A DNA stretch of 47,498 nt from a virus. Shown here in pieces: positions 1 to 47,498 of the stretch. How positions within the stretch are numbered: the first letter of the stretch is position 1; each line of letters opens with the position of its first letter. The DNA is taken from positions 1 through 47,498 of IMG/VR virus record IMGVR_UViG_3300028161_000002; one strand, written 5' to 3'. The translations under genes and the position numbers were made by a program. The notes under the pieces are model-generated. The model ran no database searches. It was given only the letters and a program-made list of their open reading frames with translations, and was not told the DNA's origin.

Positions 1-120
1 ATTAATCATTGGCATAACTTGGCTTTGTTATATGTCGGTAGAGCCGTAGAGGATGACCACGAGGAATTATTGGAGGCAATTAAAAAATTAATCAAGAATC
101 AGCCAGGAGTGGAAAGATAA
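1..120 (+). CDS. C-terminal fragment of a small unknown protein
   Basis: Open in frame 1 from the first base to a TAA at 118-120, so only the last 39 residues are visible. They include an acidic-then-basic helix (VEDDHEELLEAIKKLIKN). I do not recognise a family. An alternative frame (TCA AGA ATC ...) overlaps the end and stays open to a TAA at 185-187, giving a charged helical peptide (EWKDKDELRNELIEKML) but with no usual start codon. This could be a real frameshifted C-terminus or chance. The next gene starts at 191. Confidence 0.5.
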   Translation: MNHWHNLALLYVGRAVEDDHEELLEAIKKLIKNQPGVER

Positions 121-190
121 AGATGAACTGAGAAATGAACTGATTGAGAAAATGCTAAGGGAAGCAGGAATAAAAATCAAGGAGTAAGAG

Positions 191-364
191 ATGGCTCAAA
201 ACACAGTAATGGCAAGATGTATGAAATGCGATGGCTATACCAAGCATTATGTCTTTGGCACAAAGACTGTCTGTGCGGGCTGCGGGGATGTGAAAGAATT
301 ATGTAATCTTGAAGTCATGGAATGGCTATCCCCAAAACAGGGTGGGAGTGAAAAGAGAGTATGA
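191..364 (+). CDS. Small zinc-ribbon protein (57 aa)
   Basis: ATG at 191, TGA at 362-364. The protein has two CxxC knuckles (C10/C13 and C28/C31) and a further Cys at 38, the layout of a small zinc ribbon of the kind scattered through phage early operons. Its last bases overlap the start of the transposase gene (ATG 361, ATGA overlap), so the two are translationally coupled. The exact role is unknown; nucleic-acid or protein binding is an inference from the zinc ribbon alone. Confidence 0.65.
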   Translation: MAQNTVMARCMKCDGYTKHYVFGTKTVCAGCGDVKELCNLEVMEWLSPKQGGSEKRV

Positions 365-1485
365 GTAAAAAAGAGGAAACCATTATGAAAGTTTATGCTA
401 TTGACTGGGCTACAAGGAAAGACCTGGCTATCTATGACGGCAAAAAGATCAAGAAAATTGCTAATACCATAAGTGAATTTGATAAGTTTTTAGAAAGCAT
501 AAAAGGGGGCGGTGCTACAATAATCGTGCCTAAAGTTGGTGCTAGGCCAGGATTGCCCGCCCCCATTTTACTGTTCGAGTTCGGTGGTGCAGACAGCTAT
601 AAAATCATGGCATACAGAGCTGGCTTTCAAGTCCTGCAAGTTCCTGGCAAAAAAGTTCATGATTATCGGGAATCGCTGGGAATAGAAAAGACTGATGAGA
701 ATGATGCGAAACTGATATATGATTTTTATATGAAGGAAAGGGAGAGTGCTATGATCATTATGCCTCAAAGTGCTAAGGTGAAATTGCCTCTCCCTGAAAA
801 TAAAAGAGGGGGCGGTGCTATCTGTAAAATGTCTAAAAAGATTGTTCTCTCTTTGCCCGCCCCTTTTTCTATATTCACAGAGCAAAGCGCCGACATTGCT
901 GAGATTAAAATACTCTTTCGCAGGCACGAGGATTTAAAGAAAGTTATGGTTCAAGAGAAAAACAAGAAATTCGCCCTCCAGAAACAATACGAAATTACAA
1001 ATATCGGTAAGAAAACGGTCAAGAAGCTGTTATCCCATTCAGATTATTCCATAGCTGGTAAGGAGAAAGAGATTGCAGAAATCAAGAAAATCCTAAAGTC
1101 AAAAGTTTCTAAATTCAGAGTTTGGAATAATTACTTGAAAGATATAAAAGGCGTTGGTGAATTTATAGCCTCTGGACTTATTGGAGAGCTTGGAGGCAGA
1201 CAATTCGATTCAGATGACAGCCTGAAACACTATGCTGGGATGGTAAAGAAATCGGCTCATTCTGATTATAACCATTATATAAAAGTAGTCTTATTCCAAT
1301 TTGCTGAAGGGATTATTAAAGCTAGAACTCCAATATGGCGTGAACTCTACGATAATATGAAGGTCTTTTATCAAAAGAAGCATGAGGATTGGAGTAAGGG
1401 AAAAGTCAATAATTATGCTAAGAAATTCATAGAGACAAAGTTTCTGTGTGAATTTTGGAAGCAATGGAAATTAGGAGAGAATTAA
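361..1485 (+). CDS. IS110-like DEDD transposase/recombinase with three in-frame inserts
   Basis: 374 aa. The N-terminal RuvC-like DEDD domain is recognisable from VYAIDWA (D15), FEFGG (E73) and KTDENDAKLIYD (D112, D115). The C-terminal IS110/IS116/IS902-type domain contains LKDIKGVGEFIASGLIGELG near residues 259-278 and a KKS (S298) in the region where the family carries its catalytic serine. All key residues are present, so the protein may be active. Two stretches do not fit the family: residues 49-68 (nt 505-564) and 127-169 (nt 739-867). Both are in frame, and removing them joins family-like sequence cleanly (FLESIK to ILLFEFGG; YMKE to SIFTEQ). Both consist of GC-rich palindromes. The gene overlaps the upstream zinc-ribbon gene by 4 bases, so it lacks the non-coding left end expected of a free IS110 element. 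It may be domesticated. Confidence 0.8.
   Translation: MSKKEETIMKVYAIDWATRKDLAIYDGKKIKKIANTISEFDKFLESIKGGGATIIVPKVGARPGLPAPILLFEFGGADSYKIMAYRAGFQVLQVPGKKVHDYRESLGIEKTDENDAKLIYDFYMKERESAMIIMPQSAKVKLPLPENKRGGGAICKMSKKIVLSLPAPFSIFTEQSADIAEIKILFRRHEDLKKVMVQEKNKKFALQKQYEITNIGKKTVKKLLSHSDYSIAGKEKEIAEIKKILKSKVSKFRVWNNYLKDIKGVGEFIASGLIGELGGRQFDSDDSLKHYAGMVKKSAHSDYNHYIKVVLFQFAEGIIKARTPIWRELYDNMKVFYQKKHEDWSKGKVNNYAKKFIETKFLCEFWKQWKLGEN
505..564 (+). repeat. Palindromic in-frame insert A (60 nt)
   Basis: Begins GGGGGCGGTGCTA and ends TTGCCCGCCCCC; the arms pair with one bulged T. Exactly 20 codons, no stop, starting on a codon boundary (codon 49) and ending five codons before the catalytic Glu. It shares layout and the conserved TGCTA...TTGC with inserts B and C. 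Confidence 0.7.
739..795 (+). repeat. Palindromic in-frame insert B (57 nt)
   Basis: Core arms are GGGAGAG-TGCTA and TTGC-CTCTCCC (740-794), with one more A-T pair outside. The stem sequence differs from inserts A and C at both strands so that pairing is kept (AGAG/CTCT in place of GCGG/CCGC), while TGCTA and TTGC are unchanged. It is separated from insert C by about 12 nt. Confidence 0.65.
804..868 (+). repeat. Palindromic in-frame insert C (core 809-863)
   Basis: Arms GGGGCGG-TGCTA and TTGC-CCGCCCC, extended outward by A/G-T pairs into the flanking AAAG and TTTT. Inserts B and C together with their linker occupy 739-867, which is 129 nt or 43 codons, so the reading frame is kept. The loop differs from that of A and B. 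Confidence 0.65.
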
Positions 1486-1530
1486 AGCATGGGGAAGAGG
1501 GAAATGTTATGGATAAGATGCCTAAAGGTG

Positions 1531-1591
1531 TTCTGCCAGCCTTGCTTGTCCCTCTTCTCCTTTTTAATTTTGGGAGTAGAGGCTGGCAGAA
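1531..1591 (+). other. 12-bp perfect inverted repeat downstream of the transposase
   Basis: TTCTGCCAGCCT (1531-1542) pairs perfectly with AGGCTGGCAGAA (1580-1591) around a 37-nt loop that can pair further (TTCTCC with GGGAG). It fills most of the 123-nt gap between the transposase and the replication gene. There is no terminal U-run, so it is not a standard terminator. It could be a remnant of a structured IS110-type non-coding end or a regulatory hairpin. Confidence 0.5.
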
Positions 1592-1608
1592 TTGAGGGGA
1601 GATAATAA

Positions 1609-2319
1609 ATGAAGAAAAGAGTGCCTGATAAATTTTGGTTTCCCTGGTGGCCGGATAAATGGATATTCGGATCTGTAAGAATCGAATGTACTCCTGCAGA
1701 AAGGGGGATTTGGGTTGATTTGCTATCGCTTGCCTCGAAAGATAATGGCCATATAAGAGCAAATGAAGAAACATCATATCCATTACAGCAACTTGCAGGA
1801 ATGCTTATTATTCCAGAAAACCAATTAAAAGATGCTATTAATAAATTTATTAAATGTGGAAAATTAACAAAAAATAAAAATGGAACTTTATACATTACGA
1901 CATGGGAAAAATATCAGTTTAGTGAAAGACATAAAAGACGATTAGAATCAGAAATGTCCGAAAAAACGGACACTATGGCCGATGATAAGGACGCTATATT
2001 AAATAATAATACAGTAAATAATAATAAAGTAGATAAAAGAATAGCTCAAAACAAAAATAATTTTAACCAACTCTTTAATGATTTTTGGGAAGCATATCCA
2101 AAGAAAGTGGCGAAAGATTATGCAAAAGAAAAATTCATGATACTTATGCGACAAGGATTATCGAAGGATATCATCAAAGCATTCAATGGATATATAGACT
2201 ATCTGAAAATGCGTAAAGTAAGAGACAATTTTGACCAGGAAGTTTTGAATCCAGCGACATTTCTAATGAAAAACAGATGGAAGGATTATGTGGATTGTAA
2301 ATATGAACCGCCACTTTAG
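1609..2319 (+). CDS. Phage replication initiator / replisome organizer-like protein
   Basis: 236 aa, preceded by GGGGAGATAATAA then ATG. The N-terminal ~115 residues look like a winged-helix DNA-binding domain (PAERGIWVDLLSLAS, YPLQQLAGML, LYITTWEKYQ), as in phage replisome organizers. A low-complexity linker rich in Asn follows (near 135-155). The C-terminal domain has FNDFWEAYPKKVAKDYAKEK and ends LNPATFLMKNRWKDY, typical of phage replication-protein C-termini. By analogy it would bind the origin and recruit a helicase. No helicase or helicase-loader gene is seen next to it. The 10.8-12.4 kb repeat region could be its target, which is an inference. Confidence 0.7.
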   Translation: MKKRVPDKFWFPWWPDKWIFGSVRIECTPAERGIWVDLLSLASKDNGHIRANEETSYPLQQLAGMLIIPENQLKDAINKFIKCGKLTKNKNGTLYITTWEKYQFSERHKRRLESEMSEKTDTMADDKDAILNNNTVNNNKVDKRIAQNKNNFNQLFNDFWEAYPKKVAKDYAKEKFMILMRQGLSKDIIKAFNGYIDYLKMRKVRDNFDQEVLNPATFLMKNRWKDYVDCKYEPPL

Positions 2320-2329
2320 AGAGGATTAG

Positions 2330-2560
2330 ATGAGGAAAACAAAATATGGAAACCTTGAAATATTATCATCCTTGATGGATGGAGAGGCATTTGAAGACCT
2401 TGAACGCAGTGTTGAAGTATTGCGCCAGCAGAAATTACAGCTTAAAAAAATTCTACAAAATGTACCACAGAATGCGATGCAAGAAGAAGCTGTCAAAAAT
2501 ATGCGTAAACTCTTGGAGCAGGTAAATGGCATCCTTGTGGCCGTGGATCGCATCAATTAA
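2330..2560 (+). CDS. Small coiled-coil protein (76 aa), unknown
   Basis: ATG at 2330 after an AGAGGATT ribosome site 10 bases past the previous stop. The sequence is mostly helical, with heptad-like Leu/Val spacing (LERSVEVLRQQKLQLKKILQNV) and a second helix near the C-terminus. No family recognised. Its TAA overlaps a potential ATG of the next ORF (TAATG), which is typical of a tightly packed phage early operon. Confidence 0.6.
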   Translation: MRKTKYGNLEILSSLMDGEAFEDLERSVEVLRQQKLQLKKILQNVPQNAMQEEAVKNMRKLLEQVNGILVAVDRIN

Positions 2561-2574
2561 TGAGGAGGATTAAA

Positions 2575-3099
2575 TTGCGAGCTATTCCCCCAAAAGGAAG
2601 TATTCCACCAAATATCAGGGGCAATCGTGGGATTGGGAATATTTCTCTTGGCTTCAATATTGGTGGTTTTGGCAACAAAGCAACACCTAAACAGGAAAGT
2701 GGTGATTTTAAAATTAAGGGAAAAGCTCCTGTGAGAACCAAGAAAGAACAAAAGATTAGTTTGGAAAACATAAAAGAGGGCGTTATAGTCCCCATTCATT
2801 TTGTGATAGCGATAAAAGGTATTTATGAGTGGCTTCAGAAATATGGAAAGCCATCTTGGAATAGTGAATATAGGATGAAACAGGCCAAGAAAGTTGCATG
2901 GAGACATATTTTTGACTGGGTAAAAGCGAATATTAATCTTGTTGAATTTGGTTTGATTCCTTTTGAAAACATCTTTCTCAGTTATTTTTCAAGAGTCTTA
3001 CCGAATGGAAAATACGAAAGCCTGGGAGAGGCGATTTTACCAAAACTTTATTCAGGTGAATTTTTTAATAAACTTTTACCGGATAAAGAGGAGGATTAG
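2575..3099 (+). CDS. Unknown basic protein, probable TTG start (174 aa)
   Basis: The reading frame opens at an ATG at 2560, but a strong GAGGAGG at 2562-2568 lies inside that extension, six bases before an in-frame TTG at 2575. The TTG is the better start. The first ~60 residues are Gly/Pro/Lys-rich (PPKGSIPPNIRGNRGIGN) and probably disordered. The rest is a compact helical domain with several Trp (YEWLQKYGKPSW, VAWRHIFDWVKANI). No family recognised. It is followed directly by the next gene with a GAGGAGGATTAG-ATG junction. Confidence 0.6.
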   Translation: MRAIPPKGSIPPNIRGNRGIGNISLGFNIGGFGNKATPKQESGDFKIKGKAPVRTKKEQKISLENIKEGVIVPIHFVIAIKGIYEWLQKYGKPSWNSEYRMKQAKKVAWRHIFDWVKANINLVEFGLIPFENIFLSYFSRVLPNGKYESLGEAILPKLYSGEFFNKLLPDKEED

Positions 3100-3465
3100 A
3101 TGAATAAAAACTATAATGCAAGAAATTTATTAAGTGGATTTGCACCTGATACATTTTTAAGGCCTGTAATTTTAATTAGTACTATATTTATGGGAAAAGA
3201 AAGAAGTACGGCAATTTGTTTTGGAGATGCTCTTAACAGGCATCATCTTATGGAGAAAGTTTATGTTCAAAAAAGTTGCTATGAGAGAGCAGAATGGGGA
3301 GACCCTAGAAAAGATGTCAGCGATTTTATCGTTATAAAAAAGCACAAAACGTGGAAAGAAGCATATAAATATCATAGAAAACTAATAGAGGGATTAGATG
3401 ATAATTCTTATTATTCACTTTATGGAAAATATTGCCCAAAAGAATTAAAAGTCAAGGAAACCTAA
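3100..3465 (+). CDS. Unknown protein (121 aa)
   Basis: ATG immediately after the previous TAG, with GAGGAGG serving as ribosome site inside the previous gene's end. Contains HHLMEKVYVQKSCYERAEWGD and a Lys/Tyr-rich helix (KHKTWKEAYKYHRKLI). No signal peptide, membrane segment or known motif. Position suggests a phage early accessory function. Confidence 0.6.
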   Translation: MNKNYNARNLLSGFAPDTFLRPVILISTIFMGKERSTAICFGDALNRHHLMEKVYVQKSCYERAEWGDPRKDVSDFIVIKKHKTWKEAYKYHRKLIEGLDDNSYYSLYGKYCPKELKVKET

Positions 3466-3807
3466 ATGAGTCCTAACATCTATATCGAAACTGTCATGAA
3501 AGACCATCAGGGCAAGCAGAATGCTATTGCCCGGGAACGACTGCGGAAAATCCTTCTGTATGTATATAACGTCAACCTGACAGATCGCATGCTGCGCAGA
3601 ATAGTCAAGACAATTCCAGAGATTTGCTCCTGTGAACATGGGTATTATATTTCAAGTAACCAGAGCGATTATGATGATGCTATAAAATATCTGAAGAAGA
3701 AGATATATCCGTTATGGACTGATATCAAGAATCTTCAGGAAGCCTATCCAGAATACTCGAAGAATGATGAGCAGTTGAGCTTATTTGAGGGGAATTTAAG
3801 GGGATGA
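3466..3807 (+). CDS. Phage winged-helix-like protein (113 aa)
   Basis: Starts one base after the preceding TAA. Residues 10-55 look like a helix-turn-helix/winged-helix (RLRKILLYVYNVNLTDRMLRRIVKTI), followed by CSCEHGYYISSN and a helical C-terminus with EAYPEYSKNDEQLSLFE. Small phage proteins of this layout occur in early regions next to methyltransferases; a DNA-binding or recombination-accessory role is inferred. It overlaps the methyltransferase start by 4 bases (ATGA). Confidence 0.6.
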   Translation: MSPNIYIETVMKDHQGKQNAIARERLRKILLYVYNVNLTDRMLRRIVKTIPEICSCEHGYYISSNQSDYDDAIKYLKKKIYPLWTDIKNLQEAYPEYSKNDEQLSLFEGNLRG

Positions 3808-4481
3808 AATATCCAGATGATTTTGTGAATAAGATAATATGCGGAGATTGTCTTGATATAATGAAAAAGATGCCTGATGGGTGTGTAGATTTAGTGATAG
3901 CTGATCCTCCATATGAAGTAAAAAAAGCAGAATGGGATATCGAACCTGCAGGGTGGATTCCAGAGGTTTATAGATTATTAAAAGATGGTAGTGCATTTTA
4001 TTGTTTTTATTCTAGTTTAAAATTATTTAACATTCAACCACGAATAGAAAAATACTTTACTGTTAAGAATATTTGTGCATGGTATGCCCCAAATTTTCCT
4101 GCCAAATTAAAATCTAGAGATAGATATACTTTTACTTGGCAACCATGTATTTATTCAACTAAAGGGAAAAAATCTAATCATAATGTTTATAACTTTTCAG
4201 ATTATGGGGCTAAAAATTCAAATGATGTTTGGAGGTTTCCTTGTCCGCAATCTAATTTCAAAAAAGATAAAAGAATTCATCCAACACAGAAACCATTAAA
4301 TTTAATTAAACAGATTGTTTTAGCAAGTAGTAACAAAAATGACATAATTTTAGATCCTTTTTTAGGATCTGGACCAACAATAGAAGCATGTAAGTTATAT
4401 CATCGCAATTTTATCGGCATAGAAATAAATTCTGAATATTGCAAGATTGCTGAAGATAGATTGAGACAAGGGGTTCTATAA
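3804..4481 (+). CDS. DNA (N4/N6) methyltransferase, beta-type order
   Basis: 225 aa. Catalytic motif IV DPPY is at residues 34-37 (VIADPPYEVK), and the SAM-binding motif I DPFLGSGPT is near the C-terminus (184-192), followed by NFIGIEINSEY. Motif IV before motif I is the order of beta-class amino-methyltransferases, which methylate adenine N6 or cytosine N4. The region between (GKKSNHNVYNFSDYG, HPTQKPLNLIKQI) is family-typical. No restriction enzyme gene is adjacent, so this is likely an orphan phage enzyme that modifies phage DNA against host restriction or marks replication/packaging sites. Confidence 0.88.
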   Translation: MKYPDDFVNKIICGDCLDIMKKMPDGCVDLVIADPPYEVKKAEWDIEPAGWIPEVYRLLKDGSAFYCFYSSLKLFNIQPRIEKYFTVKNICAWYAPNFPAKLKSRDRYTFTWQPCIYSTKGKKSNHNVYNFSDYGAKNSNDVWRFPCPQSNFKKDKRIHPTQKPLNLIKQIVLASSNKNDIILDPFLGSGPTIEACKLYHRNFIGIEINSEYCKIAEDRLRQGVL

Positions 4482-4493
4482 GAGGAGTTTAAA

Positions 4494-4628
4494 ATGAATA
4501 AATCAGACAAACCAAAATCCTATTATTCGGCATCCTGGCTAGCGATAGGATTAGTCATATTCTGCACTATCTGGTTTGTGGGATTATGGCATGCCATCAA
4601 GGCTGCGATAAGGCTTTTTGGAGGATGA
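4494..4628 (+). CDS. Single-pass membrane peptide (44 aa)
   Basis: ATG at 4494 preceded by AGAGGAGTTTAAA. Residues 13-35 form one hydrophobic segment (SWLAIGLVIFCTIWFVGLWH) with a short basic tail (KAAIRLFGG). The GGAGG of its final codons serves as ribosome site for the next gene. Function unknown. Confidence 0.55.
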   Translation: MNKSDKPKSYYSASWLAIGLVIFCTIWFVGLWHAIKAAIRLFGG

Positions 4629-4631
4629 GGA

Positions 4632-5507
4632 TTGAAGATTGGATTGATTGATGTTGATTCTAAAATACCGAATTTGGCACTCATGAAAATATCTGCATAT
4701 TTTAAGGCTCAAGGTGATAAAGTGGAATTAACATCATCTCTTTTTGCTGATCAATTCAATGAAATTTTCGCCTCAAAAATATTCGATTATACAGAGAAAC
4801 CAATGTTGCCAGACAGGGCGGTCATAGGGGGATCAGGCTATTCCCTAAAAACAGAGCTTGATGAGAACATGGAGAGCCTTATGCCAGACTATTCGCTTTA
4901 TAATTGCGATTATGCAATGGGATTTACTTCAAGGGGCTGTGATCGGAATTGCCCGTTCTGCATTGTCCCAAGAAAAGAGGGCAAATGGCGGGCTGTCTGC
5001 GATATCCGTCAATTTTGGAATGGACAAGACAGGATCAGATTGTTGGATAATTCTCTCAATACTGATGAGGATCATTTCAGTTTGATTCTTAATCAATTGA
5101 TAGAAAATAAGATTGAGACTGATTTCGATCAAGGCTTGGACATCAGATATTTGACTGACAATCAGGCTCAGTTATTATCAAAAGTCCGCCTATGGAAACG
5201 AATCCATTTCGCATGGGATCTTATGGAAACAGAACCGTTTGTAAGGCGGGGGATTTCAATCTTGTATCATCATAATTTGAGAAGAAAATCCATGTTTTAT
5301 GTGCTGATCGGATATAACACAACACAAGAAGAGGATTTATATCGCATAGAAGAATTACAAGGCTTAGGGATTGATCCATTTGTGATGCCTTATGACAAAT
5401 TCGATAGATACCAGAAAGATTTTGCCAGATGGGTCAATCATAAAGCGATCTTTAAAAGTGTGAAATGGGAAAATTATAATGGGAGTATAAAAAATGCTAA
5501 GAGATGA
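4632..5507 (+). CDS. Radical SAM protein (TTG start)
   Basis: 291 aa from TTG 4632, with GGAGGATGAGGA just upstream. The radical SAM cluster motif CxxxCxxC is at C103, C107, C110 (SRGCDRNCPFC) and would hold a 4Fe-4S cluster for reductive cleavage of S-adenosylmethionine. The ~95-residue N-terminal part (IGLIDVDSKIPNLALMK) resembles the B12-binding-like Rossmann region found upstream of the SAM barrel in YgiQ/MiaB-like proteins, but no B12 His motif is visible. Substrate unknown. Phage radical SAM proteins of this type are generally unassigned; nucleic acid or nucleotide modification is a guess. Confidence 0.75.
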   Translation: MKIGLIDVDSKIPNLALMKISAYFKAQGDKVELTSSLFADQFNEIFASKIFDYTEKPMLPDRAVIGGSGYSLKTELDENMESLMPDYSLYNCDYAMGFTSRGCDRNCPFCIVPRKEGKWRAVCDIRQFWNGQDRIRLLDNSLNTDEDHFSLILNQLIENKIETDFDQGLDIRYLTDNQAQLLSKVRLWKRIHFAWDLMETEPFVRRGISILYHHNLRRKSMFYVLIGYNTTQEEDLYRIEELQGLGIDPFVMPYDKFDRYQKDFARWVNHKAIFKSVKWENYNGSIKNAKR

Positions 5508-5805
5508 GAAAATATTCAAATATTCAATTGCTATTTTCTTCGGTTTTATGATTGGAGCCCTATTTTGGTCTTTTATCACATATCACATTATGAAGGCCAG
5601 GTTCTACGATGACTTGAAGGCTGAACAGGTCGAAATCCTGGAACGATTTGATGTTTTTGAGAAACGTAATCCAAACCTAAATGCAATGATAGAGCATGTA
5701 ATTTGGGGAATGGATGATTTCGAGGAACGGATGAATAAGCGGACGAAATTGATTACGAAGGATATGCCGAGCGAGGTAATTGTTGGACCGAGTGAGGAGA
5801 ATTAG
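5494..5805 (+). CDS. Membrane-anchored coiled-coil protein (103 aa)
   Basis: Overlaps the end of the radical SAM gene by 14 bases; ribosome site GGGAG. One transmembrane segment at about residues 11-31 (IAIFFGFMIGALFWSFITYHI), then a charged helical domain (DDLKAEQVEILERFDVFEKR). Probably N-terminus in or out with a soluble helical tail. No family recognised. Confidence 0.55.
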   Translation: MLRDEKIFKYSIAIFFGFMIGALFWSFITYHIMKARFYDDLKAEQVEILERFDVFEKRNPNLNAMIEHVIWGMDDFEERMNKRTKLITKDMPSEVIVGPSEEN

Positions 5806-5982
5806 ATGTGGAAAAGGACGCACCATGCAGAGCGCTGTCCAGTTTGCAATGGGACTGGCATTGTAGTTAAGGGTTTCTATACTCAGACTTCAGGTAAGTC
5901 TACAACTGCTGCAGGATTTGAGGAGTGTAAAAGCTGTGATGGCTGTGGCTATGTAGCAGTGCCAGATAAAGAGGAGGATTAG
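5806..5982 (+). CDS. DnaJ-type zinc-finger peptide (58 aa)
   Basis: Starts directly after the previous TAG. Contains CPVCNGTG and, 25 residues on, CKSCDGCG, two CxxCxGxG-type knuckles as in the zinc-binding domain of DnaJ. Ends GAGGAGGATTAG, which is the ribosome site for the next gene. Likely a stand-alone zinc-binding adaptor; role unknown. Confidence 0.6.
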   Translation: MWKRTHHAERCPVCNGTGIVVKGFYTQTSGKSTTAAGFEECKSCDGCGYVAVPDKEED

Positions 5983-6477
5983 ATGAGTAGAATAACTCAT
6001 GATGATCTAATTGAATCAGCAAGAAAATGGCTGTTTAAGGCTCATTCAATAGTGATTACTGAAATGATGGGTGGAAGCGAAATACCTGATGCAATTGGAT
6101 GGGGGGGTGGCCAATCTACTACATTAATAGAATGCAAAACATCACATCAAGACTTTCTTTCTGATAAGAAAAAAATCTCAAGGCAATGGATAGGAATGGG
6201 GGATTTTAGGTATTATTTAGTTCCTCAGGGTGTGATTAGCCTTAATGAATTGCCCGAAAAGTGGGGGTTATTGGAATATAAAGACAAACGTAGTCATTCA
6301 AAATTAATAAAAAACGCCGAATATCAACACGAGAAAAGCTGGCGATCTGAAATGGGCTTATTGTGTTCTGCATTAAGAAGGATAGGTGGTTTAAGGAAGG
6401 AAGGTGTGAGTGTAAGAGTATATCAATATGAAACAAAAAATAAGGCTACATTAGGAATAGCGAGGAGGAATAGATGA
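5983..6477 (+). CDS. PD-(D/E)XK nuclease-like phage protein
   Basis: 164 aa. IPDAIGWGG followed by TTLIECKTSHQDF gives the D...ExK pattern of the PD-(D/E)XK fold, and GDFRYYLVPQGVI plus ELPEKWGLLEY match phage proteins of the MmcB/VRR-like group (often misannotated as adenylosuccinate synthase). Expected role: DNA repair or recombination nuclease, or a structure-specific endonuclease. Overlaps the next small ORF by 4 bases. Confidence 0.65.
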   Translation: MSRITHDDLIESARKWLFKAHSIVITEMMGGSEIPDAIGWGGGQSTTLIECKTSHQDFLSDKKKISRQWIGMGDFRYYLVPQGVISLNELPEKWGLLEYKDKRSHSKLIKNAEYQHEKSWRSEMGLLCSALRRIGGLRKEGVSVRVYQYETKNKATLGIARRNR

Positions 6478-6644
6478 ACCGAATATACAAAAAACATAAA
6501 ATCCGTAGCTGGGAAGAGTGGGTTAAGGTATGCCAGGAGAATAGGATTAACCCCTATGAGAATGCTGACTTCGGGGTAAACAGGGGCGGTGGTGATTCTG
6601 AAGATTTTATTTATACTGGGGAGTATCCAGAGGAGGAGGAATGA
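6474..6644 (+). CDS. Small acidic C-terminus protein (56 aa), unknown
   Basis: ATG 6474 overlaps the upstream TGA; ribosome site GAGGAGG at 6461-6468. Basic first half (RIYKKHKIRSWEEWVKVC) and Gly/acidic second half (NRGGGDSEDFIYTGEYPEEEE). Protein family not recognised. It lies in a run of very short coupled ORFs. Confidence 0.5.
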   Translation: MNRIYKKHKIRSWEEWVKVCQENRINPYENADFGVNRGGGDSEDFIYTGEYPEEEE

Positions 6645-6821
6645 ATGGGAAAGATAAAATTAATATTTAAACAACATTGGGAAAGAATCCATAAGAAATC
6701 AGGTGGGATAGATTTTTTATATGTTGTTTGGGGTTTTGGTGGAAAAGACTTTAGTCCTCGGTGGGCATCTATAACTATATTAAATTTTGAGATAGGCTTT
6801 GAAATTTATGAGGAGGAGTGA
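6645..6821 (+). CDS. Small unknown protein (58 aa)
   Basis: ATG directly after the previous TGA (TGAATGG). Predicted beta-rich C-terminal half (DFLYVVWGFGG, RWASITILNFEIGFEIY) ending in EEE, whose GAGGAGGAG codons supply the ribosome site of the following gene. No family recognised. Confidence 0.5.
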   Translation: MGKIKLIFKQHWERIHKKSGGIDFLYVVWGFGGKDFSPRWASITILNFEIGFEIYEEE

Positions 6822-7066
6822 TGACCTGGTGGCTGATTGTAATACTTGTTATATATTTCGGATTCAATCTGTTCTGTGCAATCTGGTTGAGCAAAACTTC
6901 AAGAAGGGGAGGCAAGCGGTTTGTTAATAATTTCGAGGACTTTATGTATGTGTTTATATTTGGAGGGCTTGCAGGGATTGCACAATTAATAGTTAGGGGA
7001 ATTATAGGAGTAACAGAATTCTTACAATTCCGAAGAAGAATAGGGATTACGAGGAAGAAAAAATGA
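6821..7066 (+). CDS. Two-pass membrane protein (81 aa)
   Basis: A GTG at 6818 is in frame, but the ATG at 6821 sits at the usual ATGA overlap with GAGGAGG upstream and is preferred. Transmembrane segments near residues 2-22 (TWWLIVILVIYFGFNLFCAIW) and 43-66 (FMYVFIFGGLAGIAQLIVRGI), separated by a basic loop (SKTSRRGGKR), with a basic C-terminus. Could be a holin-like or host-membrane protein, but the location in the early region gives no support for lysis. Confidence 0.5.
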   Translation: MTWWLIVILVIYFGFNLFCAIWLSKTSRRGGKRFVNNFEDFMYVFIFGGLAGIAQLIVRGIIGVTEFLQFRRRIGITRKKK

Positions 7067-7137
7067 AAATAACGGGCTGGCTGATTGGTAACTATATTGG
7101 TATCGGTCACCGATTATTTATATGTCAGCTACCATGA
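7063..7137 (+). CDS. Possible 24-residue peptide
   Basis: ATGA overlap with the preceding gene and an upstream GAGGAAG site. Encodes MKITGWLIGNYIGIGHRLFI plus four residues. Too short to judge; listed because the coupling pattern matches its neighbours. May not be real. Confidence 0.25.
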   Translation: MKITGWLIGNYIGIGHRLFICQLP

Positions 7138-7158
7138 ACCAGCCCAAAGGAGTAAGGG

Positions 7159-7317
7159 ATGGAATTATCAAATGAAAATATCCGAATATTAATATTGCCA
7201 AAGGATTGCAATAAATGTTCAGGGGGCTTTTTTAAGGGCAATATCTGGTGTCCCAAGACAGGATTTTATTACGGTAAAATAAAACATCATAAATCAGAAG
7301 AAAGAGGTGAGAGATGA
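7159..7317 (+). CDS. Small Cys-containing protein (52 aa)
   Basis: AAAGGAGTAAGGG precedes ATG 7159. Contains CNKCSGGFFKGNIWC, suggestive of a small metal-binding knuckle, and a His/Lys-rich C-terminus. Overlaps the next start by 4 bases. Function unknown. Confidence 0.5.
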   Translation: MELSNENIRILILPKDCNKCSGGFFKGNIWCPKTGFYYGKIKHHKSEERGER

Positions 7318-8309
7318 ACATATTTTGTAAATGGTTTTGCAAACAAAAGGATTGCACAGAAGAGATTGCGAGAGAGGTAAAGAAGGCACAGGAGGACTGC
7401 AATCGGATAATTGTAGCGAGAGAACAACTGTTAAAACAAGGTTGGGATTACGAAATTGCGGAATGGAAACAGAAATATGACGAGTGCATGAAGAACAGGC
7501 CTAATCCACAGCCACAGCCAGACCCCGAACCACCTGCCAGTAAGGCAATCAAATCCCTCGAAGTAAAAGACGGGAAATTCTATGTGAACGGGAGAGCCAC
7601 GAAACTGTACGGAGTATCAAAGCGTGAGGCAATTGCAGTTGGGTCTGGGGATTGCCCGAAAAGTGAAGTAAATTATGCGTATACTGAAATAAAGAAAGCT
7701 ATTCTGAATTCCAACATAAACTACATTAGAGTGCTGGCTGGAAAGAATTTAAAGTTTTTTAGAAGTGAGGTCATAGACTATCTGAATCATGGGATTATTG
7801 TAGAAGTTGAATTATTTGATGCCGGAAATCCTAATAGAGAATATCAAGCTGATTGGCAAGACACATTCGATGCTGTGAAAGATTTACCTGTTTTCTTTGA
7901 CGCCCATAATGAATTTACAGAACGCAGTGTAGTTGTTACAGTAAAAATAATTGTGGAACACGTAAAAAATCATGGTGGAATTATATCCGCTGGGGCTTGG
8001 AGTGGAGCACAAGGAGAGCTATTATCACCAGGATTTAAGGGAATTTGTAATGCTTATCAAGTAGTCTCTCACCACAGGGAATGGGTAAAGGAGAGCTTGC
8101 AAGAATCAATGGAAGCTGGAAAGCCGATAATTATGAATGAAATTCACACAAGGGATTTCACTCTCCAACAAATTAAAAATTTGTTCAAGTCTGCTTTTGC
8201 TTGGGGCTGCCAGGGAGTTAATATTTATCCCCTTCAGAACTGGGGGAGCGGCAAGGAGAGTAACTTCCAGAAGATTCTTGACTGGGTGAGTGAGTTTAGG
8301 GAGGAATAA
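7314..8309 (+). CDS. Glycoside-hydrolase-like TIM-barrel protein
   Basis: 331 aa. Residues 1-60 are a Cys-containing helical region; 62-76 is a Pro-rich linker (RPNPQPQPDPEPP); 78-331 looks like a GH5-like (beta/alpha)8 domain starting with FYVNGRATKLYGV. Candidate acid/base is in AHNE (E200) and candidate nucleophile in IMNEIH (E276), both at the positions expected near strands 4 and 7. Expected to cleave a polysaccharide; substrate cannot be read from sequence. No signal peptide is seen, so export would be through lysis or virion association. Its place far from the tail module is unusual for a depolymerase. Confidence 0.6.
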   Translation: MNIFCKWFCKQKDCTEEIAREVKKAQEDCNRIIVAREQLLKQGWDYEIAEWKQKYDECMKNRPNPQPQPDPEPPASKAIKSLEVKDGKFYVNGRATKLYGVSKREAIAVGSGDCPKSEVNYAYTEIKKAILNSNINYIRVLAGKNLKFFRSEVIDYLNHGIIVEVELFDAGNPNREYQADWQDTFDAVKDLPVFFDAHNEFTERSVVVTVKIIVEHVKNHGGIISAGAWSGAQGELLSPGFKGICNAYQVVSHHREWVKESLQESMEAGKPIIMNEIHTRDFTLQQIKNLFKSAFAWGCQGVNIYPLQNWGSGKESNFQKILDWVSEFREE

Positions 8310-8358
8310 ATATGGGAAGTGCAGACTTCCTGGCTTTGGAAACATTGGTGGGGAAATA

Positions 8359-8451
8359 ATGAGTTTAAGCTGTACCCAAAGGACACTCCGAGCTTTAGAG
8401 CAGCAAGGATACATCTCGGGAGGCAATTATAAAAATGAGAAAATGGACTAA
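8359..8451 (+). pseudogene. Possible truncated gene fragment (30 aa)
   Basis: Short ORF encoding SLSCTQRTLRALEQQGYI, which resembles the start of small phage nuclease-type proteins (TQRTLxxLxxQGY), then it breaks up. The homing-endonuclease-like gene begins inside it at 8435. It may be the 5' remnant of a gene interrupted by that insertion. A 15-codon ORF at 8312-8359 precedes it and looks meaningless. Confidence 0.3.
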
Positions 8452-9238
8452 TCAAGAAATCAACTTATTTAAAAAACTTTATCCTATCACACCAGTAAAA
8501 AAATTAGCAAAAAAATTAAACCGATCTGAAGCTTCGATAAATCACAAAGCATTTCACCTTAAAGTAAAAGCAATTAGAGAATATCATTTTCCTAATAGTG
8601 ATTTTGAATGGAATAAAACTCCAAGAAAATGTAAAGTTTGCGGAAAGGAATTTATACCAACAAGAAAAGAATATTATGTTTGCAGCATAAAATGTGGATG
8701 TAAAATCAGAAAGGGAAAGACTGCTTACAAAAAGGTCTCTATAAGATGTGATTTTTGCAGGAAAATAATTCTTAAAACTCCATATAGAATAAAACAAAGC
8801 AAATTGAATTTTTGTAATATAAAATGTTTTGCAGCATGGAAACAAAAAAATCAGGAAAAAGATAAAAATCCAAACTGGAAAGGTGGCATTTCTTTTGTAA
8901 ATAGAGGACGAAGTGGAAAAGGAAGTCGCCATTATAGAAAAGGGGAATATTATGAAAGAAAAGCAAGAAAAGAATTGGAATCAAAAGGATATTATGTCAT
9001 TAGGTCTGGTGGGTCAAAAGGAGTTTGGGATTTGGTTGCAATAAATAAATATAATATACGTTTAATACAGGTAAAATCAACTAGTAAACCTGGACCAAAA
9101 GAAAGAAAAAACATGCAAGAATTTGAATCTCCCTCGAATGCTATAAAAGAATGTTGGAGGTATTATGGGAGGAATAAAAGAATAATAATGAATTTCAATA
9201 AAGCAGATGATATGGAAGCCCAGAGTGAAAGCATATGA
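8435..9238 (+). CDS. Homing-endonuclease-like protein: HTH, two zinc knuckles, Hjc-like nuclease
   Basis: 267 aa, AT-rich. Residues 1-45 are a Myb/HTH-like domain (WTNQEINLFKKLYPITPVKK). Two zinc modules follow: C66/C69/C83/C87 and C105/C108/C127/C131. NPNWKGG (145-151) is the linker typical of NUMOD-containing homing endonucleases. The C-terminal domain (about 170-255) has GEYYERKARKELESKGYYVI, WDLVAI (D199) and IQVK (212-214), the pattern of Holliday-junction-resolvase-like PD-(D/E)XK enzymes with Gln in place of the second acidic residue. Probably a free-standing selfish endonuclease; the combination of parts is unusual. Confidence 0.65.
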   Translation: MRKWTNQEINLFKKLYPITPVKKLAKKLNRSEASINHKAFHLKVKAIREYHFPNSDFEWNKTPRKCKVCGKEFIPTRKEYYVCSIKCGCKIRKGKTAYKKVSIRCDFCRKIILKTPYRIKQSKLNFCNIKCFAAWKQKNQEKDKNPNWKGGISFVNRGRSGKGSRHYRKGEYYERKARKELESKGYYVIRSGGSKGVWDLVAINKYNIRLIQVKSTSKPGPKERKNMQEFESPSNAIKECWRYYGRNKRIIMNFNKADDMEAQSESI

Positions 9239-9270
9239 TTTGAATGATTTTAAATAAATAGGAGGTAAAA

Positions 9271-9618
9271 ATGATTTCACGCAAGACAATCGGTTTTGTA
9301 GTAGCAATCATTGCAGCGATTCTGACAGTATTTCAGAAACAATTCGGAATCAGCCTTGACCCTCTAGCAGTATCGGCTGGGATCGGAGCGGTCCTGACAT
9401 ACGTATTCTTTGAGGCAAAACTGGACTTGAAAGTATTGGCTGCACAGCCAGCGAAATGGAAAGACTTAAAGTTTTGGATTACAGTCGTATCAGCTATTCT
9501 AGTGGCCATTGAATCAACTGCACACTTGGGAATACCAGTGGAGAGCATTGTTGCTGTCTTGACATTGATTGTAGGATTGCTATTTGGAGCAAAACTGAAA
9601 CAAGAAAAAGCGTATTAA
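9271..9618 (+). CDS. Multi-pass membrane protein, holin-like (115 aa)
   Basis: Ribosome site AGGAGG. Hydrophobic segments at about 7-28, 32-48, 68-86 and 88-107, short loops, and a basic C-terminus (GAKLKQEKAY). Size and topology fit a holin, but the endolysin is 3 kb away across the repeat region. Alternative: a superinfection or other membrane protein. Confidence 0.45.
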   Translation: MISRKTIGFVVAIIAAILTVFQKQFGISLDPLAVSAGIGAVLTYVFFEAKLDLKVLAAQPAKWKDLKFWITVVSAILVAIESTAHLGIPVESIVAVLTLIVGLLFGAKLKQEKAY

Positions 9619-9662
9619 CTATTTAGGACATGTGGGAAGGGGTGGGCGATAAGGAGAAACAA

Positions 9663-10004
9663 TTGACTAAAAACAAGGCATATTGTATTACTTGCTCTGC
9701 TGACTCTATAGATTTAGACGCACGAAGCCTCTTTGTCTGGGGAGGCTATAACCGTGCGACCTGGTTGCCGAAGACTATGGCAGAAATGAGAAAACGCCTG
9801 GAAATGTGCAGACGGGAAAATAAGTGTAATAATTGCGATGCAGAGATACATGAAATTGTCATAGAGAGAACGAAGTTGACTCTGAGACAGATGGAACACT
9901 GGGGGAAGAGTGCTAAGGAAAAGGAAGAATATAAAGAGAAATATTATCAGGAAAATAAAGACCGCATTAGTGAGTATAATAAAAAATATCGACAGAAATT
10001 ATAA
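9663..10004 (+). CDS. Zinc-ribbon protein, probable TTG start (113 aa)
   Basis: An in-frame ATG exists at 9630, but AAGGAG at 9651-9656 places the start at TTG 9663. Two Cys pairs (YCITCS near the N-terminus; CNNC in the middle) form a zinc ribbon. The last 40 residues are a highly charged helix (AKEKEEYKEKYYQENKDRIS). The tail resembles that seen in HNH-associated phage proteins, but no HNH motif is present. Role unknown. Confidence 0.55.
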   Translation: MTKNKAYCITCSADSIDLDARSLFVWGGYNRATWLPKTMAEMRKRLEMCRRENKCNNCDAEIHEIVIERTKLTLRQMEHWGKSAKEKEEYKEKYYQENKDRISEYNKKYRQKL

Positions 10005-10040
10005 GAATAATGTATGATAAAATTAATTGGGAGGAATAAA

Positions 10041-10430
10041 ATGAGAGAGATTAAATTCAGGGCATATAATAAAATGGAACAATGTTGGGAATATTCAGGA
10101 AATGAATTATATAATTTTTTTTATGCTATTGATGATGGACAATTAGATGGAGAAACATTAGGACAATATACAGGATTGAAAGATAAGAACGGCAAAGAGA
10201 TTTATGAGGGGGATATTGTTGAACTAAATAATCCTCTGCCATTTAAAATAGTGGATAAAGGTAAAGATGTAAAAAATATAAAAGCATTAGTAGAATGGAA
10301 TCCAAAAGGTTTTTATCAATTCAGACCTATGGGTTGGCAAGATGATATGATGTCTTGGGAATGTCCTAATTCAAAAGTTATCGGTAACATTTATGAGAAG
10401 CCTGAATTATTAGAGAAAGAAGAGGAATAA
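10041..10430 (+). CDS. yopX: YopX family protein
   Basis: Begins REIKFRAYNKMEQCWEYS, the hallmark of the YopX family, with GQYTGLKDKNGKEIYEGDIV in the middle and SKVIGNIYEKPELL at the end, so it is full length (129 aa). Start chosen at ATG 10041, behind GGGAGG, although the frame is open from 10014. YopX proteins are common in phages and plasmids of many bacteria; the biochemical function is unknown. Confidence 0.88.
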   Translation: MREIKFRAYNKMEQCWEYSGNELYNFFYAIDDGQLDGETLGQYTGLKDKNGKEIYEGDIVELNNPLPFKIVDKGKDVKNIKALVEWNPKGFYQFRPMGWQDDMMSWECPNSKVIGNIYEKPELLEKEEE

Positions 10431-10760
10431 ATGGACAAAAAGAAAGCTTCTGATATTATGTTTCAAACGGTTAAACAAGGTAAAGAAGCCATAGAAAAAA
10501 TGAACAAAAGTATAATTACAAAAGCAAGCATTCCTAGTAGGCAAATAATTGCTGGCAAAATTAATTTCGATTTTAAAAAATTAAGTCCTGAAGCAAAACT
10601 TCAATTCAAGTTTTTAAGTAAAAGAATAAAAGCTCTACATGATTTTGATAAAGCATTTGATAAAGCCCATCCTATATTAAAACATATAAAATATTGGTCA
10701 ATAATTCGGACATGGTATCATAAGAAACGTCTTGAATATATATTGAGAAAAACGAGATAA
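10431..10760 (+). CDS. Unknown basic helical protein (109 aa)
   Basis: Starts right after the YopX stop. Lys-rich and helical (KKASDIMFQTVKQGKEAIEK; LSKRIKALHDFDKAFDKAH), pI probably high. Last gene before the 1.6-kb gene-free region. No known motif. Confidence 0.55.
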   Translation: MDKKKASDIMFQTVKQGKEAIEKMNKSIITKASIPSRQIIAGKINFDFKKLSPEAKLQFKFLSKRIKALHDFDKAFDKAHPILKHIKYWSIIRTWYHKKRLEYILRKTR

Positions 10761-10976
10761 TACCACAAAAACCATAAATCCTAGATTTTTCTAATAATCT
10801 CTTTATGTAAAATAACTTTACAATATATTTAGCACATTAAATTTTAATCTTGACATTTCCATTTTTGGGCTTTCATGCAAATCAAAACAATATCATGGAA
10901 GTAGGACAAAATTATCTGTTAAGTTGATAGCCTTTTCCTTTTTATAATAGTTAGACATTTCATAATTATTATGGAA

Positions 10977-12200
10977 AATCTAAAATCTGAAATGAAGCAC
11001 TTTTTCTGATTCATGCCAACCTTTAATGAAATGTTGGATGGATAATTAAAACAATTCTGGAATATTACGATTTTTATTTTTTGTACAAATCTTAGAAGTA
11101 TAAAGTTTACCATAAAATTCTGAATTTCAAAATTCGGCGATTCTCTCCTTTTCATGATAATCAGATATCGCATAATAAATGATAAAAATATAGAACTTGA
11201 AATAATGCACTTTTTTCAAATTTAACCAAACATTAAGCATTTTATCAAACGATGTTAAATAAATTCCTGAATATGCCATTTGCTCGCTTTTCGTGCAAAT
11301 CAACAATCTTTCATTTTTGGGTAAAAATCTGATTATTGAAATAATATAATTTTTTATTTTTATGCAGATTATTATGATTTGGTGGAATGATGACAAGATT
11401 TTATTCTGAATATACGACTTTTTGGAAAACATCATGTTAATTGAGATAATATCGCAATGCGTTAAATTTATTTTCAAATAGCTCAATGATGAAAAATTAT
11501 GCAGATTCATGAAAAATATTGCAAATTTGCCATTTCCCCCGAGAGAATTAGGGCATAAAAGCAAGATATTTCCGTTTCTGTGCGATTTTCCCGAAAAATA
11601 AAGACAATTAATGTTTTACTGCAATAGGGCAAAATTTTCCTCTAATTATTCAACTTTCCCTGTTTCATCTAAATATTTTCTGCCTCGTGGAAAGAGGTCA
11701 AGATTGTTTTCTCGAATCACTCACCGCTTGCCAAACCATTAAATTTTAGATGAAATCATTTTGGAAGAAAATCTCAAACTGTAAATTAATCACTTTTTTC
11801 AAAATATCCAGATTTTAGTCTATTTATGGAATGATGTTAAATTCAGTGTCTGAATAATCACTTTTTTTAAATTGCATAAATCCCGACATAAATATCAATC
11901 ATAGAATTTACCGATTATGAAATTAATGATTATTTTTAGAATCGGGAATTTCTAGTAAAATTATCAAACATAGGATTTTATGATTTGAAAATTAGTGATT
12001 TTTTTTGAAATTCGTAATTTCTAGCAAAATTATCGTTTATGCAATTTATTTATTTTAAAAATAATGATTTTATTTAATTTCCATAATTTCTAGTAAAATT
12101 ATCAACTGGAGGAAATGTTGATTTAGAAAATAATTATTCTTTTTAAAATAAATAATTTTTGGTGTATTTGTGGAATGATGATAAGGTTCAGTCTAATATG
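10977..12200 (+). repeat. Dispersed degenerate repeat family
   Basis: The exact 10-mer TGGAATGATG occurs at 11383, 11827 and 12171, each followed by a similar AT-rich stretch. Weaker copies occur near 11030 and 11245 (AACGATGTTAAATAAATTCC). About 45-60 bases before each copy stands a related block such as TGAAATAATGCACTTTTTTC (11199) or GTAAATTAATCACTTTTTTC (11781), so a unit of about 90-110 bp is repeated about five times. Confidence 0.5.
11878..12153 (+). repeat. 69-bp tandem repeat, four units
   Basis: AATTTCTAGTAAAATTATC starts at 11947 and 12085, with a one-base variant (AGC for AGT) at 12016: exact 69-base spacing. A more diverged unit starts at 11878 (CATAAATATCAATCATAG). Within units a second block (ATTAGTGATTTTTTTTGAAA and relatives) is also kept. 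Stops in all frames argue against coding. Confidence 0.7.
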
Positions 12201-12358
12201 GTTGATTTTTTGATTTTTATGATTTTATTGATTGCTTATGACAAAATTGATGGATTTCATGATTAATGCTGATATAATAGATTTTTCTAAACCTACCTTT
12301 TTAGCCTTTTTAAATCGCTTTTACCTCTAGAATCCCAAAATAGTTTTTAATATCTTGC

Positions 12359-12386
12359 TTGACAGATTTAAAATCTGTGCTACTTT
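12359..12386 (+). promoter_or_regulatory. Late/lysis promoter with palindromic operator
   Basis: TTGACA at 12359-12364, 16-base spacer, TACTTT at 12381-12386. The spacer contains ACAGATTTAAAATCTGT (12362-12378), a perfect 8+1+8 palindrome overlapping the -35 edge, suited to a dimeric repressor. The predicted start point is only a few bases before the ATG at 12396. Confidence 0.6.
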
Positions 12387-12395
12387 TCCGCATAG

Positions 12396-12845
12396 ATGAG
12401 CAATTCTATTCTGAAGGCTGATTATCTACGGAACATTGCTGTGGAGTATCTTCAGCATTGGCTTCTAATTCCCTATTCTTATGGCGGTTCGGACTTCTCC
12501 GGCATGGACTGTTCGGGCGTAATAATCGAAGTTCTCAAATCAGTCGGCATCCTTCCACATAAATTTGATGATACAGCACACGGATTGTATCTGAAATTCA
12601 AAGATAATTATAAAGACAGGGGATATGCTGGCTGTCTAGTTTTCTGGCTCAGGAATGGAAAGGCATATCACGTGATGATGATGGTTGATGATTTTCATGT
12701 TATGGGTGCATCTGGAGGCGGAGGCGATACGAAGACAAAAAAGGATGCTATTCGAGATGACGCTTTCGTTAAACTAAGGCCGATTGATTTTATGGGAAAC
12801 GCATATAAAATTTGCGATCCGTTTCTGGACAAGGAGACGCCGTGA
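12396..12845 (+). CDS. NlpC/P60 family endolysin
   Basis: 149 aa. Catalytic Cys is C39 in GMDCSGVI; His candidates are H92 (AYHVMMM) and H101 (DFHVMGAS). This matches NlpC/P60 endopeptidases, which cut peptide stems of peptidoglycan between D-glutamate and diaminopimelate. The domain fills the whole protein, with no wall-binding domain and no signal peptide, so it depends on a holin for release. No Shine-Dalgarno site is visible before the ATG, and the predicted transcription start leaves almost no leader: possibly a leaderless message. Confidence 0.85.
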   Translation: MSNSILKADYLRNIAVEYLQHWLLIPYSYGGSDFSGMDCSGVIIEVLKSVGILPHKFDDTAHGLYLKFKDNYKDRGYAGCLVFWLRNGKAYHVMMMVDDFHVMGASGGGGDTKTKKDAIRDDAFVKLRPIDFMGNAYKICDPFLDKETP

Positions 12846-13015
12846 AACCACCAAAAGGATTAATTACAAAATTCGATAGAGTAGAAGACGGAAAAGTATG
12901 GTTTAAAATCAAAGCATCAAAGTTTTATCTATTTAAAACAATCCTGAAAATAGCAAAAGAAAATAGGTCGATTTTAATATTTTTATTTGCTTTCTATTAT
13001 TTGGTGAGAAAATGA
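12842..13015 (+). CDS. Small C-terminally anchored membrane protein (57 aa)
   Basis: GTG at 12842 chosen over an upstream in-frame ATG because AAGGAG (12831-12836) precedes it and it overlaps the endolysin stop (GTGA). A soluble N-terminus is followed by one C-terminal hydrophobic segment (SILIFLFAFYYLV). Part of the lysis-region cassette; role unknown. Confidence 0.55.
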   Translation: MKPPKGLITKFDRVEDGKVWFKIKASKFYLFKTILKIAKENRSILIFLFAFYYLVRK

Positions 13016-13176
13016 AAGACTATGTGAAATTGATTCTTGAACTCATTGGCCTAGTGAAGGCGATATTCAAAGAGTATAAAAAAACAAAAGATATAGGAAA
13101 AAGAAAGAATATTATTAAGGCTGTAGAACAGCATGATTCAGAAGATTTTAGGGAATTAATTTTTGGTAAGAAATGA
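13012..13176 (+). CDS. Small Lys-rich protein (54 aa)
   Basis: ATG 13012 overlaps the previous TGA; GGTGAG upstream. N-terminal amphipathic helix (YVKLILELIGLVKAIFKEY), then a basic middle (KKTKDIGKRKN) and SEDFRELIFGKK. Might associate with membranes. No family recognised. Confidence 0.5.
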   Translation: MKDYVKLILELIGLVKAIFKEYKKTKDIGKRKNIIKAVEQHDSEDFRELIFGKK

Positions 13177-13457
13177 AAAAGGCAATAAAGTATTTTACCA
13201 TAGTCTTATTTTTAATGATTTTGTTTTCATGTGTTGCTTATTCTCCTTTTCTCTACGTTTCTTATGATGTTTTAAATCCAGGTATAGAAGTTCGATTAAA
13301 TCCGATTGCTTGGGTTGAAAACAATGAAATTATTAATGACGATGGGGAAAAAATATCAGTAATAAAAGGTGTTGTTGTAAATGATGCTTATATTCTATGG
13401 ACTTACGAATTAAAACAAGAAGTAATAAGGCTTAGAAAGCTATTAGAGGAGAAATAA
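13173..13457 (+). CDS. Lipoprotein with lipobox, possible spanin component
   Basis: 94 aa. Basic start (KKAIKYF), hydrophobic core (TIVLFLMILFS) and lipobox-like LFSC with C20 as the lipidation site, then a short globular region and a C-terminal amphipathic helix (LKQEVIRLRKLLEEK). The location just after the endolysin and a coiled-coil end fit an outer-membrane spanin, but no clear inner-membrane partner with long coiled coil is seen apart from 13662-13970. Confidence 0.5.
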   Translation: MKKAIKYFTIVLFLMILFSCVAYSPFLYVSYDVLNPGIEVRLNPIAWVENNEIINDDGEKISVIKGVVVNDAYILWTYELKQEVIRLRKLLEEK

Positions 13458-13651
13458 TGGCTTGGTGGCTTTGGGTTCTAATCGCATATTTTGGGATAAA
13501 TCTTATTATAGCTATATTTCATTTGATTATGGTTTTTATTGATTTTGCATGGGAAGACTTTTGGTATTATTTTCCAATTCATGGAATGGAAGCACTTTGT
13601 ATATTATTTGTAGGCATTCCATTATTTTTAATTTTACTGTTTGAAGGATAG
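13457..13651 (+). CDS. Two-pass membrane protein (64 aa), holin-like
   Basis: GAGGAG precedes ATG 13457, one base overlap with the upstream stop. Two hydrophobic segments (LWVLIAYFGINLIIAIFHLI and ALCILFVGIPLFLILLF) joined by an aromatic/acidic loop. Small size, two segments and a position in the lysis region make it a holin candidate. Similar in style to the protein at 6821-7066 (both start xTWW/xAWW). Confidence 0.5.
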   Translation: MAWWLWVLIAYFGINLIIAIFHLIMVFIDFAWEDFWYYFPIHGMEALCILFVGIPLFLILLFEG

Positions 13652-13661
13652 GAGAAATAAC

Positions 13662-13970
13662 ATGGCAATACCAGCAGGAGAAATTGGGGTCGGGGCTGTT
13701 TCTGGAGCGGCTTTAGTCGGATTCATATTGAAGGTGCTTCCAGTTTTACTGAGAAGAATGAATGGCAGAAATGGCAACGCAAATGACAACGGTAAGCCAG
13801 GAAAGGCCAGAGTATGCATAGAGAGTGGAAAGAAGTTGGTTGAACACGACATTGTCATAAAGCACCTGTGTGAATTATCTGAAAAGGCTGACAAGCAGTA
13901 TGAGATATCACGCAAAGAAAACAGAGAAGACCATCAGAAAATATTCGATAAATTGGATGAGCTGAAATGA
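13662..13970 (+). CDS. Membrane-anchored coiled-coil protein (102 aa)
   Basis: Frame is open from TTG 13641, but AGGAGAAATAAC before ATG 13662 sets the start. N-terminal Gly/Ala-rich hydrophobic segment (VGAVSGAALVGFILKVLPVLL), a basic Asn/Gly linker, then a long charged helix (LSEKADKQYEISRKENREDH). Topology of an inner-membrane spanin-like or XhlA-like accessory protein. It stands between the lysis genes and the terminase. Confidence 0.5.
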   Translation: MAIPAGEIGVGAVSGAALVGFILKVLPVLLRRMNGRNGNANDNGKPGKARVCIESGKKLVEHDIVIKHLCELSEKADKQYEISRKENREDHQKIFDKLDELK

Positions 13971-14170
13971 AAGTAGCATTCGAGGCTCAGATTATGCAGA
14001 ACAATATTAAGAGCCTTCGTAGTATGGACAAGGAAGCAAGGCTTACTTTGGAATATAGAGCAGAGGACAATGAATTGGTGGCCAATATAAATAAATTACA
14101 TAGTGCAGAAAAGACAGTTTTTGTGGTCATTATGGATAAGAAGGAAACCACTAAAACAGATAAAAAATAG
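13967..14170 (+). CDS. Small unknown protein (67 aa)
   Basis: ATGA overlap with the preceding gene. Predicted mixed alpha/beta protein with a Lys-rich tail (MDKKETTKTDKK). It sits directly before the terminase small subunit, a common place for small uncharacterised phage proteins. Confidence 0.55.
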   Translation: MKVAFEAQIMQNNIKSLRSMDKEARLTLEYRAEDNELVANINKLHSAEKTVFVVIMDKKETTKTDKK

Positions 14171-14176
14171 ATTAAA

Positions 14177-14497
14177 ATGGCACATCCAAATCCAAGCTGG
14201 AAAAAGGGAATGAAAAAAGTAAAGGGATCTGGGAGGAAGAAGGGCAGTCCGAACAAGTTCACCACTTTGAAGCAGGCGTTCTTGGATGCCTTTCAGGATA
14301 AGAGGATCGGAGGAACGGAAGGATTGACAGAAGTGTTCTCAAAGAATGATATAAGAAAGATAGAATTCTTCAAGCTTATCTCAAAGATGCTCCCATCGAA
14401 TGTAGGAATATCAGGGGGTGAAGGCGGAAAGCCGATTATTATAGAAATTATTCCAGCAAAGGAAAAGGAGAAGAAAGATAGCAAAAAAGCAGATTGA
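14177..14497 (+). CDS. Small-terminase-like protein (DUF5681 type)
   Basis: 106 aa. Starts HPNPSWKKGMKKVKGSGRKKG followed by SPNKFTTLKQAFLDAFQD, the basic Gly/Lys N-terminus and helix seen in DUF5681 proteins found next to large terminases. Expected to bind the pac/cos region and regulate the large subunit. The C-terminus is Lys/Glu-rich and its final 20 bases overlap the large-terminase reading frame. Confidence 0.65.
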   Translation: MAHPNPSWKKGMKKVKGSGRKKGSPNKFTTLKQAFLDAFQDKRIGGTEGLTEVFSKNDIRKIEFFKLISKMLPSNVGISGGEGGKPIIIEIIPAKEKEKKDSKKAD

Positions 14498-15974
14498 GGG
14501 TACCAGGATATTCTATAGGAATGCCTATTCGGAAGCCCCTATAGTTATTAATGAGGGAGGAGCAAGAAGCTCAAAAAGCTATTCTATAATTCAGTTATTC
14601 ATTCAAAAATTCAGCAAAGAAGAGAATAAGGTTTTCCTTACAACGAGGAAGACTTTGCCAGCCTTGAGGATGACAGCATATAAGGTTGCTATTGAACTGT
14701 TGAAAGAGTATGGAATCTATAACAATATCAATCATAATAAGTCCGACAGGACATTGTATAATCCGGAGAATAATAATTTATGGTTTTTCACAAGCATAGA
14801 CAACCCCGAGAAAATCAAGAGTACTGAGTTCAACTATATTCATATAGAGGAAACGAATGAATTCAGCTATGAGGATTTCATTATCCTTGATTTAAGACTT
14901 AGCGGGCCAACTAATAATAAAGAAATAAACCAGCTGTTCATAAGTTATAATCCTATTGACGAGCATAATTGGATTAACACGAAAGTCAAACCTAGGCAAG
15001 ATGCTGAAATCATCCATTCTACTTATAAGGATAATCCTTTTCTGGCCGAATCATATACAGATAAACTTGAAAGTCTTAAAAACCAGGATGAATCATATTA
15101 TAAGGTTTATGCACTTGGTGAATATGCCGAAATAAAAGGCTTGATATGGGGACGGCCTGAGATAAAACAAGAGTTCCCTGAAGTGAAGGAGACGATCTAC
15201 GGCCTGGACTTCGGATACAACAACCCCTCGACTCTCATTGAGGTTGGGATAGATGTTGAGGCTATGGCTCTTTATTTCAGAGAGCTTATTTATGAGACGC
15301 ATCTTACGAATGATGAGTTGATTGAGAAGATGAAAGATGTAATACCTCCAGAGAAAAGGCACTACGATATATATGCAGATGCCTCGGAGCCAGCCAGGAT
15401 CGAAGAGATATACAAGGCAGGATTCAACATAAAGCCGGCCGACAAGGAGAAGGGTTCTGTCAAGAATGGCATCGATATGGTAAAGCGATTCAAGCGATAC
15501 AGCCTAGATGAGAATACGAACTTGAACGATGAATTCGGTGGTTATAAATTTAAGGTCGATAAGAATGGGCATGTGCTTGAAGAGCCAGTAAAATATGAAG
15601 ACCATACCTGCGATGCTGGGCGTTATGCGGTGTACACCCACATGAAAGACAGGCTGAAGGATCTGGGCCCTGGAAAGGTATATTACAGAGGGCAAGAGGA
15701 AGCGGAGAAGAAGCCGATACTGCTCGAGGACATCGAGCTTGCTGAGAAGGCAGTGCAGATGATAGCCAAGCATGGTTATGCTGCACTCGGAGCTTTCGCG
15801 TATTCGCTGTCGATTCCGGAGGATGATCTGAGGAAGCGGTTGATAGCCTTGGGGTTCTATGAGCACAAGCGCAACCGTTTCATATATGGCAAGGACTTCA
15901 AGCTGCCGGAGAAGCCCGAGCCAAAGCCGGAGGTGGAGAAGATACAGGAAGAGAGAGAAGGTTGGGTGGTGTGA
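14478..15974 (+). CDS. terL: Terminase large subunit (non-canonical start)
   Basis: 498 aa if started at ATA 14478. Walker A is INEGGARSSKSYS (K33), Walker B YIHIEE (E124/E125), and the RNase H-like nuclease carries D244 (DFGYNNPS), D301 (YADASEP) and D379 (TCDAGRYA), all in PBSX/phage-terminase form. The frame contains no ATG, GTG or TTG between the upstream in-frame TAG and Walker A; the first usual start (TTG 14655) would delete the ATPase P-loop. AAGGAG at 14465-14470 is well spaced for ATA 14478. A ~80-residue C-terminal extension (from EDIELAEKAV) goes beyond the usual family end. Confidence 0.85.
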   Translation: MAKKQIEGTRIFYRNAYSEAPIVINEGGARSSKSYSIIQLFIQKFSKEENKVFLTTRKTLPALRMTAYKVAIELLKEYGIYNNINHNKSDRTLYNPENNNLWFFTSIDNPEKIKSTEFNYIHIEETNEFSYEDFIILDLRLSGPTNNKEINQLFISYNPIDEHNWINTKVKPRQDAEIIHSTYKDNPFLAESYTDKLESLKNQDESYYKVYALGEYAEIKGLIWGRPEIKQEFPEVKETIYGLDFGYNNPSTLIEVGIDVEAMALYFRELIYETHLTNDELIEKMKDVIPPEKRHYDIYADASEPARIEEIYKAGFNIKPADKEKGSVKNGIDMVKRFKRYSLDENTNLNDEFGGYKFKVDKNGHVLEEPVKYEDHTCDAGRYAVYTHMKDRLKDLGPGKVYYRGQEEAEKKPILLEDIELAEKAVQMIAKHGYAALGAFAYSLSIPEDDLRKRLIALGFYEHKRNRFIYGKDFKLPEKPEPKPEVEKIQEEREGWVV

Positions 15975-15996
15975 TAACTTAAAACAAGGATTAATA

Positions 15997-17550
15997 ATGC
16001 GAAATACAATCAATAAACTCAAGAAGTGGTGGCATGGCAAGACGAATCATATATCCGGATTGCCTCCTGAGATGCAACCTGCACAGTCGGCAAGCCAAAA
16101 GGAAAGCGAAAATGAAGATTATAAGGAATGCTGGGTCGTGACCTCAGCTGGCGTCTTCTCCGCGAATCAGGTATTCGCCAAGCAGAAAGCAAGCAAGGGC
16201 AACGTGAAGAAGTCGAAGGATGCGAAAAGCAAGCAGATATCAGAGGCGAATTATCTGGACCAGAACAATCTCGTCCCGCATCCTTTCGAGGTATCATCGC
16301 TCCTGAAGCTCCAGGAGAACTGCTCGTACTTCGACGCCTGCGTCAAGCAGATAGCGAAGGATGTCATAGGCCAGGGCTGGACTCTGCAGCCGGTCGAGGG
16401 CAATAAGGAGAATGAGCCTGAGAAGAAGAAGATAGAGGAATTCATAGACACTTCCGGCGGAAACAGGGACGAGACTTTCGAGGAGACTCTCGAGCGGGGC
16501 CTGATTGACTGGGGAGTTGTAGGCTGGTGGGGATGGGAGGTCTCGAGAGACGATAAGAAAATCATAAACGGAATATGGCATGTCCCGGCCAGAACGATTT
16601 ACGTGCATGAGTCGCATAACAAATACTGCCAGGTCCGGAACAACAAGAAAGTGTGGTTTAAGCGATTCGGGCTCAAGGATGACATAAACATCGAGGATGG
16701 GAGCCCGCTCAAGGAAGGCGACTCCGACAAGAAGGCCAATGAGATGATATTCTACAGGAACTATTATTCGGGGAGCAGCTATTACGGGGCCCCGAACATC
16801 CTACCGGCGGTCGGATCTGTGCTCGGGCTTGTGGCTGTGCGAGACTATAACCTGGCATTCTTCGAGAACTACGGCGTGCCAGCTGCTATAGTCTATCTTA
16901 CCGGAAAATGGGAAAAAGGCGCGGCCAAGCACATATCGAACTTTCTCGATGTAGAGATAAAGCGGACCGAGAACGCCCACAAGACAATAGTTATGCACTC
17001 GCCGGAAGGCGGGACAATGGAATGGATTCCGCTGGACATGAAGCAGCAGCAGAAGGAGGGCTCATTCGCATGGTACAAGGACAGCCTGTGTGAGGAGGTG
17101 CTCGTGTCCTATAAGATGCCTCTGTACCGGATCGGCATGGCTAAGGAGGGATCGCTCGGAGGCTCGACGGCTGGAGAATCGACTAAGATATACATAAGCT
17201 CGGTAGTGAAACCGCTTGAGACCGTGGACAACCGCATGATCACGAATAAGATCATCCACGAGGGCTTGGAATGCAAGAGCTACAGGTTCGTATTGAATGA
17301 GGTCGATGTGAGGGATAAGGACGCCGAAGCCAAGCGGGATCAGATACAATTTTCAATAGGGGCTCTGAACTCAAATGAGATAAGGCGGCGGCAGGGCAAG
17401 AGCGAATATGAAGAGGGCAAGCAGTTCTATGTGTCATCGGCATACATAGCAGTCGGAGAGGAATCAGTAGAGAAGCGTGAGCGGGCTCTGGTTGCCGAGC
17501 TCGAGGGACTGAAGGCGAAAGTGGATGAGGTTTTGCAAAAGGAGAAATAA
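15997..17550 (+). CDS. Portal protein (PBSX/SPP1-like family)
   Basis: 517 aa. ATG 15997 preceded by CAAGGATT. After a ~80-residue basic N-terminus the family core is visible: CSYFDACVKQIAKDVIGQGW, EETLERGLIDWGVVGWWGWE, WHVPARTIYVH, NEMIFYRNYYSGSSYYGAPN and LAFFENYGVPAAIVYLTGKW. The dodecameric portal forms the unique head vertex, the DNA channel and terminase dock. GC content is clearly higher than in the early region. It ends with a helical tail (VAELEGLKAKVDEVLQKEK). Confidence 0.9.
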   Translation: MRNTINKLKKWWHGKTNHISGLPPEMQPAQSASQKESENEDYKECWVVTSAGVFSANQVFAKQKASKGNVKKSKDAKSKQISEANYLDQNNLVPHPFEVSSLLKLQENCSYFDACVKQIAKDVIGQGWTLQPVEGNKENEPEKKKIEEFIDTSGGNRDETFEETLERGLIDWGVVGWWGWEVSRDDKKIINGIWHVPARTIYVHESHNKYCQVRNNKKVWFKRFGLKDDINIEDGSPLKEGDSDKKANEMIFYRNYYSGSSYYGAPNILPAVGSVLGLVAVRDYNLAFFENYGVPAAIVYLTGKWEKGAAKHISNFLDVEIKRTENAHKTIVMHSPEGGTMEWIPLDMKQQQKEGSFAWYKDSLCEEVLVSYKMPLYRIGMAKEGSLGGSTAGESTKIYISSVVKPLETVDNRMITNKIIHEGLECKSYRFVLNEVDVRDKDAEAKRDQIQFSIGALNSNEIRRRQGKSEYEEGKQFYVSSAYIAVGEESVEKRERALVAELEGLKAKVDEVLQKEK

Positions 17551-17726
17551 TGGCTAAATACTGTTGCGATAAAATGGAGTCTATGATTGAGAAGAAAGTG
17601 ATAGAAAAAGTGATTGAATTTAATAAGAATAGTTATTATCTAATTTGGGAAGGCAAGGCTGAAGATCATTTTATAGATAAATTTGAGTTAATTAAATTTT
17701 GCCCATTCTGTGGAAAGGCATTATAA
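17550..17726 (+). CDS. Small zinc-knuckle protein (58 aa)
   Basis: TAATG overlap with the portal gene. C5/C6 near the start and CPFC at the end (KFCPFCGKAL) form a probable single zinc site, a widespread small phage protein layout. AT-rich compared with the portal gene. Role unknown. Confidence 0.55.
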   Translation: MAKYCCDKMESMIEKKVIEKVIEFNKNSYYLIWEGKAEDHFIDKFELIKFCPFCGKAL

Positions 17727-17736
17727 GGAGATTTGG

Positions 17737-17904
17737 GTGAATCGATTAAAAGGTCTCAAATTTAGAGGTTTATTTTTTACTTGGGGAATACCACCAGACG
17801 AACCAATAACTTTAATGTTTCCAAAATGGAAAATAGGATGGATTAGCACGCAAATGAATGAATTTTTATTTTTAGGTTATTGTTATTTATCTTGGTCAAT
17901 ATAA
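17737..17904 (+). CDS. Small unknown protein, GTG start (55 aa)
   Basis: AAGGAG (17727-17732 region) precedes GTG 17737; the longer frame from ATG 17710 lies inside the previous gene. Aromatic-rich, probably beta (FRGLFFTWGIPPDEPI, FPKWKIGWIS). No motif recognised. Confidence 0.45.
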   Translation: MNRLKGLKFRGLFFTWGIPPDEPITLMFPKWKIGWISTQMNEFLFLGYCYLSWSI

Positions 17905-17915
17905 GGAGGAACAAA

Positions 17916-18158
17916 ATGCCGTATGATGATAGACCATTAAGCGAGGGAGGAAACAGAGGGATAGATGATGAGTTTTCAAGAAAAGCGCCAAAGGGTAAGT
18001 TTCGTGTAGTATGTGTGGATACTTTCGACGGAACAGACTGGGTAGAGGGCGATTACAAAAATCTTTCAGATGCAAGGCAAGTAGCAAAGATAAAATCAGG
18101 TGAATTATTAAAAGTACACATTTATAATGACAAAGGGATTCACTTACAAAATTATTAA
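17916..18158 (+). CDS. Small unknown protein (80 aa)
   Basis: AAGGAGG precedes ATG 17916. Contains a polar start (YDDRPLSEGGNRG) and a beta-alpha-beta-like core (FRVVCVDTFDGTDWVEGDY, LSDARQVAKIK). Function not recognised. A short TTTCCT/AGGAAA hairpin lies in the gap that follows. Confidence 0.5.
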   Translation: MPYDDRPLSEGGNRGIDDEFSRKAPKGKFRVVCVDTFDGTDWVEGDYKNLSDARQVAKIKSGELLKVHIYNDKGIHLQNY

Positions 18159-18189
18159 AATTTTTCCTTGGTAGGAAATTACAGGAGAA

Positions 18190-18387
18190 ATGATGGCTGA
18201 ACTGAATGTGATTGTCAAATACAACAAGTTATTCGACAGCCCGATAATAAAATTAATTCATGTTAAGCATGGAATGTGTTTCGGCTATTATTTATCTATA
18301 GACTTGTGGCTGTTAAGATTGGGTATTCATTTTAATCCATTCCAACAGTATAAACCACGGTTTATCTTTTATTTGAAAGAACTATAA
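18190..18387 (+). CDS. Small hydrophobic protein (65 aa), unknown
   Basis: CAGGAGAAATG ATG: start at 18190 or 18193. Rich in Ile, Leu and aromatic residues but without a clean membrane segment (FGYYLSIDLWLLRLGIHFNP). One of several small AT-rich ORFs inserted between portal and head genes. Confidence 0.45.
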   Translation: MMAELNVIVKYNKLFDSPIIKLIHVKHGMCFGYYLSIDLWLLRLGIHFNPFQQYKPRFIFYLKEL

Positions 18388-18397
18388 GGAGAAATGA

Positions 18398-18691
18398 ATG
18401 CCACTATTAATATTTTTAAAACAGCCGAACAGAGCGATTGCCGTAAAAGGCGAAGAGAAAGACTTGATTGAAATCGGAACAAAGAATGAGGATTTCAATT
18501 TTTTCAATTTCAGAACATTAAAAAACAAGCCTATTGTTATTTCAAAGGATGATGTGGCCTATATCGAATTGGTATCTGAAGAGGAACTCAAGAAACAGAA
18601 GACTGAATATGAGAATAGGTTGAAACAGGAGAGGCAACGAAGCGGGCAACTGGTGCATCCGAATTTTCTCTTTCCGAGTAATAGGAAATAA
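18398..18691 (+). CDS. Small unknown protein with coiled-coil tail (97 aa)
   Basis: AAGGAG before the ATG. N-terminal beta-rich part (LLIFLKQPNRAIAVKGEEK; KNKPIVISKDDVAYIELV), then a charged helix (SEEELKKQKTEYENRLKQER). No family recognised. Precedes the minor head gene by one base. Confidence 0.5.
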   Translation: MPLLIFLKQPNRAIAVKGEEKDLIEIGTKNEDFNFFNFRTLKNKPIVISKDDVAYIELVSEEELKKQKTEYENRLKQERQRSGQLVHPNFLFPSNRK

Positions 18692-18692
18692 C

Positions 18693-19532
18693 ATGCTGTC
18701 ATCGCTATCTAAATCAATCAGCAAGTCACTCCGCAAGCTCGGGCGGAAGCCGAAAGCTTTGAAGAATCTGAGGCGGATGATTACGCTGAACGAGCGGAAG
18801 CTGCGTCCGAAGGTGGACGAGTGGATGAAGTTGATGACTGAGGAAATCCAGAGGGGGTTGCCGAAGCTCAAGTCTGAGAATATTAAGAATCTCGCTGATT
18901 GGAAAGAGATTGAAGAGGCTGGCAATTTGATACTGAAGCCCACGATTTTGGCTATACTCGGAGAGGGCGGCAAGGCGATAGTAGAGCGGAAGATAAGGAA
19001 GCAAGACCGTTTTGACACTATAGGCTTGGAGGCGATCAAATGGGCTGAAAAGCATGCGGCTGCACTTGTTACGGAAGTGACAGTGGAAACTCAGAATGCC
19101 ATAAAGGCTTATATAGTTGAAGGCATAAAGAAGGGCAAGTCGATTCCAGCGATAGCGAAAGAGCTTCGACCTCTGGTTGGGATTACGGAAAAGCAGATAT
19201 TCGCTGTAGCTAATTATGAGGAATGGCTAATACTAAACCGTCCTGAATATTCTGTAAAAGTTATTAGAGAGATGGCAGAAGTTCATGCGAGGCGATTACA
19301 TCGATACAGGGCTCAATTGATAGCAAAGACTGAAACACGAATGGCTCTTAATGAGGGGACTTTTCAGGGTTATGGACAGATGGGGATAAAAAAACTTGAG
19401 GGTGTCTCAAGTCCTGATTCTTGCGAGTGGTGTCTGGCAAATATAAATGGCCAAGTGGTTACCATCGATGAAGCTAGGTCGATTGATGGCGAGACTCATC
19501 CTGGCTGTGAATGCGCATGGGTGGCGGCATAG
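18693..19532 (+). CDS. Minor head / head morphogenesis protein (SPP1 gp7/Mu F-like)
   Basis: 279 aa. The C-terminal domain carries the family signature: YRAQLIAKTETRMALNEG, then PDSCEWCLANINGQVV and a final HPGCECAW with paired cysteines. The N-terminal ~180 residues are helical. Such proteins attach to the portal and enter the capsid early in assembly, possibly ejected with DNA. The order portal, minor head, protease, capsid is the normal one. Confidence 0.85.
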   Translation: MLSSLSKSISKSLRKLGRKPKALKNLRRMITLNERKLRPKVDEWMKLMTEEIQRGLPKLKSENIKNLADWKEIEEAGNLILKPTILAILGEGGKAIVERKIRKQDRFDTIGLEAIKWAEKHAAALVTEVTVETQNAIKAYIVEGIKKGKSIPAIAKELRPLVGITEKQIFAVANYEEWLILNRPEYSVKVIREMAEVHARRLHRYRAQLIAKTETRMALNEGTFQGYGQMGIKKLEGVSSPDSCEWCLANINGQVVTIDEARSIDGETHPGCECAWVAA

Positions 19533-19538
19533 AAGATA

Positions 19539-19661
19539 ATGTCTGAAGCTAAGAAATGCCCGAAATGCGGGGCTGACATGCGGAAGAAGCAGTCTTGCTG
19601 TCGAGACATCTGGAAATGCACAAAATGCCGATGGAAGGAAGTTTACAGAAGGAAGAAATAA
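19539..19661 (+). CDS. Tiny zinc-ribbon protein (40 aa)
   Basis: ATG 19539 a few bases after the previous stop. Three Cys groups (CPKCG, CC, CTKC) form a zinc ribbon with a basic tail (RWKEVYRRKK). Similar short ribbons occur repeatedly in this window. Role unknown. Confidence 0.5.
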   Translation: MSEAKKCPKCGADMRKKQSCCRDIWKCTKCRWKEVYRRKK

Positions 19662-19690
19662 TTGACAAATAAGCATTATGGGGGATTACG

Positions 19691-21160
19691 ATGCGAATTG
19701 AAAACATAGAAAAAGAAATCATAAAGAAAGAGACGGATAACGAGCTTTTCAGCCTGCGGATGAGATTCTCCCAGCTCTACAAGAAATTCTACAAGACCAG
19801 CCTGTTCAAGAAAAGCGGCTTCATCTTCTTGGAGCGGAAGGACTTTCTCGGGAAATACAAGCTACTCATCGATGAGATAAAGCGGCGCCGACTCAAGGTC
19901 GGCAAGAGCAATGAACTCGACAAGATGATATTCAGTAAGGAAATGGTTGGGGTGGACATCAAGAGCCTGCCGGACATTCCGGTGAGAAGCGATTACATAT
20001 CGATAACCGGTTCTTTTCTCAAGAGTCCGAAATCAATAGGTTCGTTTAGTATATACATTAGGGACACAGCCGACAAGAGGCTTGTTGAGGTTGAGGAGAG
20101 AGTAAAGCAGGTCCTGGAAGAGGAGTTAAGCAGAAGTCCGGCGGTAGTGAAGCATGAAGAGCCAGAGGATGATTATTTACCTGTATATGAGTTGGTCCTG
20201 AGGCCAAAAGAAGACTTGAAGATAATCAAGGCTGTGGAACTTAAGAAACATAATAAAGAACCAGAGGAAGATTTGGAGAAAAGCTTTCCCATAGAGAAAC
20301 CGGAAGAGACTGACAAAACGATAAGAATCCCAGTGAATGACTGCGAAGTAACTGCCACGATAACGATATCGGCCGAGGAAGGGATAAAGGCGCTGTACTG
20401 CGGGAAAGCGAAAAAGATACGGACTTATATATTCGACAAGGCTCATGGCTGGACTATGGCGAAGGCCAAGAAATGGATAAAAGAGCACAAGGAGAAAGCG
20501 GATAAAGAAGAGAATGAGCATTCTGCCCGTCTCCAAGACCCGAAGAAGTATGACGACTGGAGAAGGACGAAGGGCGGAAAGATATATTTCAAGATAGCGA
20601 TTCCTGCCTCAATTTCCATAGTCTGGGGGCATCCGAAAGGCAAACCGCCGGCGATGTGGATTCCGCAGGCCCTGAGATTTCCGAAGGATAAATATACCGT
20701 TGCCCAGGCCAAGAAGTTCCTAGCTGACAATGAGATTAAATACATCAGTTTCGAGGAAGCCAAGAAAGAGGAGAAGCAGGCCGAGAAGTCAGAGTCAGGA
20801 GAGAGTTATTTCAAGTTCGAGAAAGTGGACAAGAAGCAGCAGATAGTGGGGGGAATAATCTACGAGCCTAATGTCGAAGACACTCAGGGCGATTTCATGG
20901 AATCAGATGAAATTGAGAAGATGGCATATAAATATATGCTTGGCGATAAGAAGATGAAAATCAACCATAAGGGAAAGGCGTACAATTTCCCGATTATCGA
21001 GTCATATATTCCAGACGAGGATACGAAGAAAGGCGGGCAGACGATAAAGAAAGGTGCGTGGTGGCTGATGATAAAGGTCGAAGACAAGAAAATTTGGGCT
21101 GACATAGAGAGTGGGAAGCTGGGGGGTTTTAGCATGGGCGGAGTTGCTGCTAAAGAATAA
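19691..21160 (+). CDS. xkdF: XkdF-like prohead protease (C-terminal part split off)
   Basis: 489 aa. C-terminal protease domain: EPNVEDTQGDFMESDEIEKM, NHKG (catalytic His candidate), GAWWLMIKVEDKKIWADI and GFSMGG (catalytic Ser), as in Peptidase_S78_2/XkdF proteins that process scaffold and capsid. Residues ~215-355 contain two copies of a small basic motif (WTMAKAKKWIKEHK and YTVAQAKKFLADNE), known from phage protease N-terminal regions. It stops right after GFSMGGVAAKE, whereas family members usually continue with an EISLVDxPAN segment. That segment appears as the start of the gene at 22536, across the homing-endonuclease cassette. Confidence 0.75.
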   Translation: MRIENIEKEIIKKETDNELFSLRMRFSQLYKKFYKTSLFKKSGFIFLERKDFLGKYKLLIDEIKRRRLKVGKSNELDKMIFSKEMVGVDIKSLPDIPVRSDYISITGSFLKSPKSIGSFSIYIRDTADKRLVEVEERVKQVLEEELSRSPAVVKHEEPEDDYLPVYELVLRPKEDLKIIKAVELKKHNKEPEEDLEKSFPIEKPEETDKTIRIPVNDCEVTATITISAEEGIKALYCGKAKKIRTYIFDKAHGWTMAKAKKWIKEHKEKADKEENEHSARLQDPKKYDDWRRTKGGKIYFKIAIPASISIVWGHPKGKPPAMWIPQALRFPKDKYTVAQAKKFLADNEIKYISFEEAKKEEKQAEKSESGESYFKFEKVDKKQQIVGGIIYEPNVEDTQGDFMESDEIEKMAYKYMLGDKKMKINHKGKAYNFPIIESYIPDEDTKKGGQTIKKGAWWLMIKVEDKKIWADIESGKLGGFSMGGVAAKE

Positions 21161-21164
21161 AAAC

Positions 21165-21193
21165 TTGACAAATCAATATGTTTTTCTTATTCT
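21165..21193 (+). promoter_or_regulatory. Promoter TTGACA-N17-TATTCT
   Basis: TTGACA at 21165-21170 and TATTCT at 21188-21193, 17-base spacer. A transcript starting near 21200 would meet the terminator at 21237-21266 after about 65 bases, without any ORF. This suggests a very short RNA or attenuated promoter. Confidence 0.55.
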
Positions 21194-21213
21194 ATATGTG
21201 GGTATCAACCTAG

Positions 21214-21229
21214 TGTGTTTTAAAACACA
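21214..21229. promoter_or_regulatory. 16-bp perfect palindrome
   Basis: TGTGTTTTAAAACACA, perfectly self-complementary, placed between the promoter at 21165 and the terminator at 21237. Could be an operator or, as RNA, a small hairpin. Confidence 0.5.
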
Positions 21230-21236
21230 TCACCGG

Positions 21237-21266
21237 GGCCAGGCTTAACGGCTTGGCCTTTTTTTT
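21237..21266 (+). terminator. Rho-independent terminator
   Basis: GGCCAGGC / GCTTGGCC stem (one G-U pair), six-base loop TTAACG, then eight T. Ends the head operon upstream of the homing endonuclease. The loop/arm sequence CTTAACGGCTTG resembles the hairpin at 25595-25624. Confidence 0.85.
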
Positions 21267-21279
21267 ATTTTATAATTAC

Positions 21280-21308
21280 TTGACAAACCAATAAATTAAG
21301 TTTATTCT
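21280..21308 (+). promoter_or_regulatory. Promoter of the homing endonuclease gene
   Basis: TTGACA at 21280-21285, 17-base spacer, TATTCT at 21303-21308, the same -35/-10 pair as at 21165. It lies 14 bases after the terminator's T-run and 23 bases before the ATG at 21331. Confidence 0.65.
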
Positions 21309-21330
21309 TATTTGTAGAGAGCGAATTAAA

Positions 21331-22356
21331 ATGAGCAATCAAAATGCTTCCCCTGCTATCCAACCAAACCTTCCTATCGATTCGCTCTCTTTAGGTAAGG
21401 AGCAGGGGAGGCTTTATAAAAATAGAAATTGGCTGTATCAAAAATATATTGTTGAACAATTGTCTACGCCCGATATTGGAAAAATATGTAATATACATCC
21501 ATCGACTATATATGTTTGGTTAAAAAAGTACAGATTAGAAACAAGAAGTTATAGTCAAAGTGTAAAAATAGCAAGAAAAAAATGGAAAGAAAAATATATA
21601 GGAACTAAAATATATCATAATAAAAACTGGCTTTACCAGAAATATTGGATTGAGGGTTTAGATTCAGAACAAATAGCATTTATAGCAGATACTAAATCAA
21701 ATACAATTATGAGATGGCTTAGACATAATAATATTAAAATAAAACCTAAAGGTGAAAATCAAAAAGGCAGAAAACATCTATCAAAAAGAGCTAAGAAATC
21801 AATTTCAAATAAGGCTAAATTAAGATGGAAAAACCCTATATATATAAAAAAAATGAGTAAAATTCTTAAAGGCACTCAGGCAGGAAAAAAGAATCCTAAT
21901 TATGGTGGTAAATTTACTAAATTAGATTGGGTTAGAAAAAAAATTAGCAAAGCTAATAAAGGAAGAAAAATAGGCGAAGAAGAAATGAAACGAAGAATAT
22001 TATCATGGAAAATTAGACCAACGAAATTAGAAAATATTTTTAATAATATGACAAATAAAAATATTAGATATATCGGAGATGGTTCATGGTGGCGAAAATT
22101 AAATGATGATCATTATCATAATCCAGATTTTAAGGTGACAGGACAAAATAAAATTATCGAAATATTCGGAGATTATTGGCATAGAAACGATAATCCACAA
22201 GAGCTTATAGATTTATATAATCAGGCAGGGCTTGATTGCCTAATAATCCATGAAAAAGAATTTTATCCACTTAACAATAGCCCTACAAAAAGAATTTTAA
22301 CTGAAAAGTATAAACAAGAGATATTAAAAAAAGTGAATAATTTTATTAATACTTGA
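21331..22356 (+). CDS. Homing endonuclease with tandem HTH, NUMOD3 motifs and Vsr-like nuclease
   Basis: 341 aa, strongly AT-rich against its GC-richer neighbours. Two tandem HTH units begin NRNWLYQKYIVEQL (about 31) and NKNWLYQKYWIEGL (about 97). NUMOD3-like motifs follow (GTQAGKKNPNYGG; ISKANKGRKIGEE). The C-terminal domain has E234, HNPDFKV (D266), IIEIFGDYWHR (E277, H284), the EDxHD/Vsr-like PD-(D/E)XK nuclease of phage homing enzymes. It has its own promoter and is flanked by terminators. It would cut an uninterrupted allele of the neighbouring protease gene to spread. Confidence 0.82.
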   Translation: MSNQNASPAIQPNLPIDSLSLGKEQGRLYKNRNWLYQKYIVEQLSTPDIGKICNIHPSTIYVWLKKYRLETRSYSQSVKIARKKWKEKYIGTKIYHNKNWLYQKYWIEGLDSEQIAFIADTKSNTIMRWLRHNNIKIKPKGENQKGRKHLSKRAKKSISNKAKLRWKNPIYIKKMSKILKGTQAGKKNPNYGGKFTKLDWVRKKISKANKGRKIGEEEMKRRILSWKIRPTKLENIFNNMTNKNIRYIGDGSWWRKLNDDHYHNPDFKVTGQNKIIEIFGDYWHRNDNPQELIDLYNQAGLDCLIIHEKEFYPLNNSPTKRILTEKYKQEILKKVNNFINT

Positions 22357-22381
22357 CAAACAAAATATAATCATATATTTT
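22353..22381 (+). promoter_or_regulatory. Promoter upstream of leader A
   Basis: TTGACA at 22353-22358 overlapping the endonuclease stop, 17-base spacer, TATTTT at 22376-22381. Drives the leader RNA and scaffold gene that follow. Confidence 0.55.
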
Positions 22382-22535
22382 AATAGTAGTTGCTATGATT
22401 GAAGTTTAGAGTCTGAGTTAAACTTTTAGTTGTAACGTCTAGGGACGTTTAAGACTTGCAATGCAAAGCAAGTTTTGAATGTCCCTTTTTTTATGGGGGA
22501 ATTCAAAAATAATTACAGTTGAGGAGCTTATTTAC
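22382..22535 (+). promoter_or_regulatory. Leader RNA A, two-state (terminator/antiterminator) candidate
   Basis: Contains an AGTTTA/TAAACT hairpin, AACGTC/GACGTT (22434-22449), the long terminator hairpin 22442-22492 and an alternative hairpin in which TTGAATGTCCC (22475-22485), the terminator's 3' arm, pairs with GGGGGAATTCAA (22495-22506). The two forms exclude each other. The same order of motifs recurs in leader B at 32368-32550. Candidate attenuator upstream of the scaffold and capsid genes. Confidence 0.55.
22442..22492 (+). terminator. Rho-independent terminator with long stem
   Basis: Arms 22442-22459 and 22468-22485 (GGGACGTTTAAGACTTGC with GCAAGTTTTGAATGTCCC, with G-U pairs and one near-central irregularity), 8-base loop, then seven T (22486-22492). 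It lies upstream of the scaffold/capsid genes, so it must be read through or regulated. Confidence 0.75.
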
Positions 22536-23252
22536 ATGGCCAGAAAACTGAAAGACGTTTTGATAGAGGAAATCACCATATGTGATGAGCCTGCTAATCG
22601 CAAGAAGTTTTACATATTAAAACAACGGAGGTTGAACATGGAAGAACTGTTAGAAAATCTGAAGAAGATTCTTGGGGATGAGACTGTCGACGAAAGTTCT
22701 GTCGCGAAGATAAAGGCGCTTCCTGAGGAGAAAATCGAAGAGATCAGGAAGGCACTCGAGGAAGTCGACGGATATCAGGAGAATTTCCCCCCGGCACTCA
22801 ATGAGGCTTTTTTGTCGCTCGTGAAGAGTGCTACATATGAGTATCCGGAAAAGGAATCTGCACTTGATTTTGAGGACGTAGAGAAAGCCGGAGCCTCACT
22901 CTCGAAGGCCACGATCGCACAGCTCAAGAAGATTCAGGAAATTATCGAGAAGCTTATTGGAGAGAAGACCAAGAAGTTCATAGATAAGGATGGCAATAAA
23001 TTGGAATTGCCGGAAGATGTCCTGAGACAGCTAGAGGAGCTTGATGAGCTTAAGAAAGCCGATAAGGAAAGAGTGAAGAAAGAGAAGGAAGACACGGAGA
23101 AGAAAGAAAAGGAAGATATCAAAACCTTGAAAGAGGATGTTGAGAAGCTCAAGAAAGCTAAAGGAATTAAAAAGAGCATCGAGGGTCAAGACAACGACGC
23201 TGATGATGGTGATGAGGAAGATCCCTTCCCATCAATACCTGTAGTAAGATAG
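22536..23252 (+). CDS. Scaffold protein carrying the protease C-terminal segment
   Basis: 238 aa from ATG 22536 (GAGGAG nine bases upstream); the frame is open further upstream but without a good start. Residues 2-30 (KLKDVLIEEITICDEPANRK plus KFYILK) match the segment that normally follows the protease Ser in XkdF-type proteins. The rest is a charged, helical scaffold-like protein with a Lys/Glu coiled coil (residues ~185-220) and an acidic end. Together with 19691-21160 it appears to be one ancestral protease-scaffold gene split by the endonuclease cassette. Directly precedes the capsid gene. Confidence 0.65.
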   Translation: MARKLKDVLIEEITICDEPANRKKFYILKQRRLNMEELLENLKKILGDETVDESSVAKIKALPEEKIEEIRKALEEVDGYQENFPPALNEAFLSLVKSATYEYPEKESALDFEDVEKAGASLSKATIAQLKKIQEIIEKLIGEKTKKFIDKDGNKLELPEDVLRQLEELDELKKADKERVKKEKEDTEKKEKEDIKTLKEDVEKLKKAKGIKKSIEGQDNDADDGDEEDPFPSIPVVR

Positions 23253-23278
23253 AAAAATTTTAACGGAGGATTGAAATA

Positions 23279-24424
23279 ATGAAAGATACGAAGGATTTGC
23301 TCAAAAAGAAAAGAATTGAGAAGTATAACCTGATCTCCCTGCCGACAATCAATCTGCTGCCAAAGGAAGCTGATCATTTTATCGACTGTATCGTTGACGA
23401 GAGCGCGCTGAAGGATTATGCAAGGATCATCAAGATGGTGAAGCCGACACAGTATATTCGGCACCTGGGATTCGGCACCGGTCATTTCCTTTATCCAGCC
23501 GACGGTTTCGATGAGAGCGACTACAAGAAACAGTGGATTCACAACCTTATAACCCTTAAAGCTGAAGAATTCAGAGGATGCGCGCCCGTGTACGATAGCG
23601 ATATCGAGGAAGGACTCGAGGGCGCCGCATACAAAACCCATCTCATGTCGATAATCGCCAAAAAGACTGCTAATGAACTGGAATATGCTAGCTATATGGC
23701 CGATACCCATTCGTACAATGCCTGGGATCCCAAGAATATCGAAAGCAAATTTGACGGCTGGCGCTATATCATAAACAACAGCCAGGTAGGAGATACGTAT
23801 TACAATTCAGTTTGTGGAGCTGCGCACATCAAGAGTGCCTGCATATGCGAGAGTGGAGCAGCCTGCGCCGAAGCGGATGAAGCTGTGAATGCCGATTTCG
23901 AGATGTCAGGCAGGATTGCGGAACAATCACCCAATGCACCGTACGACCTCGAAATCAAATATGCAATTATGCTCAAGAACATGCCATCGAAATACAAGTC
24001 GAACGCTGGACTGCGGAACATGGTGTTTCTGAACTCCGATCTTGTGACGCAGGATTACCTGATAGCTCTTGAAAGACGAGGTCTGACCAATCTGTCGGAG
24101 ATAGTGATCAAGGACGGAGCAATCGACGGCACGACCAGATATCACAAAGTTCCCATCATTGACGTCCCGCTAATGCCCACGAATCTCGGATCAGACGGCG
24201 GAACCCCCGATGATTACGGAATCATTGGCGGCGGAGAATACACGGATGCCATGCTCATGCCGAAGAACAACCTCATCATCGGAATCCAGAGGGACATCAA
24301 AATCGAGCCTGAAAGAAGCGCGGCAGATCAATGTACATATTACTATTATTCATTGAAAGTTGGAGTGGCAATTGAGAACGTGAATGCAATCGTGTTCGCA
24401 AAATGCCTGACGCACAAATGTTAG
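23279..24424 (+). CDS. Major capsid protein (HK97-fold candidate)
   Basis: 381 aa; GGAGG before ATG. Position after protease and scaffold, size, high GC and even codon use identify it as the major capsid protein. Typical features: SYMADTHSYNAWD and KFDGWRYIINNS (E-loop/P-domain side), LRNMVFLNSDLVTQDYLIAL and a beta-rich C-terminus with YHKVPIIDVPLM and NNLIIGIQRDIKIE. A cysteine cluster (C179, C188, C190, C196) in a middle loop is unusual. No long N-terminal delta domain is present, which agrees with a separate scaffold gene. Confidence 0.82.
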   Translation: MKDTKDLLKKKRIEKYNLISLPTINLLPKEADHFIDCIVDESALKDYARIIKMVKPTQYIRHLGFGTGHFLYPADGFDESDYKKQWIHNLITLKAEEFRGCAPVYDSDIEEGLEGAAYKTHLMSIIAKKTANELEYASYMADTHSYNAWDPKNIESKFDGWRYIINNSQVGDTYYNSVCGAAHIKSACICESGAACAEADEAVNADFEMSGRIAEQSPNAPYDLEIKYAIMLKNMPSKYKSNAGLRNMVFLNSDLVTQDYLIALERRGLTNLSEIVIKDGAIDGTTRYHKVPIIDVPLMPTNLGSDGGTPDDYGIIGGGEYTDAMLMPKNNLIIGIQRDIKIEPERSAADQCTYYYYSLKVGVAIENVNAIVFAKCLTHKC

Positions 24425-24768
24425 CAATAGTCACTAATTTTGGAAGGCCGAGAGTTTTTCCCTCATGCAAGGGCAATCTGTGGCTCAACAGGATGATGCC
24501 TGTGGAAGTAAACGACCCGCTACTCCTCAAACAGCTTCAGAATTACAACAAGCGCAGGGACATACATCTGGAAATTAAGATTGTGGGAGAAAAGCCGAAA
24601 GCAGCCCCGGCTCCAGTTCAGACTCATGAGGCAATAACGAAGCCGGACTATTCGGGCTTCAAGGTTCAACAACTGCGTACTATGGCCGCAGTGATGGGAA
24701 TCTCAGGGACTTTCAAAATGAGGAAAAAAGATTTAATTGAGAAATTGGAGGAAAAAGATGGGAAATGA
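24403..24768 (+). CDS. Head protein with Rho-N/SAP-like C-terminal domain
   Basis: 121 aa, overlapping the capsid gene by 22 bases; ATG 24418 (ATGTTAG overlap with the capsid stop) is an alternative start. The C-terminal ~35 residues (FKVQQLRTMAAVMGISGTFK then MRKKDLIEKLEE) match the helix-extended-helix of Rho-N/SAP-like domains common in phage head proteins. An Ala/Pro linker separates it from a beta-like N-terminus. Possibly a head-completion or DNA-contacting protein. Confidence 0.6.
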   Translation: MPDAQMLAIVTNFGRPRVFPSCKGNLWLNRMMPVEVNDPLLLKQLQNYNKRRDIHLEIKIVGEKPKAAPAPVQTHEAITKPDYSGFKVQQLRTMAAVMGISGTFKMRKKDLIEKLEEKDGK

Positions 24769-25537
24769 ATACCCTAAAGTAATGAATAACAAGACCGCTC
24801 ATCAGCCTGAATTGACATGGCGCGATTTCCGCATGCACAATCTTCATATTCAGCACGATAAGATGTTGTATCTGAAAGACGTTGCCGACATAATCGACGC
24901 CCATAGACTCACGAATGATTTCTGCAATATTCCGGATACGACCTACAACTGGTATTTGAGCCAGACCCCGGCCGGTTCCGGAGCAGGGACAATCCAATGT
25001 TTGGGCATGGTGAATGGGGTTTTGAACATCCCGACCGAAGGCGATGACGGCGACAATGCGGAGCTGACCCAGCGCTGCGAATGCTGGCAGTTTGAGGACT
25101 GCTATCCTCTCTATGCCGAATTGAGGTTCTATATCGATGATGTGCTAGACACGGATTTCTGGTTCGGTTTCGTCACCGGACACAGTTGGCTCACACCCCC
25201 CGCCGATTATGCGGTTTTCCACAAGGATGACGGAGATGCCTATCTCGATTTCAGTAACACGGTTACCGGCGGAGCAGTCACAAACTCTTTGCAGATCATG
25301 TCTCTGGTGAAATGCACTTGGTATAGGCTGGGAATCCATTGGGACGGAGGCGACAACCTCAGATATTTCGTAATCGAGGACGGAGACTTTCCGCAGACCA
25401 TTCTTGCAACTGGATTGCATAATACGAATATTCCGACGACCGTTCTTAATGTGGGATTCGGAATTCAGTCCGGTGAGGATGAGGTGAAGAATCTTTATGT
25501 AGATTACATCAAGTGCGCGCAGAAGAGGGTCATCTGA
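24758..25537 (+). CDS. Probable capsid decoration protein, jelly-roll/LamG-like
   Basis: 259 aa; TTGGAGG before ATG 24758 (frame open from 24737). Predominantly beta with Trp/Tyr-rich strands (YAELRFYIDDVLDTDFWFGF, CTWYRLGIHWDGGDNLRYFV), as in concanavalin-like lectin folds, and several cysteines. The position right behind the capsid gene fits a capsid decoration or major head accessory protein that could bind sugars. No exact family recognised. Confidence 0.5.
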   Translation: MGNEYPKVMNNKTAHQPELTWRDFRMHNLHIQHDKMLYLKDVADIIDAHRLTNDFCNIPDTTYNWYLSQTPAGSGAGTIQCLGMVNGVLNIPTEGDDGDNAELTQRCECWQFEDCYPLYAELRFYIDDVLDTDFWFGFVTGHSWLTPPADYAVFHKDDGDAYLDFSNTVTGGAVTNSLQIMSLVKCTWYRLGIHWDGGDNLRYFVIEDGDFPQTILATGLHNTNIPTTVLNVGFGIQSGEDEVKNLYVDYIKCAQKRVI

Positions 25538-25594
25538 TGATAAGAAGATATACAATTCCTAGAATAGCTCACTGTTCGAGCGGATGTTAAATAT

Positions 25595-25624
25595 GGGGCT
25601 GTAGACCTTACGGCTTGCGGCCCC
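25595..25624 (+). terminator. Terminator-like hairpin
   Basis: 13-bp stem (GGGGCTGTAGACC / GGCTTGCGGCCCC) with several G-U pairs and one mismatch, loop TTAC; followed by a T-rich but not continuous run (TACTCTATTTGTTTT). It lies between the decoration and connector genes. The loop side (CTTACGGCTTGCGGCC) resembles the terminator at 21237. Confidence 0.55.
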
Positions 25625-25655
25625 TACTCTATTTGTTTTCTATAAAGGAGTCTCC

Positions 25656-26294
25656 ATGTCTGAATACTGTGGTGATTACATCTGTTCTGAGGATGTGGAC
25701 AATTGGCCTGACGGAGCCGACAAAAAAGCGATAATCGATAAGGTTGAGCAGATAATTGATAAGGCCTGTCATACTCATTTCGGTGGCGAGGAATTTGACA
25801 TTGAGATTAACGGCAATGATAAGAACCGGCTCTTCCTTCCGCTCAAGTTGGACATAATCACGGTCACGCATGTCTATGTCTCGTGCATCGAGATGCCCGT
25901 ATCCTGGTACACGTGGGATAAGAATTCCGTGTTTCTTGATCCTTGCGTTCTTAGTGCCGGAGGTGCTTTCGGTCCGGAGCTTATACACAAGCTGGCAGCT
26001 GTCTATGAGGCTGGGATATTCCCTCGGGGCTATAACAACATCTTGATTCAGGGCACTTGTGGCGATGAAGGCGACGTGCCGGAGGCGATAAAGCAAGCGG
26101 CAATTATCCTTGCCAAGTGCGAGAACGATCCGACTCTCTATAATAATATTTCATACAAGAAATCTGAGAAGATAGGGGACTATTCCTATACCAATCTTGC
26201 TGGCTCACAGGATGAAATCCTGACAGGCATTCTTGAGGCCGACCAATTCCTTCGGCTTTATGTGAAGAAAAAACCGATAATAATGACGCCATGA
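25656..26294 (+). CDS. Head-tail connector (gp6/gp15-like)
   Basis: 212 aa; AAGGAG before ATG. The N-terminal helical part with ADKKAIIDKVEQIIDKACHT, a beta excursion (LFLPLKLDIITVTHVYV) and a C-terminal helix region (IKQAAIILAKCENDP then SEKIGDYSYT) match the head-tail adaptor family that closes the portal after packaging. Overlaps the glycosyltransferase gene by 4 bases. Confidence 0.7.
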   Translation: MSEYCGDYICSEDVDNWPDGADKKAIIDKVEQIIDKACHTHFGGEEFDIEINGNDKNRLFLPLKLDIITVTHVYVSCIEMPVSWYTWDKNSVFLDPCVLSAGGAFGPELIHKLAAVYEAGIFPRGYNNILIQGTCGDEGDVPEAIKQAAIILAKCENDPTLYNNISYKKSEKIGDYSYTNLAGSQDEILTGILEADQFLRLYVKKKPIIMTP

Positions 26295-29161
26295 TAATGG
26301 AAGCAGTTAGCATTAAGGAATATTCGATTCGAGCGGACAAATACGTATCCAGATCCAATGGATTCAGCAACCGCTTCCTGAAGGACGTACTGCCTGACAA
26401 CAGTTGGAAGGGCGAGGACTGCTATATCATAGGCGGTGGTCCGAGCCTCGAGAAGTTCGACTGGTCTCTGCTCAGGGGAAAGTTCACGATAGGAGTAAAC
26501 CGGGCATTCGAGAAATTCGATCCGACAATCATATTCTCGATGGATACCAAGTATTTAATATCCATTCTGGAAGGGCTTTATGGCCAGGACGCCCTGGACA
26601 AGTTCAATCGATCCAAAGCATACAAGGTATGGCTCTGCACATATGTCTGCAAGCTGCCGCCAGAGATATTCGTGATCCCGGTTTATATCAATTTTTCCAG
26701 AGGATTCAAGGCGTTCCCGACGACTATGAGGGACGGTATAGGCCACGGCAACAATTCCGGCTACGGTGCATTGAACTTGGCTGTATGTCTAGGGGTGAAA
26801 CGTATATTCCTTCTAGGATTCGACATGAAGCTCGATGGCAAAAAGACTCACTGGCATGACGGACATAAGAAGCCGATGAAGCCGGGCGTGCTGGAAAATT
26901 ACAAGACTTATTTCAATCATGCCGCGAATGAGATCAAGAGAAAAACGGATATTGAGGTGATCAACCTGAATCCTGATTCGGCGCTTGATTGCTTCCCCAA
27001 AAAGGATTATCGCGAAGTTATGAGGCTTACGGTCAGCAATAAAAATATAAGAACCGTACCCGAAGATAAAAAATCGCCAGCCGAAGCCAGGGCTAAAAAG
27101 CCATCCGTTTCCAAAGATATTAAATCGAGAATTGGAAATAGTTTTGTAACAGCGATCACCCCCACGGGAGATAGGCCTCTGCCATTCGCCCTGTGTCAGA
27201 AATGGATGATGAATCAGACCTTGCAACCAGATCAATGGATAATTGTTGATGATGGGAAAACGCCGACAATGCCAATTGTTTCCGGGAGTAATATTTTCTA
27301 CGTGAGAAGAAAGCCACAGCCTAGCGATCCACAATATACGCTTCTTCTTAATCTTAAAATGGCCTTGCCATTGATTAAAGGCAACAAAGTCATGATTATA
27401 GAGGATGATGAGTATTATGCTCCCAAATACATCGAGACTATGGCAGCTAGGCTCGATGAACATGAAATTGTCGGAATAGGCAAGAGTAAATATTACCATT
27501 TATTATCGGGGCATTATGCTCAAATAGGAAATGTACATCACGCCTCTTTTGCAGAGATGGCTTTCCGAAGTTCATTTCTACCTGAATTCATAAATTTTTT
27601 AGACGGAGGTCTTTATCTTGACATGAGAATCTGGAGAAGCATCAACAGGAATAGAACCTGCCTTTTCTTTGATGATGGCAAGTCAATATATGTCGGAATG
27701 AAAGGCATGCCAGGTCGTCATGGCATTGGTGGCGGACATGATATAAACCATAGAATATATCGAAACCAATTGCATGACTCATCAAGAGCAATGCTTAAAA
27801 AATGGATTCCAGATAATGACGATTATAAGATTTATATGGATATAATCAGCGGAAAGCTGACAGAAGAGAATTACAAATCAAAAATGAATTTATTATACAG
27901 CGTTAAAGATATTACTGGGATTACAGTATGCTATAATACGAAAGATTTAATAGCACGGGCTTATAATTCAGTCCGCAAATTTCATCCTAATATACCCATT
28001 ATCATTATTGATGGCTCTGATTCTAATAATTCATGTGCTACTTATGTTAAAACTTTGGCTTCAAGCTTAACGATCGTTAAATCGCTTGGATATAATATCG
28101 GTCATGGTAGAGGTATGCATATGGGGATTGGATTGGTCAAGACAAAATATGCTTTGATTTTCGATTCCGATACTGAGATGTTGAAATCCCCTGTTAATCA
28201 AATGATGAAGATGATGGAGGAGGATACGTTCGGTGTTGGCTATATAGAAAAAACCGATTTTGGCGGATATGAATATGGAGTCAGGCCCCAACATACAAAA
28301 CAAGGTTTGATGTTATACTTACATCCGTATTTTCAACTGATTAATATTAAAAATTATCATAAGTTCCATCCTTATGTTCATCACGGTGCGCCATGTCATT
28401 TAACTATGCTTGATATACATAACCGAGGTTTATCAAATAAAATATTAAAAAATTTCCCTAGTCTTGGTCATTCCGCTGGTAAAGGATTCAATTGGGAGGG
28501 GGTGCCGAGGGAATATATTCGTCATGACGTTCAAGGCACAAGAAAATATAGGGTTCAACATGGTTTACCTGCTATAGAAGGGGGTTGGATACATAAATTG
28601 AAAACAATCGCTTTTCTCACCCGTGTTCATCCTAATAGACCCAATATGCTAAAAATTTGCATCGATTCCATTAAAAAACAAACAAATGATGATTATATTC
28701 ATATTCTCAGTAGAGATGATAAGACCGAAAATGGCTATGGCCGATTCATGGCAAATAAATCATTTGCCAAAATTTCACCTATTAATGTCCGATATGTCAT
28801 GACTATTGACGATGATGATATGCTTATTGACCCAAATTTTGTTAAAATTTTCAAAGAAACCATCAATAAAAATAACCCAGAAATTGTCTTTTTCAAAGGC
28901 TATATTGGCGATCGTTTGTATCCTTGGCCAGGTTTTTGGAAAAAGGCTCCTGCCCGTGCACGAATAGCAAGCTTTTGTTTTGCCATCAGGCTGGATGTAT
29001 GGAAAAAATATATTCATGAGTTTGGCAAAAAAGCTTGTGGAGATTTCAGCTTTATCTCTGCATGTTATAGAAATACAAAGAATCATGTTTGGCTCGATCG
29101 CATTGTTGCAAAAACGCAGAGAAAAGCAGGATTTGGGAGGGGAGAATATGAACATGCTTGA
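26291..29161 (+). CDS. Giant multi-domain glycosyltransferase (956 aa)
   Basis: Four parts. Residues 1-235: a DUF115/MAF-like sugar-transfer domain (DCYIIGGGPSLEKFDWSLL, FTIGVNRAFEKF, IFLLGFDMKLDGKKTHWHD). About 285-540: GT-A-type domain with TAITPTGDRPLPF and IIEDDEYY. About 541-770: GT2-like domain with GITVCYNTKD and IFDSDTEM. About 770-956: GT2-like domain with TIAFLTRVHPNRPNM and IDDDDM. DxD-type metal/nucleotide-sugar motifs are present in the last three. Base composition changes sharply near nt 27030 (residue ~247), at the end of the first domain: GC-rich before, AT-rich after. It looks like a head-module gene fused to foreign glycosyltransferase domains. Role: virion or surface glycan building. 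Confidence 0.78.
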   Translation: MIMEAVSIKEYSIRADKYVSRSNGFSNRFLKDVLPDNSWKGEDCYIIGGGPSLEKFDWSLLRGKFTIGVNRAFEKFDPTIIFSMDTKYLISILEGLYGQDALDKFNRSKAYKVWLCTYVCKLPPEIFVIPVYINFSRGFKAFPTTMRDGIGHGNNSGYGALNLAVCLGVKRIFLLGFDMKLDGKKTHWHDGHKKPMKPGVLENYKTYFNHAANEIKRKTDIEVINLNPDSALDCFPKKDYREVMRLTVSNKNIRTVPEDKKSPAEARAKKPSVSKDIKSRIGNSFVTAITPTGDRPLPFALCQKWMMNQTLQPDQWIIVDDGKTPTMPIVSGSNIFYVRRKPQPSDPQYTLLLNLKMALPLIKGNKVMIIEDDEYYAPKYIETMAARLDEHEIVGIGKSKYYHLLSGHYAQIGNVHHASFAEMAFRSSFLPEFINFLDGGLYLDMRIWRSINRNRTCLFFDDGKSIYVGMKGMPGRHGIGGGHDINHRIYRNQLHDSSRAMLKKWIPDNDDYKIYMDIISGKLTEENYKSKMNLLYSVKDITGITVCYNTKDLIARAYNSVRKFHPNIPIIIIDGSDSNNSCATYVKTLASSLTIVKSLGYNIGHGRGMHMGIGLVKTKYALIFDSDTEMLKSPVNQMMKMMEEDTFGVGYIEKTDFGGYEYGVRPQHTKQGLMLYLHPYFQLINIKNYHKFHPYVHHGAPCHLTMLDIHNRGLSNKILKNFPSLGHSAGKGFNWEGVPREYIRHDVQGTRKYRVQHGLPAIEGGWIHKLKTIAFLTRVHPNRPNMLKICIDSIKKQTNDDYIHILSRDDKTENGYGRFMANKSFAKISPINVRYVMTIDDDDMLIDPNFVKIFKETINKNNPEIVFFKGYIGDRLYPWPGFWKKAPARARIASFCFAIRLDVWKKYIHEFGKKACGDFSFISACYRNTKNHVWLDRIVAKTQRKAGFGRGEYEHA

Positions 29162-29897
29162 TTTAATAGATATTATAATCCCGACTTATAATAATTCGGA
29201 TTATACGATCCAATGCCTAAAAAGCATTAAAAAGAATACAGTTGTTCCATATCGAATAATATGGATAGATGATGGTTCAACAATGGCTGAATATCAAAGA
29301 GTTTTAATCGAATTAAAAGAGTGGGGAATTGATCATGTGGTATATAGAACAGAAAAAAATATAGGATTTGCTAAAGCTGTAAATGTTGGTATTAGACTTT
29401 CAGGATCGGATCCGATTGTTCTTTTGAATAACGATGTTGTGGTTACCAAAGGATGGTTGAGAAGATTGATATATGGTTTTGGAATCAACAAAAAAATCGG
29501 AATCATCGGAGCCATGACAAATAAATGTGGTTCTAATCAACAATATGAAAGACTTATGAGATATTTGAGACGTCCAGTTCCCAAAGAGCCTGAAAAATAT
29601 TTTAGAGATTTAGATCCAGAAACGATTCCAGTCAATTCAAATATTTCATATTTTTGTACGGCTATAAGCAGAAAAGTTATAAATAAGATTGATCTTCTGG
29701 ATGAAGATTTCATGAATGGTGGTGAAGACGATGATTATAATGACAGAGCCAGATTGGCTGGATTCAAGACAAACATAGCTCTTAATTGCTTTGTATGGCA
29801 TGAACATGAGGCTACAAGAAGAAAAGTTTTAGACCAAAAAACAAGAAAAAGAAATCTGGATTTATATCTTAAAAAAAAGGCTGAAAGAAGAATATGA
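29148..29897 (+). CDS. GT2 family glycosyltransferase
   Basis: 249 aa from ATG 29148 (GGGAGGGG upstream), overlapping the previous gene by 14 bases. IDIIIPTYNNSDYTIQCLKS, WIDDGST and VLLNNDVVV (DxD-like NND) are the GT-A/GT2 nucleotide-sugar motifs; GGEDDDYNDRARLAG and the FVWHEHEAT His are the acceptor-side catalytic region of rhamnosyl/GlcNAc-type GT2 enzymes. Would add a sugar from a nucleotide donor to a glycan acceptor. Confidence 0.87.
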   Translation: MNMLDLIDIIIPTYNNSDYTIQCLKSIKKNTVVPYRIIWIDDGSTMAEYQRVLIELKEWGIDHVVYRTEKNIGFAKAVNVGIRLSGSDPIVLLNNDVVVTKGWLRRLIYGFGINKKIGIIGAMTNKCGSNQQYERLMRYLRRPVPKEPEKYFRDLDPETIPVNSNISYFCTAISRKVINKIDLLDEDFMNGGEDDDYNDRARLAGFKTNIALNCFVWHEHEATRRKVLDQKTRKRNLDLYLKKKAERRI

Positions 29898-30760
29898 AGA
29901 TATTGATTGCACTCTATGAACTTGAGAATTTCTTTGGAGGAGTGCAAACTTGGTCTATTACCATGTATCATGCATTGAAAAAACTAGGTCAAGACGTATA
30001 TTTTTTCACTCATTCAAATAAAATAAATGAAAATTATAAGAGATTACCATTTGTCCGTAATGGGGATTTTGATCTGATCCTTTGTAATATAAATATAGTA
30101 CTAAATGATATTAAGAATTTTAAAGGCAAGAAAGTCTTTATATCGCATGGCATATTGTCTAAGCTGGCTCAACCGATTAACGGAGCAGATATTTATATCG
30201 CCGTATCTGAAGAAACAGCACATGCTTGTGAAACTACTGGTTTTCATATTGATAAGATAATTAGAAATCCTATAGATTGCGATAGATTCTTTTTTTCGTC
30301 ATGCCGTAAAGAACTAAAGACAATCGCTTTTTTTGATAGACGTAGGATATTTAGTTTTACAGATGAATTAAAGAATTACGGGTTTGAAGTTTTTGAAATA
30401 GGCTATCCCCCAATACTAAATCCAGAGGTAATAATAGCAAAAGCAGACCTCATCGTAGCTAGAGGCAGAGGAGCTTACGAAGCTATGGCAATGGGGAAAA
30501 ATGTCATAATAAGTGGCAATGATAGTGGCCGATCCAATACAGAACTTATGGATGGCTTTGTTGATAATGAGATGTTTTTCAAGTTCAGACGAAATAATCT
30601 GAGTGGTCGCTATAATCGGATAACTATATCCTCAGTTGATATCTTTTTGAAAGAACTTGGAAAATATAATAATAAACAAGGATCATTAAATCGAAAACTA
30701 ATTTTGAATCATAACAATAGCCAAATTATAGCAAAACAATTTATGGAACTAGCAAATTAA
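29894..30760 (+). CDS. GT-B glycosyltransferase (GT4-like)
   Basis: 288 aa, shorter than usual GT4 enzymes. N-terminal [20 protein letters not shown] with the Gly-rich nucleotide-sugar region, [28 protein letters not shown] and a linker to the C-terminal Rossmann domain ([20 protein letters not shown], a family E-x7-E-like region). Coupled to the upstream GT2 by ATGA overlap. Part of the glycan-modification block. Confidence 0.75.
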
Positions 30761-30770
30761 CAGAGAAACA

Positions 30771-31352
30771 ATGTGTCATATGAGCTGCCTTGAATTTGGG
30801 AAAAGAACTTTAAATCAAAAAGAGATTGAAGGGAAAAAAATTATTGAAGTTGGTTCGCTAAATGTAAATGGTAGTCTGAGAGATACGATTATAAAATATA
30901 ATCCGGCTAACTATATCGGTATAGATATAATACAAGGTCCTGGAGTAGATGTAATATGTAAAGCTGAAAATATGGTAAAAAAGTTTGGGAAGAATAGCTT
31001 TGATGTAGTTGTCTCAACAGAGTTGCTTGAACATGTGAAAGACTGGAGAAAGGTGATACATAATATTAAGAACATCTGCAAACCAGATGGTATAATAAGC
31101 ATAACCACTCGTTCATATGGTTACCTTTTTCATGAATATCCTAATGATTTCTGGAGGTATGAACTAGAAGATATGGAAAGAATATTTTCAGATTGTAATA
31201 TAATAATTTTAGAGAAGGATAACTCGAATATTATCTCAAAAAGGAATAGGCCTGGTGTTTTCCTGAAAGTCAAGAAACCAACAAATTTCATCGAGAGAAA
31301 TCTATCTGGAATATTATTGTATAATATTAATTCTAAAAAAAGGGTTAAATAA
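30771..31352 (+). CDS. Class I SAM-dependent methyltransferase
   Basis: 193 aa. [17 protein letters not shown] is motif I (EVGS), YIGIDIIQG motif II, and [16 protein letters not shown] motif IV/post, followed by [15 protein letters not shown]. Typical of small-molecule or sugar methyltransferases such as those of surface-polysaccharide loci. Lies between glycosyltransferase and sulfotransferase genes, so a capping O-methyl transfer on a glycan is likely. Confidence 0.82.
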
Positions 31353-31354
31353 AA

Positions 31355-31996
31355 TTGAAAGTCATAATAACTGGAATGGGTAGATCGGGAACGTCTCTAG
31401 TGACAGGTTTACTTCAAATGTGCGGTTTGTATTTGGGCAATAATTTACTTCTACCACGAAAGGATAACCCCAAAGGGTTTTTTGAGGATTTGGAATTTCT
31501 GGCTATAAACAGAGAGATGTTTGCATTGAATAGTAACGGAGGAGGTGGCGGGCAAAAGCCTCCGAAGGAAATAAAAGTTTTGCCAGATAAGCTTATAACC
31601 CAAATGAAGCAATTTATTGATAATTGGCCAAAAAATAAAATTGTTGGATGGAAAGACCCTAGAGCATGTATTACTATTAGAATATGGAAAAAATTTATAG
31701 AGCCTGAAAAACTTAAAGTTGTAATTGTTAGAAGACCATATTCTGAAATAGCTAACAGCCTTAATACAAGGCATAACATGAATAAAATAACTGGATTAAA
31801 ATTATGCAAAATTTATTATCATGCAATTGATGAAAATCTTTCTGAAATCGATTATGTAAATACTTTCTATCATAATTATTTTAAAGATTGGATAAGAGAG
31901 CTTAAAATGGTATCGGATTTTATAGGCTTGGAAATTCCTAAAAATAAAATAGAAAGTTTTATTGATATTAAATTATGGCATAACAGGGGAAAATAA
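31355..31996 (+). CDS. Sulfotransferase (TTG start)
   Basis: 213 aa from TTG 31355; no other start fits. VIITGMGRSGTSLVTGLLQM is the 5'-PSB/P-loop-like PAPS-binding motif of carbohydrate sulfotransferases, and KVVIVRRPYSEIANSL is the 3'-phosphate-binding motif. Would transfer sulfate from PAPS to a sugar hydroxyl. Viral sulfotransferases are rare; with the glycosyl- and methyltransferases it suggests a sulfated glycan on virion or host surface. The PAPS must come from the host. Confidence 0.82.
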   Translation: MKVIITGMGRSGTSLVTGLLQMCGLYLGNNLLLPRKDNPKGFFEDLEFLAINREMFALNSNGGGGGQKPPKEIKVLPDKLITQMKQFIDNWPKNKIVGWKDPRACITIRIWKKFIEPEKLKVVIVRRPYSEIANSLNTRHNMNKITGLKLCKIYYHAIDENLSEIDYVNTFYHNYFKDWIRELKMVSDFIGLEIPKNKIESFIDIKLWHNRGK

Positions 31997-31997
31997 A

Positions 31998-32321
31998 ATG
32001 TCATATAACAGCCTATTAATCAACAAAGTCGATTTGATAGATACGACCACAGTTCAATGGGGAGAGCCAAAGGAAACAGTAATAAGCGACGTAGTTTGCC
32101 GAATCATGTATACGAACAAGCTGATGCGGAACTATCAGGGAGAGGAAGTTCTGTCATTCGCAAAGCTGTTCTTCAAGCCGGCACAGACAATCAACCATAT
32201 GATGAAGGTGCGGATAACTGACCCACAGGATGCAACAAAGACGATAGATCATCCGATTATCCAGATAACGAGACCACAGAATTCAACTGCGATTCACCAT
32301 ACGGAGGTCTGGATATCATAA
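31998..32321 (+). CDS. Head-tail joining / tail adaptor protein (107 aa)
   Basis: Start ATG 31998 behind CAGGGGAAA. Beta-rich protein with SDVVCRIMYTNKLMRNYQGE and a closing ITRPQNSTAIHHTEVWIS, matching the small joining proteins that follow the connector in HK97-type gene order. The glycan block thus separates two neighbouring connector genes. GC content rises again here. Confidence 0.6.
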   Translation: MSYNSLLINKVDLIDTTTVQWGEPKETVISDVVCRIMYTNKLMRNYQGEEVLSFAKLFFKPAQTINHMMKVRITDPQDATKTIDHPIIQITRPQNSTAIHHTEVWIS

Positions 32322-32328
32322 GTAATTA

Positions 32329-32357
32329 TTGACAAATTGACTAATTATGTGTAAATT
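32329..32357 (+). promoter_or_regulatory. Promoter upstream of leader B
   Basis: TTGACA at 32329-32334, 17-base spacer, TAAATT at 32352-32357; an alternative TTGACT (32337) with TATAAT at 32362-32367 has a 19-base spacer. It restarts transcription for the tail genes after the glycan block. Confidence 0.5.
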
Positions 32358-32367
32358 TATATATAAT

Positions 32368-32550
32368 GAATAGGATAGAATGCTATGACTATAATGCAAA
32401 AATTTTTGCTATTACATAATTGCTTCTATCCTAGATATTCTTGAAGACTAAGGTGAAAACTTAGCTTGTCACGCTTAGACGTTCAAAGCAATTAAAAAGC
32501 TTGAATGTTCCTTCCAAGCGTAGGAAATTCAAAATTAGAGAGATATGTTT
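32368..32550 (+). promoter_or_regulatory. Leader RNA B, structured, related to leader A
   Basis: 5' hairpin: TAGGATAGAA (32371-32380) with TTCTATCCTA (32424-32433), enclosing the palindrome GCAAAAATTTTTGC (32396-32409). Then CTAAG/CTTAG (32448-32464), ACGCTT/AAGCGT (32471-32476, 32516-32521) and CGTTCAA-A-GC with GCTTGAATG (32480-32507). The 3' arm TTGAATGTTCC (32501-32511) can instead pair with GGAAATTCAA (32523-32532). This is the same motif order and the same switch as in leader A, but without a T-run. Confidence 0.5.
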
Positions 32551-32946
32551 ATGGCTGATAAGACTGGATTTTCGGTTGACTTTTCGGATTTCGACAAGAA
32601 GTTCATGCGAATTGTCACTATTGCCATACCATCTGCTGGGGCCAGAGGATTGAAGAAATCAGCGGCATATTTGTTGAGGGATGCGATACTGGAGAGGCCG
32701 ACCGTACCGAAGAAGAGCGGGAATCTGAGAAGGACCCAGAAAGTGGAGAAGCCGGAGCTTAAGCCCGATATATCGGTTGAGGCCGGTTTTGCCGCAGATT
32801 ATGCTGCGGCTGTTCATGAGATGCCAAGCTCAAATGATTTTACGGAGCCTGGGAGTGGACCGAAATTCCTTGAGGCAAAGCTCATACGCAACAAAGAGAA
32901 ATACATGAAGATAGCGGCAGATGAAATACTCGGTGAGTCGAAATGA
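32551..32946 (+). CDS. HK97 gp10-like tail/neck protein
   Basis: 131 aa from ATG 32551 (AGAGAG eight bases upstream; ATG 32545 is too close). FDKKFMRIVTIAIPSAGARG, AYLLRDAILERPTVPKKSG-type region, GFAADYAAAVHEM and GPKFLEAKLIRNKEKY are characteristic of gp10-family minor tail/neck proteins. Overlaps the next gene by 4 bases. Confidence 0.75.
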   Translation: MADKTGFSVDFSDFDKKFMRIVTIAIPSAGARGLKKSAAYLLRDAILERPTVPKKSGNLRRTQKVEKPELKPDISVEAGFAADYAAAVHEMPSSNDFTEPGSGPKFLEAKLIRNKEKYMKIAADEILGESK

Positions 32947-33434
32947 TAAAAGAGATAACGACCTATATCCAGAATCAGATTCCTTTGGACCCACTCATAA
33001 CCTGGACTCCGCCTGCTCTGGTGATAGATGTCAATCTATTTCCCGGCCATATCCCGATAGAGAATATAGCGGGCACTAAAGTTCCCTCTGGCCTGACTAA
33101 TCAGAGGTATGTCGCTGTGCTTGAGAATGCTGGTGGGGCAGTGGATAACCAACAGCCAGACATGGTGGACAAGGCGATTCAGATATACAACCAGGCAGAC
33201 AGTTATTTCCGGGCCCGAAAAGACGCTATGGACATATACATGCTGCTGCATCGGGATGCGAACACATATGGGGCGGCGGGAATAAACCTGCCGGTGGTGG
33301 CCGGCGGTCCGCAATGGCTTGCTATGGTCATTGATGCCGTATCTGTACCGGCCCCGATCCAGAATCCCGATGCCAAAAAAAACTTCGTATTTTCAACGAA
33401 TTTCATATTTAGAATGGAGAAGGCTAAATGTTAG
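32943..33434 (+). CDS. Tail terminator / completion protein
   Basis: 163 aa. IPLDPLITWTPPALVIDVNL, the AVLENAGGAVDN start of a beta-sheet and a QIYNQADSYFRARKDAMDIY helix are typical of small tail-terminator (gpU/DUF3168-like) proteins, and the position between gp10-like protein and tail tube fits. Its final codons form half of the hairpin at 33420-33438. Confidence 0.65.
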   Translation: MIKEITTYIQNQIPLDPLITWTPPALVIDVNLFPGHIPIENIAGTKVPSGLTNQRYVAVLENAGGAVDNQQPDMVDKAIQIYNQADSYFRARKDAMDIYMLLHRDANTYGAAGINLPVVAGGPQWLAMVIDAVSVPAPIQNPDAKKNFVFSTNFIFRMEKAKC

Positions 33435-33438
33435 CCTT
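33420..33438 (+). terminator. Short hairpin over the stop codon, terminator-like
   Basis: AAGGCTAA / TTAGCCTT perfect 8-bp stem with a 3-base loop (ATG), including the stop codon of the upstream gene. Followed by TTGATATAAAATTTTTT, a weak U-tract. Could reduce read-through into or protect the tail tube message. Confidence 0.45.
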
Positions 33439-33470
33439 TGATATAAAATTTTTTATGGAGGTAAAGAAAA

Positions 33471-34037
33471 ATGCCAAAACTTGCAATTGGTGATAAGGGA
33501 CCTGCAGAAATAATCTGGGATTATAGTGGAACACCAATAGCCCTGAGCCCTGTTCTCGGAATAGTAGAAGTGACAGGTGAAGATCATGTTAGCCCTGTCG
33601 AAGAGGAAAATTACGGCGATGCACCTGTCGATGCCGTATTCATGGGAACAGTTTTCGGACTTTCCGTGCCGATGACCCGCTCGACGCTCAAACAGCTTGA
33701 GAACAGTATCGCATATGATGTCTTGGGAAGCAGGGGCGGATCGAAAAATCAGATCATCACGCTCAATAACGTGGCCGGCTGCGCTATGTATGCGAATGCG
33801 AAAGATATTGTTATTACTCCTATGTGTAATAACGTCGTCGATCCGGATCCGGCATCTTGGATACATCTCTACAAATGCTATCCCTATCGCACGATCAGCT
33901 TGAATTGGGACAGAAGCACGCAGAGAGTTCATCTTGTGAAATATATGGTGTTCCCAAATCAGGACTCTGGATTCTGTGGCGAATATGGAACTGAGGGAAT
34001 GGAATCAGGCTCGACTCCGATAACAGGGATATGCTGA
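33471..34037 (+). CDS. Major tail (tube) protein
   Basis: 188 aa, strong GGAGG ribosome site. Beta-rich, with VEVTGEDHVSPVEEENYGDA and a C-terminal YRTISLNWDRSTQRVHLVKY. Position (before the frameshifted chaperone and tape measure) and size identify it as the tube protein of a non-contractile tail. Confidence 0.75.
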   Translation: MPKLAIGDKGPAEIIWDYSGTPIALSPVLGIVEVTGEDHVSPVEEENYGDAPVDAVFMGTVFGLSVPMTRSTLKQLENSIAYDVLGSRGGSKNQIITLNNVAGCAMYANAKDIVITPMCNNVVDPDPASWIHLYKCYPYRTISLNWDRSTQRVHLVKYMVFPNQDSGFCGEYGTEGMESGSTPITGIC

Positions 34038-34366
34038 TGTCTAAAAAACTTATACTAAACACAACTAAAAGCCTATACAAGCCTCTTGAGATTGAAATCG
34101 ATGGTAAGACATATTATTGCCAGAAGCTGACAAATGCCACGATCAACAAGATATTCAAGTACAGCAAAACAGCCGTTGAAGGCGACATCAACGCACCGTA
34201 CGAACAAGCCCATTTCACATTCAATATTCCGATGAAAGTCCTGTACGAATTAGATATCACAGAAGTTAGAGACATCAACAACGAAATCATAGATGCAATG
34301 CTGCATCCCACAAAAATAGAATCAGATGCAGAAAAAAACGTGAAAGGGCCTGGAGACAAAAGCTAG
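34037..34366 (+). CDS. Tail assembly chaperone, G-like (frame 0 product)
   Basis: 109 aa from ATG 34037 (ATG 34031 also in frame). LNTTKSLYKPLEIEIDGKTY opens a typical gpG/TAC domain, followed by a helical region that helps tape measure folding. It ends at TAG 34364-34366, shortly after the slippery site. Together with the -1 product this is the usual two-protein chaperone pair before the tape measure gene. Confidence 0.75.
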   Translation: MSKKLILNTTKSLYKPLEIEIDGKTYYCQKLTNATINKIFKYSKTAVEGDINAPYEQAHFTFNIPMKVLYELDITEVRDINNEIIDAMLHPTKIESDAEKNVKGPGDKS

Positions 34367-34563
34367 CAATAATCGCCAGCGAGTTCCCGGGCCAGTTCCC
34401 AGGCTTGGAGCTTTACAATTTAGATTTTCGAGAGGAGGATTTCTGGATGCGAGAATCTGCAAAATGTCGGCTTCGAAAGCAGTTAGAGAATCCTTATCTC
34501 ACAAAAGAGAGCAGAGAGAAACTGTTCTGGACTCTTAAGCTGATGAGTGCTGAGGAGAATTAA
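34037..34563 (+). CDS. GT-like tail chaperone made by programmed -1 frameshift
   Basis: Ribosomes slipping back one base at 34333-34339 continue in a frame that is open to TAA 34561-34563, giving a fusion of about 175 aa. The extension starts RERAWRQKLAIIASEFPGQF and ends with a charged helix (SREKLFWTLKLMSAEEN). This copies the lambda G/GT arrangement, where the ratio of the two forms is fixed by the slip. The extension has no credible start of its own. Confidence 0.8.
34333..34339 (+). promoter_or_regulatory. -1 slippery heptamer A AAA AAC
   Basis: Codons GAA AAA AAC in frame 0 give the canonical X XXY YYZ site. Downstream, GCCTGG (34348-34353) could pair with CCAGGC about 45 bases further on as a stimulatory structure. 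Confidence 0.8.
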
Positions 34564-34565
34564 TA

Positions 34566-37500
34566 ATGGCAGGCGGTTTTTCAGCAGGTAGTATAGTATC
34601 AAAATTAGTCCTCACAAAGGATAAGTGGGATGCGTCTATCCGCAAGGTGAAAGAGGACCAAAAGTCTCTTGCTGGATTTGCAAGCAATAATTCCGCCGAC
34701 TTCAAGAAAATGGGAATGGCAATGACAGTAGCAGGTGGAGTTATTGTCGGTGCTATAGGATTGATGGTTAAGAAGTATGCCACGGCGGGCGATGAGGTTC
34801 ACAAGATGGCGCTTCGTACGGGATTTGCAACGGAGACGCTGTCAGAGCTAAAGTATGCGGCTGAGATAAGCGGGGGAAGCCTTACATCATTAGAGAAAGG
34901 CGTCAAAAAGATGTCGAAGTCCCTGACAGATGCAAGCATAGGGCTTGAGACTTATGTCCGGTCATTCGATCGCATAGGCTTATCCGTTGAGGATTTGATG
35001 GCATTATCACCCGAAGAACAATTCCTGAAGATAGCCGAAGGCATCGCGGCATTAGAAAGCCCAACCCTCCGAGCCGCCACAGCTCAGGAAATATTCGGAA
35101 GAGCCGGAACTGAACTCCTGCCTCTCTTTGCAGAGGGTGTTGATGGGATGGAGGCTTTACGACAAAAGGCCAAAGACTTAGGATATTCATTCGACCAGGA
35201 GGCGGCTGATGGCGCAGCTAGGCTTGTCGATGCACAAACAACGCTTAAAACGGCAATGTCAGGACTCGGAATATCAATCTCTCAGACTTTAGCCCCTGCT
35301 TTATCAGAACTTATTGAGGGATTAAGCGATACGGTCGCAAAGGTAAGTGATTGGATTAAGGAGCATCCGAAGCTAACAGGATTGATAACCAAGAGTATAT
35401 TAGCATTAGGTGGCTTATTGACTGTTCTCGGGCCACTGACCATGATGCTTCCTGGACTTGTGAAAGGATTTGTTCTTCTGAAACTTTCATTTACTTCGAT
35501 GCTCGGACCGATTGGATTGGTAACTGCTGGGCTTGCATTTATTACTGTTGAAAGCATAAAGTTAATTAATAATTTTAAAAGTTTATCCGCAACAATAGAT
35601 GAATATTCTGATAAATCTGGTGAGAAAATTTCTTGGCTCGAGAAGACTTGGTTCAGCCTGAATGCCACTATAGACAAATTCACGAACGGAATCGGTGTAT
35701 CAGAAATTGCCCTCAGAAAGATGAGAGAGGAAATATCGAGACTGAAACTTAAAGAAGAATATGAAAAAAATACAAAAGCACTTGCTAAACAGGGTAAAGC
35801 AACTTTTGAGGCATTAAAGCAAACGGAGGGATTTTCAAAAGCATCTGAATTTCTTAATAAACTGTTAGGAAAACAGAAAGAGAAAACAGAAGGAGTTACT
35901 GAAGCAACTGAAAAAGGAACTAAAGCATTTGAGGATCATGCAGATTCACTGAAGGCTCTTATAAGTCCCTATGCAGCTTTGGGGGGAGAAATAAATGCCG
36001 TTACTATTGCTTTAAGCGGAATAAAAATCCCAGAGGAATTACCTGATGAGTTGAAATCGACATATGACGGTCTTACTGGGATTGCAGGAGTTATTAAAGG
36101 TCCTCTGGGTCAAGCTATTCAAGGCGGAAAAGGGGATATCCTCGGATTCGGGATGACATTTGATACAACAATAGGAAAAATTAAAAAGAAAACAGAAGAA
36201 ACTGCCAAAGGAATAGAATTAGATTGGTCAGATTGTTTCTCAATTCTTAGTGGAACATTTAACACGCTATCTGATGATTATGAAGGGGCTATGGGGCAAT
36301 TGCTTTCTGCCAGCGGTTCGGCTTTTGATGCTGTTGGAACTTATTTTGATGATTTAGAGGAAGGATCGAAGGCTACTTTTTCAGGAATAGCCGGGGCTGT
36401 TGCTCCAATGTGCGGGCAAATTGGTGGAGCACTAGGGAAAATGATCAGTGGAGCAAAGAAGAGCTTTGCTGGACTAGGAAGCTCTATTGGAAGTGCTTTA
36501 GGAGGAATACTTGGACCGGTTGGAAAAGCAGTAGGCAGCGTACTCGGAGGACTTATTGGTGGATTGTTTAAAAAAGGGAAAACAGAGGGAGAGAAATTCA
36601 AGGAATTAGTTGATGGTTTAGCTGAATCTGTCTCTAAATGGGGTGAAATATCAGAATCCACTGCCGAATCTATAGCTAAAGATACAAAAGAAATGGAAGG
36701 CTTTGCTGCTGTTTCAAAGAATTATGCTGATGTATTGAAAGACGTAGGAATCACTCAGGAAAGCATCAATAGTCAATGGGAAAGGGCAATAGATATTATT
36801 AACCACGTAAATCAAGGCTATCTTAGTGCAGAAGACGGAGCAAATGCCTTAAGTGAGAGCTTTTCTCTATTACTTGATTCAGCGATAAAATTTGGGACTG
36901 AAGGCTCTACGGCGATGGTCAATTTCATTAACCAGGTCAAGGCCTCTGGATTGGAAATACAGGGAGTAACAGACTATATAAATGACCAATTAGGGGTTGT
37001 AGAAAGCGGCTCGATAAGTGCGGCTCAGGGGCTCGAGGCTATGGCTGGGGCTGTTGGAATAAACACTGAGGCTCTTGGACGGCTTGAAGGGCAAACCCTA
37101 GCTGTTTTCAATGCGATGATTGCCAACGGAGCTACGTATAGTGAGGCCGTAAATTCTCTGGGTGGAACGTTGGATGCGATAATTGCGAAACATGAAGAGC
37201 TGGGAACTGAGGCATCGGCTGGGATACAGGAACTTCTGAAAATTAGAGAAGTAACAGAAGCAAATAAAGGGCTATTTACGGCTATGGAAGGCAATCTGGC
37301 CGTGCTGAATGCTTTAGGAAATACTGGAAGTTTGACTCAAGAACTATTCAATGATGCTACGATAAGCGCTATAGATTATTATAATCAAATGCAAGACGCA
37401 GGATTGAATTCTAATCAGACTCTTGCTCAAATGGCCCCGACTCTTGAACGTTTGCGTTATCTGGCAAGAGAGCAGGGATTAGAAATTGATACTACTACTC

Positions 37501-38132
37501 AAGCTTTAATTAGGCAGGCTGAAGAACAGGGAATTTTAGGAGAAGAGCAACTATCTTTGCAGGATACTCTGATGGCAGGATTCGGTTCTATTATTGAAGC
37601 AGTCGGAGGAAAGATTCCTGATGCTTTTAGAAAAGCTATGGATAAAATGCATGACTTTGCTGATGATTCTGATGATGCTTTTGAGAGTGTTAAAAAGGGT
37701 GTTGGTGGCATACAGGATTCACTTGATGATTTAAAAGCTCCAGATTTGACTGTTGGTATTGGGGGTGATTTTAGCAAATTAAATAAAGAAATGAATAAAT
37801 GGACTTCAAATGTACATATTCCAACCTTTCAAAGTGGTGGTCTTGTTCCAAAGACAGGGCTTGCATTGGTACATCAAGGTGAGTACGTAATTCCAAAGAT
37901 TTCTATGCCATCATTCCCATCAATGAGCTTTCCAGAACCAAATTTTCAGCCGTTCTCAACATCTATGGGATCAATTAAAGAAAGAACGATTAATGACCGA
38001 GGAAAAACTGTTATGAATAATACAATAAATATTTATGCCCAAAAGCTTGATGATTATACGATTCATCAGGCAGGTGAAAAATTATTTCATGAGATTAAGT
38101 TCCAGGTAAAACGGATAGGCGGTGAAATATAA
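34566..38132 (+). CDS. Tape measure protein
   Basis: 1188 aa, the second longest ORF in the window. N-terminal KLVLTKDKWDASIRKVKEDQ, helical repeats (ALRTGFATETLSELKYAAEI), a hydrophobic region around residues 275-330 (LTGLITKSILALGGLLTVLG, MLGPIGLVTAGLAFITV), a long Gly/Ala/Ser helical middle and a C-terminal FQSGGLVPKTGLALVHQGEY that is typical of phage tape measures. Length sets tail length: at about 0.15 nm per residue, roughly 180 nm. No lytic domain is recognised. Confidence 0.92.
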   Translation: MAGGFSAGSIVSKLVLTKDKWDASIRKVKEDQKSLAGFASNNSADFKKMGMAMTVAGGVIVGAIGLMVKKYATAGDEVHKMALRTGFATETLSELKYAAEISGGSLTSLEKGVKKMSKSLTDASIGLETYVRSFDRIGLSVEDLMALSPEEQFLKIAEGIAALESPTLRAATAQEIFGRAGTELLPLFAEGVDGMEALRQKAKDLGYSFDQEAADGAARLVDAQTTLKTAMSGLGISISQTLAPALSELIEGLSDTVAKVSDWIKEHPKLTGLITKSILALGGLLTVLGPLTMMLPGLVKGFVLLKLSFTSMLGPIGLVTAGLAFITVESIKLINNFKSLSATIDEYSDKSGEKISWLEKTWFSLNATIDKFTNGIGVSEIALRKMREEISRLKLKEEYEKNTKALAKQGKATFEALKQTEGFSKASEFLNKLLGKQKEKTEGVTEATEKGTKAFEDHADSLKALISPYAALGGEINAVTIALSGIKIPEELPDELKSTYDGLTGIAGVIKGPLGQAIQGGKGDILGFGMTFDTTIGKIKKKTEETAKGIELDWSDCFSILSGTFNTLSDDYEGAMGQLLSASGSAFDAVGTYFDDLEEGSKATFSGIAGAVAPMCGQIGGALGKMISGAKKSFAGLGSSIGSALGGILGPVGKAVGSVLGGLIGGLFKKGKTEGEKFKELVDGLAESVSKWGEISESTAESIAKDTKEMEGFAAVSKNYADVLKDVGITQESINSQWERAIDIINHVNQGYLSAEDGANALSESFSLLLDSAIKFGTEGSTAMVNFINQVKASGLEIQGVTDYINDQLGVVESGSISAAQGLEAMAGAVGINTEALGRLEGQTLAVFNAMIANGATYSEAVNSLGGTLDAIIAKHEELGTEASAGIQELLKIREVTEANKGLFTAMEGNLAVLNALGNTGSLTQELFNDATISAIDYYNQMQDAGLNSNQTLAQMAPTLERLRYLAREQGLEIDTTTQALIRQAEEQGILGEEQLSLQDTLMAGFGSIIEAVGGKIPDAFRKAMDKMHDFADDSDDAFESVKKGVGGIQDSLDDLKAPDLTVGIGGDFSKLNKEMNKWTSNVHIPTFQSGGLVPKTGLALVHQGEYVIPKISMPSFPSMSFPEPNFQPFSTSMGSIKERTINDRGKTVMNNTINIYAQKLDDYTIHQAGEKLFHEIKFQVKRIGGEI

Positions 38133-38518
38133 TGGCTGCTATAAAATTAGGATTGACAGAAGGAAGTGCCATAACTTTACCTGTTTTGAGGTGGCTTGAA
38201 GGCAATAGACCCGACCTTCCAGTTTCTATCCATAAACAGATTGAAGAGGCCAGGATGTCGGATGGCAGTCCTAGGTGGGCAATTTATCCCAATTCCAAAA
38301 AAAGAGAATTTATCTGGGAACATGGATATTTATCAAAAACGGAGTTAGATCAGATTGAAATCTTGTTTGATTTAAACCAAATTCTAAAGTTTCAGAATAA
38401 TAATGAAGATGCCGCCTGGTACGATGTCGTCATGATTTCTTTTGATTATAATCCTGTGCGAACAGATATTCTTCAGCTTAAACGATATTCATGCAGAATC
38501 ATTTTGAAAGAAGCTTAG
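38132..38518 (+). CDS. Distal tail-like protein (128 aa)
   Basis: Starts at the tape-measure stop (TAATGG overlap). Beta-rich with WLEGNRPDLPVSIHKQIEEA, REFIWEHGYLSKTELDQIEI and a closing LQLKRYSCRIILKEA. Position right after the tape measure fits a small distal-tail (Dit) or tail-tip adaptor. No family match is certain. Confidence 0.5.
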   Translation: MAAIKLGLTEGSAITLPVLRWLEGNRPDLPVSIHKQIEEARMSDGSPRWAIYPNSKKREFIWEHGYLSKTELDQIEILFDLNQILKFQNNNEDAAWYDVVMISFDYNPVRTDILQLKRYSCRIILKEA

Positions 38519-38538
38519 ATATATCTTAGGAGGCCAAA

Positions 38539-38787
38539 ATGGCTGAATGTGTATGTAACGAAATATTCGATGATGGTATAAATATAACCCGTGATGACGG
38601 ACAGCCGACATATAGAGGGAGAGCTGCACCTGGATATGGTACGGATGCGGCGAAATGGCAGGTTGTAAAATTCTTCTATAGTGCTGCTAATGCGCAAGTG
38701 AAAAAAATTTATGCGAATGGGGATGCTGGATTTGTTCATGTATATGACGGCCGTGCTGGTTTCACTTATACTTGGACTGGGTCATAA
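38539..38787 (+). CDS. Small beta protein (82 aa), unknown
   Basis: AGGAGG before ATG 38539. Gly/Tyr-rich beta protein (TYRGRAAPGYGTDAAKWQVV; VHVYDGRAGFTYTW). Probably a minor tail protein by position. An ORF extending into the following gene frame (from 38711) overlaps it, but the better start for the next gene is 38798. Confidence 0.5.
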   Translation: MAECVCNEIFDDGINITRDDGQPTYRGRAAPGYGTDAAKWQVVKFFYSAANAQVKKIYANGDAGFVHVYDGRAGFTYTWTGS

Positions 38788-38797
38788 GGAGAGAGAA

Positions 38798-40393
38798 ATG
38801 AGAAAATTATTTTCATTATTATTTTCACTATTAATTATAGTCAGCGTCGGATTTTCTCAAGGTAAATGGAAATACAATCCATATACAGATAATAGAGACT
38901 ATTACGTTGAGGGATTAAGTCTTACTACGGCCGCCTCTGGAGACATTATCTATTATAATGGAACAATCTGGACTAGGCTTGCTAAAGGTGATAATGACCA
39001 GGTTTTGACATTGGCAGCAGGTATTCCCTCATGGGCTGCTGCTGGAGGAGCGGATGCTTTTACTGTCAAAGTTGACGCAGGGGCGACCGCTGGCTATTTT
39101 GGAGTAGCTGGTGGCGATGGTATATTTCGTTTTACCGCAAACCATTTTACGATGGCTGATGGAGGGGATTTCGTCACCCTGAGCCTTGCTGACCATGCCA
39201 CAGCTAGAGCTGCTTTGGGTTTGGCTATTGGCACGAATGTAGTGGCATGGGATGCAGACTTAGATACCTATGCGGGAATTACACCATCGGCGAATATTCA
39301 ATCATATTTGGGGGCGGCTGATTATGCCGCTATGCGAACTCAGTTGGGTCTTGTGATAGGAACAAATGTACTTGCAGAAAAGACAATTGGAATTGCTGAT
39401 AATAATTTACTTGAAATAGATGATGCAGGAAATGCGGCAGATAATGAGTATGCAAGGTTCACAGCCAATGGTTTGGAGGGAAGAACAACCGCAAATGTGT
39501 TGTCAGATATTGGTGCTCAAGCCTCTGATGCCAGCCTAACAAGCATAGCTGGGCTTACTTATGTGTCTGGTAGTTTCATAGCCTTAACTGCTGAGGATAC
39601 TTATGCAGTCAGAACCTATGCACAAACTTTATCGGACATTGGCGGGCAAGCAAGCGATGCAGGGTTAACAAGCCTGGCTGGTCTTGTCTATGCTTCTGAT
39701 AGTTTTATCAAAGTTACTGCCGAGGATACCTATGCCATTCGGACTCTTGCAGAAACAGCGAGTGACCTGGAAGCTTCCATTGAACCAACGATAGATACAT
39801 TAGCCAATCTGGCTTCTATCCAGGGACATACTTTTACTCTTGCTGGCGATTTTGTAACCCAGAATAACAATGTGACCATCAATGCCGTGGATGCAGCCAG
39901 GGTTTTTACCCTAACTGAGGATTTTACTGTTGGCGATGGGAATGCTGGCACGCTCACCTATTCAGGAGCAAGCAAGACGCTCACGGTTGCTGATGATTGC
40001 ACGGTAAACCAGAATTTACGTACTACGGATGATGTTCAATTCAAAGATGTTTACCATACTGATTTTCAGGGTATGGATTTGGTTGATAATGGCAATGGTG
40101 GAGCGTCTAAAACAATAGGCTGGGGAGAAGGCAATCTACAAAAAATAACATTAGATAATGCAGGAGTGGATATAACTTTTACAGAGCCAGCGCATCCTGG
40201 ACCCTGTCTTTTGCTGATTTATCAGGATGCTACAGGAAGCAGAACGATTGATTGGGAACATGAAATAAGTCCTCTCTGGCCAGGGAATGTAGAGCCGACC
40301 TTGACCACAACAGCAAATGCATTCGATGCTATTGCTTTTTGGTATATCGGAGGAACGACTTATATAGGACTTTTTAATGGCGATTTTAAATAA
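38798..40393 (+). CDS. Fibre-like repeat protein with Sec signal peptide
   Basis: 531 aa; AAGGAGAGAG before ATG. The first 21 residues (RKLFSLLFSLLIIVSVGFSQ) are a clear signal peptide with a possible cut before QGKW. After a YNPYTDNRDYYVEG region the protein is repetitive: xSDIGxQASDAxLTSxAGL and FIxxTAEDTYAxRT occur twice or more, in the style of tail-fibre shafts (ARAALGLxIGTNV motifs, as in phage side-tail fibres). The C-terminal third is beta-rich with a TGSRTIDWEHE turn. A signal peptide on a fibre protein is unusual. Confidence 0.6.
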   Translation: MRKLFSLLFSLLIIVSVGFSQGKWKYNPYTDNRDYYVEGLSLTTAASGDIIYYNGTIWTRLAKGDNDQVLTLAAGIPSWAAAGGADAFTVKVDAGATAGYFGVAGGDGIFRFTANHFTMADGGDFVTLSLADHATARAALGLAIGTNVVAWDADLDTYAGITPSANIQSYLGAADYAAMRTQLGLVIGTNVLAEKTIGIADNNLLEIDDAGNAADNEYARFTANGLEGRTTANVLSDIGAQASDASLTSIAGLTYVSGSFIALTAEDTYAVRTYAQTLSDIGGQASDAGLTSLAGLVYASDSFIKVTAEDTYAIRTLAETASDLEASIEPTIDTLANLASIQGHTFTLAGDFVTQNNNVTINAVDAARVFTLTEDFTVGDGNAGTLTYSGASKTLTVADDCTVNQNLRTTDDVQFKDVYHTDFQGMDLVDNGNGGASKTIGWGEGNLQKITLDNAGVDITFTEPAHPGPCLLLIYQDATGSRTIDWEHEISPLWPGNVEPTLTTTANAFDAIAFWYIGGTTYIGLFNGDFK

Positions 40394-40402
40394 ATAGAGA
40401 GC

Positions 40403-40428
40403 GGGAGAGAAGCCACAACTTCCCTCCC
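40403..40428 (+). other. Hairpin between fibre genes
   Basis: GGGAGAGAAG / CTTCCCTCCC, 10-bp stem with one mismatch, loop CCACAA, followed by TAACCTTTGAACGGAGG rather than T. Probably a post-transcriptional element, not a terminator. Confidence 0.4.
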
Positions 40429-40451
40429 TAACCTTTGAACGGAGGCTAGGC

Positions 40452-42686
40452 ATGACGGCAAAGCGACCATTATCAGAGGCTTTCTTAATTCTAAGCCTTT
40501 TTGCAATATTATTACTAGGATTTTCTTCTCCTGGATTTTCTACTATCTATTATGTGAATTCTGCTGCCGATGCAGGTGGTGATGGCACAACCCAGGAATT
40601 GACTGGAGAACACTGTGCTTTCAAGACTATTGCCCAGGTGAATGCAATCTCTCCTGCGGCTGGTGATTCCGTTTTATTTAACAAGGGTAATACTTGGCGT
40701 GAGCAACTGACCGTTCCTACCTCTGGTTCTGATGGCAGTCCTATTACTTTTGGGGCTTATGGAGAAGGTGCTGACCCGATTATTAACGGGAGTGATTTAA
40801 TAACTCCTGGAACTTCATGGACAGAACGCGTAGAAGATGAAGACTATACAGTTACCTCGCAGTCTACAACTGTGGCTTCTGATAGGTGGTTTAGAGTTAG
40901 AATTAATGCTGTTAGGTTTGCTGGTAATGGTTCAGCAATAAGGGTAAAAGTAAAAAGCCACAGTACTACAGGAACAGTAATTGTGGGGTGTTCAGTTGGT
41001 GAACGAAGTGGAGCAACCACAGATTTTTCAGAAGTCCCAACAAGACTTACTTTTGATAGTAGTGATGGTGTTACATTAGACGCAGCCGAAGAAAAGTGGA
41101 CTGACTGGAGTGATTATGATTGGACGACCACAAATAATCATCTTGTTCATATTAATATTGATGATACAGCAGGAACTCTCTATTATGCCTTTGAGGGCAC
41201 TGCTTATGATGGGACATATATTGGACAAAATCAGGGCGACCAGACTATGGTTCAAGATGTTACCGATGATGCTGATTCTGCTCACCATTATATAATTACG
41301 AGTATTGAAATTAAAACGACAAATGTTTGGGAGGCAACACAGGCAACAGAAACAAAGTCTGTATATTTTAATAGTACGAGGGGAACTAAGGTAGCATCAA
41401 TAGTGGCTTGTAATAGTGCGAATGAATGGTATTGGGCATCTAATGTACTTTATGTTTACTCTACTTCTGACCCCGATACAGCGTATACGAGTCCTGGCAT
41501 TGAGGTGACAACAGAATCCAGGAAAGATGGCGTTGCACTCAATGAGAAAGATTATATAACTATGGATGGGTTAACAATCGAGAAAATTGAGAGGTGGGGA
41601 ATAGATGGGCATGGTGATGCAATAGAAACTGGTTGTGATTATATAACCATCCAAAATTGTACTATTCAGCATGCTGGCCCAGGAACAGCAGGAGAAGATG
41701 CCGTTGGAATATTCTTAGGTCGCTTTGCAACCAACTGGCTTATAGATACTTGTATTATGGATGATATAGAGGAGTTTAATGAGACAGGCACTCATGCTGG
41801 TGCTGGTATATATATAGGAGCAGCATATGATAGCAGGTCGTGGCCTGCAACAGATAATATAGTTCGGAATTGTACTATTTCTAATGTGAATACTGGTATC
41901 ACTATGAAATATGCCTCTATTGATAACATTATAAAAAACAATAATATTTCTCACTTTTCAAACTACGGAATTAGGGATGTTGGAACTGAAACTGATGGGA
42001 ATATTATTCGATATAATTATTTAGATGGAAGCGATTTAATAGAAAATTCTTGTATCGAGACATTTAATCATGCACAAATCTATTATAATATCTTAACAAA
42101 TTTTGCTCAATATGGGATATTTATTCAGGCTGTATCTGGGGCGGAAGAAAATAATATGGATAGCGGAGACAATAATACAATTTACAACAATGATTTATAT
42201 TCAGACAAAGCTAGTGCTTGTGGAATTATATTTTGGAACGATGGTGTTCCAACGTCACAAGGGAATATAGTCAAAAATAATATCTTGTCTGGAGAAATTT
42301 TTAGGGGATATTGGATTAAGGATAAAGATGATTTAGGCTCCGGAAATACCTTTGATTATAATTGTTATTATGATTCTGATAGCGATTTTACTTTCTATGT
42401 TGAAGATGATGGTGGTTATAAAACATTTGCAGAATGGAAAATCTATGCTGGTGTAAGCGAGACTAACAGCCAAGAATCTGACCCCCTCATGATTGACCCT
42501 GCTAATGATAACTTCAAGCTCAACCCTCATTCTCCCTGTGTCAACGCTGGGACAGACGTATCTCTGACAGATGATTATGAGGGGCTGAAGATTCGGCACG
42601 CTCCAGATATCGGAGCGCATGAAAATCAGGCAAATGTGCTGTTCTTCTCATGGTTTCTAAGAGACTTTCTAGGAGTGAACAAATAA
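40452..42686 (+). CDS. Right-handed parallel beta-helix protein with signal peptide
   Basis: 744 aa. Residues 1-30 (AFLILSLFAILLLGFSSPGF) are a signal peptide; the mature protein begins near STIYYVNSAADAGGDG, typical of secreted pectate-lyase-like proteins. Residues ~360-650 form PbH1-like repeats (YITMDGLTIEKIERWGI, DYITIQNCTIQHAG, NIVRNCTISNVNTGI). The end (LNPHSPCVNAGTD, APDIGAHE) is the usual closing of bacterial beta-helix proteins. Could be a tailspike or polysaccharide-degrading protein; the signal peptide suggests export by the host Sec system or recent acquisition of a host gene. Confidence 0.7.
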   Translation: MTAKRPLSEAFLILSLFAILLLGFSSPGFSTIYYVNSAADAGGDGTTQELTGEHCAFKTIAQVNAISPAAGDSVLFNKGNTWREQLTVPTSGSDGSPITFGAYGEGADPIINGSDLITPGTSWTERVEDEDYTVTSQSTTVASDRWFRVRINAVRFAGNGSAIRVKVKSHSTTGTVIVGCSVGERSGATTDFSEVPTRLTFDSSDGVTLDAAEEKWTDWSDYDWTTTNNHLVHINIDDTAGTLYYAFEGTAYDGTYIGQNQGDQTMVQDVTDDADSAHHYIITSIEIKTTNVWEATQATETKSVYFNSTRGTKVASIVACNSANEWYWASNVLYVYSTSDPDTAYTSPGIEVTTESRKDGVALNEKDYITMDGLTIEKIERWGIDGHGDAIETGCDYITIQNCTIQHAGPGTAGEDAVGIFLGRFATNWLIDTCIMDDIEEFNETGTHAGAGIYIGAAYDSRSWPATDNIVRNCTISNVNTGITMKYASIDNIIKNNNISHFSNYGIRDVGTETDGNIIRYNYLDGSDLIENSCIETFNHAQIYYNILTNFAQYGIFIQAVSGAEENNMDSGDNNTIYNNDLYSDKASACGIIFWNDGVPTSQGNIVKNNILSGEIFRGYWIKDKDDLGSGNTFDYNCYYDSDSDFTFYVEDDGGYKTFAEWKIYAGVSETNSQESDPLMIDPANDNFKLNPHSPCVNAGTDVSLTDDYEGLKIRHAPDIGAHENQANVLFFSWFLRDFLGVNK

Positions 42687-45600
42687 TGCAGAGCCTATAT
42701 CCTCTTGTTACGGCTGATTTCACAGCGAAAGCCCATCAGCCTGTAAACAAGCTAGAGCTGTTCATAGAGTGCTGTGCTTATGACCTCTGCGATTTCTATG
42801 GCAAGAACTATCTCATAGAGGCTTATTATTCGAGCGGACAGCGTGAGCTTTCATATTGCCCTGTAGCGGCTGAATTTACAGCCATTATCGACGCCACAGA
42901 CGGGCTTCTGCATCCGAAGAATACCGACAGCCCATTCTACAGCTATCTCAAGGTCGGGAGAAAGATAATATTCCATACTGGTTTCAAGAAGGATGGGATT
43001 GACTATCTCTGGCAGTGGTTTGAGGGGATAATATCGGATGTTCAGATAAATAATAGTGCAAATCAAATCACTATCAGAGGCTTCGATTATACTCAATACT
43101 TGACCGAAGTCAAGCTCAAGAGTCCTGATAATTACTGGGGAGCTGTTAAAAATACCGTAACGGTTGCAGACCAGGCCGATTATGATTTGTCAGGTTTAGG
43201 ATGCAATGGGGCGTACATAGCATATTTGGACGGTGTGCAGATATATAATGGGGATACCTGGATTTACGATGAGGGCACGGAAAAATTCTGGTTTCTTCCA
43301 AGTAGCATACCAGTAGCAAATGATATTCCACTAATCATCTATTATTATACGACTCAGGTGCCTGAAAATGTGGTTGCGGATTTGCTTGTTACTGCTGGTC
43401 TGTACCCGACTCAAGCAGCCGCCCTTGCGAATATGGATTATACAGCGACGGGGGTTGATGATGATATAGACAGGGTGAGATTCAATACCGGAGTAAGCGT
43501 TCTCTATGCCATTCAGAAGATATGCGAGAGAATCGACTATGAATTCTATTTTAAGCACGATGGCACACCCGTATTTAAGCCGATTGCGACCGTGGGGGCT
43601 TCGTCTTTCACATTTGGGAAAGAACTGGTAGGCACATTTGATTATATCGAAAATATCGATGAGGTGAGAAATCATATCATAATAGAGGGTGAGGAATACT
43701 CGATATATGATGAGCTGTACCGCATTCTCGACGGCACAGAGATTATGTATACTCTTGATGACATACCAGATGGCGACCCAGTAACAGGCTATGGCAGAAT
43801 GAAGATGACAAGCATTACGGCTGGCAAGATTATCATAGCAGGATGTCAGGCTGAAGTTACAAACCAGATGTTCACTACTCCAGAAGCTAGGAATAATGTC
43901 GAAGCCTGGAAACATGCAGGTGATGTCACACTCATTGATGGCGGGAATATTTATACGGGAACAGTCATTTTAGACAAGCTTTCCACAAGCAGAAGCCCCA
44001 ACCTCCTGAAGTCCAAGTACTCTGATTTTCAGTCATTTGAGGATGAGGGTTCGCTTGGTTATGTTGAACGTGGCACAGCAAAATGTGATACTGCTGATTT
44101 TTATATTGGAGATAGATGTCTTCGGATGGTTGCTACCGATACTGATAATTATGTTTATCTTGCCCTAAATATAGATGACTATAATATTCGATTAAAACCG
44201 TCCACAAAATATATTGTTTCTTTCTATGCAAAAGCTGATGCAGGCACTCCTCAAGTTAGAGGGTTTATTAAACAAGATGATACGACCCAGAAAATTCCTG
44301 CACTTCAGTTTATTACAACTTCTTGGGTTAGATATAAATTTATCATAGAAACTGATGCGGGACTTACTGATTCAGGGCTTTTAGGGATAGGCAACTATAC
44401 TGATGGAGCAACTGTCTGGTTTGATGCCATCCAGGTAGAGGAAGCATCGGCTGCCGCCAGTCCAGAGGCAAGCCCTTATAAACCATCAGGAACAGTAGAG
44501 ATTCATGGAGGACAGATTGAGGCCAGAACAATAGTAGCTAATGATGCGATAGTTTTGAATTCTATAACGGTAGGTGAGGTTGATTTTGACGCTCAGTTAT
44601 TCACTAGCGGAACTGAAAAAACTAACATTGAAAACTGGATAAAGGCTGACCATCCGACTTATATTGATGGTGAGAGAATATATACCAGAACAATAGCAGC
44701 CGATAGGATAATAGCTAATAGTCTAACAGTAGGAGAGATTGATTTTGGTGCGCAGTTATTCACTGATGGGGATGCGAAGACTGATATTGAGGCTTGGAGA
44801 CATGCATCGAATTTAACGTTAATAGATGGGGGGAATATATATACGGGGACAATAACTACGGGCAAATTATCTTTCACTCCCTATGTAATAGGAACTAATA
44901 CCCTTGATAATATAGCGAATGGAACTACCTATGGTAGGGTTCTAAATGCTGATATGTCAGCAGGGCATATTTTACTCTCTTCTACCGTTGGTAATCTTGA
45001 TGACATTGCAAACGGGGCAACCTATGGAAAGGTAGCCCTCACTGGTATTACTGCTGGCAAAATTATAGTAGCTGGGCTAGATTCTGGCGTCACCGCTAGG
45101 ATGTTCCTGGACTCTGCGACCAAGACAAATATCGAAGCCTGGAGGCATGCCTCTGATGTTACTCTGATTGATGGGGGGGATATCTATGCTGATTCAATTT
45201 TATTAGGCAGTATTAAAAGCGATGCTTTCTCCTCTCTGGCAAATCGAAATCTCATAAAGAATAGTGCTTTTGATAGGGATGCAAGTTTGACAGAAGAACC
45301 AACTTTTTGGGATCTAACCTCTTGGGGAACTTTTTTGTATCACATGACTTATTCCGCAGGAGAGGGAAATAAAAAGTATCCTTGGGATTTTGTTTATTAT
45401 GTGTATCAAGAGGCAGTAAATAATGATGGGGCTGGTCATGTAGTTTTGATTGGCTCTGAATTCATTCCAATCGATAGAGATAAACCATATACCTTGAGTC
45501 TTTGGATTAAAAAATATACGGGTGTAATAAAATGGTATTTAGGTTTGAATTTTTATGATTCTGATAAAGTTGCCTGTGCTCCAGCTGATGCTGCTTATCC

Positions 45601-47257
45601 TGCAAGCATGAACGCCATCACAGATACCCCAAACACCTATACTCATTATTCGGGAACTTTCGGGCCAAATGCCGACGATTACGATGTGGCTTTCCCAGCA
45701 GATTGTAGATATGTGAAAATCAGATTTTTCCCTATATATAATCCTGCAGCAGGTCAAATTGCTTCCTCAATGGCAACGGGACTCCAGTTTGAGCCAGGAG
45801 ACCATGTAACGGATTGGAAGCCTCATATGATTCCAGAGGACTGGGTACATGCAAGTGATGTAACTATGATAGATGGCGGGGATATTTATACAGGAACAGT
45901 CATTTTGGACAAGCTTTCCACAAGCAGAAATCCCAACCTTATCAAATCTAAATATTCTGATTTCCAGTCATTCGAGGATGAAGATAATATAGGAAGTGGT
46001 GTTCCGACTGGTACGGCAAAATGTGATACGACAGCTTTTTATGTTGGTGATAGATGCCTCAAAATGATTGCTGCTGCTGCTGGAGATAATTATGCTTTTT
46101 TAGGAACAGCAGTCAATGATTATAATATTCGATTAAAACCATCAACAAAATACATTGTTTCTTTCTATGCGGCTGGCGCTCCTGGAACACCTTCAGTTGT
46201 TCCGTGGATTAGACAAGATAATGGGGTTGATAAATCCCCAGGTGCTTCTCAAACAGTAACTGGCGCATGGATTAGACACGAATTTATTATTACTACGGAT
46301 AGCAATTTAACACAATCAGGAATTCTTGTAATCTATAATATGACAGCTAGTGCGACTGCTTGGTTTGATGCCATCCAGGTAGAGGAAGCATCGGCTGCCG
46401 CCAGTCCAGAGGCAAGCCCTTATAAACCATCAGGAACAGTAGAGATTCATGGAGGACAGATTGAGGCGGAGACGCTCCTGGTTGATAGGTTGGTTGTGGG
46501 TTCGGATGCAAATACTGAGGATACACTTGACGTTTATCAGGGTGAGGGTGATACACAGATATTCAGATTAAGGTCAACTTCGATAAACCATCAAATTACG
46601 CAGGGTGGCGGCCTGGGTTACGATTGGGGAACTTATACGGATTGTTATTTCTATATGCGGAAAGAAAACGCCGCTCAAGGTGGTATGCACTGTGCTTCTT
46701 TTACGGAAGCTTCTCATGATATATCCTATCAGCTCTATGCAATATATGGAACTGGTAATAAGGCTAAAACTAGCGCCGCAACGGGTGCTATCAACTTGGC
46801 TGGATTGAGAGGCAACCCAACTGATGGCGGTACATATCCACATGGTTATCAGGATTGTGAAGAAGATGATAATATTTTTTGCCTTAAAACCATGCCTGCT
46901 GGTGGCAGCTATCAAGCTGTTTTCATAGTTGACGAGAAGGGCGACATCTATTTTGATGGAGCGGTAAAGCCTGCTTTTCAGGATGAGGATGACATCGAGT
47001 TGGTAAAGGAATTGGAGGATATCTTGAGTAGTAGAATCTCAAAGGCTGAAATGAAACAGAAGGATGTCTTCAAAAAGCATAAAATCGTTCATGTCAATGA
47101 AGTGGATGAAATAGAACATGGAAAAGAAGGGAAGCTTATAAAAACGGGGGGGAAAAGATTAGATAGGTTCATATCGAGTAAAAAATTAAACATGCTTTTA
47201 ATTGGTAGCATAAGACAATTGAATGAAAAGATAGAAAAACTTGAGGCTAAGATATGA
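42686..47257 (+). CDS. Giant tail tip / central fibre protein (1523 aa)
   Basis: Start ATG 42686 at TAATG overlap, AGGAGTGAAC upstream. N-terminal ~350 residues look like a tail-tip (gp27/Tal-like) domain (FDYTQYLTEVKLKSPDN, ISDVQINNSANQITIRG). The middle holds at least five copies of a short motif (VTLIDGGNIYTGT and relatives) and two ~200-residue beta modules of carbohydrate-binding type (PSTKYIVSFYA, VWFDAIQVEEA). The C-terminus has a fibre head (GLGYDWGTYTDCYFYMRKE) and a helical end (SIRQLNEKIEKLEAKI). A 107-bp exact direct repeat lies in the two modules. Likely host-recognition protein. Confidence 0.75.
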   Translation: MQSLYPLVTADFTAKAHQPVNKLELFIECCAYDLCDFYGKNYLIEAYYSSGQRELSYCPVAAEFTAIIDATDGLLHPKNTDSPFYSYLKVGRKIIFHTGFKKDGIDYLWQWFEGIISDVQINNSANQITIRGFDYTQYLTEVKLKSPDNYWGAVKNTVTVADQADYDLSGLGCNGAYIAYLDGVQIYNGDTWIYDEGTEKFWFLPSSIPVANDIPLIIYYYTTQVPENVVADLLVTAGLYPTQAAALANMDYTATGVDDDIDRVRFNTGVSVLYAIQKICERIDYEFYFKHDGTPVFKPIATVGASSFTFGKELVGTFDYIENIDEVRNHIIIEGEEYSIYDELYRILDGTEIMYTLDDIPDGDPVTGYGRMKMTSITAGKIIIAGCQAEVTNQMFTTPEARNNVEAWKHAGDVTLIDGGNIYTGTVILDKLSTSRSPNLLKSKYSDFQSFEDEGSLGYVERGTAKCDTADFYIGDRCLRMVATDTDNYVYLALNIDDYNIRLKPSTKYIVSFYAKADAGTPQVRGFIKQDDTTQKIPALQFITTSWVRYKFIIETDAGLTDSGLLGIGNYTDGATVWFDAIQVEEASAAASPEASPYKPSGTVEIHGGQIEARTIVANDAIVLNSITVGEVDFDAQLFTSGTEKTNIENWIKADHPTYIDGERIYTRTIAADRIIANSLTVGEIDFGAQLFTDGDAKTDIEAWRHASNLTLIDGGNIYTGTITTGKLSFTPYVIGTNTLDNIANGTTYGRVLNADMSAGHILLSSTVGNLDDIANGATYGKVALTGITAGKIIVAGLDSGVTARMFLDSATKTNIEAWRHASDVTLIDGGDIYADSILLGSIKSDAFSSLANRNLIKNSAFDRDASLTEEPTFWDLTSWGTFLYHMTYSAGEGNKKYPWDFVYYVYQEAVNNDGAGHVVLIGSEFIPIDRDKPYTLSLWIKKYTGVIKWYLGLNFYDSDKVACAPADAAYPASMNAITDTPNTYTHYSGTFGPNADDYDVAFPADCRYVKIRFFPIYNPAAGQIASSMATGLQFEPGDHVTDWKPHMIPEDWVHASDVTMIDGGDIYTGTVILDKLSTSRNPNLIKSKYSDFQSFEDEDNIGSGVPTGTAKCDTTAFYVGDRCLKMIAAAAGDNYAFLGTAVNDYNIRLKPSTKYIVSFYAAGAPGTPSVVPWIRQDNGVDKSPGASQTVTGAWIRHEFIITTDSNLTQSGILVIYNMTASATAWFDAIQVEEASAAASPEASPYKPSGTVEIHGGQIEAETLLVDRLVVGSDANTEDTLDVYQGEGDTQIFRLRSTSINHQITQGGGLGYDWGTYTDCYFYMRKENAAQGGMHCASFTEASHDISYQLYAIYGTGNKAKTSAATGAINLAGLRGNPTDGGTYPHGYQDCEEDDNIFCLKTMPAGGSYQAVFIVDEKGDIYFDGAVKPAFQDEDDIELVKELEDILSSRISKAEMKQKDVFKKHKIVHVNEVDEIEHGKEGKLIKTGGKRLDRFISSKKLNMLLIGSIRQLNEKIEKLEAKI
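44417..44523 (+). repeat. 107-bp exact direct repeat, copy 1
   Basis: Identical to 46361-46467 base for base, ending at TTGAGGC. It encodes WFDAIQVEEASAAASPEASP and the following EIHGGQIEA in the same frame. Confidence 0.9.
46361..46467 (+). repeat. 107-bp exact direct repeat, copy 2
   Basis: Second copy, 1944 bases downstream (a multiple of three), so recombination between copies would delete one module in frame. Flanking sequence is related but diverged, pointing to gene conversion. Confidence 0.9.
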
Positions 47258-47498
47258 AAAAGTCATTAATGACATTTTTAGCTGTTATAATAATCATAGG
47301 GATTATTCTATTTGGTCAAAAAGTTAACCCTATAAAATTTAAACCTATCCCTATTTTCCCTCTACTTAGAACGTCTAGTACCGCTTCAATAATATCAGGT
47401 AAAGTACCATTAGAAGTTAAGTTTGAAGGATTGGCAACTGGTGGAGTTTCTCCGTATTATTATGGTTGGGACTTTGATGATGGCAGCTTTTCCCCTAA
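47254..47498 (+). CDS. PKD-domain protein with N-terminal membrane segment, partial
   Basis: ATGA overlap with the fibre gene; runs off the window. Residues 1-23 (KKSLMTFLAVIIIIGIILFG) are an uncleaved anchor or signal peptide; after a Pro-rich stretch comes a PKD-type domain start (VPLEVKFEGLATGG, YYYGWDFDDGS). PKD domains bind or space out surface proteins and carbohydrates. The third tail-end gene with an export signal. Confidence 0.7.
   Translation, partial: MKKSLMTFLAVIIIIGIILFGQKVNPIKFKPIPIFPLLRTSSTASIISGKVPLEVKFEGLATGGVSPYYYGWDFDDGSFSP

What the first reader, a model, noticed from the sequence alone, without database searches (positions are those of the whole stretch)
505..868. Three in-frame palindromic inserts with compensatory stem changes inside a DEDD transposase
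Inserts A (505-564), B (739-795) and C (804-868) share a scheme: GC-rich arm, TGCTA, 30-40 variable bases, TTGC, matching arm. The arm of B is GGGAGAG/CTCTCCC where A and C have GGGGCGG/CCGCCCC, so both strands changed together and the stem is kept. All are stop-free and in frame; removing 505-564 (20 codons) and 739-867 (43 codons) restores family-like protein, and D15, E73, D112, D115 and S298 remain. This resembles the in-frame palindromic elements of Rickettsia, or the hop elements (byps) of yeast mitochondria and T4 gene 60, but the sequence is not one I recognise. It may be a mobile palindrome family, a translated peptide insert, or segments skipped by ribosomes or removed from RNA.
Basis: partly seen in the sequence, partly recalled or inferred. 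Interest (0 to 1): 0.85.

Follow-up and report, generated by a model that had tools for sequence, protein, structure and literature searches.

The report
Guide-RNA array inside its nuclease gene
A phage gene for a DNA-cutting enzyme of the recently described TIGR-Tas type carries several of the enzyme's own guide-RNA hairpins inside its protein-coding sequence, kept in reading frame, so one stretch of DNA seems to encode both an RNA guide and a piece of protein; relatives do the same at the same two places.

Summary
The palindromic inserts are real, but the gene is not an IS110 transposase. It is a TIGR-TasR nuclease (RuvC + Nop): its predicted fold best matches TasR (PDB 9mty) and the RuvC acidic residues are kept. 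A, B and C, plus a unit just downstream (E, 1498-1553) and one at 32 kb (D, 32371-32433), are TIGR stem-loop guide units: complementary variable arms around box C (TGCTA), 9-nt spacer, box D (TGC), loop, box C, 9-nt spacer, box D. Over 40 units from eight records the stems covary strongly. Between the window and an 81%-identical relative, orthologous units keep 96% of framework bases but 31% of spacer bases. What appears new is the location: in five related tasR genes 13 units lie inside the ORF at the same two loops, in variable number, all in one reading phase, stop-free and of length divisible by 3, unlike units outside ORFs. The ORF is therefore dual-coding: translated disordered loops and probable guides. 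The published description places arrays beside the gene. Splicing, ribosome hopping and generic mobile palindromes are not supported. Guide processing from the tasR message and natural targets remain untested.

The parts
361..1485 (+). tasR-like gene (RuvC + Nop domains); the likelier start is ATG 385, where homologues begin and an AGAGGA motif lies upstream
   Evidence: ORF, PDB 9mty by sequence and fold, homologue alignment
505..564 (+). Unit A, in ORF at site 1: arms 505-512/557-564, box C 513-517 and 540-544, spacer A 518-526 CAATAATCG, box D 527-529 and 554-556, spacer B 545-553 GGCCAGGAT
739..795 (+). Unit B, in ORF at site 2: arms 739-746/788-795, box C 747-751 and 771-775, spacer A 752-760 TGATCATTA, box D 761-763 and 785-787, spacer B 776-784 AGGTGAAAT
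804..868 (+). Unit C, in ORF at site 2: core 808-864, spacer A 821-829 TCTGTAAAA; second box C degenerate (840-844 GATTG), probable spacer B 845-853
1491..1560 (+). Unit E, just downstream of the stop codon: outer arms 1491-1502/1549-1560, boxes TGTTA 1505-1509 and TGTTC 1529-1533, spacers 1510-1518 TGGATAAGA and 1534-1542 TGCCAGCCT
32371..32433 (+). Unit D, intergenic, 10-bp arms TAGGATAGAA/TTCTATCCTA, spacers 32386-32394 TGACTATAA and 32412-32420 TTACATAAT

Best explanation
The locus is a phage TIGR-TasR system of the stem-loop-array type whose guide units lie partly inside the tasR coding sequence. Shown here: TasR-like fold with the RuvC acidic residues kept; units with covarying arms, two box C/box D pairs and two 9-nt spacers; hypervariable spacers in an otherwise conserved framework; units at the same two protein loops in several related genes, in frame, in one phase and stop-free. 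Inferred: the tasR message is both translated (the units become disordered surface loops) and cut into stem-loop tigRNAs that load the TasR dimer, whose two spacers pair with opposite strands of an 18-bp target for double-strand cleavage, as in published TasR. Because cutting a unit out destroys the message, guide making and TasR synthesis would compete, a built-in negative feedback. Units A, B, D and E look intact; C has a degenerate second box C.
For: Fold: top Foldseek hits 9mty TIGR-TasR (E 3e-12), then IS110 recombinases, then TasH; phmmer 9mty E 2e-13. D15, E73, D112, D115 invariant in seven homologues. Stems 97.2% paired over 40 units against 74.7% shuffled, 115 double-changed cells against 31, partner-slid controls 49-63%. 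Unit grammar equals the published stem-loop arrays (PMC12045711). Homologues without in-ORF units carry the same units as tandem arrays beside the gene (L132/L134; L147, L149). Orthologous units of window and L138: framework 68/71 identical, spacers 11/36, Fisher 8e-13. In-ORF units: 13/13 same phase, 13/13 stop-free (12/28 outside), 13/13 length multiple of 3 (6/28 outside, Fisher 1.5e-6). Inserts fall in the low-confidence loops 50-64 and 133-163 of the model. Most unit stems are predicted to form inside the full mRNA.
Against: No RNA or protein data: processing of in-ORF units into tigRNAs and translation of the inserts are inferred. No convincing natural target was found. Unit C has a degenerate second box C, and unit B's stem reaches only 0.39 probability in the full message. 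Published maturation data come from other Tas systems. Loci are few and metagenomic.
Confidence: 0.83

Rival explanations
1. The in-ORF units are retired copies: former guide units captured in the tasR ORF and now kept only as harmless peptide linkers, with guides made only by units outside the ORF.
For: Unit C has a degenerate second box C; sites are permissive disordered loops; close homologues do without in-ORF units.
Against: A and B and the L138 units keep boxes, exact 9+9 spacers and paired arms while only spacers diverge; dead copies would lose arm complementarity and box sequence first.
Confidence: 0.11
2. A mobile palindromic element family (Rickettsia-like) that spreads through coding sequences, unrelated to the function of the protein.
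For: Several related copies in frame, one far away at 32 kb; copy number differs between relatives.
Against: Copies are confined to tasR and its flanks apart from D; the same units form tandem arrays beside tasR homologues; two exact 9-nt hypervariable stretches per unit fit guides.
Confidence: 0.03
3. An IS110 transposase with embedded bridge-RNA-like structures.
For: Pfam IS110 domains; IS110 recombinases are the second-best fold matches.
Against: Best match by sequence and fold is TasR; S298 is not conserved among homologues; many multi-unit guides instead of one bridge RNA; gene position fixed between phage genes with no element ends seen.
Confidence: 0.02
4. The inserts are removed from RNA or skipped by ribosomes (intron or byp-like).
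For: Hairpins inside an ORF, as in byps and T4 gene 60.
Against: All 13 in-ORF units are stop-free, in one phase and of length divisible by 3, unlike units outside ORFs.
Confidence: 0.01

Closest known systems
TIGR-Tas stem-loop arrays (TasA of a Peromyscus gut contig; inactive-RuvC TasR of CPR bacteria), Faure et al. 2025, PMC12045711
   Same: Variable palindromic stems, two 8-12-nt spacers, boxes C and D, adjacent Nop-domain protein
   Different: Here a TasR with the RuvC acidic residues kept, in phage contigs, and with guide units inside the tas ORF itself, in frame
TIGR-TasR dual-repeat systems (TaTasR, PDB 9mty)
   Same: RuvC + Nop protein, closest sequence and fold match, 9-nt tandem spacers
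   Different: No edge repeat; variable stems instead; units in and around the gene rather than a 36-nt-period array beside it
IS110/IS1111 transposases with bridge RNA
   Same: Similar overall fold and RNA-binding domain
   Different: No single bridge RNA, serine not conserved, many guide units
Rickettsia palindromic elements; byps and T4 gene 60 hop
   Same: In-frame hairpins in ORFs (resemblance from general knowledge)
   Different: Here the hairpins have guide-RNA anatomy tied to the protein whose gene holds them, and no sign of skipping

Membership tests
TIGR-Tas (TasR) | Nop-domain protein of the Tas family with N-terminal RuvC | tested here: met
   Foldseek 9mty E 3e-12, probability 1.00; phmmer E 2e-13
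TIGR-Tas (TasR) | RuvC acidic residues present | tested here: met
   D15, E73, D112, D115 invariant in seven homologues
[quoted passage not shown]
   TGCTA-9nt-TGC twice per unit in A, B, D; TGTTA/TGTTC in E; C has a degenerate second box C; same grammar in relatives
TIGR stem-loop array | Variable but palindromic stems in place of edge repeats | tested here: met
   97.2% of cells paired with strong covariation over 40 units
[quoted passage not shown]
   E is downstream, but A, B and C lie inside the ORF: the departure that makes this a variant
TIGR-Tas | Array transcribed and processed into tigRNAs bound by Tas | not testable with these tools
   Needs RNA sequencing of a pull-down
TIGR-Tas | RNA-guided DNA binding or cleavage with spacers on opposite strands | not testable with these tools
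   Needs biochemistry; no natural target identified
IS110 transposase | Conserved catalytic serine in the C-terminal domain | tested here: not met
   S298 of the window protein is not conserved among seven homologues
IS110 transposase | Element ends and single bridge RNA | not tested
   Ends were not searched for systematically; the RNAs found are multi-unit guides
Rickettsia palindromic elements | Dispersed in many unrelated genes | tested here: not met
   All copies but D are in or beside tasR; none in control viral DNA

The most novel reading that the evidence does not exclude
A dual-coding guide array: a nuclease gene whose own coding sequence holds replaceable guide-RNA units, so that spacers (exactly 3 codons each) turn over in frame, guide excision destroys the message and limits the nuclease, and some guides aim at tasR genes of rival phages. 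Unit D pairs with its own tasR at 1263-1282 with one mismatch in each spacer, at position 4, which by the rule for TaTasR lies in the seed, as if a related tasR were the target and its own were spared.
Probability: 0.3. Interest if true: 0.92.

Novelty: new variant of a known kind. Interest (0 to 1): 0.8.

Why it matters
How TIGR arrays arise, gain spacers and are matured is stated as open in the founding paper. Here single guide units sit inside the effector ORF at two fixed loops, differ in number between relatives (site 1 + site 2: 1+2, 2+1, 1+2, 0+3), and have swapped both spacers while keeping stem, boxes and loop. That gives a natural record of unit gain or loss and of spacer replacement, and shows that the two 9-nt spacer format is compatible with translation. 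If guides are made from the tasR message, this is an RNA-guided nuclease whose mRNA is its own guide precursor, with automatic feedback, and an unusual overlap of protein, RNA-structure and guide constraints.

Tried and rejected
Exact arm pattern in viral contigs gave two matches, no more than chance allows, and none in genomes. A core pattern TGCTATGANNATNATGC gave only chance hits, used as control DNA; a longer core pattern none. Rfam: nothing. Phage records: no close homologue of the whole protein. Target search with spacer A + 0-2 nt + reverse complement of spacer B: 40 near-matches with up to 3 mismatches in 160 kb against 18-39 in scrambled controls; the only 2-mismatch match in tasR ORFs (D to its own tasR) is reached by 24 of 200 shuffles, so it is a lead only. 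Terminase-sharing contigs L004-L009 do not cover the tasR region. 199 genomes of the phylum of L137 gave only the known locus. Considered and rejected: IS110 transposon, Rickettsia-type element, intron or bypass, attC-like or IS200-like DNA hairpins.

Full report
OBSERVATION. The three palindromic inserts are present at the stated coordinates, in frame and free of stops. Each folds as a stem with a bulged T. A search for arm-TGCTA-N(10-70)-TTGC-arm' returned A, B, C and a fourth copy D at 32371-32433 with 10-bp arms of different sequence; shuffled windows gave a mean of 0.03 hits with arms of 5 bp or more. A covariance model from A-D found a fifth copy E at 1498-1553, just after the stop codon (35.7 bits, E 9e-8), while nothing above 17 bits appeared in 0.54 Mb of other viral DNA.

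ANATOMY. Aligning the copies shows that the 'variable 30-40 bases' are two 9-nt variable stretches set in fixed boxes: arm - TGCTA - 9 nt - TGC - short loop - TGCTA - 9 nt - TGC - arm'. A, B and D fit exactly; E has TGTTA and TGTTC in place of TGCTA; C has a degenerate second TGCTA. The GC of the last TGC pairs with the GC of the first TGCTA.

IDENTITY. The protein has Pfam IS110 domains, but the only PDB sequence match is 9mty_A (E 2e-13). The AlphaFold model (mean pLDDT 81) finds 9mty, 'TIGR-TasR in complex with tigRNA and target DNA', as best Foldseek hit (E 3e-12), followed by IS110 recombinases and TasH. Faure et al. 2025 (PMC12045711; [quoted passage not shown] That is the anatomy of A-E. 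The acidic residues D15, E73, D112 and D115 are invariant in seven homologues, whereas S298 is not conserved.

RELATIVES. Homologues were found in IMG/VR and in two genome bins. L132/L134 (41% by tblastn) has no insert but four tandem units directly after the gene and one before it. L147/L148 and L149 have at least nine units upstream and one or two downstream. The nearest relatives have units inside the ORF at the same two positions, site 1 before the LLFEFGG strand and site 2 between the RuvC and Nop parts: L138 (81%) two + one, L133 (55%) one + two, L137 (56%) none + three, L136 (33%) one at site 1. L133, L137 and L136 also carry flanking units. L135 has a 10-bp palindrome with other boxes in frame at site 2. 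AlphaFold gives the window inserts pLDDT below 50 (residues 50-64 and 133-163).

TESTS. (i) Structure: over 40 units the stem is paired in 97.2% of cells (shuffled 74.7%), with 115 double-changed cells (shuffled 31) and a covariation score of 0.77 (0.30); partner-slid controls fall to 49-63% paired. The alignment was fitted to this structure, which favours it somewhat. (ii) Guide-like evolution: units A and B of the window and their counterparts in L138 share 68/71 framework bases but 11/36 spacer bases (Fisher 8e-13). L147 and L149 show both conserved and replaced spacers in matching units. (iii) Coding: all 13 in-ORF units are read in the phase G|GCT|A, all are stop-free (12 of 28 outside ORFs in that phase) and all have lengths divisible by 3 (6 of 28 outside; Fisher 1.5e-6). 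So the units are under coding constraint and almost surely translated, which argues against splicing or bypassing. (iv) In full-length mRNA folds most in-ORF stems form with probability 0.6-1.0; unit B is the exception at 0.39.

MECHANISM. Inferred from the published system: the message is translated to TasR and also trimmed, perhaps at the A-rich linkers between units, into stem-loop guides; TasR dimers use the two 9-nt spacers against opposite strands of an 18-bp site. Processing within the ORF would destroy the message, so guides and protein trade off. The position of tasR differs among phages: in L133 it lies exactly where the window phage has an HNH endonuclease gene (21331-22356); in L134 between terminase and portal; in the window in the early region. 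This resembles free-standing homing nucleases and fits a role in competition between phages (inference).

TARGETS. With the published geometry (spacer A + 0-2 nt + reverse complement of spacer B) no target stands out. One lead: D matches the window's own tasR at 1263-1282 with a 2-nt gap and two mismatches, one in each spacer at position 4, which by the published rule lies in the seed. Shuffled spacers reach such a match in 24 of 200 trials, so this is not evidence.

LIMITS. Few loci, metagenomic contigs, uncertain hosts; the two genome bins may be mis-binned virus. No RNA or protein data. The literature held here contains two papers devoted to TIGR-Tas, and term searches of their main texts found no mention of units inside tas ORFs; supplementary tables could not be read, so prior notice of this arrangement cannot be excluded.

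Noticed in passing
L154:1-410 (genome G343, same phylum as the Aenigmatarchaeota bin): A Nop-domain ORF is open from the contig start through a dual-repeat TIGR-like array of 36-nt period (ATGCGAGCC - 9 nt - TTGAATCCC - 9 nt), with no in-frame ATG between array and Nop domain; a dual-repeat array may also be in frame with its tas gene.
   Followed up: partly
21331-22356: HNH endonuclease gene; in the related phage contig L133 the same interval holds tasR and its units instead.
   Followed up: partly
1263-1282: Own tasR sequence matches unit D's spacers with a 2-nt gap and one mismatch per spacer, at the conserved SDYNHYIK motif; reached by 24 of 200 shuffles.
   Followed up: partly
1531-1591: 12-bp perfect inverted repeat TTCTGCCAGCCT/AGGCTGGCAGAA overlaps unit E and includes its spacer B; alternative hairpin or terminator of unknown role.
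   Followed up: no
L147:3160-4001 and L149:3116-3983: Similar tasR loci with tandem stem-loop arrays in which some units keep both spacers and others have replaced them.
   Followed up: partly
L135:5301-5370: 10-bp palindrome AAGTGGGTGG/CCACCCACTT in frame at site 2 of a tasR gene in a 98-kb virus contig, with other box motifs; similar palindromes flank the gene.
   Followed up: partly
26291-32000: Sialyltransferase-like, glycosyltransferase and methyltransferase genes between the head and tail genes, with low GC at 28-32 kb.
   Followed up: no
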